The notes under the pieces are model-generated. The model searched no databases. It saw only the letters and a list, made by a program, of their open reading frames with translations, and was not told the DNA's origin. From Beroe forskalii (taxonomy: Eukaryota > Ctenophora > Nuda > Beroida > Beroidae): DNA of 64,000 nucleotides. The position numbers were made by a program, and so were the translations under genes. Where the stretch lies: NCBI GenBank assembly GCA_011033025.1, contig WFMF01000055.1, positions 62,001-126,000 of the forward strand, given 5' to 3'. Positions 1 to 64,000 of this stretch are shown here, piece after piece (the first letter of the stretch is position 1; each line of letters opens with the position of its first letter).

Positions 1-751
1 TCCGGGTCGCTACGATGGGCAATGGTCCTAGTGACCACGCCCATCATCATCACCACGGGGTTGGGAGTAGTGGGCATCATCCCCACATTACTATCCGACC
101 TGATGATATCTCCGAGATTGAGTCCACCGTGCTGCCACAGATATCGCTACTCAGGTATATTGTAATTTAAATCTACAAAACACAGTAGAAAGTTGCAGCG
201 ATTATACCAACTCTGTGTTTTTGGGGTATTTTAATTTAATCTCCCGACGTACTGGTAGTAATGACGAGAATTTACTGGACATAATCTTTTACCCAGTCTC
301 GATATACAAATTTTTATTAAGATTACATTTTTATTGAAGATTTAGATGTGAAAGATTTTGAATCCTCTACACTTTCAAATGAAGTCCTATTTTGACCTAC
401 TTTGGAGAAAGTAACCGGTTATTTATCCCACAGTGCTACCGAGCAGGATCACATCAAGAATGTGCTGGCTCGGCAGAAAACAGAAGACGAGAACTTGCAG
501 CGTCATATCAGGTAAGTGGGGGAAATTTATCAATCAAAATTGATCAATCTAAATTTTAATCAGTTAATCATGATGAAACTTCCTGTATATGACTAAGATT
601 ATATGCTATAACGATAACATCTTTTCATGGAGCTGTATTTCAGTGAAATGTCCGAGGAAGTGTCCACGTTGAAGAAGCAGATCGGAAAGAAGGGAAAAGG
701 AAGCAAGGACACGTGCCGGATTTGTAATGATTCCTCAGAGCCATCCATCAG
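1..751 (+). CDS. Exons 1-3 in window: Rab-binding helix and first half of zinc finger
   Basis: Exons 1-154 (third frame, upstream end cut by the window), 434-511 and 644-751 join with phase 2 at each border. The peptide runs from a His cluster through SEIESTVLPQISLL, then a charged helix with LARQKTEDENLQ, a basic KKQIGKKGKGSKD stretch, and CRICND, the first CxxC pair. This order (helix, basic linker, Cys pair) is what Rab-binding domains of RIM and Slp proteins show. All three introns are short, 132 to 279 bp. Confidence 0.6.
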
Positions 752-3700
752 GTAAAGTGGTTGATCTGAAACCCGCTTTTAACTGCTCGATTTCGTCAGA
801 GAATTGAGTGTGGTTTTTGAATTTTTATATTCGTTCGCTAAAATACGACACAGTTCCAATTTAACTCTATTCCGTCTCCTCTAAGTCTAACGCAACGGGA
901 AGAGAAAAGGCAGTAATCCTTCAACCATTCAAAGGAAGTCAAGCCTACCTTCCTTTAATCTGTGACTCCTGCTGTACCACCCGCTTCCTGACAGGAGACA
1001 AGCCCAAACTGATCTGTCTCGTGTGTTGGAAGAGCACCATGCTCATGAACAACTCCTGTGCCTGGGATACCAGCCCCACATTCAAGACCGGAGACAAGGG
1101 CCCAAACTGGGATACCATCCCGTCTCGTGTGTTGGAAGAGCACCATGCTCATGAACAACTCCTGTGCCTGGGATACCAGCCCCACATTCGGGCGCCAAGA
1201 GGTGAGAGGTGGGATATGGGGGATACTTGATGGTCCTGGAAATATTGGCCAACAGAATATACCAAAACGTGCTTTCCAAAATATCAGGGATGAACCCTCC
1301 CCATCATTGAACCACTCTAACTACCCTCTCCCAGAGTGACAGTAGGACCGGAGGGCCTGCCTCCCCCAGATACCCCCTCAGTCCCGGGGGCGTGTTCGGA
1401 ACCTCCCGCTCCTTCCTCCTCGACCACACCCACTCCAACCCCGCCCCTGAGTCCAACTCTCAGAGGAGGTTTGCTGAGACATAAGAATATTTTATATTCG
1501 TTTCGTTGCCTTCACAACCTTCCTGAATGTTATGAGCATTCCTTTGTGAAATACTGAAGCACTAAAACTGGGCAGATGTTTTTAGAGTCTGCAAAACATG
1601 CTCCCAGATTTTATCCCTATTTACGTGTCCTAGATTCCCCAGGATATCCATATTCTCTTAAGATTAAGCTCCTCTAGATTCCCCAGGATATCCATGTTCT
1701 CTAAGACTTAGCTCCTCTAGGTTCCCGGGGATATCCATGTTCTCTAACGTAAACTCTCCTAGGTTCCCCGGGATATCCATGTTCTCTAAGACTAAGCTCC
1801 TCTAGGTTCCCAGGGATATCCATGTTCTCTAAAACTAAGCTCCTCTAGGTTCCCAGGGATATCCATGTTCTCTAACCTAAAGTCTCCTAGATTCCCCGGG
1901 ATATCCATGTTCTCCAAACCTAAAAAGTCTCCTAGGTTCCCCAGATATCCATGTTCTCTAGAACTAAACTCCAGTTCCCCGGATATCCATGAAGTTTGGC
2001 AGATCTGAGTTCAGTACTGAGGTTACCGTCCAATGGATGAGAGTTTGGTGTCGGAGTTCAGTACGGAGGTTACCGTCCAACAGAAAGTGAGCCCATGAAA
2101 ATAAAGGTGGTTGCTTCGAGTACCAATTGAGCACTGTATTTATCCAAGTTGGGCTGTATTTTAATATTTCATCACTGATTGTATTTGAGAGAAAATATTT
2201 TTTGGAGAGGCATGGATCCTAAAATCATGAACAATTGAATGATTTTCCAATTTACCATGATCCAGTTCAGTTATAGCTTTCTAAGACAGTACTTCCCCTC
2301 AGATTGGATTCTCACTGGAAGAGGAGAAGCTGGCACTGAAGGTGTGTGAGGCGGTCAACATCCCCTACCCTGACGGGGTGCCGTGTTACGTTACCATGCT
2401 CTCAGGGTGAGTTTTTAATAAATATTAGTTCTGTTCTCGTTTCCACACACGGTCCTCTGAATGTTTTCTGTTGCTTCGGGCACAGATCTCCTACGCTGAG
2501 GACTGAATTGCCCCATTCAGGTCTGTCCTCCTTTTAGAAGTGGCTGAGGCTAAAGGCGAGTGCTACATTCGTTATATCCCATAGTAATTCAATAATTCAT
2601 CTTCCTGGTTCGATCAATCAGCCCACCAAATCATATAAATCTTGCAAGCTGATATTGTTCAAACCTCGAAGTGCGGTTGTATTGAGTCAAATGGTTATTG
2701 GAAAAAAACTTTTGGAGATTGGTTTCATGGATTGTCCAGGCATCAACACATAATGTCTGTGTCGTGCACATGAGTTGCAAATTTTATGCATTTGCATATG
2801 TTTTGCCACATTGTTAATGTAAAATGTTACATTAGATGCCAAAGTTGACGCCTTGCTATTTAAAGTTCTAATTGTACAACTGTATTTTGTTTTTATAATC
2901 ATGGGCGTGGAGCTACAGCTTGAGGTCTCTAATCTCTATCCCTTTCATTCTATCATTATAAACTATAAACATAAAAGGTCAGGATAAAAATATTTTAAAG
3001 CTAAGGGGTTCGCATGCTATATAAAAAAGTTAATTCTCAATCGTCTCTTCATGGATTTTCTCTTCTTTATTTGGTGTAATCATATGGCGTTGAACTGTTG
3101 AAGATCAATTTCGACAGGTCATCTAAATGTCGATGAAACTTTGGCGGGAGTCATTTTATAAAAGCATTTAAACACTACCGACTTTCCTGGTGGGTGGCAT
3201 TGGTGGTTTCTTTGAAGAATAAAACTATAGTCTTCTTTAACTGTGAGGAATAATATAATTCTCATCGATGTTATTCGATCGAGGTTCTAGTATAAGTTTA
3301 TGAAGACTTTTTGGTAGATGCACAAGCTTTGGAACAAAGCACTTACAAGAAGTGAGCATATATTTGTGATCTGAGAATCAAGAATGTACGAATTTACTTA
3401 TTTTGAGATAATATTTTCCACTATCAACCCTGTCATTCTATGACAAAGGCCAAAGATCCCATCGAGACTCCCAACTCGATCTGCATTTTCAATTCATGTA
3501 AACAGTGATAATAACGTCATCAATTCATCACTGTACACCATGATAATGAAGTCATCAGTTCACCACTGTAAACCATTATTATTATAATGACGTCATCAAT
3601 TCATCATTAAAATGACATCAGGTCGAGCGCGTGTCTGGGCATGACGTTCTACGCTAAAGTACAAAGTCTCGCTTGTCACTGGAACACCTTGTCTGTTATT

Positions 3701-6700
3701 GACGACAGGAACGTCAGCCCTACCACACAGGTACTATTTAACATCGGTGGCAAAATAGTCATAACATTGACCAATCAGCGCGCGAGTTTGCGGTCAACTC
3801 GCGTGCTGATTGGCCAATGCCAAATGAACCTGTGGTTAAGATTATTTGCCGTGGGTAGTACACACAATCCACAAACCGACAAATTCTCAGTGCTAATTAC
3901 AGCCAATGTTCCCTGGCCTGGGTTGGGCTGACGGGGTCACATTTTGAAACAAATCAATGCTATTTAAAAACATACGCTTTGATATTTCCTTGAAAACGCT
4001 TAAAACTCCTTCTTTTTTCAGGTTGACTTTGACCTGGAGATTATAATCCGACTAACCTGCAAAAGTCGGCATTCCAAGCTCCTCATCGGCGAGGTTAGTT
4101 GCTTCGTTATTTCAAGGTGCATAATTGCAACGAATCTCAAGAAATCTCAGTATATTTTGCAGGATTAATTTCAAATTTTCTGCAGAAGAAATCCCATTTC
4201 CTAGCTCAATTATATCCTGCTTTTAATTTCTCATATATTTGACAGATATTCTAATATTCTTTAATAACGGATCTTGCAGTTAGCTCTGTAATATAACGAC
4301 CCATTTAAATACCCAGACACGGATACACGTTACCTGGTTAGACATCAAGAAATCCCGGTGGTACAACTTAGAAAAACCTGCGGAATCGTCGCCAGCAGAA
4401 TTTGCATATTCCAGTAAGTCTGTCACTTTGATGAAGTTCAATTATAATTGCAATCTAACTCTAATAATTTGTATGCGACAACGATTCCAAATTTCTCCCT
4501 TCTTAAACATATTATGATGCTTCTGGATTCCGAAAAAGATGAACGTAAAAATGACTTTTTGACTGTCAGCAGAAACTTCTGTCCTGGAAAACGATGAGCA
4601 TATCATTTCAGAGATCCCTCTCCCTACCATCACTGACGCGTCCCAGAAGCACCACTCCCGGAAGGAACACTCCCGCAAGATGGGCAGTTCCATCAAACGG
4701 TCCAAGAAACTAGTAAAACTCAGCAAGGAATTCCGGACTTCCAACGATTCTTGCAAGTCCTCGAAAAAGTCGCTCTCCACCTCGGCTAAGAAGCACAAGA
4801 AGAAGGACCAGACCCAGCGGACCCGTTCTAACCCGCTGCCCGCAGTGCCGGCAGCGGAGGCGGGTGATACTTCACACTCCGTTACCCCGGAAACAGATAC
4901 CTACCCTGACGAGGTGGGTAGATCCTTGAATAGAAGGTTGGAAGAGATGCTGAGGTCATTATCATAGATTTGAATGGTGAACTGATGATGTGTAATTGCC
5001 AATCATGTATCGTTATATTGAAATATCCTCCCCTGATGATCAGTTAGAGAGCAGTGGAATGCCCTCACTCGGGTCAGGCGAACACTGCTCTCAAAGTGAG
5101 AAAGTATTTTGTTACACTCTTCCCATGATCAGATCCCTAAGAAGTTGTCGAGGAGGAGTAACAACAGTATACACGGGAGGATTGGAGATGAGAGGAGTAA
5201 AGCAAGGGAAAATCACCTGGTTAATAGGAAGTCCAGGAGCCTGTACCTGCCCAAGTCTAAACTCAGCGCCAAATTCCTGGGTAAGTCTAAACTCAGCGCC
5301 AAATTCCTGGGTAAGTCTAAACTCAGCGCCAAATTCCTGGGTAAAGTCTAAAAATCACCTGGTTAATTCCTGGGTAAGTCTAAACTCAGCGCCAAATTCC
5401 TGGGTAAGTCTAAACTCAGCGCCAAATTCCTGGGTAAGTCTAGACTCAGCGCCAAATTCCTGGGTTAGTACTGCGTCTCTATAGCAAAATAAAATATTGT
5501 TTTTTAAGGGTTATTCGACCAAATTCCATTAAGAAATTTGAAATCTCGAGTCCTGACTAGTGACTATCTAAATTGATTGTGCAACTGGCGTGGCACAAAA
5601 CTTTTCTCCTTCGCTGGGATAACTTCATCATGTGCTTCAGAAGACCAGAAAAGGGACCACGATCACGGGGACTACGAAAAGTTCTCGTTTTCCTCTACAG
5701 AAGCGATGGACATGGGAAGGACCTCCTCCCGAACTAAGCTGATGTCCACCCCGAGCACTACCACTTCACTGGTGCTGGAGGAGCCGGGCAGGGGGGAGAA
5801 CTCTCTCGTAAGTGGGTGTTTAGAATGTTTAGAATGTTTATTTTGATGTGAAGAATAGTGTAGAATAGTGTAGAATATGAAGAATAGTGTAGAATAGTGA
5901 GGTTAATTATAAACTGAATAATCGGATGATTATTTATCAGCTGCAGTATTGGAAGTGTGATTTTCAATATTCTCTTCTTGGTTCACGCAGTGAAGGGACT
6001 CGTGTTTGCTGAGCCAAAAGATGATATCGAAAATTACAAATTCTACCATGCAGCTCATAAATAATCATCCAATTATTCAGTTTATATGGCTCGCTAGCTT
6101 TATACTTCTAAGCAGGGTTTACGAGGTGTGCCAAAACAAATTAAATTGCTTGTCTGATATCTAAATGATTTTCATGGAAATATATCAAAATTATGAGAAT
6201 TTAGATAGCTATATCCTCAAACTTTCAAACATATAAAGATGTAACCATTTCTTGCTCTCTGCAGACTCCCTCGAAGTCTCCATTGAGAACGCCCCTCGCC
6301 ACCCCTCCCCTTCCTGCCCACTCACCCCCTCACAGCGCCTCCCACTCTCCCCTACCTACTCACCACTCGCCTCTGCCTCCTCCCCACTCGCCTCTGCCTC
6401 CTCCCCACTCGCCTCTGCCACCACCACCCTCGCCGATGACTCAATCCCACTCGCCTGCCGGCCCCTCCACTCCCGTTTCATCACATGCTGCTGCAGCAAA
6501 ACCTGTTGGCAAACCGCCACCAGTTGCCCCAGCTACTCCTGTTGCCACAGCAACCGTTGCTAGTAATGTTGCTAGTAATGTTGCTACGACAGCTGCTCCT
6601 ACCTCTACTGTCCCCATGACACCGTCCCGGAGAAAGGACAGTGTGACGTCCAGCAACTCCTACGGACTCAGCCCCAAGAGCCTGCCTTGTGAGTTGATTA

Positions 6701-9700
6701 AACATATTTTCTTCATTGATTTCTTTCCTGTAGGTAACTACCGATTAGGATTTAGATTTTAACTTATCCATTTTGGAATGTGGAATATTTCATACCCCAG
6801 AGACCCAGCAGACCGCTTGCGATAATGCACATATCCACTGTTCAAGTGATGCTGGTTCAAACTCCACTAACTTATTGCCGAATTCAATGGAGAAAATGGA
6901 TTGAAGTTGGGGCTGATCCATGCAAAATGGAAATATATACCTACTGCTACCGTTGCATTCATAGTGATTTTTGGACTGCTTGAAGAGTGATTGTCACGGA
7001 ATCATTATAATCAACCATTTGACCAATTGATAGCTTCCGGGCATGGAACACTACACTATGAGTATTTCTGAAATTTCAATTTCCACTAATTCGGTAATTG
7101 AGTGTATGGGTCAAATCTAATTTCGTGTCCAGGTCCCGTTTTCTCTTCCTAGTTTCTTCTTCCTTGGAGCAACAAAGTACATTACTTTCTACCATTTGCT
7201 CAATTTGTTCTGACTTCTGATAGTTCCCTATGGAGTGAATTCTACCATATTATGCTGGACTTCATTGGTTCGAACTTGAGATTTGGTTAATATGATTCAT
7301 TCCAATCTCAATGAAACAGTTCTATACAAATTCTGGTTATAGGTTTCTGGGGAGTCTCTTTTCACGTTTCTCCCGTTATCATTCAAAGATCGTTTGGTGC
7401 CCCATTGTCTCGCAAGTTATCACAAATTATAGGTACATACTCCGACTGTGTCTCACAGCGTGTGTACTCTAATCACATGACCATCATATCATGGTGATAC
7501 TATTTACTTGACAAGAGTTGTTAATGAGACCATTGTCACAGCTCTATTGTTCATGTTTTGTTCAGCTAACACTATTGCCGTCACCACTCCCCTAACGCCG
7601 AATTAGGCGGATCTCTGTCATCAACTCACCACTTTGATATATGATAATGACGCCATCTTTCCCACCAATCATAATACCCGGCTATTATTTTTGTTATTCT
7701 CCTGATAGATTGTAATATGTTCCTCTCCTCCTCCAACCTTCCCCTGCTGCTGTCAGTCTCCCTGGTGATTACCATGGTAACCACCTCATCACCCCGGCAC
7801 CACTGCCACCACTTCTCCTGTGCGGAGTTCTCTAATATTGACGGTGATAAGGAGATCTTCTCCCCCCTCCCCTCCATCCCAACCCCCGCACTCTGCTCTG
7901 ATGACGTCACCCGCCAAACGCTTGCGGCGTGTGAGACCCCCTTCTGCAGCTACCTGGAGTTGGGGTTCGCGCTGCGCGGTGACGCGGCGCAGCGCGGCGT
8001 GGTGAAGGTGGCGGGGTGCGCGCCGCTGGTAACGGCGGAGGAGTACCTGGAGCACGCGGCGGAGCTGTGCGAGGTGCTGAAGGGGGAGGTGAGGGGGAGT
8101 GGGGGCGTGCCGGATGGGAGGGACTGCAGGGGAGCCGCTGTGTAACGGAGACATGAGGCGGGAGGCGAGGGTGCTCGAGGGAAGAGGACAGAAGAGGAGA
8201 CCCAGGCATACGGAATTGTGATATTATCAGCAATAAGATACATTAGAACTTTCAGCAGACTAGCTTCAGATAACCCTACATTCTGCAGTGTTTATAGAAT
8301 TAGAAGTGTGGGGCAACAATAATTAACATCACATTCATATTAATTGTCATGGACTATCAGTATCAGGTGTACGCCCTTCAAATTCAATCGTCATTGTTCC
8401 GATATCCTCATTTACCCGTATTAAATTTACTTCAATTTGTGATCAAAAGACACAACCTTTTTAATCTTTGAGCCTGCTTCCTTTGCGATAGATTATGCCT
8501 GATCTTTTTTCAGATGTCTTATATTCAACGTTTTCATCTCAATTTGAGTAACATTAAAATCAGCACCATTAGCAACAGATCTCTTGCTTTGGATTGATAT
8601 CAACTTTAAACGGGAGAAGCTATTTGCTCATTAATCAAGGCACTGAGCTTGCGAATTTGAACTTTAATCGCAATATTGTAGCCCCTCCTTTCTGGTCCTT
8701 GCAGCTACTAGAATTAACTAATATACGCTTAGAGCATGGCTGGGAATGCGCTAATAGAAATTATTGCACGAGGCGTACGAGGAGCAGGCCGAGTGCGACA
8801 AATTATTGCACGAGACGAAGCCGAGTGCAATAATTTTATTAGCGTCATGACCATTTGCCATGCTCTTAGTGTATTAGCCAATGTGAGGAGTGCAATATTA
8901 CTTATTATTGCACGCCTACAAGTACCCTCAAAATTGGCTAATGAGTCTATGAAGTCATAAAAATTTCTTAGATGGACTTGGTGTTGTTGTGAAATTCTTG
9001 GTACACAATGTTTCTCTGGTATTAAAACTCAGGAATTATCTGAACCATCAATCTCACATTTTCATAGCTCGGTAGTTCATGCATGATCTGACAAAATCAA
9101 ATATCCAAAAACTTGAACTTTTATATCTTAAGGAATTTCCTGATTGAGATTTATAAAACTTGCTATATCCATCGAAACTCATTTCATTTTGTGTATAAAT
9201 ATGATTAAATATGTCTAACACTACAACGTAGATTAATTTCACGAATCAGTCTCCTACTTTCGCGTGGGAACGCCTCCAAATCAGCTGTGGAATATGCCCA
9301 ACTCATGAAATATTTAAATGATTAGGATGTCATTTCAATTTGGAGTACAATATGGTACTATGTGCTCTGTGAAAATGTGATTGACGATTGAAAGTTAAAA
9401 CGTACTGCAGATGCCGCGAATCCTGAGAACGCCTTCTGAAAATTCCACAAAACTTCTATATGTACGTACGTGATAATGATTTTGCAGTATATGCACGTTC
9501 ATCGTACATGGCGCCGCGCGAAAATTCAGAATGGTTCAGAATTTACATTTCCCGAAGTCGCGCACTTGCAGCATTGTACCTTGACACACTCAATTTTCAG
9601 ATAAACGCCGGCGGAGTAGTCTGATAGAAGCAGTGCTGCAAGAAATCGCTGAACCCGAGAGACTATGGACGGAACTAGAGAGCCAGGTATGTTTTGTATT

Positions 9701-11582
9701 TGGGTGCTCCACTGTGGGTTTTTTCAAATTGCCCTCCATTCCAGACTCGGATCAGAGTCAACTCCGCTGGGTTTATTATGGGACGAAGATAAATAAAGCT
9801 CTTATTTATATCCCATATTCTCTAATCTGCAGTTGACTGTCTGCTGTGTCTTTTTTGCATGTTTTTTGTTTGCCCTCGATCCGCCACGATATTCCTGCGT
9901 AGATTGACATCTGATTAAACTACCATCCTATCAGTAATAAGAAATGAAGCCTCGTTTATCAGCGATTGTCTGCAAATAGGCGCCTTTTTGGTTAATCTTA
10001 TGAAAATTCCCAAGGGCGCAGCTCAAGAGATGAATCTGGTTTAGACCTGTAGCCCGAATGGTGAGGGTCTAACCAATATGAAGTGTACCCCGGGTACGCG
10101 ATCTGGCAAGTGTCTATATATCATAGACCCCGATGAAAACGTGAGAGGTTTCTATGAAATGTATTTACTAACCACGCCTCCCCTCAGGTGAACTACCCCT
10201 GTGACCCGGTGGTAAACAAGCGTATCTCAGTAATCGAGCAGCACATCATGGAACGCAGGGCTGCAGCTAGCATGAAGCCGAGGTGGGTCAGGGTTATACT
10301 CTCAGTTGATGACGTCATTATCTATCTCAATTATATTATCAGGCAGGTTTTCAATGTTTTGAAGGTTTTGTAAGAATTAAAGGTTCTGCCATTTCTATTT
10401 TAGCTTCATCCGTTCTTAAATGATTATCTTCGAATGGGAAGTGCACAAGCAGAGGCTTATAAAATCTTCAAAACACTCAAAATAGGCATTACACAATCGC
10501 ATGTTTTAGAATTTAAGATTTTAAACATTTAAAATCCACTTTACAGGATTCTGAGTTCCCTGGATATCACTCATACTGTTTAACTGTTGATTTGATCGAT
10601 AGTTGTGGATTTTCATTTAGTGGTATTTTAGTGATATTTAGTGATATTTTATCCTCACAAATTTCAAAAATCATCCCAGGTAAATTCTTCACTCAGTCAA
10701 CCACGTTTCAGATTGTCGAATGCGATGCTGTCGAATGGCACTCCGCGGAGGTTTGCTGAGACTAAGTCCCGTTCGATGGTGGACATCCGAGCCTACCCTC
10801 AGTTCTGCAGGGAGAATGTCCTCCAGACGCCCCTCAAACAACCCAGCAGGGACGTCAGATTCCAAAAGGTAGCACTCAGTGATCCATACTTCATTATTCT
10901 CCCCATATAAATCTCCATACCATGATTTTGTCAAGTAGAACTATAGAAGCGTGTGCTGCAGCACCAAAGTGACACCCTTGTTAAGTGCCGTCCTATGTAA
11001 CTGCGTCCATTTCAAATAACATTTCTACAATTTTAAACCGTCCTCCTCAGAGGTTCCCGCCGGACGGGGAGGACTGCATCAGGACGGCGTCCCTGGAGTC
11101 CCCCACGGACACCCCCGACATGTCGCCCCGGAGACTGGACGCCCTCTCCAAACCCAGCAAGATGGACGAGCTGGGCTGGATCTGCTTGTCTGTCAACTGG
11201 GGCTACGGGGGAAGGATAGAGGTAGGTGTTGCTTTGTAGGAAGGCTTATGATTGCAGTATTTGAATGATCTCAATTCTGTGAATGGTTAAATCATTAAAT
11301 ACTTTCCTTGCTCTTTATTACCCGCAAAATTCCATGGGAACAGCACCATGCTTCAAGCGATTCAAACATATTTTTCATTACCGTATTTGGAGGACTTTGC
11401 TAATAAATACCTATTATAAATACAGAATAAGTCAGGTCCTCTACACTTAATATTGAACATAATATTTCCTTGCAGGCACATTTGCACGCGTTCAAGCTGC
11501 CCTCGACCATCACTCGGCACGTGCAGGTCAAAGTGTCTCTGAAGAGCAGTAGGAGAGAGATCATATCCCGAACACGACACAG

Positions 11583-11616
<34 letters not shown>

Positions 11617-12956
11617 ATCTGTCTGTCTATCTGTCTGTCTATCTGTCTGTCTATCTGTCTGTCTATCTGTCTGTCTGTCTGTGCAAGTCAGTGTCTCTGA
11701 AGAGCAGTAGGAGAGAGATCATATCCCGAACACGACACAGGTCTGTCTGTCTGTCTGTCTGTCTGTGCAAGTCAGTGTCTCTGAAGAGCAGTAGGAGAGA
11801 GATCATATCCCGCACACGACACAGGTCTGTCTGTCTGTCTGTCTGTCTGTGCAGGGCAAGTCAGTGTCTCTGAAGAGCAGTAGGAGAGAGATCATATCCC
11901 GAACACGACACAGGTCTGTCTGTCTGTCTGTCTGTCTATCTGTCTGTCTGTCTGTTTGTCTATCTGTGCAAGTCAGTGTCTCTGAAGAGCAGTAGGAGAG
12001 AGATCATATCCCGAACACGACACAGGTAAAGAATATGGTAGGCGGGGTGACGTCATCAATTCAGCCTTTCAATTTCAAGACCACGATGATGAGGTCATTT
12101 CAACTTCGAGTTCGACTGGCGAATTGCTACTTGCTATTGTGAATGGCTATGTTGGAGCAAAATAATTTTGGCTTAAATTAGTAAATTATATCCGCTTTCC
12201 AAACGACCGGTTACCATTTCTCAAAGATCCGGTTACGGTTTCGGTTCGCTGAAAACGTCGGTTGACCGGTATTTCGGTTTCATTTCGGTTAACCGACCGA
12301 TTTCCCTAAACGGGTAATTGCGAAATCAAAATATTCGGTTTCGGTTGGCTGAAAACGCTCGGTTAACCAGCATTTTGGTTTCGGTTTGTTTAACCGGTTG
12401 TGTCCTATTGAGCCGCTCATAGTGGAATACTTCCAGTTCAATTTCCAAATTTTCAGAATTTTAATGCAATGAAATTTCAGGATTAGGTTGGACGGTGATG
12501 AAACGCACGTTAACAAGAAGATGTGCTTCGACCAGAATCAGCTCAACACAGTGCTCAAGGTCTCCTGTAAATTCAGGTATGTTACAGAAAAATCTAATCT
12601 TGTATCAACACTCGTTTCAAACAGTTATTTTGCGCGTCTTTGAAATTCAAAGACGTCCAAAATCTGTTTGCGTGTCAACTTTCTATATGTCAACTTTCTA
12701 TATCGAAATAACATGGAAATTGCGCGTCTCTATCGAGCCCTCATATCGAGCGGTCTGTACACACACACGTGTTACCATTTCCTCCTCTTCCAGGTGGTGG
12801 AAGCGAGCGGAACTCCTTATCCCTCTCGACCAGGCAGACAAGGTGAAGCTGAGTCACGGCGCCTGGTTCAGCCTCCAACCCGTCGCTTTCTTCAGGGACA
12901 TCTTTAAGAAGGGCGAATACGACATTTTCGAGCACGTGGACGATAATGTGTCCTAA
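1..12956 (+). CDS. RIM/rabphilin/Slp-like Rab effector with two C2 domains (5' end outside window)
   Basis: Exons I can chain in phase: 1-154, 434-511, 644-751, 939-1201 (contains a duplication), about 1336-1480, 2303-2406, 3709-3730 (or 3622-3730), 4022-4093, 4317-4413, 4573-4913, 5133-5280, 5641-5807, 6265-6688, 9601-9686, 10188-10282, 10712-10868, 11051-11221, 11476-11582, 12481-12576, 12794-12956 (TAA). Most junctions are GT-AG with matching phase. Domains in order: a His-rich stretch, a helical Rab-binding segment (QDHIKNVLARQKTEDENLQ), a CxxC zinc finger (CRIC, CDSC, CLVC), C2A, a Lys-rich linker, a Pro/Ser/Ala-rich linker, and a C2B-like end. Proteins of this plan dock secretory vesicles through Rab GTPases at the plasma membrane. 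I see no PDZ domain and no clear set of Ca2+-binding Asp residues, so C2 function may be calcium-independent. RIM versus Slp/rabphilin is not settled. The region near 1201-2303 is the weakest part of the model. Confidence 0.6.
939..1201 (+). CDS. Zinc-finger exon carrying an internal out-of-frame tandem duplication
   Basis: The acceptor at 937-938 gives the phase needed by the preceding exon, reading SQAYLPLICDSCCTTRFLTG and then KLICLVCWKS, which supplies the remaining CxxC pairs. About 95-106 bp (from about 991) is then repeated (from about 1086), and the second copy lies in a different frame. The second copy ends at a donor (1201|1202) reading TSPTFGRQE in phase 0, which joins well to SDSRTGGPASPRYPLSP at 1336. 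A straight read of the exon leaves that frame. Either one copy is skipped, or the allele or assembly is faulty. Confidence 0.45.
991..1189 (+). repeat. 106-bp-period tandem duplication inside an exon
   Basis: The 68 bases from 1016 to 1083 recur at 1122-1189 without change that I can see. The sequence just before each copy (991 and 1086) is also alike but with small differences. The period of 106 is not a multiple of three. Confidence 0.85.
1620..1990. repeat. Intronic minisatellite, unit about 43 bp, about 8 copies
   Basis: The unit reads roughly CTCCTAGGTTCCCAGGGATA then TCCATGTTCTCTAAG, with small differences between copies. It lies between the exons at about 1336-1480 and 2303 of the C2 gene. 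Confidence 0.85.
2303..4413 (+). CDS. C2A domain exons
   Basis: Exons 2303-2406, 3709-3730, 4022-4093 and 4317-4413 join in phase. The peptide starts KLALKVCEAVNIPYPDG, then YVTMLSG, NVSPTTQ, DFDLEIIIRLTCKSRHSKLL, IGETRIHVTWLDIKKS and RWYNLEKP. The strand order and the closing WYNL are typical of a type I C2 domain. Exon 3709-3730 is only 22 nt; a longer alternative starting at 3622 is also open and in phase. The 1.2-kb intron 2407-3621 contains no other gene that I can see. Confidence 0.6.
4573..4913 (+). CDS. Lys-rich linker exon after C2A
   Basis: The acceptor CAG ends at 4572 and the donor GTGGGT starts at 4914; phase agrees on both sides. The product reads TSVLENDEHIISEIPLP, then a very basic Ser/Lys stretch (KRSKKLVKLSKEF, KSSKKSLSTSAKKHKKKD) and an acidic end. 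Such polybasic linkers often bind acidic membrane lipid; that role is inference. Confidence 0.6.
5133..5280 (+). CDS. Basic linker exon ending in a multiplied splice donor
   Basis: The acceptor is at 5131-5132. The peptide is IPKKLSRRSNNSIHGRIGD and so on, ending KSKLSAKFLG at the first GTAAGT (5281). The last 30 bp of exon plus donor are then repeated. The next exon (5641) needs phase 1, which each of the leading repeated donors supplies. Confidence 0.6.
5251..5465 (+). repeat. 30-bp tandem array duplicating an exon end plus GTAAGT donor
   Basis: The unit GTAAGTCTAAACTCAGCGCC then AAATTCCTGG occurs at 5251-5340 in direct tandem. A short interruption (about 5341-5370) repeats part of the upstream exon (AATCACCTGGTTAAT), and at least three more units follow to 5465. 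Each unit holds one GTAAGT. The unit is 30 nt, so use of a later donor in the first block would add KSKLSAKFLG per unit without changing frame. Confidence 0.9.
5641..6688 (+). CDS. Ser/Thr-rich and Pro-rich linker exons
   Basis: Exons 5641-5807 (EDQKRDHDHGDYEKFSFSST...) and 6265-6688 join in phase 0. The second encodes TPSKSPLRTPLATPPLPAHS, then repeated HSPLPPP units and an Ala/Val-rich stretch with ATATVASNVASNVATTAA. It is low-complexity and probably disordered, with many PxxP motifs that could bind SH3 domains (inference). Confidence 0.6.
7717..8145 (+). CDS. Small secreted cysteine-rich protein, single exon, nested in a C2-gene intron
   Basis: This intact 142-codon frame is GC-rich compared with the surrounding intron (6689-9600). 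It begins MFLSSSNLPLLLSVSLVITM, a good signal peptide, followed by eight Cys residues: HHC, FSC, ALC, AAC, PFC, AGC, ELC and RDC. The stretch from CETPFC to VVKVAGC recalls the finger spacing of Ly6/three-finger proteins, but there is no terminal CC-D-x-CN, so I do not assign the fold. It is on the same strand as the host gene. Two long overlapping reverse frames exist but lack a signal peptide and are Pro/Arg-rich as expected of shadows. It could instead be unexpressed open sequence. Confidence 0.5.
   Translation: MFLSSSNLPLLLSVSLVITMVTTSSPRHHCHHFSCAEFSNIDGDKEIFSPLPSIPTPALCSDDVTRQTLAACETPFCSYLELGFALRGDAAQRGVVKVAGCAPLVTAEEYLEHAAELCEVLKGEVRGSGGVPDGRDCRGAAV
8716..8882. mobile_element. Foldback (MITE-like) element, about 165 bp
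   Basis: The ends are inverted copies: TAATATACGCTTAGAGCATG on the left and CATGCTCTTAGTGTATTA on the right. Inner arms also pair (ATTATTGCAC with GTGCAATAAT). There is no coding capacity. It lies in the intron that hosts the small secreted protein gene. I saw nothing else in the rest of that intron. Confidence 0.6.
9601..10868 (+). CDS. Exons linking the Pro-rich region to C2B
   Basis: Exons 9601-9686, 10188-10282 and 10712-10868 chain in phase. They encode KRRRSSLIEAVLQEIAEPER, VNYPCDPVVNKRISVIEQHI and LSNAMLSNGTPRRFAETKSR. These are helical and charged. The RRFAET motif also occurs at about 1464-1482, so this exon may be an old partial duplicate of the early one. Confidence 0.55.
11051..12956 (+). 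CDS. C2B-like C-terminal exons
   Basis: Exons 11051-11221, 11476-11582, 12481-12576 and 12794-12956 chain in phase to a TAA. The peptide contains LGWICLSVNWGYGGRIEAHL, VQVKVSLKSSRREIISRTRH, KKMCFDQNQLNTVLKVSC, RWWKRAELLIPLDQAD and HGAWFSLQP, an order that matches strands of a C2 domain. The loops lack the expected Asp ligands. The protein ends FEHVDDNVS. The donor of the second exon is the start of a long exon-end array. Confidence 0.6.
11583..12025 (+). repeat. Array of duplicated exon ends separated by (CTGT)n
   Basis: After the exon end at 11582 there are four further copies of its last 50 or so bases (TCTCTGAAGAGCAGTAGGAG and onward to CGACACAG), each preceded by a GTCTGTCTGT tract. The first four exon ends are followed by GTCTGT; only the last (12025) is followed by the stronger donor GTAAAG. 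Confidence 0.9.
12180..12420. repeat. Degenerate repeat rich in CGGTTAACCG-like motifs
   Basis: Within the intron before the exon at 12481, variants of TCGGTTTCGGTT...CTGAAAACG with CGGTTAACCG recur four or more times. No coding signal is seen. Confidence 0.5.
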
Positions 12957-13069
12957 AGGGAATTATGATGTCTTAAAGGGGCTTATGATGTCCTAAAAAT
13001 GTCTTATAATGAACTAAAAGTGTCTTATAATTACTGCAGTGTTCCGCCTTTGAAAATGACTGAGTCTCC

Positions 13070-13152
13070 TTATTGTCAGACGTTGTCGGCGGACGCGCGC
13101 GCTTCGTGCGCGCGCCCACCGAAGGCGAAGGGGTCAGACAACGTCTGACAAT
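13070..13152. mobile_element. GC-rich foldback element, TTGTCAGACGTTGTC ends
   Basis: TTGTCAGACGTTGTC on the left is matched by GACAACGTCTGACAA on the right. The interior holds a GCGCGCGC palindrome. Related ends occur near 17814-17908 (GTCTGACGTCATCAG ... GGTCAGGCAACGCCTGACAA) and near 32140-32280, so this is a dispersed family. Confidence 0.65.
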
Positions 13153-13879
13153 CTCCTTATTGACTACATGTGATGTTCTGGTCAAGTTCCAAGAGTATAT
13201 TACCAGCCATTCTTTTTCGTCCGGACGTTAATTGTTATACACAACAAGACAAAAGATGATGCTTGATTCTTCTGGAAATTGATTTGATGACAATGCCACT
13301 TTCTCCTCCGCAGATATAGTTTTTTTTGTGCTAGACACAATCAGTTAATTAGAATAATTTAAGTAATCTAAATATTTATTGATTGATAAGATTAAATTTA
13401 TTGTCATTTCGTTAAAAATTGAATTGAATTTAAGATTTTAACCAGTGATATTAGTATCAAATTTATAGAATAATTCAAGCGATAATAAATGAAGTATGAA
13501 CTTGAAAACGATATTATTTGGAATCAACTATCCAAGCATGTTACATTATTTGTTTTTCATCGGTGAAATCAACTTGATAATCAATTATTGATTTTTGTTG
13601 CTATTTTATTTCAATATTTCATTCTGTTTTTAATTTTTAAATTTATTCTTACTTCTTAATTTCTTAAGTTATTTTCATTTTCATTGATATTTTATCTCAA
13701 AGTAAATGCAATTAAAGTGGTTGCATGTCGAACCGGTGACCGTTTACGGATACCGCAACTTACAGAAATACACGGTCGAGGCGTGGATAATGGACGAGGC
13801 GTGCTGAGTTCATTATTGAAGGTATACGTTCACAGCTAAGAGTTAAGTTTAAATGGCTACTGAACTGATGTCGCATTTA

Positions 13880-14490
13880 CCGTAAATGAATACTTTCGAA
13901 CCGATGTCGCAAATTTAGATTTCACTCATAAACCATTTGTGAAAGTCCAATCGATACCAAAATTTGCATGGACAGTTTATGACATAAAACTCGTCTGGTG
14001 TTTGAGGCATTTTCATCTAAAAATGACCAAGCTATACTATATTCAGTTTCGGACCGAAAATTCGTTTCCTTGTCCCCCATAACTCCTCCCTCTTCATTAT
14101 CTTTGATAATGACGTCAGTCAAAAATATAGTTTAAACGTGGCCTTTAAGGACTAGGGTTAGGTCACGATTAGGGTCAGAATTTGTTAGGGTTAGGTTGGT
14201 TAGGTTCAGGATACAGAAAAATTGACCTTTAGGTCTGTGACGTCACTCAGCCAGAGTTATATGGGACACATACCCGAAACTGCCAGTTTCGGTCCGAAAC
14301 TGATTTTATTTTAATTTTGCAATATCTTCTTCATTTTCGGATGAAAATGCTTCAAATTTTCACAGACGCTGTCTTATGTCACAAACTGTATCCATGCAAA
14401 TTTTGGTATCGATTGGACATTCACAAATGGTTTTATGAGTGAAACGGTCAAAATTTGCGCGCAGCACTTTCGGTCCGAAACTGATTCATG
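13880..14490. mobile_element. Large foldback element, arms about 130-150 bp
   Basis: The stretch 13918-14040 (CACTCATAAACCATTTGTGA ... CCAATCGATACCAAAATTTG) is the imperfect reverse complement of 14330-14446. TTTCGGTCCGAAAC motifs flank the arms. The central 250 bp is unique and includes short TTAGGG-like pieces (GGGTTAGG). No open frame is seen. Confidence 0.6.
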
Positions 14491-14939
14491 TTGTGCACAG
14501 TTAGACCTAGAGTGCAGTGCTGTATCCACTGTATGATATTTCAAACTCCTGGTGTTACTGTAATTCTTTACCGTAAAGTTAACGTATCAACTTCAAAAAT
14601 ATAATTCGTTTCCTTTCCCCAATCCTCATCCCTTTTCAGCACTTTCATCATATCAGGAATATTTTCCTCTTTTGAAAAAAAATATGGGGCAGGCAACGTC
14701 GCGTCTGGCAACGCATTTGTACTTGTAGGATGCTAACCTACCCTCCGCCGCGCACACAACGTTTTCCGTTTGTCTGCAACACGACCCTCCAAACGTCAGA
14801 GTGTTGCGCGCTAGGGACGGGAGAAATCAATCAATTTCTGACAATCTCCCTGCTCCGACCCAATTTATGAATTTATAATTATTTGAAATTAAATACAGAC
14901 AACTCTGAACTCGCGCGCGGTGCACAACGTTCCAGGCCA

Positions 14940-15450
14940 CATTTGCCAAGTCTGGTGGTCCTCTACTAAGTGGTCCTCTAGTGGTCCTCGAGTGGTCCTC
15001 TAAGAGAAGTCGGCGAACCAGTGTCAGCTGCTTCCCTGACACCAGTGTCAGCTGCTTCCCTCTGGTGGTCCTCCAGTGGTCCTCTATAGTGGTCCTCTAA
15101 GAGAAGTCGGCGAACCAGTGGTCAGCTGCTTCCCTGACACCAGTGTCAGCTGCTTCCCTGACACCAGTGTCAGCTGCTTCCCTGACACCAGTGCCAGCTG
15201 CTGCCCTGACACCAGTGTCCGCTGCTCCCTTGACACCAGTGTCAGCTGCTTTCACTGACACCAGTGTCAGTTGCTTCCCTGACACCAGTGTCAGCTGGTT
15301 CCCTGACACCAGTGTCAGCTGCTTCGCTGACACCAGTGCCAGTCGTGGTCCTCTAGTGGTCCTCTATAGTGGTCCTGGCCTCTGGTGGTTCTCTAAGTGG
15401 TCCTCTATTGGTCCTCTAGTGGTCCTCTATTGGTCCTCTAAGAGAGTTCT
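14940..15450. repeat. 24-bp minisatellite flanked by GTGGTCCTCTA repeats
   Basis: The unit GCTGCTTCCCTGACACCAGT (plus GTCA) runs about 13 times between 15027 and 15345. GTGGTCCTCTA tracts stand on both sides. The unit of 24 keeps frames open in both directions, which explains the spurious cysteine-rich open frames here. Confidence 0.9.
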
Positions 15451-15567
15451 CTGAAGAGGCGCACTCGCTCGCGCAAAATTAGGCTCTGTAACATGGAGTT
15501 AGTAGGGGAACATCCTACAACCATTTGGAATTGGATTTGGACGTCACGTCGTCACCTTTTAACTATA

Positions 15568-15640
15568 CGGCCAATGCGGACACACACACTGGGGTATCCG
15601 TATACGGTAGTATACCCCGGTTTGTGTGTGTCAGCATTGG
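15568..15640. repeat. Near-perfect inverted repeat (hairpin)
   Basis: CCAATGCGGACACACACACT (15570 onward) pairs with the reverse complement GTGTGTGTCAGCATTGG ending at about 15638. GGGGTAT/ATACCCC and a central CCGTATACGG complete the stem. Confidence 0.7.
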
Positions 15641-15739
15641 TCAGACTCACCTTTATACTGGGGCCCTCAAATATTCGTTTTGTAAGGTTGGTCGGTCGAT
15701 CGATTGTAATCTGGTCTTTGCTGTTCCAACGATAATTTA

Positions 15740-16940
15740 TTGATTCACGTGGAATTTCCTTGTGTTTAGCCAACGATCTGAAAAATCAGCAGAAAAGACT
15801 TTCAAAGGAAAACCATTTGAAAGCATGTACGGAAGCCCGTGTATCCAAATCAAGATTTTCTGGTTTAAAAAACCGTCAAATCCACCAGACTTTTAATGAC
15901 ATACGAACGTCTGCCTGCACTGGCCTGTTTCCCCTTTACTGCTATAAAACCTCCTTTATGGACGGCCCCTATAGTATGGGGCCCTTCAAACATTCGCCGT
16001 CGATCAGTTGATCGATGGTTCTGAAATTTCTGGATTAGAAATTACTGTCCGAACGATCAATTTAAAGTGAGTCATGTAGAATTTCCTTGTGTTTAGCCAA
16101 CGATCAACTATTGTGTCAGAAGTCGGTCTGTGTTTCTCAACACAAACCCAGATTGAAAGTATATATCACAATGAAAGTGTTCCATTTATTTTCATTGTGA
16201 TTTGCAATTTTGTGTTTAGCTTTAGACTTAGTTTCTTAAAATCAGCCAAGTGAAGGGATGCTTTCAATGTTTATTGAAGGGGTAAAAAAATCAACTCAGC
16301 TATTTGTCTTAAACTCAACGTCAATGCGATGAAACTTTGGTAGAGTTGGCTCAATCATGGTCGATTTCTAAAAAATGTTCATCTTCTAGTAAAAGTTCAA
16401 ATCTACCAAAGATTTCATGGAATGCGGACTTCTGCACTATATACCTATCTTGACTCAATGTCGACAAAACTTTGGTAGAGTTGGCTCAATCATGGTCTTT
16501 CCTAAAAAATAGAGATTTTCTGGTTAAAATCTACCAAAATTTTCATGAACTGCGGACGTCTGCCTGCATTGGCCAACTTCCCCATGACTGCTGACCTCCT
16601 TCATGGAAGACCCTTCAAAATATATACGTTAACCCGTATGGTACGGTGGATCGATCAAACGCCATTAAGCAAGTTTCATGCTGTTCCAAGGTTTAAGTGT
16701 TTCACGTAGAATTTCCTTGCGTTTAGCCAACGATATTATTAGAATCAGCAGACGAGACTTTCAAATGCTTTAGGAGGGATTAAAACGGATGCCGTTTGAA
16801 AGTCCAAATTACAATGAAATTGTAATTTCTTGTGATTTGGACATTTGTATAAGCCCTCATTCATAATGGGGCTGGCATGAACGGAAGCCCGTGTATCCAA
16901 ACTTGCATAGGTACATGGGCTCCCACTACTTTCCATTCAA
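15740..16940. repeat. Degenerate long direct repeats
   Basis: The phrase GAATTTCCTTGTGTTTAGCC (then AACGAT) recurs near 15752, 16078 and 16709. GACGTCTGCCTGCATTGGCC-like text recurs near 15908 and 16555, and ACGGAAGCCCGTGTATCC near 15829 and 16879. These are old, diverged copies of a unit of several hundred bases. Confidence 0.55.
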
Positions 16941-18086
16941 ATATTAATGGGAAAAAGGCAGTACCACTAATCACTATCCATATCACGCAATATCAGTGGG
17001 AAGAGTAGATAAAATAAAAGTAATACAGGATATCTATGATCACATGAAACAATTTAAATCAAAATCACAATTAGAACATAGAGTTTATCAGTCTAAAATA
17101 TAAAACCTTCAAAGCTTCAACTTCATGTACTAAGACGCATGATATGGAGTTACACTTACAACTTACAGTTACATTGTTGCCAAATTTTCTCATCTTCATT
17201 TTGTGTGCAGGTGTGCTAGAAGTGCCTAGAGGTCACTGCACCAAAAATACAATGAAGAAGAAGTGGCTTTTTGTTGGAAAGTACAATTTTTCATGGTTTT
17301 AATAGAATTTTTCTCTATTATTTCTTGCAGATTCTTACCAAATAGTGTGAATAGTAAAATATAACCTCAGTCTCTACTGTTCATGTGTCAGAGAATTAAG
17401 ATATTAACCATGTCTCCCGTTTCTAAATGAAGTATGCCACTATGACAAGCACGACTTATGAAGGAGTAAAAGGGGCTGGTAACAGTGGTGTCTTGACTTT
17501 TGCAGACTATTAGTATTACGACGCGCGTGGGTACTTTTTGTAGCACTAGCACGGAATAGCGCGCAAATGTGCTTTACCATGTTTTTCGATAGGGCGTACA
17601 TTTTGCACGCTGTCACACGCTGCAAAAATACCTGCAAAAATCGCGCGTCGTAAAACGCCCCACCATGTTAAATTTGAACTTAATGTGGGCGTCATTACAT
17701 TTTGTATACGCAATTCCATCGTGTGCAGGGCAGAAGGAGGTTTTTCAAGTGTTCATCGTAATACAAGCGAAAAAGTATCACTGCTCCTACTGGACTACTG
17801 TCCTATTTAAAGATTGTCTGACGTCATCAGACCCATTATTTCAAATTTTGCGAGTCAAATCTGCGAGTCGTGGCAAGCGCGAGGGGGTCAGGCAACGCCT
17901 GACAATTTAAAGATACTTCCATTACAAGCTCGAATGAGAGTCGAATAGATAAAGAGTGCGCTTAGGGTACCTATTTTGAACACGAACGAGTAAATCGTCA
18001 GTTCAATGCACTATTCTAATCCATGATAATGACGTCACTCGTCTGCCTATTCGTGTTCGTATATACGTCAATACATTGTGTGTATA

Positions 18087-21000
18087 TCAGGAAGACAGAT
18101 CTCCGAGGATATCAGTCAGGAAGGTCTTGACATCTCTCATCTCCTGAGGACACGAGGAGTGGGGGAGGTTAGCATACTTCTTGAAGGTGACGTTGGGGTT
18201 GAACCTGCTCAGCCATTCCTTCGTCATCTCCCCAAACTGGCAGAAGGTGTGAGTTATGTCATTTTTAGGAGGCGGTAAGTGGCCGGAAAATAAACTTCAA
18301 GTGTGTAAAACTGTAAAATTATGTATTATAACTAATGTGATCGTCACTAGTGTTCTAGTGCCAATGGAACAAATTTTTATTGTGGATAGAGTTTCCAGGG
18401 AATTATCGCGATGGACCACATTACGCCACCAAAGAGACTTTGAATTACTCAAATAGAAGTGTATCTGGTCATAAATTATGCACCTGAAACCACTGAACCA
18501 ATGATATTCGCCAGTTTTCCTCCTGTTTTCCTGTATAATCCAAAAAACCCTATTTTTACCTCTCAAAACAGTGATCCATGCGTGTCTTCATTTCTGAGGC
18601 ACACAAGATCCGAAATCGAAAAGCTTTGGCCGATTGAGCTGAAAATTTGCACGCCATCGATTGACGACCTATGGCTATGAAAGACATACCATACTTCAGA
18701 ATCCCGAAATCAGCCATTTTCTGTCTGTTATGGGGGGTTGAAATCGCGTTTTTGGGCTTAAAAACTGCCTTTTTTCGACAGTTATTGGGCGTAGATGTCT
18801 CATGGGTGGTCAAATAGAAGCGTATCTGGTCATAAATTATCAGCCTGAAACCACTGAACCAATGATATTCGCCAGTTTTCCTTTGTTTTCCTGTAAAATC
18901 CAAAAAACCCGATTTTTACCTCTCAAAACAGTAATCCAAGCGTGTATTAATTTCTGAGGCACCCAAAATCCGAAATCAAAAAGCTTTGGCCGATTGAGCT
19001 GAAAATTTGCACGCCATCCATGGGCGACCTAAGAAAGACATACCATACTTCAGAATCCCGAAATCAGCCATTTTCTGTCTGTTATGTGCAGGGTTGAAAT
19101 CGCGTTTTTGGGCTTAAAAACTGCCTTTTTTCGCCCCTTATTGGGCGTAGATGTCTCATGGGTGGTCAAATAGAAGTGTATCTGGTCATAAATTATGCGC
19201 CTGAAACCACTGAACCAATGATATTCGCCAGTTTTCCTTTGTTTTCCTGTAAAATCCAAAAACCCTATTTTTACCTCTCAAAACAGTGATCCAAGCGTGT
19301 ATTCATTTCTGAGGCACCCAAAATCCGAAATCGGAAAGCTTTGGCCGATTGAGCTGAAAATTTGCACGCCATCCATGGACGACCTAAGAAAGACATATCA
19401 TACTTCAGAATTCCGAAATCAGCCATTTTCTGTCTGTTATGGGGGGTTAAAATCGCGTTTTTGGGCTTAAAAACTGCCTTTTTTCGCCCCTTATTGGGCG
19501 TAGATGTCTCATGGGTGGTCAAATAGAAGAGTATCTGGTCATAAATTATTCGCCTGAAACCACTGAACCAATTATATTCGTCGGTTTTCCTTTGTTTTCC
19601 TGTAAAATCCAAAGAACCCTATTTTTACCTCTCAAAGCAGTGATCCATGCCGGTCTTCATTTCAGAGGCACCAAAGATCCAAAATAATACTCAAATAATG
19701 AAGAGACTCTGCAGAACTCACTGGCAGAAGACGACTTGGTCGCTGTCCCCGTGACACATCAGAGTCTTGATCTCTATGTTGGGAGTTCCCTCCAGCTTTT
19801 CCCGGGTGATTTCATCTCTGAGCGGCAGGTAACAGCTCAACCCAACGATCCCTGGGGTTAAACAGGGAAAGGTTGGAAACTGCCTCTTACAGATTACGAA
19901 TTTAGATACGTTATTTTGAAACACGAGAATTATTTTTTTTTTCTCTAAATCTAATGATTCGTGGATTACCCTTGAATTAATGTATTCAATCTCAGGCTCC
20001 TACCGGCTAGTTTGCTCTTGTAAGTGAGACCAGAATATAGAGCTACAGCGCCGCCTTGGGAGAAGCCTCCTACTACAATCTTATCAGTGGGGATACCAGC
20101 CTTCTCTTCGCCTTCTATCAGCTTGTGTACCAACTCAGCGCTTTCTGGGGGTTACCACGGGTTACCATGGGATTAATAGGGGTTACCAGGGGATGTTTGG
20201 CGTTACTAAAGGGGTGAGAATCCTCCCACTCCAATCTTATCAGTGGGGATACCAGCCTTCTCCTCGCCTTCTTTCAGCTTGTGTACCAACTCAGCGCTTT
20301 CTGAGGGTTACCATGGGATCACTAGGGGTTACCAGGGGATGTTTGGCGAGGGGTTACCAGGGATACCAGCCTTCTCCTCGCCTTCTTTCAGCTTGTGTCA
20401 GCTTTCTGAGACCACGGGTTACCATGGGATCACTAGGGGATGTTTGGCCTCCCACACTCAATCTTATCAGTGGGGATACCAGCCTTCTCCTCGCTTTCTA
20501 TCAGCTTGTGTACCAACTCAGCGCTTTCTGGGGGTTACCACGGGTTACCATGGGATTACTAGGGGTTACATCAATCTTATCAGTGAGGGCAACCAGCCTT
20601 CTCCCCGCCTCCTTTAATCTTGTGTACAAACTCAGCGCTTTCTGGAGGTTACTATGGGATTACCAGTGGTTGCCAAATACCAGGGGATTTTGGTGTTACT
20701 ATGGGATTGAGCGTGAGGAGCCTACTACTACAATCTTATCAGGTTTGCCAGGGGTTGTTTAACGAGTTGCTAGGTGATGTATAGGGTCAAAACTCAAAAC
20801 ATCAACAATTGTGTAATTTATTAAGCCATACCTTAGGCGATTGATAATTCACCCAGCAGGTAGTTAAAACCGAAACTCTATTAACTAAAACATCTCTGAG
20901 AACTCACGCTTAATTCCAGGTCCATCTTCTTCGCAGTCAAAACTCAGACTTTTGATATCATACCACGCTGGCATCCTGAAAAGGGGATGAAGATTAGTTC

Positions 21001-24000
21001 CTACGTGATTAAATCTGTACTCAAATTGTCTAGTTTGAGAGAGAGAGAAGATATATGGGATTGTTCCAAGATTCACGTCACTAAAATTTCAGTTCACAGC
21101 TTGAGAAATTTAACTTGACGGTAGGAGCTCGTACCAATAATAATATATTACTGAGATTCAATATATACAAGATTCTGTAATCTGTTTAAGTGCACTTCAC
21201 GATTTGTGCCTGTTGGACACGTTTGATTTTTGGCATCGCCCCAAAAAATTTGTGTCGACTGCCTTTAATAATAACCCATAACGAATATTATTTGCTTTAT
21301 TCTAACTTCTTATGGGCTGTCCTGTGGCCAGCTTTGAGAGGGCATTACAATATAGATTTAAATGATACCGAGTTTCACATTTCCTGATAACTTAGAAACT
21401 CACACAATCTGTTTGATAACATTTCGACCCCTCAAGTGCTCTGTAATTCGATACAGAAGTAAAACACCATCACACCACTTCTCTAAATCTAGACCGTGAT
21501 AAGGAGTTCGTTGTAATCTAACACACACACACCCCGAATACACACACGCACACTTCTTCGGCTCTTTATCTCGCTTGCGTTTCTCTAGAAGAAACAGTAG
21601 AGTAGAATTTCTCTCTGGTTTTGTGCGTTAAAGAAGAAGACTCCTGAGCTTCAGGATATGAAAGTTTCGCTCGTTTGTTCTGTGATTGTCGGTCTTGTCT
21701 TGGTTATACACCCAGCTACCCGTGAGTTGGTTTTGTTTTTCATAAAATGAAATTGAAATTTTAAGGTTTTTATTTTCATCTCAAACTTACACCACAGCTC
21801 GAAGTATTAGGGAACATAATTTTAAGTTGAGAAGATTCCCAATTCCCCGTTTCCCAAGGTTCATGCACTATCAACCACTATATCAACAATAGTCACAATT
21901 TACATCCTGCTATTTGCTAACCGTGAAACAATCCCCGTATTATATCACCCACAAATGTAGTAATTAAATTAAGGCGTTTTCTATCAACTGGTCATGGTCC
22001 CAAACATTAAAATCCATCACTGGGCATTCTCAACCCCCTCACTTCTGAAAATAAAAACCCCTGTCTGTGTTTCAGCCACGTGTGCGGACTACAAGAGCAC
22101 GTGTCCCCAGAGCACCTTCGCCTCGGTGCAGTCAGGAAACAACTGGGCCTGCCCCAACTTCTGGAAGAGAAGCACCTTTTCTTCCTTCCGAACTGTCTCA
22201 GGTCTTGGAGACTTGGACACGTCTCAACTCACTGCCGAGGTGATCCACGATGGTAACAAAACCTCCGTGAGTCTGTGTACGGTGACCCCAGCAGTAGCGG
22301 GCTACAGGTTTATCAAGAAATGGCCGAATGGAGGGTATTGTGTCCCAGCCCCCACAACTGCCCAGTGTCCTGACTCCATGACCAGAGTCAGCGCCACTGT
22401 GTCTGCCCCGGGCCGGACCTTCACCTGCGCAGACAACCAGCCCATGACCAACTGTCAGGCAGGGAGCTTCGACATGAACGCGTGCTGTCCCACCAACATG
22501 ACTACAGACGGTGCTTATCTCAACTCTCCCATGTACAACATTGCCACTTTCTTCCTCCTGAAGACCAACGCCACATGTCCTCAGCTCTACGGTTTCTCCT
22601 CGACTGAGGAATCGTTTTCCATCCCTAACGCAACCATCTCCTCGGGATTCCCTCAATTCCTCGCTAATTCCACCGGAGTTGGGGGTCTGCAGATCACATT
22701 CTGTCGCTACGCTGCTGTCTCGTGCAGCACACGAAACCTCACTACTCCCTACGAAATGATTGTCATGCAGGGGCCCTGTAAGAGGACATTCACTGTGTAC
22801 TGTAACTCCCCCGCCTTCTTAGTGCAACCTACTAACAGTGGGAACAGCTACACTGATTACTGTCTCCCCAGTGGGGAGTACGGGCAGGAAACGGTATGTG
22901 GTAATGTACGCTTTACTTTCCACTTATTTATGTCAGCTGTGGAAACAGCAGAAAATTGTCCTCTGAAACACTCTCTTTTTTCGTGGGAATATAAGTTGTA
23001 TGAAAGTACTTGTGCCCAATCAATAGTTTCCATAACTATTTCCATAATCCGTGTTTATTCTAAGAAGTACCTTACATCAGGTACACCTGTGCGGTAAGCA
23101 GTGTCCTGCCCTCCCACCCATTGCTAACAGCCGCTATGTGGGCTACTCCACTGCCCCACCCAGCACGGTGAGTGTGCAGTGCGATGATGGCCACTACCTG
23201 GTGGGACAGAACACCACGACTTGTCAGAGAAATGGGACCTGGAGCAGTGACTTGTCCGGGACTCAGTGTTTGTATGCTAAGTGCGATGAGACCAAGCTGC
23301 CGGATAACACCACAGGTTGGTGGTAAGGGGAGGTGTTAAGAAATCTGTGGTTATTGCAAAATATCTACTTCGCTAAGACGATATCCGGTTGATACTTGCT
23401 GCAGCAATTATTTGAGGATTGATTAAGACCATTTGTCGATGTAATAGATTCATCCCATGATGTATCTATGGTACACCCATAACTGAACCCTCCATTCCAT
23501 GCAGGGTTAACCAGATGGAAGACTGATGGAACAAGTAATCCCTACGCTTTCGACCACAAAGTCACCCTATTTTGTGACACCACGTCAGATGAATGTGCTC
23601 ATTTTGATGATCTCTCAAATCAGTACGATGTCACGTGTCTCCAATCAGGTATGGTTTGTTCAATTTAGAGGTGACCTTTGTTGTTTTATGATGGGCATGG
23701 GGAGTACATGATTTGAAACCATTGGCTTTGTGCCAAATTTTCAATTTTGTATGAATTTCGACTAAGAAACGTCAAACGTTTCTTCTTCCAATCAGGATGG
23801 AGCACGATTGGAACCTGCAGCCCTGGATCCACCTGCCCCGCCCCATCCTCCACACCCACCTCCACCCCCTCCACCTCTACCACGCCTCCCTACACGTGTG
23901 GTACTACCGCCACCTACACCTGCCTACCACACCACATCTCCCTGGACCCCGCCCAGCCCTTCTCTCTGAGCTGTCTCCGGAACGGGTCGTGGAGTGGCCC

Positions 24001-27000
24001 GCCCCCCTCGTGTGAGACGGGGGTGTGCACCACGCCCCCCTTAGTGCTGGGCAATGGGGAGGTGGAGAGACCGGTTAATACTAGTACTGTGCCCGGCATG
24101 AGCTTCCAGGGGGACACACTGCAGTTTGCTTGTGATCCAACCTACAGGTTGATTACTGGAACTAGTCCAATCAAACTCTATATTCTTCTTATTTTCCAAG
24201 ACTTTTTTCATATTATTTCATGCATTTTGATCTAGGCAATCTCATTTCGTACTCTGATTTTCTGCATTTATCTAGCTTGTCTGAATGTCAGGTAGTCACA
24301 CTCACACTCCTTCAGGTTGATAAATGGGACGGATGAGATCGTGTGCATGTCTGATGGAATGTGGAGTGGTCCAACCAATCCTGCGTGTATCCTGATAGAG
24401 TGCCCCATGGCCCCTCTCACCATCCCTCATGGTAATGACACGCTGTAAATTAAACACTAAAACCCTTGATAGTAAAGTCAAAATCAACCACTTATTATTT
24501 GACTTACAATCGATAATAATTTCACAACATGTGATTATCATAAAAAAGCGAGTCCGTAGCTAACGAATACCACTTCTGCAGGTAAGAGGGTGGACGGACT
24601 GGTGAACGAAACGGAATACCACTTGGGAGACGAGGTGGTCTACTCCTGCGACACAGAGTACGAGTTGAACTACACGGACCCTGTGGCGTGTAACAACACG
24701 GCCCAGTGGAACCCGTACATCCCGTCCTGCCAGCTGGTGTCGTGCGGCCGGCCCCCGGCTGTGGACCATACTATACCCCCGGGGCCCAGCCCCAAGTACC
24801 CCATCCACACGAACTACACCTACCAGTGCTCCACAGGGTACAGTGCGGGGAACAGGACTGTGCAGTGTGAGTACAGTGTAGATGGGGTGCTGGGCTGGCA
24901 GGGGGCGCTCCCCACCTGTGTGCCAGTCTACTGCGGGGCAGTGCCTAATATCACAGATGGGGCCTACGACACGGCACCTAACGCGTCCGTCACGCGTTAC
25001 CCGTACGGCACGCAGTACACCTACACCTGCGTTCAGGGGTATAACGCTTCAGTGGCTTACTTCACGAACTGTAGTGAGAGTGAGGAGTGGGCCCCTGCGC
25101 CAGGGTGCCATGCTGTCCACTGTCATCAGCCTGGCGTACTGTACTCCATAGTGAACGATACCCGGCCCCTCCTCCCCTACCACTCCTATCTCAGAATCCG
25201 GTGCGATGACAGCAGGCTCTACAAGTCCCCTCAGGAGCTCATGTGTGGAGAGAACGGGGTGTGGATCAATGTGGACGGAGGTAAGATAATCTCCTGCATG
25301 CAGCCCAAGCACTTCTTCCACGCTAACAAGTGGACATTCGGCGGGGTCGGCATTGCCATGCTTATCATCCTAATCGCACTCATACTGATCTATGTCGTGA
25401 GGAAGCGGCGACGGGAGAGTGCGGGGGATGACGGAGCGTTCAACGACCGGACCAAGTTCGCTTTCTCGGCGGATAACAACGAACTAACGGGTTTCGATAA
25501 CCCCACGTATGAAGACGCCAGAGCCCCGACCCAGATACCCATAGATCGGAACAACAGCCGGCTGGTGCTGCGAGGCGGAGCCGACAGAGTAGCCTCCACC
25601 ACGACACAGGATTCTGAGAGGACTGGGAGTGGTGAGAGCCGGTACGACACGCTGCACGGAGCCAAGTACAGTCCGGGGGCGGGCGTGGTAACAGAGCCTG
25701 CTCCAGGGCACTACAACACCCTGAGCAACCTGAAATCACACGAGGTGCAGCCTAACGAGTACACAACACCCCCTGGAGCTGTGGAGGAGGAGAGAGGAGG
25801 GCGGTACCCTGGCAACGCATGGGGTGACGCCCCCACGCCTAGCAACCAGCTATACGCAGACCAGTATGAGGAGGAGGATGTTTATAACGTGCCCACACTA
25901 GCCAGGAACAGGCCAGCTCCTCAACCAGAGATTGGAGAGGAGGAGGAGGAGGGGGGAGTGCAGATTAATAGTCTCTACAATAGCGCAGAGGCAGCGGAGA
26001 TATGCGGCAGCCCCATGGAAACAGACTTTGATAACATCATATACGATAACATTTAATGTGCAGGTTATATCATGTGCTAGTTGTACCTTATAACATGTAG
26101 CCATTTAGCGTAGTTTGGGTCAAATTTGTACACTGAAACTTTTGTACACGGAACTGAAGCTTTCAAATTCAGAAACTCATCAAAGGGCCCTGTTCGTATG
26201 CTGTTATTAGCAGAAACAATCCTTCTTCAGGTTATTTCTAAGTTTTATGCTTGCTAGCGAATCAAGGACAGCTATTTTATTGGATCAGTTCACTTACACT
26301 TTTTGGTCAGTAGAAATAGAAAGTTGTTATTTGTTTATTGCTGTTGTTTTATAGATTTGTTGATTTTATATGTGTGAATCGCAGTGAGATATCCACAAAG
26401 TCGTGGTTAGGTAACATTGGAGGATGTTGGTTTTGTGATTCTAGATATTTGGTCGATTTTGGAATATGAATGTGTGCAGTGTGTTGTTTTCAATGTAAAA
26501 AAAACTCAGAAAATTGGACATCTTTCACTTCGTTGGAGTCACGAATCTTAAATCTTTTATCTTCTTCAAAGAATTTATTAAGGGTTTAACGTCATACGAC
26601 TTGTCAGCTAAGAGCTGGTTCACATATTACGTAATCAGTCAGGGGAAGGGAGAAGGTTTGCAAATGATTGCAGTTAATGCCATAATGACATTTGATAAGT
26701 AACGATACTGATCACGGAAGACGGTTGGGAGGTTTAAAATCGTTCAAAACTTGATTACGTAACATGTAAACGGTTACACTCCTGCCCGGCCCGTTTTAGC
26801 GACCATGTAAGTTGCGGCACACGTTCACCACTTCGACTGCTCATTAATTATATTGCTCTTCTCACTACACTCAAATACAGGAGTGATGTGCAAGCTCGCT
26901 GCTGTATAAAATAAGAGCGATTAAACATAAAGCGGAAAATACACGTCATATACGCGCGTGCACAGAATTAAATTAGTACTGTACAGATAAATGTCGTAGG

Positions 27001-29707
27001 GAATTCGCGCGCGCGGTAATATTTTCACTTTGGTACAATTGGGTATTAACTGAAAACTTCACTTTATCAAAACTATGATTTTGATTACGGTCCTCTCACA
27101 AGTTATCAATATTGGTGATTGCTAATCATGCCTCAAAATGTTCCACATAACATTTCTACAATTGGGAAAGCACGACAATCGTTCATACTTTCATAAATGT
27201 GGTTGAAAATTAGAATAATCATTCAGCATTGACTCACCTCATGCCCATGTTGAGAGTGACAGGCATAGTGGGAGCGTTAGGGCAGATGAACTTCACTCCA
27301 TCCAGATTCAGATCTTCTCTCATCATGCAACTCCACCCCTGGCCAGTGTCACCCAAACCATGTAGAAATATCACACTTGCTGAAAAAGTGAGGTCATTTG
27401 GACATTTGGCACATCAAACCATGATGCAGAAATACTACACTCACTGAAAAATAAAATCTATAGTATCTGTACGATCTGCTTAACCGGCCACAATACTGAA
27501 ATCGTTTAAATTGAACCTTTCATAGTCTTCAGACAATGAAATTAGGCGCACCATTCACCAAATATGACAAAACATACAAAAAAGTACACGATAAGGAACT
27601 GGAAAAATTCACTCCGCAAGAATTTGGATGCAGTTAGTATTTATGTGATATTTCATCGAACTTATTGATACTTACACCTTTTACACGTTATTTTCTGTCG
27701 ATATAATAGCACCATTTCATTTTGGACATATTTCTTAATTACGGCTTTCAATCAGTATCCTTTTCAAGAAAGATGAAGGCCGTTTTGAAAAACACGTGAC
27801 ACAGGTAAACTTAATTCCTAATTCCTATCAGGTGCTACATCAATCTAAACCTCTATCGATATTGCGGCGATGTATTATAATGGTCTATACTCTATGCACT
27901 ACGCAGTGTAAGGTGAGTAGTGACTAGTTACACGTGACATATACAAAGTACGTGGTTATAATTCTCATCAAAGTAAGCCTGGCGAGCTTAGTGGATGTCC
28001 TTGCTGAACGGCATGTTAAACAAGGAACTGAAGCTGAGAGGTTCCGTTCAGTCCGAGCAGCTATTGGATCAAATGTTGGTATACCTACAAAGTGTGTTTC
28101 TCAACACAACCCCAGATTGTAAACATTGACTAATGATGCGGAAATTGTGATCGTCAGGAATCTTAATTATAATTTCGTAAGAGCACGTGAATAATGTTTG
28201 TTTGTGCTTCCGTACACAATTAAATTTGAGCTTGCCAAGAAAATATCAAGAGAAACGAATGCAAACGGAAAAAAGAGGTGCCGTTTCTATGGAGATTGGA
28301 TATATGTGCACGTGCAGCATAAAGTAGTTCGTAAAGTAGTGTTTCTGTTACGTTAATGATTTAAGCTGTCGAGATGTTGTTTTTAAATGTTGATTTTTTT
28401 AAATTCGTAGTTCATGAGGCATGTAGGAATATTTTGGACGACAGTTATTGGAAGTTTAGGAAAGTAGGAAGTTATTACAAAAGAAATCTCTGAGCAGTAC
28501 AGTTCAACCGATGAAATAATCTCGCATCGAACGATGTTCCCACCTCTCGGCGTGTTTCAAAATTAATGAGAAGTTCACGAAGTTCGATTCAGAACACTTC
28601 ACGTAAACGTAAGGGGAAACAAAATTGTTGAACTAACAAAACGCGACACACACGCATTTTAATCTTGCGCGCAACGCAGAAACTCTGCGCGCGTCGCAAA
28701 GTTATTTCAGATATAGTTACGAACTTACAAGAGAAAATGCGCGGCGTAAAATTATGAATTTGATTTTGCGCTTAGTCTGAGCGCGCACCAGGCAAGGCCT
28801 CAAATTAATTTTTAATTTATTTCCATTTCTTACGCAGCTTTATTCAGTATACGAATGAAGGAAAAATCATAATTCACGGTAATGTTCCCTAATGCCTTAC
28901 CACGAGCGCGTCGCAACTTTCGTCGTTTTCTCCTTTGACATCAACATTCACCTTTGCGCCATCAGACAACGCACCTCGGCAACTTCAGTTCCTATCAACC
29001 TATCTTTTTACTTACTTCATTCTGCTGGCTTTTGGTTTCATCTAACCACATGCTCACGCGCGGCCTGAGGAGGAACGACGGCACGCCACGCAGAATAGGA
29101 CGCTGGTGAGTGCAAGCTGTTGGTAACTTGGTAAGAATTTGCGAACAAGGCGGCGCGTAGCGCCGCCGAGTGAGCAATGTAATAGCAGGCCCACCGGGCC
29201 TGCTAGTTTATTATAAATTCTCTGACTCTAAACTAAGCCTTTCACAGCTTATAATTGGATATTTGGCTACAAAAACTGCTGAATTTTGTATAGTGATACT
29301 GTAAAGGAGAAAAAGCTGGATGATACATAAATGATTGCTCAGGCAGAAAACTAAAATATGATTCACATGAGCAGCAGCCTTTGGATAACACTGGATAGCA
29401 CAGTAGTTCAAAATAGTGCCTAGCGTATTTCAATATTTATAGGTTGTATACTATGAAATTTAAAACCAAATTTAAAACCAAACTTATAACTATTTCTTGA
29501 TGGGAGGCCCTATTAACAGATTTTAAATTTGGCTGGGTGCCTGCCCTCAGCACATCCCAGATGCTTCATTATATAACCCAGAGAAAATATATGTCAAGTT
29601 TTGGGCTGTAAAAATTTATTATTGAATTGAATTGAAAAAGTTTCATTCTCAATGTTCCTGTCCTTACCTTTGTGAGCTCCTTTGGGTTCAATCACGTGAG
29701 CAGACAT
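18087..29707 (-). CDS. Acyl-protein thioesterase (LYPLA1/2-like)
   Basis: This is a serine hydrolase that removes palmitoyl groups from cytosolic proteins. Exons in order on the minus strand: 29707-29668 (MSAHVIEPKGAHK), 27379-27238 (SVIFLHGLGDTGQGW ... NMGM), 20975-20908 (MPAWYDIKSLSFDCEEDGPG), 20144-20004 (KIVVGGFSQGGAVALYSGLT), 19851-19722 (SCYLPLRDEI ... MCHGDSD) and 18236-18087 (FGEMTKEWLSRFNP to stop). The catalytic Ser (GFSQG), Asp (HGDSD) and His (LPHSSC) are all present. The total of about 220 aa is the family norm. The first four junctions agree in phase. The last does not: GT-AG splicing would lose frame by one base, although the protein aligns to family members without a gap there. 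The second intron holds a whole gene on the other strand. Confidence 0.88.
18237..19721 (-). other. Last intron of the thioesterase gene, flanked by an 11-bp direct repeat
   Basis: On the plus strand ACTGGCAGAAG stands at 18236-18246 and again at 19720-19730, at the two splice borders. On the gene strand the exon ends CTTCTGCCA|GTGAGT and the intron ends CTTCTGCCAG. The two inner ends also share GTGAGTT in opposite orientation. The interior is mostly satellite. Confidence 0.7.
18452..19680. repeat. Satellite, unit about 356 bp, 3.5 copies
   Basis: GTATCTGGTCATAAATTAT starts at 18461, 18822, 19178 and 19531, a period of 353-361. Copies differ by scattered substitutions and short indels. Reverse-strand frames of about 70-115 codons beginning MDFTGKQRKTGEYHWFSGF are a product of this repetition; I do not treat them as genes. 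Confidence 0.92.
20070..20760 (-). repeat. Tandem copies of the start of thioesterase exon 4 with its acceptor
   Basis: The stretch from the exon body (CAATCTTATCAGTGGGGATA on plus) through the acceptor (CAGCGCTTTCTGGGGGTTAC) recurs about five times, spaced roughly 100-150 bp, some copies partial. Each fuller copy carries the acceptor (minus strand CCCCCAG|AAAGCGCTGAG). Only the copy at 20004-20144 retains the GFSQG catalytic segment and the donor. Confidence 0.85.
21658..26056 (+). CDS. Sushi (CCP)-domain single-pass receptor with tyrosine-rich tail
   Basis: Seven exons in phase: 21658-21721, 22076-22893, 23081-23315, 23505-23648, 23796-24147, 24316-24431 and 24582-26056, giving about 1067 aa. 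The signal peptide is MKVSLVCSVIVGLVLVIHP. A Cys-rich, N-glycosylation-rich N-terminal region follows, then several CCP modules (for example CPALPPIANSRYVGY, GNGEVERPVNTST, CGRPPAVDHTIPPG, CGAVPNITDGAYD), with a Thr/Ser/Pro stretch in exon 5. A membrane span (GIAMLIILIALILIYVV) precedes RKRRR. The tail holds FDNPTYED (NPxY endocytosis motif), YDTL, YNTL, VYNVP, SLYNS and a C-terminal IIYDNI, a pYxN-type site that GRB2 SH2 domains favour. A role in adhesion or innate recognition is inference. The gene lies inside intron 2 of the thioesterase gene, on the opposite strand. Confidence 0.85.
23649..23795 (+). other. 147-bp intron bounded by a 10-bp direct repeat
   Basis: TCCAATCAGG straddles the donor (TCCAATCAG|GTATGG) and recurs at the acceptor (TCCAATCAG|GATGG). 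The phase is correct on both sides. Confidence 0.75.
24148..24315 (+). other. 168-bp intron bounded by a 9-bp direct repeat with AGGT
   Basis: CAGGTTGAT occurs at 24145-24153 across the donor and at 24313-24321 across the acceptor. The similarity continues weakly beyond: unspliced reading gives RLITGT where the next exon reads RLINGT. The donor GTTGAT is a poor match to consensus. Confidence 0.75.
26057..27237. other. Non-coding stretch in thioesterase intron 2
   Basis: This lies between the end of the sushi gene and thioesterase exon 2. It contains the presumed 3' UTR of the sushi gene and a GC-rich patch near 26950-27020 (CGCGCGCGCGG), with nothing I recognise as a gene. Confidence 0.5.
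27970..28125 (+). repeat. SINE-like dispersed repeat
   Basis: The segment GTCCTTGCTGAACGGCATGT then TAAACAAGGAACTGAAGCTG is found again, diverged, at about 31995-32055. It opens with a box-A-like TGGCGAGCTTAGTGG and has a box-B-like AGGTTCCG. Its end (TCTCAACACAACCCCAGATTG) recurs near 16130. A tRNA origin is a guess. The rest of thioesterase intron 1 (27380-29667) shows no gene. Confidence 0.45.
29147..29207. other. Two adjacent perfect GC-rich hairpins
   Basis: GGCGGCGC-GTA-GCGCCGCC is followed 18 bp later by AGCAGGCCC-ACC-GGGCCTGCT and then AGTTT. The second hairpin ends in CTAGT, which is how Helitron 3' ends look, but no Helitron body is recognised. Confidence 0.5.
29505..29640 (-). repeat. 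Retroposon 3'-end copy
   Basis: Its reverse complement matches 41325-41470 and 42795-42945 (AATTCAATTCAATTATAAAT, then TTTTACAGCACAAAACTTGT). It carries an (ATTGA)n tail, typical of a SINE or LINE 3' end. Confidence 0.65.
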
Positions 29708-32700
29708 GTCAACTGTGAAGAAGGTTCTGCTGATGCAATTCCCAATCTTGAACAGGTCAGTGGAGGAATTGTATTCAAAAACTTTGCTGAGCACTTTTAA
29801 CATGCACCCTTCATCTACATATTTGATGAGTTCAATGATTAAAGTGATAACACAATTTTATGCCAACAAAAGAACCAATACAAAAAAGCAGACAAAAATG
29901 ATATGAAATCTGTATGTTTTGCTACATTTTATTTGTTTCTGAGCACCCTTTTATGCAACCCTACATACCAGCACTTATTCACGTATCTTGTAGAACTCAA
30001 TCTGCTGAGTTTAGGGGTACCAATCTTATTGAAATTGAACACCTTAATATTATGGGATTGTCATTATCCTTTAAACCCTAATATTAACTATGACAGCATG
30101 ACCTGACCAGCTTATAATCTTTGAATTTACTAATCATACTAAATATTTCTCACCAAATGTGAAATGTTCAGCCAGTGCTTAGAAAAACAACTCACTCTGC
30201 TTACCAGACTAACACCTTTCATAACAATTTGATTCCTAGACTTTTTGTACTCAGGCCCAATTGTACTCATGCCCAATTCACAGAATATTATTTCATCATA
30301 AATAAATTGAAAAATGGCTTGGCCCAACAATTTCAACTTGTCAGATTTCAAAGATCTTGTGATTGTGGTGTCTCAGTTTATTCATGCTCGGTGTATTGCC
30401 CCATACAAGGGATAGATTTTTGTTGCAGCATGTGACATCATGCAAATGAACTTGTCCCTATTTGTACACATGGATGGATCAATAAAACATGTAAATTTGG
30501 ACAGAAATTCCATGAATAGTAAGTTGCATGCACTGTGAAATGCATTTCTTTAATCCCTCAGTCGATCATTGCATGGGCAACCACAACAAAGCACATATTA
30601 TATGCATGTCGTCATGTATGACATGAAAGGTTAAGACACCATCATACAGTAACTCCTTCATTTCACGTTTTGCTTTGGTTCTATGGAGCCATCCATAATA
30701 AATAATAAATAATCAAATTTATCAGTCCATCATTGCCCTTTCTTTTCAAATATATCAAAATAGGAATCACAACAAAATATCTGTATGATATTTTCTTTAT
30801 GTTTATGTGAATGGATTATACAGACAACAAAATATTGGTCATTGTAGAGGTCCCCCTCCCCCTTGTCTGCAAGCAACTGCAGCCTCAAATAAGTCCAAGT
30901 TCTGAGAGATCATCGATTTTTGTAGCAAATGCTTGTTTGCAGATTTTGACCCTGCTATCAGCACCAATCACTGCTGATCAGCACCAATTGCAAGGTCAAC
31001 ATCTAACTGCTTGGCAAATCATCCAAAATTTTCATCTGGACATCTGTCATCTGCATCCAAAAAAACCCTTCCCTGCATCTGCATTGGTCCCCTCATAGTG
31101 AAAGTCCTTTATCTCGAGCTGATCTCTAACACAATATGCTGGCAAGCCCTGAATTGCTTTGCAGTCTGATAGTGGGGTCCTGGACTGCAGGCTGCTCTGA
31201 GCTCTCAGCTCAGAATATCCCTGGCAGTCGGGTGGCCAGTCCACCCAGGAGTACATGCCCTTGGCATTGCATACAGAGAAGTCTCTATGCTCTGCATGGC
31301 TGCCAGAGGTCTGGTTGCTTATAAAGGCAACTGTGGCCTTTTCTTACTTGACTTGACTTGATGATGTCCTTTATGGATGGCCCCTTAATAGGTTTTCAAT
31401 TCAATGTCAATGTCAATTATTAATTTTATTTTAGTTCCAAAAACCAATGAAAAGGATCCACATATATGAGTAAAGCCAGTTATAATTATGGAAGTTCCTG
31501 TAGGCTGCATTCTCTACTTTATTAATTATCTGGCTAAGGCTAAGACTTTGCAGCAATGTAAATCGGGCAGCATTTGATGCTGCAAACATTTTTCGACATA
31601 GGAGATTATGAAATTTTGGACAGCATCCTTTCATAGAGCCAATCCCAGGGAAAGAAGAAACACCCAAAGCATGTGTACATTATGGTTTCATCACTCATGA
31701 AGCCACAAAACAATGGAAACATTTTCAATGCTAAAATAAAGTAAAGTTAAACAATACATAAGTTGCAATTCAAATTCAAAGCTTAAAAGTGTACAGAACC
31801 ATTCAAAAATCATAGGTTCCATATTTTTTCTTTGTGATTTATCTTACTAACCATAGGAGCCATTGGAAATGTAATAGTACTGTGGGCATTAATTATCAAC
31901 CACAAAGAAACATTTCCAAAATACAGAGGGTATAAATGCAACTTATGTCGTAGTATTAATGGGTGTCTAAGTGCATAACCATGGTGAACTCAGTGTAGAT
32001 CCTTGCTGTATGGCATGTTAAACAAGGAATCGAAGCTGAGGGGCTCTGTACAGGACATTGCTATTGCGACATATGTCATAATACAGATAAGATTTAGATA
32101 AATAAAAGTTATTGTCCATGGCCAGTTGGTTGCCAAGACTTTGTCAGATGTTGTCTGGCACATTTTTTATGGCTAGATAAGTGACAACATCTTTGTTGTT
32201 CGATGTATGACCCACTAATGCCAGCAGCGAAGCGATGCTAATTCTTGAGAGGGTCAGTCAACGTCAGACAACAACATCTGGCAAAATTACAAAATATACT
32301 CATTGTGAACAATGCAACATATAGATCAGTTTCAGAACGAAACCCGAAAGTGTTTTTCGACTAATTCACTGACAAATTAAAATGATTTGAAATGCATGAA
32401 TTCAACACAACCTGTATGATATGATCTGAATGAAATTTATCACATATGGACTTTTTATAAATTTTATTGCACTGTTTAGATAATTTGTTATTCAGATGAT
32501 ATATCATCAATTTTCCTACGCCGCGCTTGCTAAACACGTATATCCCTGCACCTGTTTGCGTTGCGCGGCGCGATTCCTCAGAATTAGAACAGTTTCCTAA
32601 ACCCGCATAGGCCATAGGTGTGTGTACGCGCCGCGCGCTTCCCTTTGACATAGACACCCCTGGGGGGAACCCTACAGGGCCGCGGCCGCACTATAGGCAA

Positions 32701-33239
32701 CCCCGGCACTGGGTGCGCGGAAATTCGGCGGTTGCGCGCGCCGTACAAGTCAGAATTCAACGTGACATTCGCGATCCGAATCCCAATAGCGCTGCGCCGC
32801 GCATTCTTACGTCCACCATTGCGAAATCAAGCAAAAATTTTTATAGAATATCATAATATTTCATAATATGGAAATGAGTTATTAAGTCAATATTTTTTGC
32901 AGTTTTATTTCAATTTTTAAGCTTGTTAGTTTCAGCAAATATTTATAGTGCAAATTGGTGCATATAAGCAATGAAATAAGAAATTTCTTGTTTAATTTCA
33001 GTTGTTGATTTGCCAAAGATTACACAAGTTTGGTCAGTTTGGATATTCTGATGTCTACATGTGTTGGTTACCTTATAGCTGTACTCTAACTTACCAACAT
33101 ACATTGACTTAGGATTGTCCCATTTGTCAACTTCTGAAGTATCAAGCTTGGATTATGGATAAGTTCTCCAAATCATCAAACCTTTGTTCTGCTTCCAATT
33201 ACCTCAGCTATCAGTTCAAAATAATAACATACACACCTG
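29708..33239. other. Intergenic region with retroposon debris
   Basis: No host gene is supported. It contains a probable LINE/SINE 3' end at about 31050-31362 (a GGTTGCTTATAAAGGCAAC hairpin and a CTTGACTTGACTTGA tail), a second SINE-like copy at 31990-32060, a foldback relative at 32140-32280 and a GC-rich stretch at 32517-32815. Confidence 0.5.
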
Positions 33240-34870
33240 ATCCTGGGACTGAATCCTTGATCCTTGGAGATCCCCTTTGAAGTTTGATCCTAAGAGAGTC
33301 TCCTTGGCCCTGGGAAAGCCTCCTTGGTGCTGGTAAAGACTCCTTGTTCCTGGAAAGACTCCTTCATCTGAAAGACTCCTCCATATCTTGATCCTAGAAT
33401 TAGAAGAGTCTCCTGGGCCTAGACTTCATGATCCTTGGATGCAGTCATATATCCTGGCATCCTTGGATGTGCTCATTGATCCTGGGAAAGAATCCCTGAA
33501 CCAGGTGAATACTCCTCTATCTGGGGACAGACTCCTTGATCCTGAGAGGCTGCATTCCTATATCCCAGGGTGCATTCATTGATTCTAGGACTGACTCCTT
33601 GATCTTAAAATAGTGTCCTTGATCCTGGGAGAGCCTCCTTGATCCTGAGAGTGTCTTGCTGATCCTATGGGAGACTCAATGATCCTGAGAGAGTTTCCTT
33701 GATCTTAGGGAAGACTCTATGATCCTGAGATAGTCTCCTTGGTCCTGAGAGAGTCTCCTTGATCCTGAGAGTGTCTCTTTGATGCTGGGAGAGTCTCCTT
33801 GATCCTGGGAGAGATTCATTGATCCTGGGAAAGACTCCTCCTCTCCTTGAAAGACTCCTTCATCTGAAAGTCTCATTTATCCCAGGATACACTCCTTCAT
33901 CCTATAGGACTGTTTCCTTGTTCCTGGCTTTGAGTTCTTCATCCTAGAAGAGTCTCCTTGATCCTGGACTGGGATAGCCTCCTTGATATTGGGATACACT
34001 CATCTGTCCTGGGATGCAATTCTTGACACTGGAAAAGAATCCTTGAACCTGCAGTGAAGGCTCCTCTATCTTGGGACAGACTGTTCATCCAGGCTACATG
34101 CCTTCATCACAGAGAGTCTCCTTGATCCTGGGAGAGTCTCCATGATCCATGGGAGAGTGTCCATGATCCTAGGGAAGCATCAAGGATCCTGAGAGGGTCT
34201 CTATGATTCTAGGGAAGACTCAAGGATCCTAAGAGTCTCCTTGATTCTGGGAGAGTCTCCTTGATCCTGAGAGAGTATTCTTGATCCTGAGATAATCTCC
34301 ATGATCTTTGGAGTCTCCTTGATCCTGAGAGAGTCTCCTTGATTCTGAGAGAGTCTCCTTGTTCCTGAGAGAATCTCAATGATCTTTGGAGAGTCTCCTT
34401 GATCCTGAGATAATCTCCATGATCTTTGGAGTCTCCTTGATCCTGAGAGAGTCTCCTTGATCCTGAGAGAGTCTCCTTGATCCTGAGAGAGTCTCCTTGA
34501 TCCTGAGAGAGTCTCCTTGTTCCTGAGAGAGTGTCTCCTTGATCCTGAAAGAGTCTCCTTGATCCTGAGAGAGTCTCCTTGATCCTGAGAGAATCTCAAT
34601 GATCTTTGGAGAGTCTCCTTGTTCCTGAGAGAGTCTCCTTGTTCCTGAGAGAGTTTCCTTGATCCTGAGAGAGTGTCCTTGATCCTAGGAGAGTTTCCCT
34701 GATCCTGTGAGAGTCTCCTTGATCCTGAGAAAGACGCCATGATCCTCGGAAAGACTCCATGATCCTGAAAGTGACACCTTGATCCTGGGATACACTCATC
34801 TGTCCTGTGATGTACTCCTTTATCCCACGGTGACCCCTTGATCCGTGGAAAGTGTGCTGGATCCTGGGCC
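33240..34870. repeat. 20-bp minisatellite, more than 1.5 kb
   Basis: The unit GAGTCTCCTTGATCCTGAGA is repeated, diverged at both flanks and most regular at 34240-34740. Because 20 is not a multiple of 3, one stop-free unit yields long open frames; the reverse 179-codon frame (QDQGDSLRIKETLSGSRR repeats) is explained by this. Confidence 0.92.
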
Positions 34871-35284
34871 TGCGATAATTATATCCCTCATTTCACGGAG
34901 CTACTTTGCAGAATAAAGGTACTGTTTTTGTATAATGTAGATAGAAGAATCACACCTAGATAGGAATCATGAAGATAATCTTTAATTAAATCATGAAGCA
35001 AATAAGCAATCATGCAGTGACCATCTCTCCTTACATTAAAACAATTTCTTAATTCAGGTTGCTAGTCCACTCTGTCATCTGATCCTACCTGGACACCTGG
35101 TTCATTCATATTAAACTCCACACATCTTCAAAAAGACGATCAACACCCCTCCCTGAAGATATATCAGATGTGGAACCTTCACCCTCGAAATCTTAATCGG
35201 TGGCACTTCACAAGACTCTCTCCCGACTCCCAAGCCCACCCTCTCATCAGAAGGTTAGTACCTTCTTTGCTTGTATTGCCTGAT

Positions 35285-36355
35285 TCCCCCTCCCATCAGA
35301 ATGCACTGTGTTTGTATCGTCTAATTCCCCTTTTCATCAGAATGCACTGTGTTTGTATCGTCTAATTCCCCTCATATCAGAATGCACAGTGTTTGCATCG
35401 TCTTATTCCCCCTCATATCTGAATGCACTGTGTTTGTATCGTCTAATTCCCCTCATATCAGAATGCACTGTGTTTGTATCGTCTTATTGCCCCTCATATC
35501 AGAATGCACAGTGTTTGCATCGTCTAATTCCCCTCATGTCAGAATGCACTGTGTTTGTATCGTCTAATTCCCCTCATATCAAAATGCACTGTCATGTGTT
35601 TTTATCGTCTTATTCCCCCTCATATCAGAATGCACTGTGTTTGTATCGTCTAATTCCCCTCATATCAGAATGCACTGTGTTTGTATCGTCTAATTGATGG
35701 TAGGACAAAACCCCACCCGGACAAAACCCCACCCGGACACAACCCCACCCCAGAGCACAAATTGCGCGATGGGAACGTTCGTGCGAACCATACGTCCTAA
35801 CCCTAACCGTAACCATTGCGTCACAGGATTACGCACGAGCGTCCCTTTCGCGCAATTTGTGCTCTAAGGCGGGGCCATGTCCGGGCGGGGTTCTGTCCGG
35901 GTGGGCTTTTGTCCGCGCACCGTCTAATTCCCCTCATATCAGAATGCACAGTGTTTGCATCGTCTTATTCCCCCTCATATCTGAATGCACTGTGTTTGTA
36001 TCGTCTTATTGCCCCTCATATCTGAATGCACTGTGTTTGTATCGTCTTATTCCCCTCATATCTGAATGCACTGTGTTTGTATCGTCTAATTCCCCTCATA
36101 TCAAAATGCACTGTCATGTGTTTGTATCGTCTTATTCCCCCTCATATCAAAATGCACTGTCATGTGTTTGTATCGTCTAATTCCCCCCTCTCATCAGAAT
36201 GCACTGTGTTTGTATCGTCTTATCCCCCCTCTCATCAGAATGCACTGTGTTTGTATCGTCTTATTCCCCCTCTCATCAGAATGCACTGTGTTTGTATCGT
36301 CTTATTCCCCCTCTCATCTGAATGCACTGTGTTTGTATCGTCTTATTCCCCCTCT
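35285..36355. repeat. About 40-bp minisatellite, about 22 copies
   Basis: The unit is roughly ATCAGAATGCACTGTGTTTG then TATCGTCTAATTCCCCTCAT. It is interrupted by one inserted foldback element (35696-35920). Some copies carry an added TCATG. Open frames here follow from the repeat. Confidence 0.92.
35696..35920. mobile_element. 225-bp foldback element inserted in the minisatellite with 9-bp target duplication
   Basis: CGTCTAATT stands at 35687-35695 and 35921-35929, interrupting one unit of the array. The arms, about 85 bp, are GGACAAAACCCCACCCGGAC ... GAGCACAAATTGCGCGA on the left, and their imperfect reverse complement on the right. The centre has CCTAACCCTAACCGTAACC. There is no open frame. 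Confidence 0.8.
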
Positions 36356-36469
36356 CAGTACTCCGGGAGTACCACAGGAGTACCCCGGGAGTACTATGGG
36401 AGTGAAATAGTTAAACCCCCGGGGTACCCCCGGAGGACTCCTAGGAGTCTCCCGCAGTAATTCGCTCGT

Positions 36470-39016
36470 TTGACCCATTTGCAAAAAGCCTTCTGACGAT
36501 ACGTACCCATTCTTTAAGTTATTAATTAATTAATTGAATGGAGAGCCTTATACAAGATTTGTCTTAAATAAAACTCCATTTTGAAAAATTATTTGGTACA
36601 AGATTCAAGATTGGGACAATTTTGCTAAAAGGGTCTTCTGAAATTTGTTAATTTGTGATGAAAGTTGTCGTTTCGTATATCTAGCGTGACAGAGACGACG
36701 CGCGCGCATTATGCGCGTCGTCAGCAATTATCAGGATCACCAATTATTGTGCAACTAGCCAACTTTTGACCCTTTAAGCTTACCTTTGATCTCAATAGGT
36801 AAATATTAACATAACAAGAGTCCAAATAATTCCAAGCATCATGATGCCTGTGTCATTACAATATCATGATCAGCTTCCTACTTTCAGAGATGAACGACCA
36901 CAGATCGGAGATGTCGGATGAGATATTCACGACGAAATTCTTGGATGTTATCATAGTGGAGACGCTTAGGGACATAAAAAGCAAAATGTAAAATTTTTTC
37001 TAAAATCGACAATTTTGGTACCAAAAGAAAGCTCTTGTTGAGTAGATTACGAGATCGACTAGACGCAAGCGTGATTCCCTTTCTATGAGTCACAATACCT
37101 TCCGAAAGGTTTTCACACTTTTGCCCATAACTCGTGATGCTTTCGGCCAATCGTAAAAACTTTGATACCTACGGAAGCAGAATTTTAAGCGGAATCCGAT
37201 GCAATTCTCAAATTTTTGATTAGACGCTAATTTGTTATCGTTATCGCCCATTTAAAAAATCGACGCGCATTCATACAATGCTGACAAAATGTGAAGACCT
37301 CTTAAGAGCTGCGTCGTTTGGCGCGCGCGTTCGGCGCCACTTTATTGATTTTGTGACATGCGCGTTACAAATTTTACGAGTTGAGTGACGAAGGTAGTTT
37401 CAGCACATGCATGATTGCGGGGATAATAAACGTGGAAAACACCACGGAGAAGTCACAGATAAGGAAAAGGAATAATATTGTGCATCATTACACAGTACAA
37501 CGTGAGAACATTAGTACAATGTAATCCAGCCATTAGTTCCCACTTGCCAGGGATGGTGGCAACAGAATTTGAATGAGGAGTGGTAGTTTGAATACGCTTC
37601 ATGGCAATAATAAGGAGACTAATAAGCTTTATTTTGATTTGATCAAAACAATTCAAATAATGATAAAATGAGAAGCAATATCACAATTCACAATAGGTAC
37701 TATCAAAGTATTCCTATCATGTTTTCTGTTATACATTATATGATCTATGTATATTTAAATTTCGATATCAAAACAAATAATACTTTTTGATTATCTAAGG
37801 ATCAATCATCATGTATGTATGATAATCAGCCGAAATAAACTGGTTAAAAGAGTAGTCAAACTGGGAGGTATGTGGTGACTGGTGTTGCTGGGGAGTAAAA
37901 CATTGTTTCATATGATAGATTACGATAAAAAGCAGTACAAAAAGCAGTACGAAAAGCAGTACAAAAAGCAGCAAATTATTCAACCGATTACGACCCTTTT
38001 CTATATGGTTTTACTTTTATGAATTTTCTGTATTGTATAATTCAAAGTGTTGCTTTCGAGTGAGCTAGTACTTAGTAAGTAATTCATCTCACGGCCTCAC
38101 CCGATACCACAAGCAGCGTTTTGAAATTTTGACGGGATTTCAACATGCGCCATAATCGATGATTATAAGTAAACACTGTCTGGCGTGTAGCACACTATGA
38201 ACAAATAAGGGACCGAAGTCTCAGTTCGTTGAAATCCTCTACAAGACGTAGATGTGATATCTCCTGTATACTGAAGATGTAGAATGTAGATCATGGCAGA
38301 TGGCATGGTTTCGAGTGGAGCTATTTCAAGAAGTTGTCCAAAAAGTTCCTATTGGCCCGTCTTCCTTTGAATGGGGCAATATAACTGAATCGTACCAGCT
38401 GCTAGTCCTTCCTGAATGAGGGATGAGAAGTTTGGGAGGGTGTGGCTGTAGCTGTGTATCTACAGATAATCATATTCATATCTCAGACAATCGGAAATAA
38501 ACTTTAATTATGAACCTTTCAGCAGATTTACGCATAGTATTTAAAATCCCTTCAATAGGCACCAGTGTACCGTTCGTTAGATTATAACGCACTGCAGTGC
38601 CAAAATCCCGATTTATCACGCGCTGTAGTTCATAAAAATTTACTATGGTGAGTGGAACAGTACGTTATGACGGGGGGTATCTGTGCAAGACAGTAAGACA
38701 GGAGGTCGGGTGTGTGCGTGGTGTTTGGGCATTGGCGAAATCATTTAATCCACAATACTAACTGAGGTGGCCACCTTACGGGAAATCATATTGACTTGAT
38801 CAAAAATTGCACATTTTTCCATATTTACGTTATAATATCGTTAGTACATGGGACAAACTGCAGTTGTATGCTCATTTTGAGATGGGTCCCTACAAAACAT
38901 GATAAAATTCAATTATTACATGGGACAATCTACAGCGTCCTATGCTCATTTTGGGTGGGTAGTGGGTACCTTCAAATAGTGGTAAATATCAGTTAGTATA
39001 TGGGAAAATCGGTCTT
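36470..39016. other. Intergenic, no gene recognised
   Basis: This is AT-rich unique sequence with small palindromes (for example GACGACGCGCGC...GCGCGTCGTC near 36692-36722) and a short AGCAGTACAAAA repeat at about 37931-37970. An 88-codon reverse frame at 36884-37150 has no recognisable features. Confidence 0.5.
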
Positions 39017-40050
39017 GGCAGTATTAACGAAGACCGACCGGGATAAGTGGAACCTTGTCGGAACCTTGTCGGAACTTAGTCGGAACCTAGTCGGACCTTA
39101 ATCGGAACCTTGTCGGAACCTAATCGGACCTTACTCGGAACCTTGTCGGAACTTAGTCGGAACCTAATCGGACCTTACTCGGAACCTAGTCGGAACCCAA
39201 ATTAGCTGTAATTAGGGCAACTAATCAGATGGCAGGTCTGATTGATGACAACACCTCTGATCCCAACCTGCCCTCTGGCGCTGACATCCTCAACATGCTG
39301 CAAGATGAACCTGACCCCTTCCAGCTCTTGACTAAAGACCTGCTCGATGCTGGCGCAATCCCGGACATAACCCCCTCAGAAGAACCTGCGAAGAAGAAGA
39401 GGAGACAGAGGCTGGCTACATCCTTCACAGACGACGTGACTGCCTACCACCAAGTCAGACAGAAGGTCCAATCTGGAGAACGCCTCCTGGATGCCTGCAG
39501 CAGTGTACAGATAAAGAAGTCATCCTTCTACGATCGCCGCTTCATTGTGGAGCTCATGGAGACAGATCCTGAATCTTTTGGCACCCTGTTCCAGGCAGAG
39601 AAGAGGGTGAAGCTTCTGAACAAGCTGTGCAAGGAGAAGTTGGAAGAGTCTCCCATCAAGAGGAGCTACCAGTCTCTGAAGGAGGATGGGAAACTGCTGC
39701 CTTAAGTCGTGCAAATCATCAGATTTATATAACCGTACAACTGTGTATCAGATTGTGTATAATCAGTTATTACTGTATTGATTTAATATTGATTTAATTG
39801 ATGTTATTGATGTTTTTGAATCTTTCGTTTCAATTTCCGCCTTCAATTTCCGTTATCAATTTCCGATTAGGTTCCGACTAGGTTCCGAGTAAGGTCCGAT
39901 TAGGTTCCGACTAAGTTCCGACAAGGTTCCGATTAAGGTCCGACTAAGTTCCGATTAAGGTCCGACTAAGTTCCGATTAAGGTCCGACTAAGTTCCGACT
40001 AAGTTCCGACAAGGTTCCACTTATCCCGGTCGGTCTTCGTTAATACTGCC
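39017..40050 (+). mobile_element. 1034-bp inverted-repeat element with 11-bp subterminal iterons
   Basis: Both ends read inward GGCAGTATTAACGAAGACCG then ACCGGGATAAGTGGAACC, identical over about 46 bp. Each end continues into roughly 14 copies of an 11-mer (TCGGAACCTTG, TCGGAACTTAG, TCGGACCTTAA variants), so each inverted arm is near 180-200 bp. One gene lies between the arms. I could not find a target-site duplication: flanks are ...CGGTCTT and TGATTACG.... There is no transposase, and the superfamily is not assigned. Confidence 0.85.
39229..39705 (+). CDS. 158-aa putative DNA-binding protein of the TIR element
   Basis: This intact frame starts about 35 bp inside the left iteron arm. It has an acidic N-terminus (LIDDNTSDPNLPSGADIL), a basic nuclear-localisation-like KKKRRQR at about residues 54-60, then a helix-turn-helix-like region (VRQKVQSGERLLDACSSVQI then KKSSFYDRRFIVEL) and a charged C-terminus (KRVKLLNKLCKEKLEES). 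It is far too short for a DDE transposase. The natural guess, not shown, is that it binds the TCGGAAC iterons. It could be an accessory protein of a larger element or a captured host gene. GC content is higher than in the flanks. Confidence 0.7.
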   Translation: MAGLIDDNTSDPNLPSGADILNMLQDEPDPFQLLTKDLLDAGAIPDITPSEEPAKKKRRQRLATSFTDDVTAYHQVRQKVQSGERLLDACSSVQIKKSSFYDRRFIVELMETDPESFGTLFQAEKRVKLLNKLCKEKLEESPIKRSYQSLKEDGKLLP

Positions 40051-40437
40051 TGATTACGTTTGATTACGGGGAGGGGTTTTGATTACGTAATCAAAATATC
40101 CAAATTTCGACACAATTTTTGAATTTTTTGCCAAAAATTCTCGGTACTTTTCGGCAAAATCTTCAGAAAATCTCAAAAATAACATTTTAAGCAAAATTTT
40201 TTCAAATCTTTCCTCGATATTTTCATCAAAATTTTCAAAATGGAAACCTTATCAATATTAAAGTATTTACTCCTTTAATTTTCCTCATTGTGTACTCAAC
40301 TAGGTTGGGGGGGGGGTAAGCCATGATTACGTAATATTCTCCTCAAGAGGAGGGGGGTTGGGCTTTGATAACGTTTGATTACGAGGGGAGGGAGGGGGTT
40401 GAAAATGGCCAAAAATTGATTACGTAATATGTGAACG

Positions 40438-42975
40438 ATCTCTAATGTCGCCCGCATTTTGATTGATCATGATCAATGATCATAATGATACTGAGTTTCA
40501 GTAAATTATAAATGTAACAGGTGGGGAACGGATTTTTCAACTCCTACCACGCATACGATAGGGTCTGGGCAAGTTTATATGGTCACGACAGAGAGAAAGA
40601 TGAGATAGTAAGATGTGAGATGAAAGTCAAACATTAAATAATTTCGTGAACCCAATTTGCAATTGCAAATAAAGATAGGTGCCAAAGCATCGCTTCATGA
40701 CGCATCACGTATTTGCTTACCTCAAGCTCTCCGAAGACTGAGGTGCAGGATCCCATCCTGCAGGATCCCATCCTGCAGGATCCCATCGCATATTCGTGCA
40801 TTTAATGGATGTTGATTGTTGATGTTCGAACTGGTTTCATGCGGTTTCGGTACCAACTTAGGCAGTGAAGAGGAATTGACCATTCGGAAGAAAGAAGAAT
40901 AGCGTTACAATGTCACGTATACTCTGAGTGAAAGATTTGGTTGTTAGAGGGGATTGTGCCAAGTTACGAGTTTTCTTACCAGTCTCATTTTTAATATTTC
41001 ATATTATATATATGAACTAGTTATTTATGCAAATAACTAATCAACGGATGGTCCAATTCAAATTTCCCTTTAATAATAACAATCCCCTTAATTGGGTGAA
41101 GACTTTCCCGAAAAAAAACGATCAAAAATATCAAATGCACTTCCTAAATAGTCATTTTACACAGACAGACGCACGAACACTTTGAAATTATTAATATAGA
41201 TTTAGTGTACATCTTATTAATAATCCTATTGTGAGATAACAGCTTAGCCTGTTTTAAAGTTCCTGCCAGATTTTCAACTTTACTTTACCTTCTACTGTTT
41301 GTCAACCTGCCAGATTTCCAATTCAATTCAATTATAAATTTTTACAGCACAAAACTTGTCATATATTTTTCTCTGGGTTACAGTATATATTATGAAGCAT
41401 CTGGGATGTACTGAGGGTAGGCACCAAGTCAAATTTAAAATCTGTTAATAGAGCCTCCCATCAGGGACTAAGTATCTTACTATATATATAATTCTTCATC
41501 ATATATATATAGCTCCTCTGCGAATTACATCCCTTGATATCTAGCGTCTCTCACATACACTTTATAAGGATGCTAAATGAAAAACCCATCTATTACATGA
41601 GCTCTATTTGATAAATCCGACACCGCATCAATGTTATATCTTCTCTACATCAACATTATATAAAATAGATCTTTGCTAATTCACATGCCAAGTTATCATG
41701 CGTCTTCTTTGTATCCTCATGTAATTTATAGCCCCAAGATGAATATTATTCACAGTCATCCCCAAACCACAGCTACATATAACCGACGTGTTACAAATAT
41801 GCAGAACACGTTCGACTATTATATTACTTTAGCGAAAGCCATTCGTAACATATCTAAATTTATCACGGCTCCACTCTTCGAGTGTCGCGTGATAAATTAG
41901 ATATAAATATTTCTAATATCTCTAATGTCGCCCGCATTTTGATTGATCATGATCAATGATCATAATGATACTGAGTTTCAGTAAATTATAAATGTAACAG
42001 GTGGGGAACGGATTTTTCAACTCCTACCACGCATACGATAGGGTCTGGGCAAGTTTATATGGTCACGACAGAGAGAAAGATGAGATAGTAAGATGTGAGA
42101 TGAAAGTCAAACATTAAATAATTTCGTGAACCCAATTTGCAATTGCAAATAAAGATAGGTGCCAAAGCATCGCTTCGCATGACGCATCACGTATTTGCTT
42201 ACCTCAAGCTCTCCGAAGACTGAGGTGCAGGATCCCATCCTGCAGGATCCCATCCTGCAGGATCCCATCGCATATTCGTGCATTTAATGGATGTTGATGT
42301 TCGAACTGGTTTCATGCGGTTTCGGTACCAACTTAGGCAGTGAAGAGGAATTGACCATTCGGAAGAAAGAAGAATAGCGTTACAATGTCACGTATACTCT
42401 GAGTGAAAAGATTTGGTTGTTAGAGGGATTGTGCCAGTTACGAGTTTTCTTACCAGTCTCATTTTAATATTTCATATTATATATGAACTAGTTATTTATG
42501 CAAATAACTAATCAACGGATGGTCCAATTCAAATTTCCCTTTAATAATAACAATCCCCTTAATTGGGTGAAGACTTTCCCGAAAAAAACGATCAAAAATA
42601 TCAAATGCACTTCCTAAATAGTCATTTTACACAGACAGACGCACGAACACTTTGAAATTATTAATATAGATTTAGTGTACATCTTATTAATAATCCTATT
42701 GTGAGATAACAGCTTAGCCTGTTTTAAAAGTTCCTGCCAGATTTTCAACTTTACTTTACCTTCTACTGTTTGTCAACCTGCCAGATTTCCAATTCAATTC
42801 AATTATAAATTTTTACAGCACAAAACTTGTCATATATTTTTCTCTGGGTTACAGTATATATTATGAAGCATCTGGGATGTACTGAGGGTAGGCACCAAGT
42901 CAAATTTAAAATCTGTTAATAGAGCCTCCCATCAGGGACTAAGTATCTTACTATATATAATTCTTCATCATTCCC
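40438..42975 (+). repeat. Two near-identical 1.05-kb direct copies
   Basis: The sequence starting ATCTCTAATGTCGCCCGCAT at 40438 recurs at 41918 (offset 1480) and runs about 1050 bp to TATAATTCTTCATCAT. Only small indels and very few substitutions separate the copies. Each contains CCTGCAGGATCCCAT tandem units and the retroposon 3' end also seen at 29505-29640. The 400-bp spacer (41518-41917) includes the palindromic TTTATCACG...CGTGATAAA. Confidence 0.9.
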
Positions 42976-43174
42976 GCCCTGGCCAGGGCGGTAACCCCCT
43001 GCATATCAGAAAAATAAAAAGAAATAGAGAGTCAGGACCTATCTAGAACGATTCGTCGTAAAATTTTAGGTCTAGAACAACCGTTCTTATAGATACGCGT
43101 ATACTTAAATCGCACGCTACAGTAACGTAACTGGCCAGGGCTATATATGAGAGAATTCAGTGTCACAGGAGTTG

Positions 43175-43214
<40 letters not shown>

Positions 43215-44398
43215 GATAATTTGTGACCCAATTTAAATCGATGAGATCTCAAGTTCTACAAATGGTAGAGACATGATCGAGGTCACGTTTTGTAGATCTA
43301 AGATGGGGAATTGCATTAGGCTATGAAAGAAGTTCTGGTGACGTCATTATGACGTCATTATGACGTCATCAACTTAGCGAAATTTTACTGCTTTTTAGCG
43401 AAAATAGGTCGTTTTTCGTGCGCATTTTTCACCAAGAAGGGAGTGGAGATAGCTCAAAATTTTTGAAAAATCGTTAGTTGGAAATTTAAAGAGCTTTTCA
43501 GAAAATCATACGGATCATTGGGCTATCTCGATTTTTCATCGAGATATACGCGATTTCTAAGGTACGGTGAAAATCGATTTCAAATTTTAGGACAAAACTT
43601 AAACGAGAGAGATGTCAAGAACTACGACTTATCTTGAGATGAGATTGGTCAAAGTATGTTTTACTAAGGCGGAATTGTCTTATAGGCTACATGGGAAGTT
43701 GGTTTGAGCCTATTTGGGTGCTGTGATGACGTCATCAAAATCGTAAAACCACTAAAATAGCGTATTTTGCGATAAAACGCCATTTTGCGCTACTTTGTGA
43801 CATCTCTAACTCAGAGTTTTCATCGGAATATGTTTTACTTCGATGTTTTGCTTTTAGACTTCGAGATTTAGCTATAAAACGAGTTTCAAGGTGATCGGTT
43901 GAAATATGTCGTCATGCGAAGCCTCTAAAAATTGAGCCGCAAAATGGTTGAAATTACGTTAATGATGAAAAATTGTGCTCAAGCCTTATTCTGTGATACG
44001 ATGACGAACTAATAATGGTTTCCTGTATGTCTCTCAGTGACTAAATGTGGGAAATATACGATGAAATAGTGAATCGAGTTCACGTGGACGTTTTGTAGAA
44101 ATTAGGGAATTTCAAGAAAAATGATATTTACACGCGATTTTCGACTTGATTACGTTGAAATGAGTTCAAATACGACTAATGCACGTGAAATTAGATCTGG
44201 GTGCTACATTTCAGCACGTGAGTTCACGTGGACGATTTGTAGAAATTAGGAAATTGGTCAATTCTAGTAATTCCAAGTTAGAATAACGTTGTTTCGGAAT
44301 GCGTGAGGTTTAGTTACGTTGGTTCCAACCGAAAGAAATGGACTGACGTCACCAAATCAGCAGGGGGTTACTACGACAACCGTCTCGGTTTTGGAGAG

Positions 44399-44400
<2 letters not shown>
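42976..44400. other. Non-coding stretch, possible TIR element
   Basis: GTAACCCCCTGC at 42991 is inverted at 44360-44371 (GCAGGGGGTTAC). Within are repeated TGACGTCAT palindromes and two copies of GTTCACGTGGACG...TGTAGAAATTAGG (about 44078 and 44222). No open frame is seen. An (AAT)n tract lies at about 43180-43214. Confidence 0.35.

Positions 44401-44458
<58 letters not shown>
44401..44458. repeat. (TA)n microsatellite
   Basis: An uninterrupted TA tract of about 58 bp borders the Penelope-like element. Confidence 0.95.
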
Positions 44459-44461
<3 letters not shown>

Positions 44462-44479
44462 ATGAAGAATTATATATCA

Positions 44480-46600
44480 TGAATTTCTAGCTGTTAGACA
44501 AGAAATAGACAAGTTAGTGGACAAGGAAAATCAGAACAAGAAAATTCATGATAAAAAACTCAGAAGAGATGTAGAAATTGGCAAATTCTGTCCAATTGAA
44601 AAACCATGCAAAGCAAACGTAAAACTAGAAACCGTAGATTGAAACGTGCCCCTAAGAAATCTCGGATTTCCAGTAGAAAATCTCGAAGATCTCACAATCA
44701 GATGGTTCTCTCAGAATAACCTCCCCCCTCCGGTTATCAACTTATCTACTTCAAAAGTCCTCAGAGGGACATTTTGGCATATATTTAAGAAAGGACCCAA
44801 GTTTGTACCAAAATCCCCTAAGGCAGATTTTTCTGAATTTAGAGGATTATCAATTATGGAAAAATAAGTTGAGGTGGGCTTATTATCATACTTACAAACC
44901 AGAAAAGGAGGAACCAGCCAATACTACTAGTAGTTCTACACCTGTATCTGTGGAGACGCCCTTTCATAGAAAAAAACAGAAAAGACCCATCAAAACTTCC
45001 AAGAGTAAATTCATGGCCCTGTTAACAAAAAAAATCATGCCTTAGAGCTTTTTCTCCATAAGATGGACATTGCAGTCAAGGACTCGAAAGAAAAGAAAAG
45101 GAGGGGGTGATATTTCAAGCGAGGAGAAAAAGCACATAATGAAATGAAAAGATGGGACAACCCTAGTTGTAAGGCCCTATGATAAGGGGGTTGGGTTTGT
45201 AGTTGATGACCCTTTCAGAATTACAAAGGAAGAATACAATCCGAAATTCAAAATCAGCAGACCTACAAGATTGTTGAGAACAAAGAAACAGCGATCTCTG
45301 AAATTCACTCACGTATAAAAGAGTGGGCTGAAAATATAAAGATGATCTTTCTCCTACATTGATAGAGTGGCTGATAGATGAGAATGCTTCCTTTTGGGTA
45401 TACATGAACTACAAGGCACATAAACCTGAAAAACAATACCTGGAGATACATAAACCTCAGGATGATGATCCCCTTAGCCAGAGCGTCTCTCAACGATTGA
45501 GTACCACCAAGCCATTCATGGAGAAACTCCTTACAGACTGGAAGATACTCCCACTTCCTCAGAGACCTTATTGAGATATAATGCCAGTAGGAATGAAGAG
45601 GAAAAAATCCCCCAGGTGTTATTAGCTTGGGACATTGAGTCCATGTATCCAAACATAGACAATGAGGTAGGACTCCAAAGCAGAAAAACTCCTCAGAGAA
45701 CGTCCAGAAGAAGAACCATCTACAGCAAGTTTGGTGGATGCTATCAAAATAACACTAGAAGAAAACATCGAGAGTTTGATGGGTAGTAGTAAAACAGATT
45801 AGTGGTACTGCCATGGGACCCACCATGCCTGTTCTTATGCTGACATTACAGTGGACAAAACAATAGATCAAAGAGTAATGAGGAAAATCCTTGGGAAAAA
45901 TAGATCTTTGGGGGGATTTGGGGGATATTTTGTTTTGGGTGGGGTCCTCAGACCCCCTCATTTTACCTTGGCTGAATAGCCTAGCCAAAACAACTTTACC
46001 AAACATTCATTTTGAAAGTATTTAATTCCTAGATCTGAAGCTAGGTGTAAAAAACTCTGAAATTACCACAACAATGTTCAGTAAACCATCAGATAATTTA
46101 TGTTATTTCTTACCCTGCACATATGCAAAAAACATACCGTTTTGGGGGAATAAAGAATAAAGCAAACTGTTCAGATGAAAGAGTAGAACGGAGTGCTAAA
46201 AGAATATAAAGGGCACCGCTCAATAGGCAATACAGTGGAAGAAGTGATTGAAGAGGCAAAGAAGCTGGAGTTACTCTAAATCACTATTGGGTATGAATAC
46301 ACCAAAAAAAGTGATAATCAGGCCCCAAGGGGTACCGTTAATCATGAAGTTTAACCACAGGCTGCCTCCTGTCAAAATATGTGAGAAAACCTCCATTTGG
46401 CTCACACCCGAAACAACAAAGTTATTCAATAAGGATACAGTGTTTGTGTCATAAAATGGAGCAAAACATTTTTCTTTATCCAAGGAACCTTAAAAAAAAT
46501 CAAAGTAATTTATCCCATTGGAAAGGGCCCAAAAAATTGCTGGAGGTGCTTAAATGTGGAAAGGGGTACTTTTGTGAAATTTTATGATTATTTAAATAGT
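44480..46600 (+). mobile_element. Broken Penelope-like retroelement
   Basis: Successive short reading frames match the order of a Penelope-like reverse transcriptase: an N-terminal part with KFVPKSPKADFSEFRGL, a segment LVVRPYDKGVGFVVDD, then LLAWDIESMYPNIDNEV and SGTAMGPTM. In this family these correspond to the PTPK, ADKGG, DVxSLYTNIP and GTAMGT motifs. The element is interrupted many times (roughly ten or more breaks) and is a fossil. No GIY-YIG domain could be made out in its degraded 3' part. Confidence 0.75.
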
Positions 46601-47885
46601 TTCTTCATCAAAAAATAATCAAAATTTAATAAAATCCAAGATTACGTGTGACACCAAGGGGAAAAATTTTTAAAGATTATATAAAATTTTTAAAGGGTGT
46701 GTTCTATTTGGGGTATACGGAGGTTGCATGAAAATGGGTGGAGCAACCACAAAGTCACATAAAATGCGGGGAAAAAAATTTAGATAAGCCCTTTTTCTAA
46801 ATTAGCAAAACCACTAAAACTAGGACAAAAGCAATCAAAAAAGTTTACCCCCCAGTTTGGGGACACTTATCTATCAATTTAAATTTAAATTAAGGGGTCC
46901 CACCAGCACCGGAAAAGCGTTAAGGCCCATCTGGAAAAACGTGAAAAATTTTGCAAAACACCTTAAAGGGAATCACCTATGGTGGGAAAAAAAAGGCACT
47001 GTAAGTTCCCCAAATTTTTAGATTAGCACGACTTACCACGTCTTCCCCATCCTTTATTCCACTGAAAATTCCGTTTTAACATCCCCGTTACATTAATTTT
47101 TAATATATTCCTACAATTTGTATTTATTTTTTTTTGGGTTTATATTACCGTAGTTTTTAGTTAATGTTTCTGTGAATTTCATCGGGGAATAATTTATGAA
47201 GTTTTCTATTCATAATTTCTAAACTGAGTTCAAAATTTATATTCACTGTTTTGATTTTCTGTTTTTTTCCCCCTAGGAAATAAATTTGGGGAAATTTTTT
47301 TATGATTGATATTATTTGATGAATTTTCAATTCAACCCCATTATTTTTATGAATTTCAATAAAATTATTTTACAGGCAATGAATTACGAGCATCCGTTTT
47401 TATGGGAAAATTTTAAACCCAAAACCCGTCCATCTTGCTTACAGTGTCATTATAAAATTTTTTATAGTCGGTTCCCCTCCCACGGACGGCAAGATCAGCC
47501 GCATTAAACCCCGGCCCCTTCCCCTTGTTGGGGTTGAAAAATTTCTGGAAAAAAAACCCCCGCCCCAAGGGACAAATTGCCGAAAAAACTCAAAAACCCA
47601 TCATCATAAAACAACTTGATGGCGGAAAATTTTGAAAAATTAATTTTTTAATTTTTTGGGGAAAAAGGGGGGGGGCCTCCCCCGCCCCTCAGCGACAATC
47701 ATGCGGACAAAAATTTCAAAGAACTGATCTAACCTTGATGGGAAAGGGAAATTTTGAAAAAATTTGAAACTTTAATTTTTGGGAAAAAGGGCGTTGCCTC
47801 CCCCCCTCAGGTAAATAATTGGGCAAAACCCAAAATTTTATTCATCATAATAAACAATGGGAAAAAATTTTAAAAAATTTAAATT
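46600..47885. other. Homopolymer-laden stretch, probably poor sequence quality
   Basis: Runs such as GGGGGGGGG, AAAAAAAA, CCCCC and TTTTTT are unusually dense (for example 46960-47010, 47560-47800), unlike flanking DNA. Nothing is callable. It may be the 3' part of the Penelope-like element plus the 5' flank of the next gene. Confidence 0.5.
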
Positions 47886-47889
47886 TTAG

Positions 47890-48222
47890 CTTGTTCAAAG
47901 CTCCAGTAATGGAAGCTATTGCTAAATATGATTTTACTGCAACACAAGCCGATGAGCTGTCTTTTGTCAAAGGAGATCTTATCAAGGTATACCAAACGAG
48001 TCTTGAAATTAATACAATCATACATTTAATCAATGTCATGAATAAGTAGGTGGCATCTTTATATTGATGAGTAAAAAGGCTATTCTGATGATACCATTTT
48101 TGCAATCATAGTCTTATTTTCAGGTTCTTGACATGAAGGCAGATCAGAACTGGTACACTGCAGAGAAGAGGGGAGAAGAAGGGCTCGTTCCCAAGCCCTA
48201 CATTGACCTTCAAACCCCATGA
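47890..48222 (+). CDS. GRB2-type N-terminal SH3 (two exons only)
   Basis: The exon 47890-47986 has ATG at 47909 and reads MEAIAKYDFTATQADELSFV then KGDLIK. The exon 48124-48222 reads VLDMKADQNWYTAEKRGEEG then LVPKPYIDLQTP and TGA. These match the N-terminal SH3 of GRB2 (MEAIAKYDF...DELSF...DQNWYKAE...PKNYI), and the intron sits where GRB2 has one. The SH3 ligand-binding residues (Y7, the acidic RT loop, W36, P49, Y52 equivalents) are present. The in-frame TGA lies directly before a strong GTAAGT. With one C fewer in the preceding CCCC the frame would run into the donor. No SH2 or second SH3 exon follows before 51010. It may be a truncated gene, a pseudogene, or part of a longer gene with distant exons. 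Confidence 0.7.
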
Positions 48223-51009
48223 GTAAGTGAATGATAACAAAGCTCTAGATTAAAATGCTTTTACAGGTTGCCCATTGAGGTGGTTTTCATCACTAAGATT
48301 CTTGAGCACAATTAAATGGAGAATTATGATAATAGTGGTCTCACGAGGTTTTGAATTGGATGAGAGGGATTTAGGTGGAACTATCATAATATCATGATAA
48401 ATGATTATTAACAATGTGAGTTAGTTTATGCAATCATTGGAGGAATTGAATTGAAGGAAGTGCTTTCCACATGCCACCACTTTGGCAATGGACAGCACTT
48501 TTGGCCCCATTTTCCACACCCACTCTGCTCCACGAAATTAAACAGCCTTCTGCGATCTGCAAGCAGGCTATTATATATCGTATGTGTATGATTACATTGT
48601 ATAGGAAAAGTTGTGCTTATAAATTTGCATTATTACGGACAAAACAAGAATTCTGCGGCCTCTCCCATCTCTCCATAACGAAATGCACACCTTATCAATG
48701 ATATTTCCATCAAAAGCGAAAGGGAGTTGAAAAACAGTCCAACATTCCAAAAATTCCAATTCGTCCAATTTGAAGTTCCATTGTTTATCATGCATTATTA
48801 TTAGCATCTTATGCATTTATAAGTTCACTTCCCTGCGTTTCTCGTTTAATCATGACTACATAATAAGAGCCAAAAACTAGTGAAGCGATCTGAATCAGTC
48901 TGAATTATTGCATAAGTACTGCAGGCCCAGGCAAACAAAATTACGGTTAATTAAGTACACCACCAAAGCAATTGCAAAGTTGGTCAAGTTCCCCCGGCCC
49001 CCATGGGTTTGGATGTGGTCACTCCAAACCGAGCCTCTATTCCATGTCCTCGTAGTCATATCCAACCTCATGGCGGTTTCTTACTGTTTTGGTGGTGATA
49101 TCTTGACATATATATGCAGTTGGAACCCATGTTACTCGCCTTATCGCAATCTGAAGACAAGTAACATGCTCTAACGTAGTTCAACCCTTATTATGCAGTT
49201 TAAACCCACCTTACTGAATGTTGGTAGTAATACGTATTCACGTATTAATTGAGACAACTAATCCCGGAGTGTCCCAGGCAAGTGATGATATAACGGAGCT
49301 GGAAGTGGGTAAATGAAAATGTAACGGATGACTGACCATTTTGTGGTGACGTGCAACCATTTAATATCCACTCGGAAGAAATAGGCGGTCGCAATGACGT
49401 TATTTACATTGTTGAAAATAGCCGCCAACTTTTCGCGTGTGGGGTATAGCAGTGTGGATAAAGGTAGTATACACACAACATTTACTTTCAACGCGATCTC
49501 TTAAGCCCTTCCTCCACGTCTTTTTGTAAAACGAAAAAACGATTTTTGGGAGAGGGAATAATCATAGCATGCCCAGAATTATCACATTTACAGGGTGTTT
49601 CGAGTCTCGTGTCTAAAAAGTAAATCTTTATTGCTGAGTTGATAGTGGAGCAAATGTTTTACTATTGTTTTTTAAGTCTCAAGAAGTGTCCCTCATTTGA
49701 TTTTCCGATGTTTTTGGAAATCGGACCACAGAAATTGTCAAAATTTTTTGAGAGAATTACCAAAAAAGAGGTTAATCACAAAATTCCTTGAATTGATTAC
49801 ATGAAAAGTTGCCATGTTGCAAATTCCCATTTCTCTGTTTCTTTAGCAAGAGTCTTAGTCACTGAAAAAATGCGAAATAACCCAGATTGTAAATATCAAG
49901 ACTGCAATAGATAGTCAATGACGGCATATCTGGATATGAATGGTGGATCAAACGATCAATTTCCTCTGATTCAATTATTATGTTCACTGTGAGCAATGGC
50001 GAAGACTTTCAATATTCTCAAAACTATGTCAGATTCCATTTTTCAACCACTAAATAAATAGTTGGAAACAGTTTTGGTTACAATTTTCTGATTTCACAGG
50101 ATCGGCTAGTGTTCTTTGTCCAATGAAATGAAGTTTGAAAGATCCCTAGCAGACCAAGCTGATTCAAACTATCACTTCTCTCATAATTTGCCAACAATTT
50201 GTATTGCATGCTTGTCCAATGACTATATTTGTCAATGTCTTGCACTAAAAACACAGAAAAGTGGTAATCAGCAATTTAAATACATATTATTTACTCGATT
50301 CTTGAAAAATAATGATCGACCTCATTTTTGGTTATTTTTGCAGTAAATATTGACAATTTTCGTGGCTTGATTTGGTAAAGCCCAAATTATTTGAAATTCA
50401 ATGTAATTTTCCCGAAACATTGGAAAATCAAATGAGGACCCTTCTTGACACTTACAAAACGAAAATCAAACATTTTCTCCTCTATAAACTCAGCAATAAA
50501 AATTTACTTTTTAGACACGAGACTCGAAACACCCTGTAATAAAGTCTTCTAAGATTGTAATGCTGCTAATCACCAAACTTTGATTTATCAAAATCTCTAA
50601 TTAAATTAGTAAATTGATTATTTCACCATTATTCTTACAAGTAGACCAATGAAACAGAGGCGTAGCAAAAATACTAGAATAGTGGAACAATAATGCCGAG
50701 AATTGGTTCGAAAAGCTGCTACCCTGTATCTACTAAAAGATTTGTTTCGTATTTAGAATACCAAGTGCTGTTGAATAGTCGTAATTTTACACCATTGTGG
50801 TTTCGGATGATGATTTCATTCAACGTTAGATCTCAAGAACAAGTTGTGATACCGACGTTTTTCCTTAACTCCTAATCAAACTGTGTTGAATAAGGAAGCT
50901 TGATTTTTGTGGCTGCAAAGTTTCAAGTCTGATGACAACTGAATTGACAAATTGTTTATAAACTTCAATGGATACTGAAATTTTGAAATGAAAACACAGT
51001 TTATAGCTA
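48223..51009. other. Intergenic region with one MITE
   Basis: Apart from the TA-flanked element at 49591-50536 I see no gene. A search for SH2 motifs that would continue the GRB2-like gene (WFFGKI, FLVRESE) found none. Confidence 0.5.
49591..50536. mobile_element. 946-bp non-autonomous TIR element with TA target site
   Basis: The ends are CAGGGTGTTTCGAGTCTCGT (then GTCTAAAAAGTAAAT) in inverted orientation, flanked by TA at 49589-49590 and 50537-50538. The arms stay similar for about 130 bp. TA duplication and a CAGGGTG start fit the Tc1/mariner superfamily. There is no transposase frame. Confidence 0.75.
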
Positions 51010-54000
51010 TCAACGATCAATATGTAGAAAATATGTAGTACCAGCATCATTCGTATCATGTTCTGCATTACTTCCATCCCATTCACTAAGATGTCTCTTT
51101 CCCACAAAGGAAACCTCTGCATAAGTACTCTCATCAGTTTTCTCAAATTCATCATTATTGATAGTCTCCAAATCCCCTGTTGTCTGATTCTCTCTGTTCT
51201 CCATGACCATGATATCAGCATATGTTTCCTCCTCACTCTCTTGTGTAGATGCTCTTATTAAGGGCATCCCCCCTTTACTTTGCCGGGTGCCACATTTCTT
51301 GATGTTAGGTTTGTTTAGACGTGAGTATGTGGAACTATCATCGTCGTCTGGGAAAGCATGGACATCATTCAGTGTTGCATAAGCCAAACTATTATCTGGC
51401 TTGTTGCTTTCATTCAGTGTTGCATAAGCCAAACTGTTATCTGGCTTGTTGCTTTCATTCAGTGTTGCATAAGCCAAACTGTTATCTGGCTTGTTGCTTT
51501 CATTTAGTGTTGCATAAGCCAAACTGCTGTGGGGCTTGTCGATTTCATTCAGTGTTGCATAAGCCAAACTGCTTTCAGGTTTCTTTTCGGTGCTGACAAT
51601 TTTCAGTGAACTCAAAGGTTTGGTGCTTTGAGGTAATTTTGGATGACTTTCATCTTTGAGCGGTGGATATTTACTTCTCACAATGGCTAAGTGGACATTT
51701 TTGGCTGAATTTGATTCAACATATCTCTCACTGAATCCTGTACGATTTTGTGAATCTACTTCATGTTTCTCTTCTTTATTCCTCTTTCTCATCAGATAAA
51801 GAGATATGAAGATTCCAATGATTAAAAAACCTGCTGCTCCTGCTATTGATACTGTTACAATCAGTTTATTTTCCTTGTTTTCACAATTGTGTTCAGCCTT
51901 CATGGCCTTGTCATGGCACTGTAATAGTAGCTATTTGACTAAAATAGCTATTTTGGCTGAAGTCATATTACCATGGCCGAAGTTTGTTCCAAAGAAATTA
52001 CGTAATTCCAAATCGGTCAAAACCGCCTGATTTGGGTTTTTAACTTCTGTGTTAAATTACTAACACCTGCCTTCCCTAGAATCTTGTCGGTGTGATAATT
52101 CAGCAGAGCGACGCTAGTGGTAGAGTGAAACGAGGGCGCTGTGCTGACGTGTCAATACGGAGAGCTCATGCGACTGCGATTGGACCACGACTCGAGACTC
52201 GACTACGCGCGCGTCTTATCAGTGGGGAACGACATTGTGTAAGACTGACGTTATTACAAACGTGGGACTAATTAAGCCCTTTAAATATTTGGAGTTAAGA
52301 TTAAGATTACACTTCTTACACTCTTGATTTGGAATCTTTCACAGACTTTCGCAAACAATCTTTATATTGCGTTTTTATAAGAACGTTATATCTGACCGAA
52401 ATACTTTTGTCAGTTTTCAACCTAATTACTTTGGTTAATCTCTCTTTTATTGGTTCGAATACTCGTATCAAATCTGATTCAGAAATTCCGCGAATACCCG
52501 CCTTATTTCAATTGGAGCCTGAATCAAATAACCCGTCCTGGCTGACCAGACCGCGTTATTAGCCCAAATAAAAACCTATTTGGATTCTGCTGGCGAAGCC
52601 AGTGATGAAATCAAACGGGAGATCTTAAAATTGATCTCTCCTCAACCAGCTTCAACAGCACATAACAGTAGCTTGATTGAAGGCCTCAATAACTTGAGGT
52701 TGGTGAACCCAAAATTTCCAAAATTTGAAAAAGGTGACAGTTTCACTCGATACTGCGACAAATTCCAAGAGTATGTGTTACTTACCAACCAGACTCATCC
52801 GAATTTGTACCTGTATTTTCTACAAAACGTAGATGATGAAACTTACGCCAAGTTAAAATTGGTCCATCTAACTGACGCTCAAAAACCTGATGCGGACAGC
52901 TTCTGCCAAGCCTATAAACAGGCTATTTATGGCGAGCAAGTCATTCAGTTAGTCAATGGAGTTAGAGATTGCCTACAACAAGAGCAAGACTCTATTGCTG
53001 ACTACGCTTATAAACTAAGCGAAAAGGCCAGCATTGCCTACACTGATCCTTTGATGGCCGAGCAAGACTGCTTGATGACATTTTTGCGTGGTATCAAAAA
53101 TGTCAACATCAAACGGAAGTTAAATGAATGCCAAACCTTAAATAACTTTAAGGATGCAGTCACTTATGCTAAGCAACTAGAACTAGTTGAAAAACGGTTT
53201 GAAAGTCATGACAATTACCTGTCGACTAAACCCATTTTAAAGGAATCTACGTCATCCTTTAATCAAAGTTCAAACACTGCTGGTGATCGGGAGCATAACC
53301 GCCGTCCCTCTTCACCTCGTCGTCATTCTAGAGATAGGTCTGAAACCCCATATTACAATGGGCATAATTCTAACTATCGTTCTAGAGAGAGATCTGAGTC
53401 ACCATATAACAATGGTAGACACTTGAGATCCGATAGACATCAATCTCCAATTACATGGAGAAATGATTCTCAGAGAAATCGTTCTGGACATTTTCGTGAA
53501 TCACGGAAATGTTACACGTGCAACAAAGTTGGGCATATCAGCTCAAATTGTTGGCACAACCCCCAGAGCGCAAATTTTCGACCATCTCATTACAGAGATC
53601 AAGGTAGAATTGGAAATACTTTCAATGACTACCAGCATTTAAACTAAAAAGTGGTTGTAGACGTTCCAAAAACAAAAATAACATTTTGTATAGCCCTAAT
53701 AGTTTGCAACCAGATCCTAATTCATTGAGCAATCAAGTTATCTTAAACGGGTATTGCCACAGTAGATCCACTAATATCTTATTGGACACTGGTGCATCTG
53801 TTTCCTTAGTTTCCGTTAGATTGGTCGATATTCTAAATCTAAACGATAGAATTCAACCAACTAAAACGCTCATTACAGGGCTAGGAAACAAAATCATACC
53901 CATGAGAGGTCAAATAACTTTGCCTCTTGTCATAGGAAAAATGAAGGAACATCACACCTTCATCGTAACTGATAACATAGATTGCGAATTTTTGATGGGC

Positions 54001-57000
54001 ATGGACCTCATTAAGAAGTTCAAAATGTGTATTAACGTAGCTGACAAAACCGTCATGTTACCTAACAAAAACGTCGTTCCAATTATCAACAGGCCGATTG
54101 TCATTCAAAACCGAATGAAAATCCGTTGTAGCAAAACAGTTACAATTCCTGGGAAAACAGCACTATATTTGAGTGGGAAAATTCCCCTGAGGAATATCAA
54201 AAATGATTATGAAGGCCTCATTGAGCCTTATTACAAGTTAACTAATAACTTAGGACTTGTCATAACTGGTTCATTGTCATATTCAAAACTGAATATAGTA
54301 CCAGTACACTGTATTAATCCCTTTCCTTGGGACATTACCGTCCACAAGAATCAACTGATTGCCTTTATTGAGCCTTATGAAAAACTTCATAACCTCGAGA
54401 AAGTGCATAAAGTTACGAGCTCTACTCATCATAACGATGCATATTACGATGCATCTATTGATATTCCCCGACTAACTTCGGCGGAGCCTGTAGAAGTAAC
54501 TCGTGAGAAGGGAAGATGGAAAAATCCCAATGAGCTCATCCGACAACTACGGATTGATGACATTGAGATTTCTGATTCCAGCAAATCTAAACTGAAGGCT
54601 TTGATTAGAGAATATAGTCATTGCTTTTCACGTGATAGATTTGACTTGGGAACTGCGTCATTCTATGAGGCACGATTACATCTAAAACCAGATTATCGTC
54701 CCAAATGGATTCCAAGTCGTGATCCCTCGAATAAAGTCGAGCGATACATGGATTTTGAAATCGAAAATCTAGAAAAATCCGGCCAAATCGAATATTGTCC
54801 ATATAGTTTATGGAACAATATAGTTTTTGCTGTGGAAAAAGGCAACCCGAACATCAAAACCGATGTTAAGAACTCTGTAGATAACACTACAGGAAGTTCT
54901 ATGAGGTTTGTAGTGGACGCTAGGTCCATTAACTCGGAAATAATCCGAGATCACCACAGTTTGCCAAAAATTAATACCATTTTCGACAAAGTCACGGACT
55001 GCAAATTCTGGTCGAGTTTTGACCTGACTTCCAGCTTCACACAGGTCGGCCTTGAACAGAAAAGTCGCAGCATAACAGCCTTCACTTACAAGGGACGACA
55101 GTATCAGTGGAAGAAGATGATCCAGGGAGCATGCAACTCATCTTCCGAATTTAGCAGAATGATAGGTCAGTTGTTTTCTAAAGTACCCTTTAATAACTTA
55201 TTGTGTTACATTGATGACATACTGATGTCCTCTAATACAGAGGAAGAGCACTTGAAACGGTTGAGATTTATCCTTCAAAGACTTGAATGGGGAAATCTTA
55301 AACTGGGCACAAAGAAAACTCATTTGTTTGCTAAATCAGTGCTATTCTGCGGCTTTAGACTGTCGTCTAAAGGCCTCGAAATTGATGCGAATAAAAAGAA
55401 GGCCATTACCGACCTTCCTTCGCCTAAAAATGTCAAACAAGTGCAGAAATTCCTGGGTATGATTAACTATAACAGGAATTTCATTCCCCAATTTGCTGCC
55501 AAGGCATCTCCTCTCTATAACTTGCTGAGGAAAGATGTCAAATTTAATTGGGATGAGTCGTGTGAAGAAAGCTTCAATAACTTGAAGAGTGCTCTCACTA
55601 CTGCTCCAATACTGGGGTTTGTGGATTACGACGATAAGTATGAGTCCCTAGAGGTCGTCTGTGATAGTAGCAGACTTGGTCATGGAGCAATATTGACTCA
55701 GTTTGATGGCAAACAGCGACGAATAATTTCTTATTTCAGTCAAAGTGTGCCCAAACACCACCAAAAACTTGGTGCTACTAAGCTAGAGACTTTAGGTCTA
55801 CTGGCAGCCTTGAAACACTGGCGTGTATATCTGCACGCTACGAAATTTAAGGTTTTCACAGACTGCAAAGCCCTTTTGAATATAGAAACCATATTCAATA
55901 AGGAGGGCAGTTACATGCAGCGTCGAGTCAGTGAATTAGCTGGTTATAATTTCACGATTCACCATGTATCCGGTGATTCGGAAGAAATTAAAATAGCTGA
56001 TTATTTAAGTAGATACGGACCTTTTAAAACTAAAATGAAGTCCATTTCTACGCAAACTGGCGACCACTTGGATTCTAAACCTGGCAAATTACCTTGTCAG
56101 AAAAAATCCAAGAAAAAAGTGAATTATGTTACGTCTGCTGATGACTCTGCAGATGACTCTGTCTCAAAAAACTCTGATACCGAATCCGACGTCGGAATAA
56201 CCTCCGATGAAGAATTTGATGTCACTAGTTTGCAGAGAATTTTAGTGCAATACAGCACTGAATCACCTCTTAAAACCCCTATTACAAGGGATAGAATAAA
56301 GGATGAATATCAAAACGATAAAATCCTACTAGAGGTAATCGAATGGGTCAAAAATGGCAAGTGTCCAGAGAAATTACATTCTCGTAATTGCCATGAAGAA
56401 CTCTATCACTACTGGAAAAACTTTCAGTTTCTGTCGTATAAAAATGACATTCTCTACATTACTCGTAGAAATGAGGAAGACAAATCACAATCAATTAAAG
56501 TGATTGTTTTGCCATACACTCTTATTCAATGTGTCTTGTATAACTACCATGATACACTGTCTAATTGTCACTCAGGTACTGAAAACTCTCTATCTCAGTG
56601 TCAAAAAACTTACTACTTCTATAAAATGAAGAAAGAGTTTAAACTCTGGATAGAGGCTTGCGAAACATGCTGTAAAACTAAGCCACCACAGGCTTACGGT
56701 AAAGCAGCCATGAAGCCCATTATCTACAGTCATTTCAATCAAGGTATCTGCATAGATCACCTCGAAGTGTCTAAGACTCCGAATACACGGAAAACTGTAG
56801 CGCTACTTGTCATTACCGACATGTTTACTTCGTACCTTGCTTGCATACCAGTGCGCAGTATGACTACTGAAGCAACAATTAAAGCTATTGTTGAGCATTG
56901 GATTCTTAGATTTGGAGTTCCACGTGCTATTCATCACGATTTAGCGCAGAATTTCACAAGTAAACTGTTTACTACAGTTTTAAAACTGTTTGGTATTGAG

Positions 57001-60000
57001 GATAAACCTGGAACTAGCTTTCATTCTCAAACCCAAGGCAAAGTAGAGCGGCAAAACCGTCGACTTAATACTTGTTTCAGAGCCTGCTTGACTGACAAGC
57101 AGTACAAGGATTATGACTTGTATGCTAAATACATAGTATTTGCTCTAAATGCGCTTAAATCATCCAAGACAGGATACAGCGCAAATTTCCTCGTTTTTGG
57201 CCGAGAGCTTACAATGCCTCGTGATTTGTTCGTCAGTAATGACGATAGGCTAGAGAAACTGCGTGTTAATGACGTAACACAGCCAGTTCAAACTCATGCC
57301 TATGATTTGTACACACAGGTGCGTGATATTACTCGCAGAGCCTTGGAAAACACCAAGAGAGCTGCGCAGTATCAGTGTAATAAGTACAATCGCCATGTGA
57401 AGGATATCTCTTTCAATGTGGGAGATTTGTGCTTTTTGCTGTGTAACACTCCAGAGCACAAGTACTCTGAGAGGTGGTCAGGACCGTATAGAATTGTGGA
57501 GAAAATTAGCGACCACAATTACATCATTGATGTAAATGGTACTAATAAGATTGTAAATATTTCAAAACTGAAACTTTACAAGTCTAATAAGTACTCCAAA
57601 ATTCCCATTACAGGGAATTCTATGTCGGACGACTCTAAAAAGTCAAAAATAGAGCCAAAAGAACCTCCTAGAAGGTCCAAAAGAGCGAGCTCAAGCTCGG
57701 ATGACGACATCGAAATAACTTTCGTTAGACGTCCACAGTCTCCAGAGAGTACTCCTACTAATACCAGTAGGGATACTCCCAGAACTCCTGATGCGCAGGG
57801 GAGTGCAACTCGAAGTGATCATAACAGATCGCCTTCGCCTTCTCAGACTCCCATAACCGGAAGTCCTGAAGGATTTGCAACTCCAAGGTCATCTCCAAGC
57901 AGCTCACCAAGGAGCTCAAGAGCTGAAGGATCATCCAATAACATGCATGATTCTCGGGCTGATACTTACAATCAGTCACGTGACGAGGCTGCAGGTCCAA
58001 GCAGCAGGGGAGACAGCACCCCAACACGGTCCATATCGTTACCTGACATTGACAGGTACGCCATCAGCAGAGGGAGAGGTTACGAACCCTCCATCGTGGC
58101 AAGAGACCTCACCAGATCCTCAGGTGTCGGAGAGAACCTGAACACAGATCCGGAGCCGAGATCGAGATACAATCTACGGCCGAGAAAGAAGACCTCGCCA
58201 CTGAAGAGTCTTACAAAAAGGCTTAGAAAACGCTAAGTCATACAGTAAAGTGATAGATCAAGCTATAATTACATATAGCTAAATTAGTATAGCTAAGTTA
58301 GTAGTACCACGTCAGATGTGTCCACTACTCTCGACTATGCCATATTTGACCGCTATTCTTGGTTTTCTATGTATAGGGCCCATAATACATGGTTCACTTA
58401 AGTTTAGTCGGATTAATTTCCCTCTGGCATAATTTTATGCATTTTCTTTCTGAGTAAAATGTGGACATTTTTAGGAAAATGGCGAATACGTGGTTACTAA
58501 TTATCAATTTGCAGGCTGATGCGTTCAGCGATGCTGTGCTAAGAGCACCCTTTAAACACACCTGCACACTTCAGGTTGTTATCAGTGAACACGGCTGTTA
58601 CCATGGTTACCAGCGTGGAAGCTGCAACGAACACTCGTTGGATTTACGGTGTCTTACCCCGTCTCAGTTAAGATGGGTGTAACTCGTAAGAATTATCATA
58701 ATTTTCAGTAATTTCAATACGGAAATTCTGCAGTATTAAACAATCTGATTATCAAATCAGAATGCGGTGATTTGAGAGCAACAATTACTTGTTGCCTCAC
58801 ACCTGTCCTAATTAGGTTTGCAATAACTTACAAACCACGGGGCAATGAGCAGGCATTCACGCCTACTTCTAGCGTGAAGAGAACCTGCCGTTTACAGAGT
58901 CTTATATTACACTTCGAAGCGAGATAACGCCGCTTCATTATTCATTGTTACCGTGCTACTTTTCTCTCGTTAGTGTCTCTGAACACCAATACCGTTGTTC
59001 ATTTGTACACCACCTGAGACAACTGATTACACAGTTGCAAGTACATCACAAATTTATTACTATATTTGTGAGAATAGAACTGAAGTAATCAACTACTTGA
59101 TGACTTCTATTCTATAGTTCTTAAAGTAATCATAACCGATTGCTAATATTCCTCAATAGTTTCATAACTGAACTAGACATCATGGAATAAAGAAAAGTTT
59201 TTCGATAACTCCAAAAACTTTTCTCCTTTCCGTGGGAGGAATTGTAATAGTAGCTATTTGACTAAAATAGCTATTTTGGCTGAAGTCATATTACCATGGC
59301 CGAAGTTTGTTCCAAAGAAATTACGTAATTCCAAATCGGTCAAAACCGCCTGATTTGGGTTTAAACTTCTGTGTTAAATTACTAACACCTGCCTTCCCTA
59401 GAATCTTGTCGGTGTGATAATTCAGCAGAGCGACGCTAGTGGAAGTTAGAGTGAAGTACGAGGGCGCTGTGCTGACGTGTCAATACGGAGAGAGCTCATG
59501 CACGACTGCGATTGGACCACGACTCACGAGACTCGACTACGCGCGTCTTATCAGTGGGGAACGGCATTGTGAAAGAGACTGACGTTATTACAAACGTGGG
59601 ACTAATTAAGCCCTTTAAATATTTGGGAGTTAAGATTAAGATTACACTTCTTACACTCTTGATTTGGAATCTTTCACAGACTTTCTGCAAACAATCTTTA
59701 TATTGCGTTTTTATAAGAACGTTATATCTGACCGAAATACTTTTGTCAGTTTTCAACCTAATTACTTTGGTTAATCTCTCTTTTATTGGTTCGAATACTC
59801 GTATCAAATCTGATTCAGAAATTCCGCGAATACCCGCCTTATTTCAGCACATCTTTTGTCCTGTCTCAGTGCAGTTATAGTTCTCTGTTGGAATGCAGTG
59901 TACTGAGCAATTCTCCCCGAAATATCTTACTGAGCAATTCTTACAGTCTGTGCCTTTCCAGTTATGATAACAAACCTTTTCACCATATTTATCGCATACA

Positions 60001-60975
60001 AACCTACCTTTTTCATCAATGCAATTCACACTACAAATGCCTTCTGGATAATAATTTTTTGCACATTTCATGCAATCAAAGCCAGCCCATCCCTCTTGAC
60101 ACACATCACAGTCCTTTCCTGTCTTGTGTTCAACACATATCAGTTCTCCATCTGAACTACAAGTGTAATTACCTTTTCGTTGACAGTATTTGTCACATGT
60201 ACTTTTGTAGTAGTTATCTGAGCAATAGTTGCAACCTGGTCCTTCGAAATGCAGGTCACATGATATTTTCATCCTTATATCGAGATAACCATTAGGATTG
60301 CTCAACGTGAAACGGTTATTGATCCATGCATTACTGGCTGTGATGTCATTGTAGGGTATTACAAGGTTCAAGTCACGTATATGCTTGCTTTTTGCAGGCA
60401 AACTCAACACATTCCAATTTCTATCCCACACTTCTGTATAAAGCTTTATAGTGTCATTGGTTTTCATTGTGAAGCTGTATTCTGATTCGATTTCTGGTAT
60501 ATCCCTTTCAAAGTTAACTGTATCTCTGTTAGTTGCCTCACCAGTTTTCTTAACATATACCAGCTGAGACCTTGTGGAATCGTATACTTCCAGCTGATAG
60601 AAGTAGAAATCACATACTCCACCGCTGTCACAATTTGTCGTGTCGTGGTATTCTATGAACTTTATGTAGCCAGTCCCAGATTGATGTGATGGTTCCTGAA
60701 AAAGGTCAAATATGATATAATGTATTGTGAAATACTTGAGTTTTACTTTACTAATACACCAGCCTTTTATAATCGAAGCAGCGCTAAGAGTGGTGCAAAG
60801 ACTATTAGTAAGTGTGCCCAATGATGGGTAATATAAATTGTGTTTCCCAATTCCCAACAAAAACCCAGATTCAGTGGTATGGCTTGGATTGAAACTTTAA
60901 TACCCCACTCTTTGTACTAACCAGGAGATGAAGAAGAAGAATGCTACCAACAATCAGCAGTGCATGACCAAACAT
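51010..60975 (-). CDS. DSL (Delta-like)-repeat receptor with ITIM-like tail, copy 1, split by an LTR element
   Basis: Exon 1 (60975-60922) encodes the signal peptide MFGHALLIVGSILLLHLL. Exon 2 (60695-59847, then continuing at 51915-51010) encodes the rest, about 602 aa in total. The order is: an N-terminal domain resembling the C2-like MNNL module of Delta (TGYIKFIEYHDTTNC, CDFYFYQLEVYD); three Cys-rich DSL-like repeats (CDLHFEGPGCNYC, CQEGWAGFDCMKC, HNWKGTDCKNC, YFGENCSVHC); a membrane span (TVSIAGAAGFLIIGIFISLY) and RKRNKEEK; then a tail with five SLAYATLNE-type units plus STYSRL, ETYADI and STYAEV. LAYATL fits the ITIM consensus (I/V/L/S)xYxx(L/I/V). A Ty3/gypsy element sits in the coding exon just outside the membrane. 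Host sequence on both sides is open in one frame. Confidence 0.82.
51916..51919. repeat. Target-site duplication GCAC, left copy
   Basis: GCAC precedes the left LTR and is repeated at 59847-59850 after the right LTR. The paralogue has a single copy (CATGGCACATTTTTTGTCC, about 63871-63889). Confidence 0.85.
51920..52510 (+). repeat. Left LTR
   Basis: 591 bp, TGTAATAG...TTATTTCA. A candidate primer-binding site (TGGAGCCTGAATC) begins two bases after it; the tRNA is not identified. Confidence 0.92.
52580..53647 (+). CDS. gag of the Ty3/gypsy element
   Basis: About 355 codons. An N-terminal capsid-like region (FPKFEKGDSFTRYCDKFQEY) is followed by a Ser/Arg-rich stretch and one CCHC zinc knuckle (CYTCNKVGHISSNC). 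The product packages the element RNA. The true start is not settled. Pol follows after a short spacer in another frame. Confidence 0.85.
   Translation: MDSAGEASDEIKREILKLISPQPASTAHNSSLIEGLNNLRLVNPKFPKFEKGDSFTRYCDKFQEYVLLTNQTHPNLYLYFLQNVDDETYAKLKLVHLTDAQKPDADSFCQAYKQAIYGEQVIQLVNGVRDCLQQEQDSIADYAYKLSEKASIAYTDPLMAEQDCLMTFLRGIKNVNIKRKLNECQTLNNFKDAVTYAKQLELVEKRFESHDNYLSTKPILKESTSSFNQSSNTAGDREHNRRPSSPRRHSRDRSETPYYNGHNSNYRSRERSESPYNNGRHLRSDRHQSPITWRNDSQRNRSGHFRESRKCYTCNKVGHISSNCWHNPQSANFRPSHYRDQGRIGNTFNDYQHLN
53686..58236 (+). CDS. pol of the Ty3/gypsy element (PR-RT-RH-IN)
   Basis: About 1516 codons. In order: aspartic protease (ILLDTGASVSLVS), reverse transcriptase (FVVDARSINS, CYIDDILMSS), RNase H (VVCDSSRLGHGAIL, FTDCKALLNI), and integrase with an HHCC finger and the DDE region (VITDMFTSYLA, HHDLAQNFTSK, HSQTQGKVERQN). 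A GPYRIVEKI motif near the end (GPY/F module) precedes a Ser/Arg-rich tail ending in RYNLRPRKK. The family uses frameshifting or read-through between gag and pol. Fossil element in a host gene. Confidence 0.93.
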   Translation: MYSPNSLQPDPNSLSNQVILNGYCHSRSTNILLDTGASVSLVSVRLVDILNLNDRIQPTKTLITGLGNKIIPMRGQITLPLVIGKMKEHHTFIVTDNIDCEFLMGMDLIKKFKMCINVADKTVMLPNKNVVPIINRPIVIQNRMKIRCSKTVTIPGKTALYLSGKIPLRNIKNDYEGLIEPYYKLTNNLGLVITGSLSYSKLNIVPVHCINPFPWDITVHKNQLIAFIEPYEKLHNLEKVHKVTSSTHHNDAYYDASIDIPRLTSAEPVEVTREKGRWKNPNELIRQLRIDDIEISDSSKSKLKALIREYSHCFSRDRFDLGTASFYEARLHLKPDYRPKWIPSRDPSNKVERYMDFEIENLEKSGQIEYCPYSLWNNIVFAVEKGNPNIKTDVKNSVDNTTGSSMRFVVDARSINSEIIRDHHSLPKINTIFDKVTDCKFWSSFDLTSSFTQVGLEQKSRSITAFTYKGRQYQWKKMIQGACNSSSEFSRMIGQLFSKVPFNNLLCYIDDILMSSNTEEEHLKRLRFILQRLEWGNLKLGTKKTHLFAKSVLFCGFRLSSKGLEIDANKKKAITDLPSPKNVKQVQKFLGMINYNRNFIPQFAAKASPLYNLLRKDVKFNWDESCEESFNNLKSALTTAPILGFVDYDDKYESLEVVCDSSRLGHGAILTQFDGKQRRIISYFSQSVPKHHQKLGATKLETLGLLAALKHWRVYLHATKFKVFTDCKALLNIETIFNKEGSYMQRRVSELAGYNFTIHHVSGDSEEIKIADYLSRYGPFKTKMKSISTQTGDHLDSKPGKLPCQKKSKKKVNYVTSADDSADDSVSKNSDTESDVGITSDEEFDVTSLQRILVQYSTESPLKTPITRDRIKDEYQNDKILLEVIEWVKNGKCPEKLHSRNCHEELYHYWKNFQFLSYKNDILYITRRNEEDKSQSIKVIVLPYTLIQCVLYNYHDTLSNCHSGTENSLSQCQKTYYFYKMKKEFKLWIEACETCCKTKPPQAYGKAAMKPIIYSHFNQGICIDHLEVSKTPNTRKTVALLVITDMFTSYLACIPVRSMTTEATIKAIVEHWILRFGVPRAIHHDLAQNFTSKLFTTVLKLFGIEDKPGTSFHSQTQGKVERQNRRLNTCFRACLTDKQYKDYDLYAKYIVFALNALKSSKTGYSANFLVFGRELTMPRDLFVSNDDRLEKLRVNDVTQPVQTHAYDLYTQVRDITRRALENTKRAAQYQCNKYNRHVKDISFNVGDLCFLLCNTPEHKYSERWSGPYRIVEKISDHNYIIDVNGTNKIVNISKLKLYKSNKYSKIPITGNSMSDDSKKSKIEPKEPPRRSKRASSSSDDDIEITFVRRPQSPESTPTNTSRDTPRTPDAQGSATRSDHNRSPSPSQTPITGSPEGFATPRSSPSSSPRSSRAEGSSNNMHDSRADTYNQSRDEAAGPSSRGDSTPTRSISLPDIDRYAISRGRGYEPSIVARDLTRSSGVGENLNTDPEPRSRYNLRPRKKTSPLKSLTKRLRKR
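58237..59242 (+). other. 3' spacer of the LTR element with polypurine tract
   Basis: 1 kb between pol and the right LTR, with no supported gene. CGTGGGAGGAAT directly before the LTR is the likely polypurine tract. Confidence 0.6.
59243..59846 (+). repeat. Right LTR
   Basis: 604 bp. It is the same sequence as the left LTR apart from few, mostly short, differences. Confidence 0.92.
59847..59850. repeat. Target-site duplication GCAC, right copy
   Basis: See 51916-51919; host coding resumes here. Confidence 0.85.
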
Positions 60976-62562
60976 CAAAATATCAAAGTGCAAACATACG
61001 ACTGTAGTAAATTAGTAAGAAGTTTATTGAGTGGAAATACCAACGGTTCTAGACTGCTTGACTGAGTGGCGTCACAGTTACACACTTCATAAAAAACAAA
61101 GTAGGGTTTTGAGTAGCCGACGTAATGGAAAGGAATTGTACACTGTTATACAAAATAAGTATTATTATACGTACGAATAGGCAGGTATTTTTATCGGGGT
61201 TAATAAGTAGAAGGTTTTATGTTATGGCATTTCAGATCTGGTTTCAGGAGATAAGAGAGATTAAGAGTTTTTGAAGTCTTGTGAATCGCATTTATTAAGT
61301 TATTAAGCTTTTGCTTTCGAAGTACTATGAATCACTCGTTCAGACTACAGGTACGCTCTGTATCTTCACTTCGATAAACTGGTGCATGTGTGTGTATGTG
61401 CATGTGTTTGTTAACTGTAATTGTCCTGGTGCCCAATTGAAGTTCCCTCCTAATCCTTCCCCTAAAAACACCCTTTCCAAAGTGCACACCCCACATCACC
61501 CCACTTCAATTTGCGTAATATAAGAATATATTTCTACACAGTGATAAGACAACATAATATATAGTCTCTAAAATGTCATTTAAACAACCAGCACAGTTGA
61601 ATTTAAGTTCACCCTTTCCAAAGTGTTAAGTGCACATCTCAACAGTACATCACCTTACTTCAGATTGCGTAAGCTATTTCTACACAGTGATAAGACAAGA
61701 TATTAATTATAGTCTTTTGAAAGTTATTAAAACAACCAGCACAGTGGTATGCAAATTCACCCTTACCAAATCAGTACATCAACCCACTTCAAATTGCGTA
61801 CATAAGCTATTTCTACACAGTGATAATACAAATTTATTGCTTAAATTTGGGGGTCAGTAGGGGGTCAGTAGGGGGTCAGTAAGGTTCACCAGGGGGTCAC
61901 CAGGGGTTCACCAGGGGGTCAGTAGGGGGTCAGCAGGGGGTCAAAAGGGGTCAGCAGGGGTCAGTAGGGGGTCAGTAGGGGTTCACCAGGGGGGTCACCA
62001 GGGGTCAGTTCACCAGGGGTCAGTAGGGGTCAGTAGGGGGTCAAAGGGGGCTCAGTAGGGGGTCAGCTGGGGGTCAGTAGGGGGTCAGCAGGGGGTCATT
62101 GGTATACTTTCATACGACCGATTTTTCTCCCTGATATTTAAGTGATTCTACAATAATTCGTAACTCAGTTCTTTTTGAGAATAGGAAAGTCGAAATTAAG
62201 AAATCAGTTTTACAATTCAACACACCTTAATTATCAGCTCTAGCAGTTTATTAGCATAACGTCATGTGAGGTAATTAAATTGTATGCAATAATTCATCTT
62301 CATTCAATCATTCATGTTCTAAAAGTCTAAACATGATAAACCGTTTAGTGCTAGAAAAATGTCAACTGTAATTGAAATAATCAGCCTAAAATGTTCTTTT
62401 ATCGTTGCTTATAAAGTAACGAAGCAAAACTTGATTTTATTGTGCCTTGCACAATCAGCCTATTTCAATAACTATGATAATTGGAGATTATTATTTACTG
62501 ATTTGAAAATCGAATGCAGAGAAATAGTAATCAAAGTAAGAAATTATGAAATTTCAATGCAT
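60976..62562. other. Intergenic between the two DSL receptor genes, with repeats
   Basis: No gene. A diverged direct repeat of about 120-150 bp (AAGCTATTTCTACACAGTGA with CACCCTTTCCAAAGTG) occurs three times at about 61440-61830. An 11-12 bp minisatellite follows, listed separately. Confidence 0.55.
61851..62100. repeat. Minisatellite, GGGGGTCAGTA unit
   Basis: About 20 copies of AGGGGGTCAGT, with AGGGGTTCACC variants interspersed. Confidence 0.93.
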
Positions 62563-64000
62563 TCAATGTTCTTTAAAGTCTTGTATTGTCACATAATCCG
62601 GACCATCTACCTCCTCATTTTCAGTCAATTTCTCGCCGTGTGTTTCCACTCCTTCGCATGTGGTGTCAAGGACGCGTTTTCCCACGAAATGAAGCGTTGC
62701 ATAAGTTCCCTCCTCCCCCTCTTCAGGAATTTCCTCATCACTTAAAGACTGGGTATCCTCTGTTTTAACCTCGTTTCCTAGTGTCAGTGAATCCTCGTAA
62801 GTATGTTCCTCAGGATCTTCTACCCTCCTCGTATCTTCCGGATTCTCAGCCCCATCCTTTTCCTGTCCAGGTATTGGTTTTGGTACACAATTCTTCCTTT
62901 TCTGCGACTTGCATTTGTTATCCCTCCTATTGAGACGAGCATACGTTAGGTTATCTTCATCACAATTCAAGACACTATCATTCAACGTGGCGTATGTCAT
63001 GTCTGATTCATTAGTTGGAAGACCTTGAGATGTGTCCTCTGAACCTCAGGAAATGTACTGCATACCTTTTGTTCGCATTGTTGGCTAAAGTCATGTACTG
63101 GTCTGCATTTCCCTTGGCACTGTCTGTTGTTTGTTTCTCCACACTCGGACCTTTGTTGGAATTAGTTTTTCCATGAGATGGCCTTATTATTTTGGAGTAG
63201 ATTACATCTGCGCTTTCTTCAGAATTATCTCCCAGGCTGGCACCGTGTTGGTCTTCTTTTTCAGGGAAGGATTTCACAGGACAGCATTTCTCATCAACAG
63301 CAGCAAAGGTTCCATCGATGGCACCAAACTCACAATAAGCACCGTCATCATCATCGATAAGTTCAGCACCCAATTCCTTCGAAATGTCTTGAGGAACTGG
63401 AACCTGCTCATTTCCCCTAGCACTGTCTGTTGTTTGCATCTCCACACATGGACCTTTGTTGGGATTAGCTTTCCCATGAGATGGCCTTATTATTTTGGAG
63501 TAGATTACATCTGCGCTTTCTTCAGAATCTCTCTGGCTGGCACTGTGTCGGTCTTCTTTTTCAGGGAAGCATTTCTCAGGAAAGCATTTCTCATCAGCAG
63601 AAGTTTTAAAGATGGGAACAAACTCACAATAAGCACCGTCATCATCTTCGATAAGTTCAACACCCAATTCCCTGGAAACCTCTTGGGGAACTGAAGCCTC
63701 CTCTTTCACGATCCTTTTTCGGCATCTCATGAACACCAGAAGTGCTGTTATCAAAACGAGTACCCCAGCCCCAGCCCCTGCCCCAACTAACACTCCTTTG
63801 TTTGATGTTCTTACAGTCTGGCTGTGACTAACTTCTACACAATTGTCTTCGACCACTTTCATGGCCTGGTCATGGCACATTTTTTGTCCTGTCTCAGTGC
63901 AGTTATATTTGTCTGTTGCAATGCATTGTACTGTGCAATTCTCCCCAAAATATCCTACTGAACAGTCCTTACAATCTGTACCATTCCAGTTGTCATTGCA
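62563..64000 (-). CDS. DSL-repeat receptor with ITIM-like tail, copy 2 (N-terminus outside window)
   Basis: From the window edge inward: a DSL-like repeat (WNGTDCKDCSVGYFGENCTV, CTETGQKMCHDQAMK), a membrane span (VLVGAGAGAGVLVLITALLV) and RCRKR, then a tail with two tandem copies of about 110 residues, each holding GAYCEF and SADVIYSKIIRPSHGK. After these come YMTL, TYATLND, LTYARLN, GTYATLHFVGKR and PDYVTI. VIYSKI and TYATL fit ITIM-like consensus. The stretches 63880-63011 and 63000-62563 are in different frames: near 63030-63050 a one-base shift, or an unrecognised splice, is needed to join KRYAVHFL to SEDTSQGLPTNESD. FVGKR and the YATLN motifs are shared with copy 1, which shows common descent. 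Confidence 0.8.

Follow-up and report, generated by a model that had tools for sequence, protein, structure and literature searches.

What does a locus encode in which an extracellular region of the Notch-ligand type (the head) appears to be joined to a cytoplasmic tail rich in ITIM-type tyrosine motifs? In a 64,000-nucleotide (nt) stretch of the Beroe forskalii genome (contig WFMF01000055.1, positions 62,001 to 126,000; the window), two tandem genes, copy 1 and copy 2, have this appearance. The reading that we prefer, with a probability of about 0.6, is that they are SHP2-recruiting members of a paired-receptor-like ctenophore multigene family of single-pass proteins with Notch-ligand-type heads.

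All parts of copy 1 lie on the minus strand. Exon 1 (60922..60975) encodes a predicted signal peptide of 18 residues, read by eye, up to a GT donor in phase 0; intron 1 (60696..60921), whose splice signals were also identified by eye, runs from GT to TTTTCAG. Then follow a C2 or MNNL-like N-terminal domain (60261..60665), DSL repeats 1 to 3 (59847..60260; boundaries from a local HMM), and a transmembrane span (51793..51867), identified from the translation and from the hydropathy of the near-identical spans encoded on contig C998. The tail (51010..51792), defined by translation, motif scan, and shuffling, carries eight ITIM-type motifs and ends at a stop codon at 51010-51012. This architecture, C2 (MNNL-like), three DSL repeats, one span, and an ITIM-type tail in one gene, is real. 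The three DSL-like Cys repeats that had been predicted were borne out by Pfam DSL, which matched copy 1 in three stretches (52.2 bits against a cutoff of 24.2; E = 7.1e-14), and the predicted single span was likewise found.

The Pfam check proposed for the head also included MNNL, which gave no match at the curated cutoff in scans of four pieces and eleven proteins; genome-wide it gave 0 matches, and the control was also silent. The label MNNL-like is nonetheless supported because profile A3, built from the N-terminal domain and first DSL of 13 sequences, ranks solved Notch ligands first: they filled the first five places among the 15 PDB sequences listed, with E values from 3.4e-4 to 1.4e-3 (Jagged-1, 3.4e-4; Drosophila Delta, 4.8e-4; Jagged-2, 1.1e-3). 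The 13 sequences were drawn from 21 candidates, leaving out C479, both C710, C333, C779_30k, C358, C2 (here a candidate, not the domain), and P0018. AlphaFold2 modeled this part of copy 1 as strand rich, with block pLDDT values mostly of 81-93, down to 60 near residues 91-100. Profile A3 also matched the C2 domain of PKC weakly (E = 0.44 and worse), and C2 (PF00168) matched P0018 at an E of 0.0052, below its cutoff. With the longer profile A1, a sodium-channel beta subunit was found in PDB (E = 4e-5), with Jagged-2 next (E = 0.0018); we rejected this match, which rests on the span and a basic stretch.

As in Delta and Jagged, the C2 (MNNL) domain is followed directly by DSL, then by cysteine-rich repeats and one span, and the occurrence of DSL with MNNL was called "strong" evidence for Delta in the accessible part of one paper (PMC6040629). 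The genes might therefore encode divergent Notch ligands, whose heads would bind Notch in trans while the tyrosines of the tail serve as sorting signals for ligand endocytosis. YxxPhi motifs double as endocytic sorting signals of the AP-2 type, and they are present in the tails; LNR-coding exons, as in Notch, were found on two contigs (4 matches). However, besides the missing Pfam MNNL match, the first DSL is followed not by plain EGF repeats but by more DSL and laminin-type EGF repeats, part of the latter above the Pfam cutoff. The Pfam scans listed no plain EGF family apart from EGF_Teneurin, which weakly matched an edge of 11 residues in copy 2 (E = 0.01, under its cutoff). Also unlike Delta and Jagged, the family is large, with several tail classes that have been swapped among heads, and has long tails with conserved ITIM-type sites, in which TY[ASTV]x[LIV] recurs apparently beyond any need for sorting. 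We consider this explanation improbable. The original prediction went too far in holding that canonical Notch ligand tails are free of such motifs: motif software has marked ITIM, ITSM, and SH-PTP2 sites in human Notch ligand tails, according to the available portion of one report (PMC1965462), and SH2 sites in sponge Deltas, explicitly without significance (PMC3482393).

The coding exon of copy 1 is interrupted between head and tail by an LTR retrotransposon on the plus strand (51920..59846; LTRs at 51920-52510 and 59243-59846), flanked by the target site duplication (TSD) GCAC at 51916-51919 and 59847-59850. In Pfam it contains gag with a zinc knuckle and protease-RT-RNaseH-integrase. The two LTRs differ by 3 mismatches and 10 gap openings over 607 aligned columns, and the insertion is young. 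An ordinary intron at this place was ruled out by the TSD, the TG...CA ends, the contiguous copy 2, and the uninterrupted counterpart of copy 1 on C998, which lacks the insertion (site at L013 7834-7837).

Copy 2, also on the minus strand, comprises the last DSL, a transmembrane span (about 63734-63790), and the first tail part (63014..64000), followed in another frame by a second tail part (62566..63045) with MTYATLN, LTYARLN, GTYATLHF, and PDYVTI, which is homologous to the tail of copy 1 (37% across residues 13-127). Its head extends past the window to C636:127291. Copy 2 occupies three overlapping frames, apparently as a result of two frameshifts or assembly errors, although a missed short intron may be an alternative. 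Thus, the expectation of a tandem gene of like layout held for the DSL, the span, and the tail, but the gene lies partly beyond the window and has two apparent frameshifts. As assembled, both window copies look disrupted.

Is the cluster then simply decaying, the window copies being pseudogenes and their tail motifs relics of repeat expansion? The retrotransposon in copy 1, the two frame changes in copy 2, and a frame-broken head in the C998 counterpart of copy 1 agree with this, and it can be true for the two window copies, but for the family we regard it as quite unlikely. The same tail occurs in paralogues on C998 that are intact and in which head, span, and tail share a single frame; one is of 663 amino acids (aa), and another is of 946 aa in the part examined and 1063 aa by genome scan. 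In these, the ITIM-type motifs lie on the cytoplasmic side of the single span of the same protein. Pairwise dN/dS values were below 1 in all 11 comparisons (0.13-0.84), and tail sites are conserved as far as Mnemiopsis. The dN/dS values gave no sign of positive selection, so the "fast divergence" attributed to the tails was overstated. That head and tail form one protein was, on the other hand, confirmed by the intact single-frame paralogues and by homologues.

Between copy 1 and C998_663, identity was 76% in the head, 90-95% from the last DSLs to the distal tail, and 73% (DNA) in the 3' flank; the C998 counterpart of copy 1 was 93-98% identical in seven pieces. We considered whether C998 is a haplotype of C636, which the counterpart gene fits, but gene order differs, and the counterpart is an allele or a duplicate.

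In the copy 1 tail, [STILV]xYxx[LIV] occurs 8 times versus 0.52 in shuffles. The predicted "about eight motifs" are thus present above chance, but five are copies of one unit, LAYATLN, in a tandem 45-nt repeat on the minus strand (51365..51589; repeat family D2). When the repeat was collapsed to one unit, 4 motifs remained versus 0.32 (P = 0.0004). Only 8 of 19 tail entries showed enrichment of the full ITIM pattern at P < 0.05; the narrower TY[ASTV]x[LIV] occurs at least three times in 11 of the 16 long-tail entries, and 14 of 15 long tails have a Y-x-x-[LV]-x-F site. The conservation of these sites is observed directly: the ITIM-type tail is homologous to those of Mnemiopsis and other proteins. 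A Pfam match to SIT, a SHP2-interacting adaptor, was noise (E = 0.26 to 5.9).

Tandem YxxL sites could instead form an ITAM for a Syk-type kinase, and the C2 head or the repeats could bind exposed phospholipid on dying cells, as in an engulfment receptor like CED-1/Draper/MEGF10. Members of that family have an N-terminal EMI domain and laminin-EGF-like repeats, and they share with the present proteins the single-pass layout, such repeats (here partly above the Pfam cutoff), and a tyrosine-signaling tail. In its source, the Bolinopsis homologue P0012 bears the name "cell death abnormality protein 1-like," and the weak C2 matches of P0018 and of profile A3 to PKC point the same way. The first two LAYATLN units of copy 1 are 11 residues apart, within the extended ITAM window of 6-12, a spacing that copy 1 shares with three other tail entries (4 of 19). 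However, strict spacing (6-8) occurred once, in C998_946, among six host tail entries; NPxY was found in 0 of 19 tail entries; no EMI domain appeared in Pfam scans covering four pieces and eleven proteins, and the head is C2-like, with DSL. The many ITIM-type sites and the swapped tails are further differences. Among 35 SH2 matches, no Syk was identified at the two places examined, an SHP2-type gene and a tandem-SH2 frame on C824, whose following frames were read by eye as PLC-gamma. We regard an engulfment receptor as unlikely, if less so than a Notch ligand.

In the SHP2-type gene, on C358, the exons that match SH2 and PTP lie in order; the N-SH2 piece of the gene best matched PTPN11 (E = 1e-26), as did the interdomain piece (E = 3.9e-17). 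TAG occurs within 3 of the 5 PTP exon matches, perhaps at exon edges. Judged from its sequence, this gene is predicted to encode a tandem-SH2 phosphatase of the SHP2 type. For human SHP2, the hallmarks of N-SH2 ligands given in the accessible text of PMC10369915 include a hydrophobic residue at +3 and Phe at +5; in the library screen described there, Ala at +1 was not favored, while in the PD-1 peptide Ala or Thr in place of Gly was favored.

For SHP2-recruiting members of a paired-receptor-like family, we infer a ligand, phosphorylation, SHP2 binding, and inhibition. The C2-DSL head, with the further DSL and laminin-EGF repeats, would contact another cell or an exposed membrane. On engagement, Src-type kinases would phosphorylate the tandem YxxL/I/V tyrosines present in one tail class, and the phosphorylated tyrosines would recruit the tandem-SH2 phosphatase, damping signaling. 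Like-headed members with short, ITIM-less tails may have the opposite effect or serve as decoys, in the manner of paired receptors.

The genome-wide search that had been suggested for more copies gave at least 83 DSL matches in 39 clusters, and 21 homologues were found, of which the 3 named are Mnemiopsis and Bolinopsis proteins. A sponge origin of the genome was rejected on account of these ctenophore homologues and of innexin coding exons (13 matches); of two innexin relatives found, the one named is from Bolinopsis. The models of P0012 and P0020 lack a membrane span. In three tail searches for ITIM tails joined to other kinds of head, matches at E < 1e-3 fell on C636 and C998, plus one at C1047 (E = 9.3e-4, with 7 stops inside); weaker matches lay on C1047, C1024, and C614 (E = 5e-3 to 6e-3).

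Shuffling of heads and tails is evident directly. In a head tree that combined 21 host genes with 11 of the 21 homologues (C172_148k was off pattern, and five of the 27 compared genes were not entered), the four ITIM-tail heads did not form a clade (p-AU = 8e-68). ITIM-bearing heads pair with heads on other tails, and the tail block is common to different heads. Among the 20 of 27 genes that fit the pattern for identity comparison (7 did not), the copy 2 head was 85% identical to that of C998_9k, whose tail is not known, and 79% to that of short-tailed C172_154k, but it shared 44-47% with the remaining three ITIM heads. Similarly, the head of long-tailed P0006 was 79-80% like those of short-tailed P0005 and P0004, 57-59% like those of long-tailed P0001 and P0002, and 69-72% like those of long-tailed P0008 and P0003, while its tail was 66-74% like the tails of P0001, P0002, P0008, and P0003. 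That heads are common to ITIM and non-ITIM tails fits contact recognition.

The 11 tails of the non-ITIM set all come from outside contigs C636 and C998, and none has an ITIM; nor do the very short or absent tails that were omitted from it (e.g., C355, C531, C413, C710, C333, and C291). Short-tailed P0005 has one ITIM match. YxN occurred 7 times in the non-ITIM tails versus 1.65 expected (P = 0.0025), but these tails are homologous and thus not independent, which makes YxN a weak candidate for an activating motif; YxxM was not significant (P = 0.15). A charged residue of the adaptor-recruiting kind was found in 0 of 8 membrane spans examined.

This placing of very similar heads on different tails looks like an unrecognized paired-receptor system, in an animal lineage that is very old. 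More tentatively, the ctenophore system may pair inhibitory with noninhibitory members, with C2-DSL heads in place of Ig or lectin, signaling through SHP2, and reshuffling of heads and tails by gene conversion; it would then be a counterpart, independent or ancestral, to the paired immune receptors of vertebrates. In vertebrate pairs of the CD300A/CD300C type, similar heads likewise go with ITIM tails and with tails that lack an ITIM, and exchange takes place between the genes, according to the available part of PMC12447643. The vertebrate heads are Ig rather than C2-DSL, and the tail block common to unlike heads and the lack of a charged residue in the eight spans also set the present family apart.

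The heads of the Megf10/Draper/CED-1 family are of the EGF type. The earlier statement that the ITIM receptors known so far have heads of the Ig or lectin type is countered by one member, Draper-II, which binds the SHP2 orthologue Corkscrew via an ITIM, as described in the accessible portion of PMC8092387. Amphimedon Delta1-5 are likewise DSL ligands, and SH2 and PTB sites have been predicted in their divergent tails, but they number five genes, carry EGF repeats (none in Delta4), and their motifs were predicted without significance (PMC3482393); no sponge protein was among the three named of our 21 homologues. The "Delta-like" receptor tyrosine kinase of Capsaspora also has DSL domains ahead of tyrosine signaling, but with its own kinase, and an ITIM tail is not described there (PMC4810162).

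According to the same 2016 review, Mnemiopsis is without diagnostic Delta domains, whereas a Delta orthologue is present in Pleurobrachia, also a ctenophore (PMC4810162). In the main text of a 2025 paper on the Mnemiopsis immune repertoire, a search for words that start with DSL, with Delta, with Notch, with ITIM, or with tyrosine found none (PMC11797021). In contrast to that literature, DSL heads are plentiful in this genome and are found as well in proteins of Mnemiopsis and Bolinopsis. Recruitment of SHP2 by the tails would mean that inhibitory receptors of the tyrosine-based kind, with swapped tails and a head shared with Notch ligands, exist in a lineage possibly sister to all other animals, and the age of ITIM signaling and of paired recognition would become directly testable.

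The unusual architecture, a Delta-like head joined to a tyrosine tail, is real, but as a feature of a gene family; both of the tandem genes for which it had been predicted look broken as assembled. Head and tail do belong to one protein: in two paralogues on another contig of the same genome, C998, the C2-like domain, DSL repeats, membrane span, and tail lie within a single open frame. C998_663 (663 amino acids [aa]) carries the LAYATLN unit three times and shares its distal tail with copy 1; C998_946 runs for 946 aa inside the fetched stretch, or 1063 aa according to the genome scan, and matches the ITIM pattern nine times. The 663-aa query found 17 homologous proteins and a profile search found 21, and those having a span and tail share the domain order of the C998 paralogues. 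Three are named, all from ctenophores: Mnemiopsis ACHWQZ_G002203 and G002204, which have consecutive tags, and one Bolinopsis protein, whose model lacks the span. Of the two Mnemiopsis entries (G002204 is P0018 and G002203 is P0010), the 1362-aa model resembles tandem receptor units merged by annotation, which makes a tandem cluster in Mnemiopsis probable as well. The B. forskalii genome also contains innexin exons, and the sole named relative of one innexin is from Bolinopsis.

Copy 1 occupies window positions 51010 to 60975 on the minus strand. Read by eye, exon 1 (60922 to 60975, minus strand) is short and hydrophobic and is followed by an intron; the main exon encodes the C2-like domain, then DSL repeats 1 to 3 (Pfam DSL, E = 7.1e-14). 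An LTR retrotransposon on the opposite strand (51920 to 59846) breaks into this exon at 59846. Past the element, copy 1 continues with its membrane span, and its tail of ∼260 residues ends at 51010. The insertion is young. Its LTRs start with TG and end with CA, and 607 aligned columns between them contain 3 mismatches and 10 gap openings; the four bases GCAC flank the element on both sides, and protease, reverse transcriptase, RNase H, and integrase are recognizable in its frames. C998 carries the uninterrupted counterpart, in which the flanks join with a four-base overlap, as expected of target duplication. The gag and pol frames are long, open, and antisense to copy 1. Copy 2 starts beyond the window, at contig position 127291 or further, ends at window position 62566, and needs three overlapping frames to be read. 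A rival explanation, decay of the window gene cluster, has these breaks in its favor and the single-frame C998 paralogues against it. A GGGGGTCAGTA-type minisatellite (61849 to 62115; unit, ∼11 bp; 16 overlapping copies listed) lies between copy 1 and copy 2.

The predicted MNNL-like N-terminal domain survived in part. Pfam MNNL had no match in the scanned pieces and proteins and none genome-wide, where the control was also silent, but when A3, a 13-sequence profile of this domain plus the first DSL, was compared with solved structures, the Notch ligands Jagged-1, Delta, and Jagged-2 came first, followed by weak matches that included C2 domains of PKC. AlphaFold2 built the N-terminal domain mostly from strands and with good confidence, and modeled the repeats less well (best model, mean pLDDT 78.4 and pTM 0.60; other four, 60.5 to 66.8). 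In the A3 alignment, D8, D19, and D29 are conserved at ≥90% and D81 is invariant; we take these to occupy places typical of C2 calcium loops, and they may bind calcium or lipid.

In the copy 1 tail, the count of about eight motifs given in the original prediction was confirmed: 8 sites match the ITIM pattern versus 0.52 in shuffled sequences, and 4 versus 0.32 when the tandem repeat is collapsed (P = 0.0004). Among 19 tail entries from this genome and the homologues, only 8 reached P < 0.05 with the full pattern, because E, M, or C frequently stands at −2; among those that fell short are P0001, P0003, P0006, P0010, P0011, P0013, P0014, and copy 2 in its second part. With the narrower TY[ASTV]x[LIV], 18 passed this threshold, all but the entry for the first stretch of the copy 2 tail. 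Conservation thus concerns the tyrosine and its +3 residue. When the 663-aa protein was aligned with ten homologues, EExxYxxI, TYAxVSFV, and the final Y were common to Mnemiopsis and others. Of 15 long tails, with copy 2 counted once, 14 contain Y-x-x-[LV]-x-F (the exception, C998_946, is a partial tail), versus none of 3 short tails. A divergent Notch ligand whose tail holds sorting motifs is a rival explanation that would share the head matches and read these tyrosine sites differently.

Human SHP2 preferences are only a guide for a ctenophore domain; the human N-SH2 has among its hallmarks I/L/V at position −2 and His at −1, together with a hydrophobic +3 and either F or H at +5; Ala at +1 was not favored in the screen, and in a PD-1 peptide a change of Gly to Ala or Thr was favored (PMC10369915). 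Ala at +1 is usual in the ctenophore sites. A putative SHP2-type tandem-SH2 phosphatase gene lies on contig C358 (1533958 to 1537343), with SH2 and PTP exon matches in order; TAG occurs inside three of the five PTP matches, perhaps at exon edges. Its pieces matched the SHP2 N-SH2 (PTPN11, E = 1e-26) and the C-SH2/PTP junction (PTPN11, E = 3.9e-17; PTPN6, 2.1e-10). A gene with two SH2 domains on contig C824 was read by eye as PLC-gamma.

Genome-wide, with 150 of 189 candidates scored, the DSL matches number 83 or more and form 39 clusters on 28 contigs at a grouping distance of 1,500 bases. The ITIM-rich tails detected belong to five genes, two on the window's contig and three on C998. Eleven other tails had no ITIM (1.2 expected) and 3 YxxM (versus 1.4, not significant); their 7 YxN sites versus 1.65 in shuffles gave P = 0.0025, which overstates the evidence because these tails are homologous. 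On contigs C779 and C736 (stretches L011 and L028), DSL heads have a further tail class with YVNM/YVNA-like sites, which presumably resemble dual GRB2/PI3K motifs. Contig C172 (L012) has a tandem pair of short-tail genes with YEIM/YELM at the place occupied in other short tails by YENV/YENA/YKNA/YKNP.

The family looks mosaic in its heads and tails. A quick tree of 32 rows rejected the four ITIM-tail heads as one group (p-AU = 8e-68); the copy 2 head groups with paralogue C998_9k (85%) and a short-tail C172 gene (79%), and its identity to the remaining three ITIM heads is only 44 to 47%. DNA identity between copy 1 and C998_663 is 76% in the C2 piece and 82% in DSL 1, reaches 93 to 95% between the last DSLs and the end of the span, stays at 90 to 94% along the tail, and drops to 73% in the 3′ flank; synonymous divergence falls from 0.51 (head) to 0.08 (tail). 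Such a gradient is what exchange or gene conversion of the tail block leaves behind. Long-tailed P0006 repeats the mosaic, in proteins possibly from more than one species: its head is 79 to 80% identical to short-tailed P0005/P0004 versus 57 to 59% to P0001/P0002 and 69 to 72% to P0008/P0003, and its tail is 66 to 74% identical to those four long-tailed proteins. P0005 and P0006 are listed with contigs of equal length. The short tail of P0005 has one ITIM match, and that of P0004 has none.

The simplest model pairs a contact receptor with ITIM-less sister genes. Its C2-DSL head would meet a neighboring cell, a membrane, or Notch; its tail, once phosphorylated, would collect SHP2; and the sisters, with a similar head, would give the opposite signal or none. 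A rival, an engulfment receptor of the CED-1/Draper type, would fit the ITAM-like spacing in 4 of the 19 tail entries; however, the Pfam scans listed no EMI, and NPxY occurs in none of these entries. The contact receptor would be of a known kind, the ITIM/paired receptor, and its head is the unexpected part. Two contrasts in the original prediction are weakened by precedents: known ITIM receptors were said to use Ig or lectin heads, but Draper-II works via an ITIM (PMC8092387), and canonical Notch-ligand tails were said to be without such motifs, but motif scans had marked ITIM or SH2 sites in tails of Notch ligands (PMC1965462, PMC3482393). In the open-access literature, outside which most subscription papers lie, we found no ctenophore family joining a DSL head, an ITIM tail, and swapped tails, and nothing combining ctenophore, ITIM, and SH2. 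Exons for the LNR domain of Notch are present on two contigs, C269 (164911 to 167892) and C657 (33717 to 33989).
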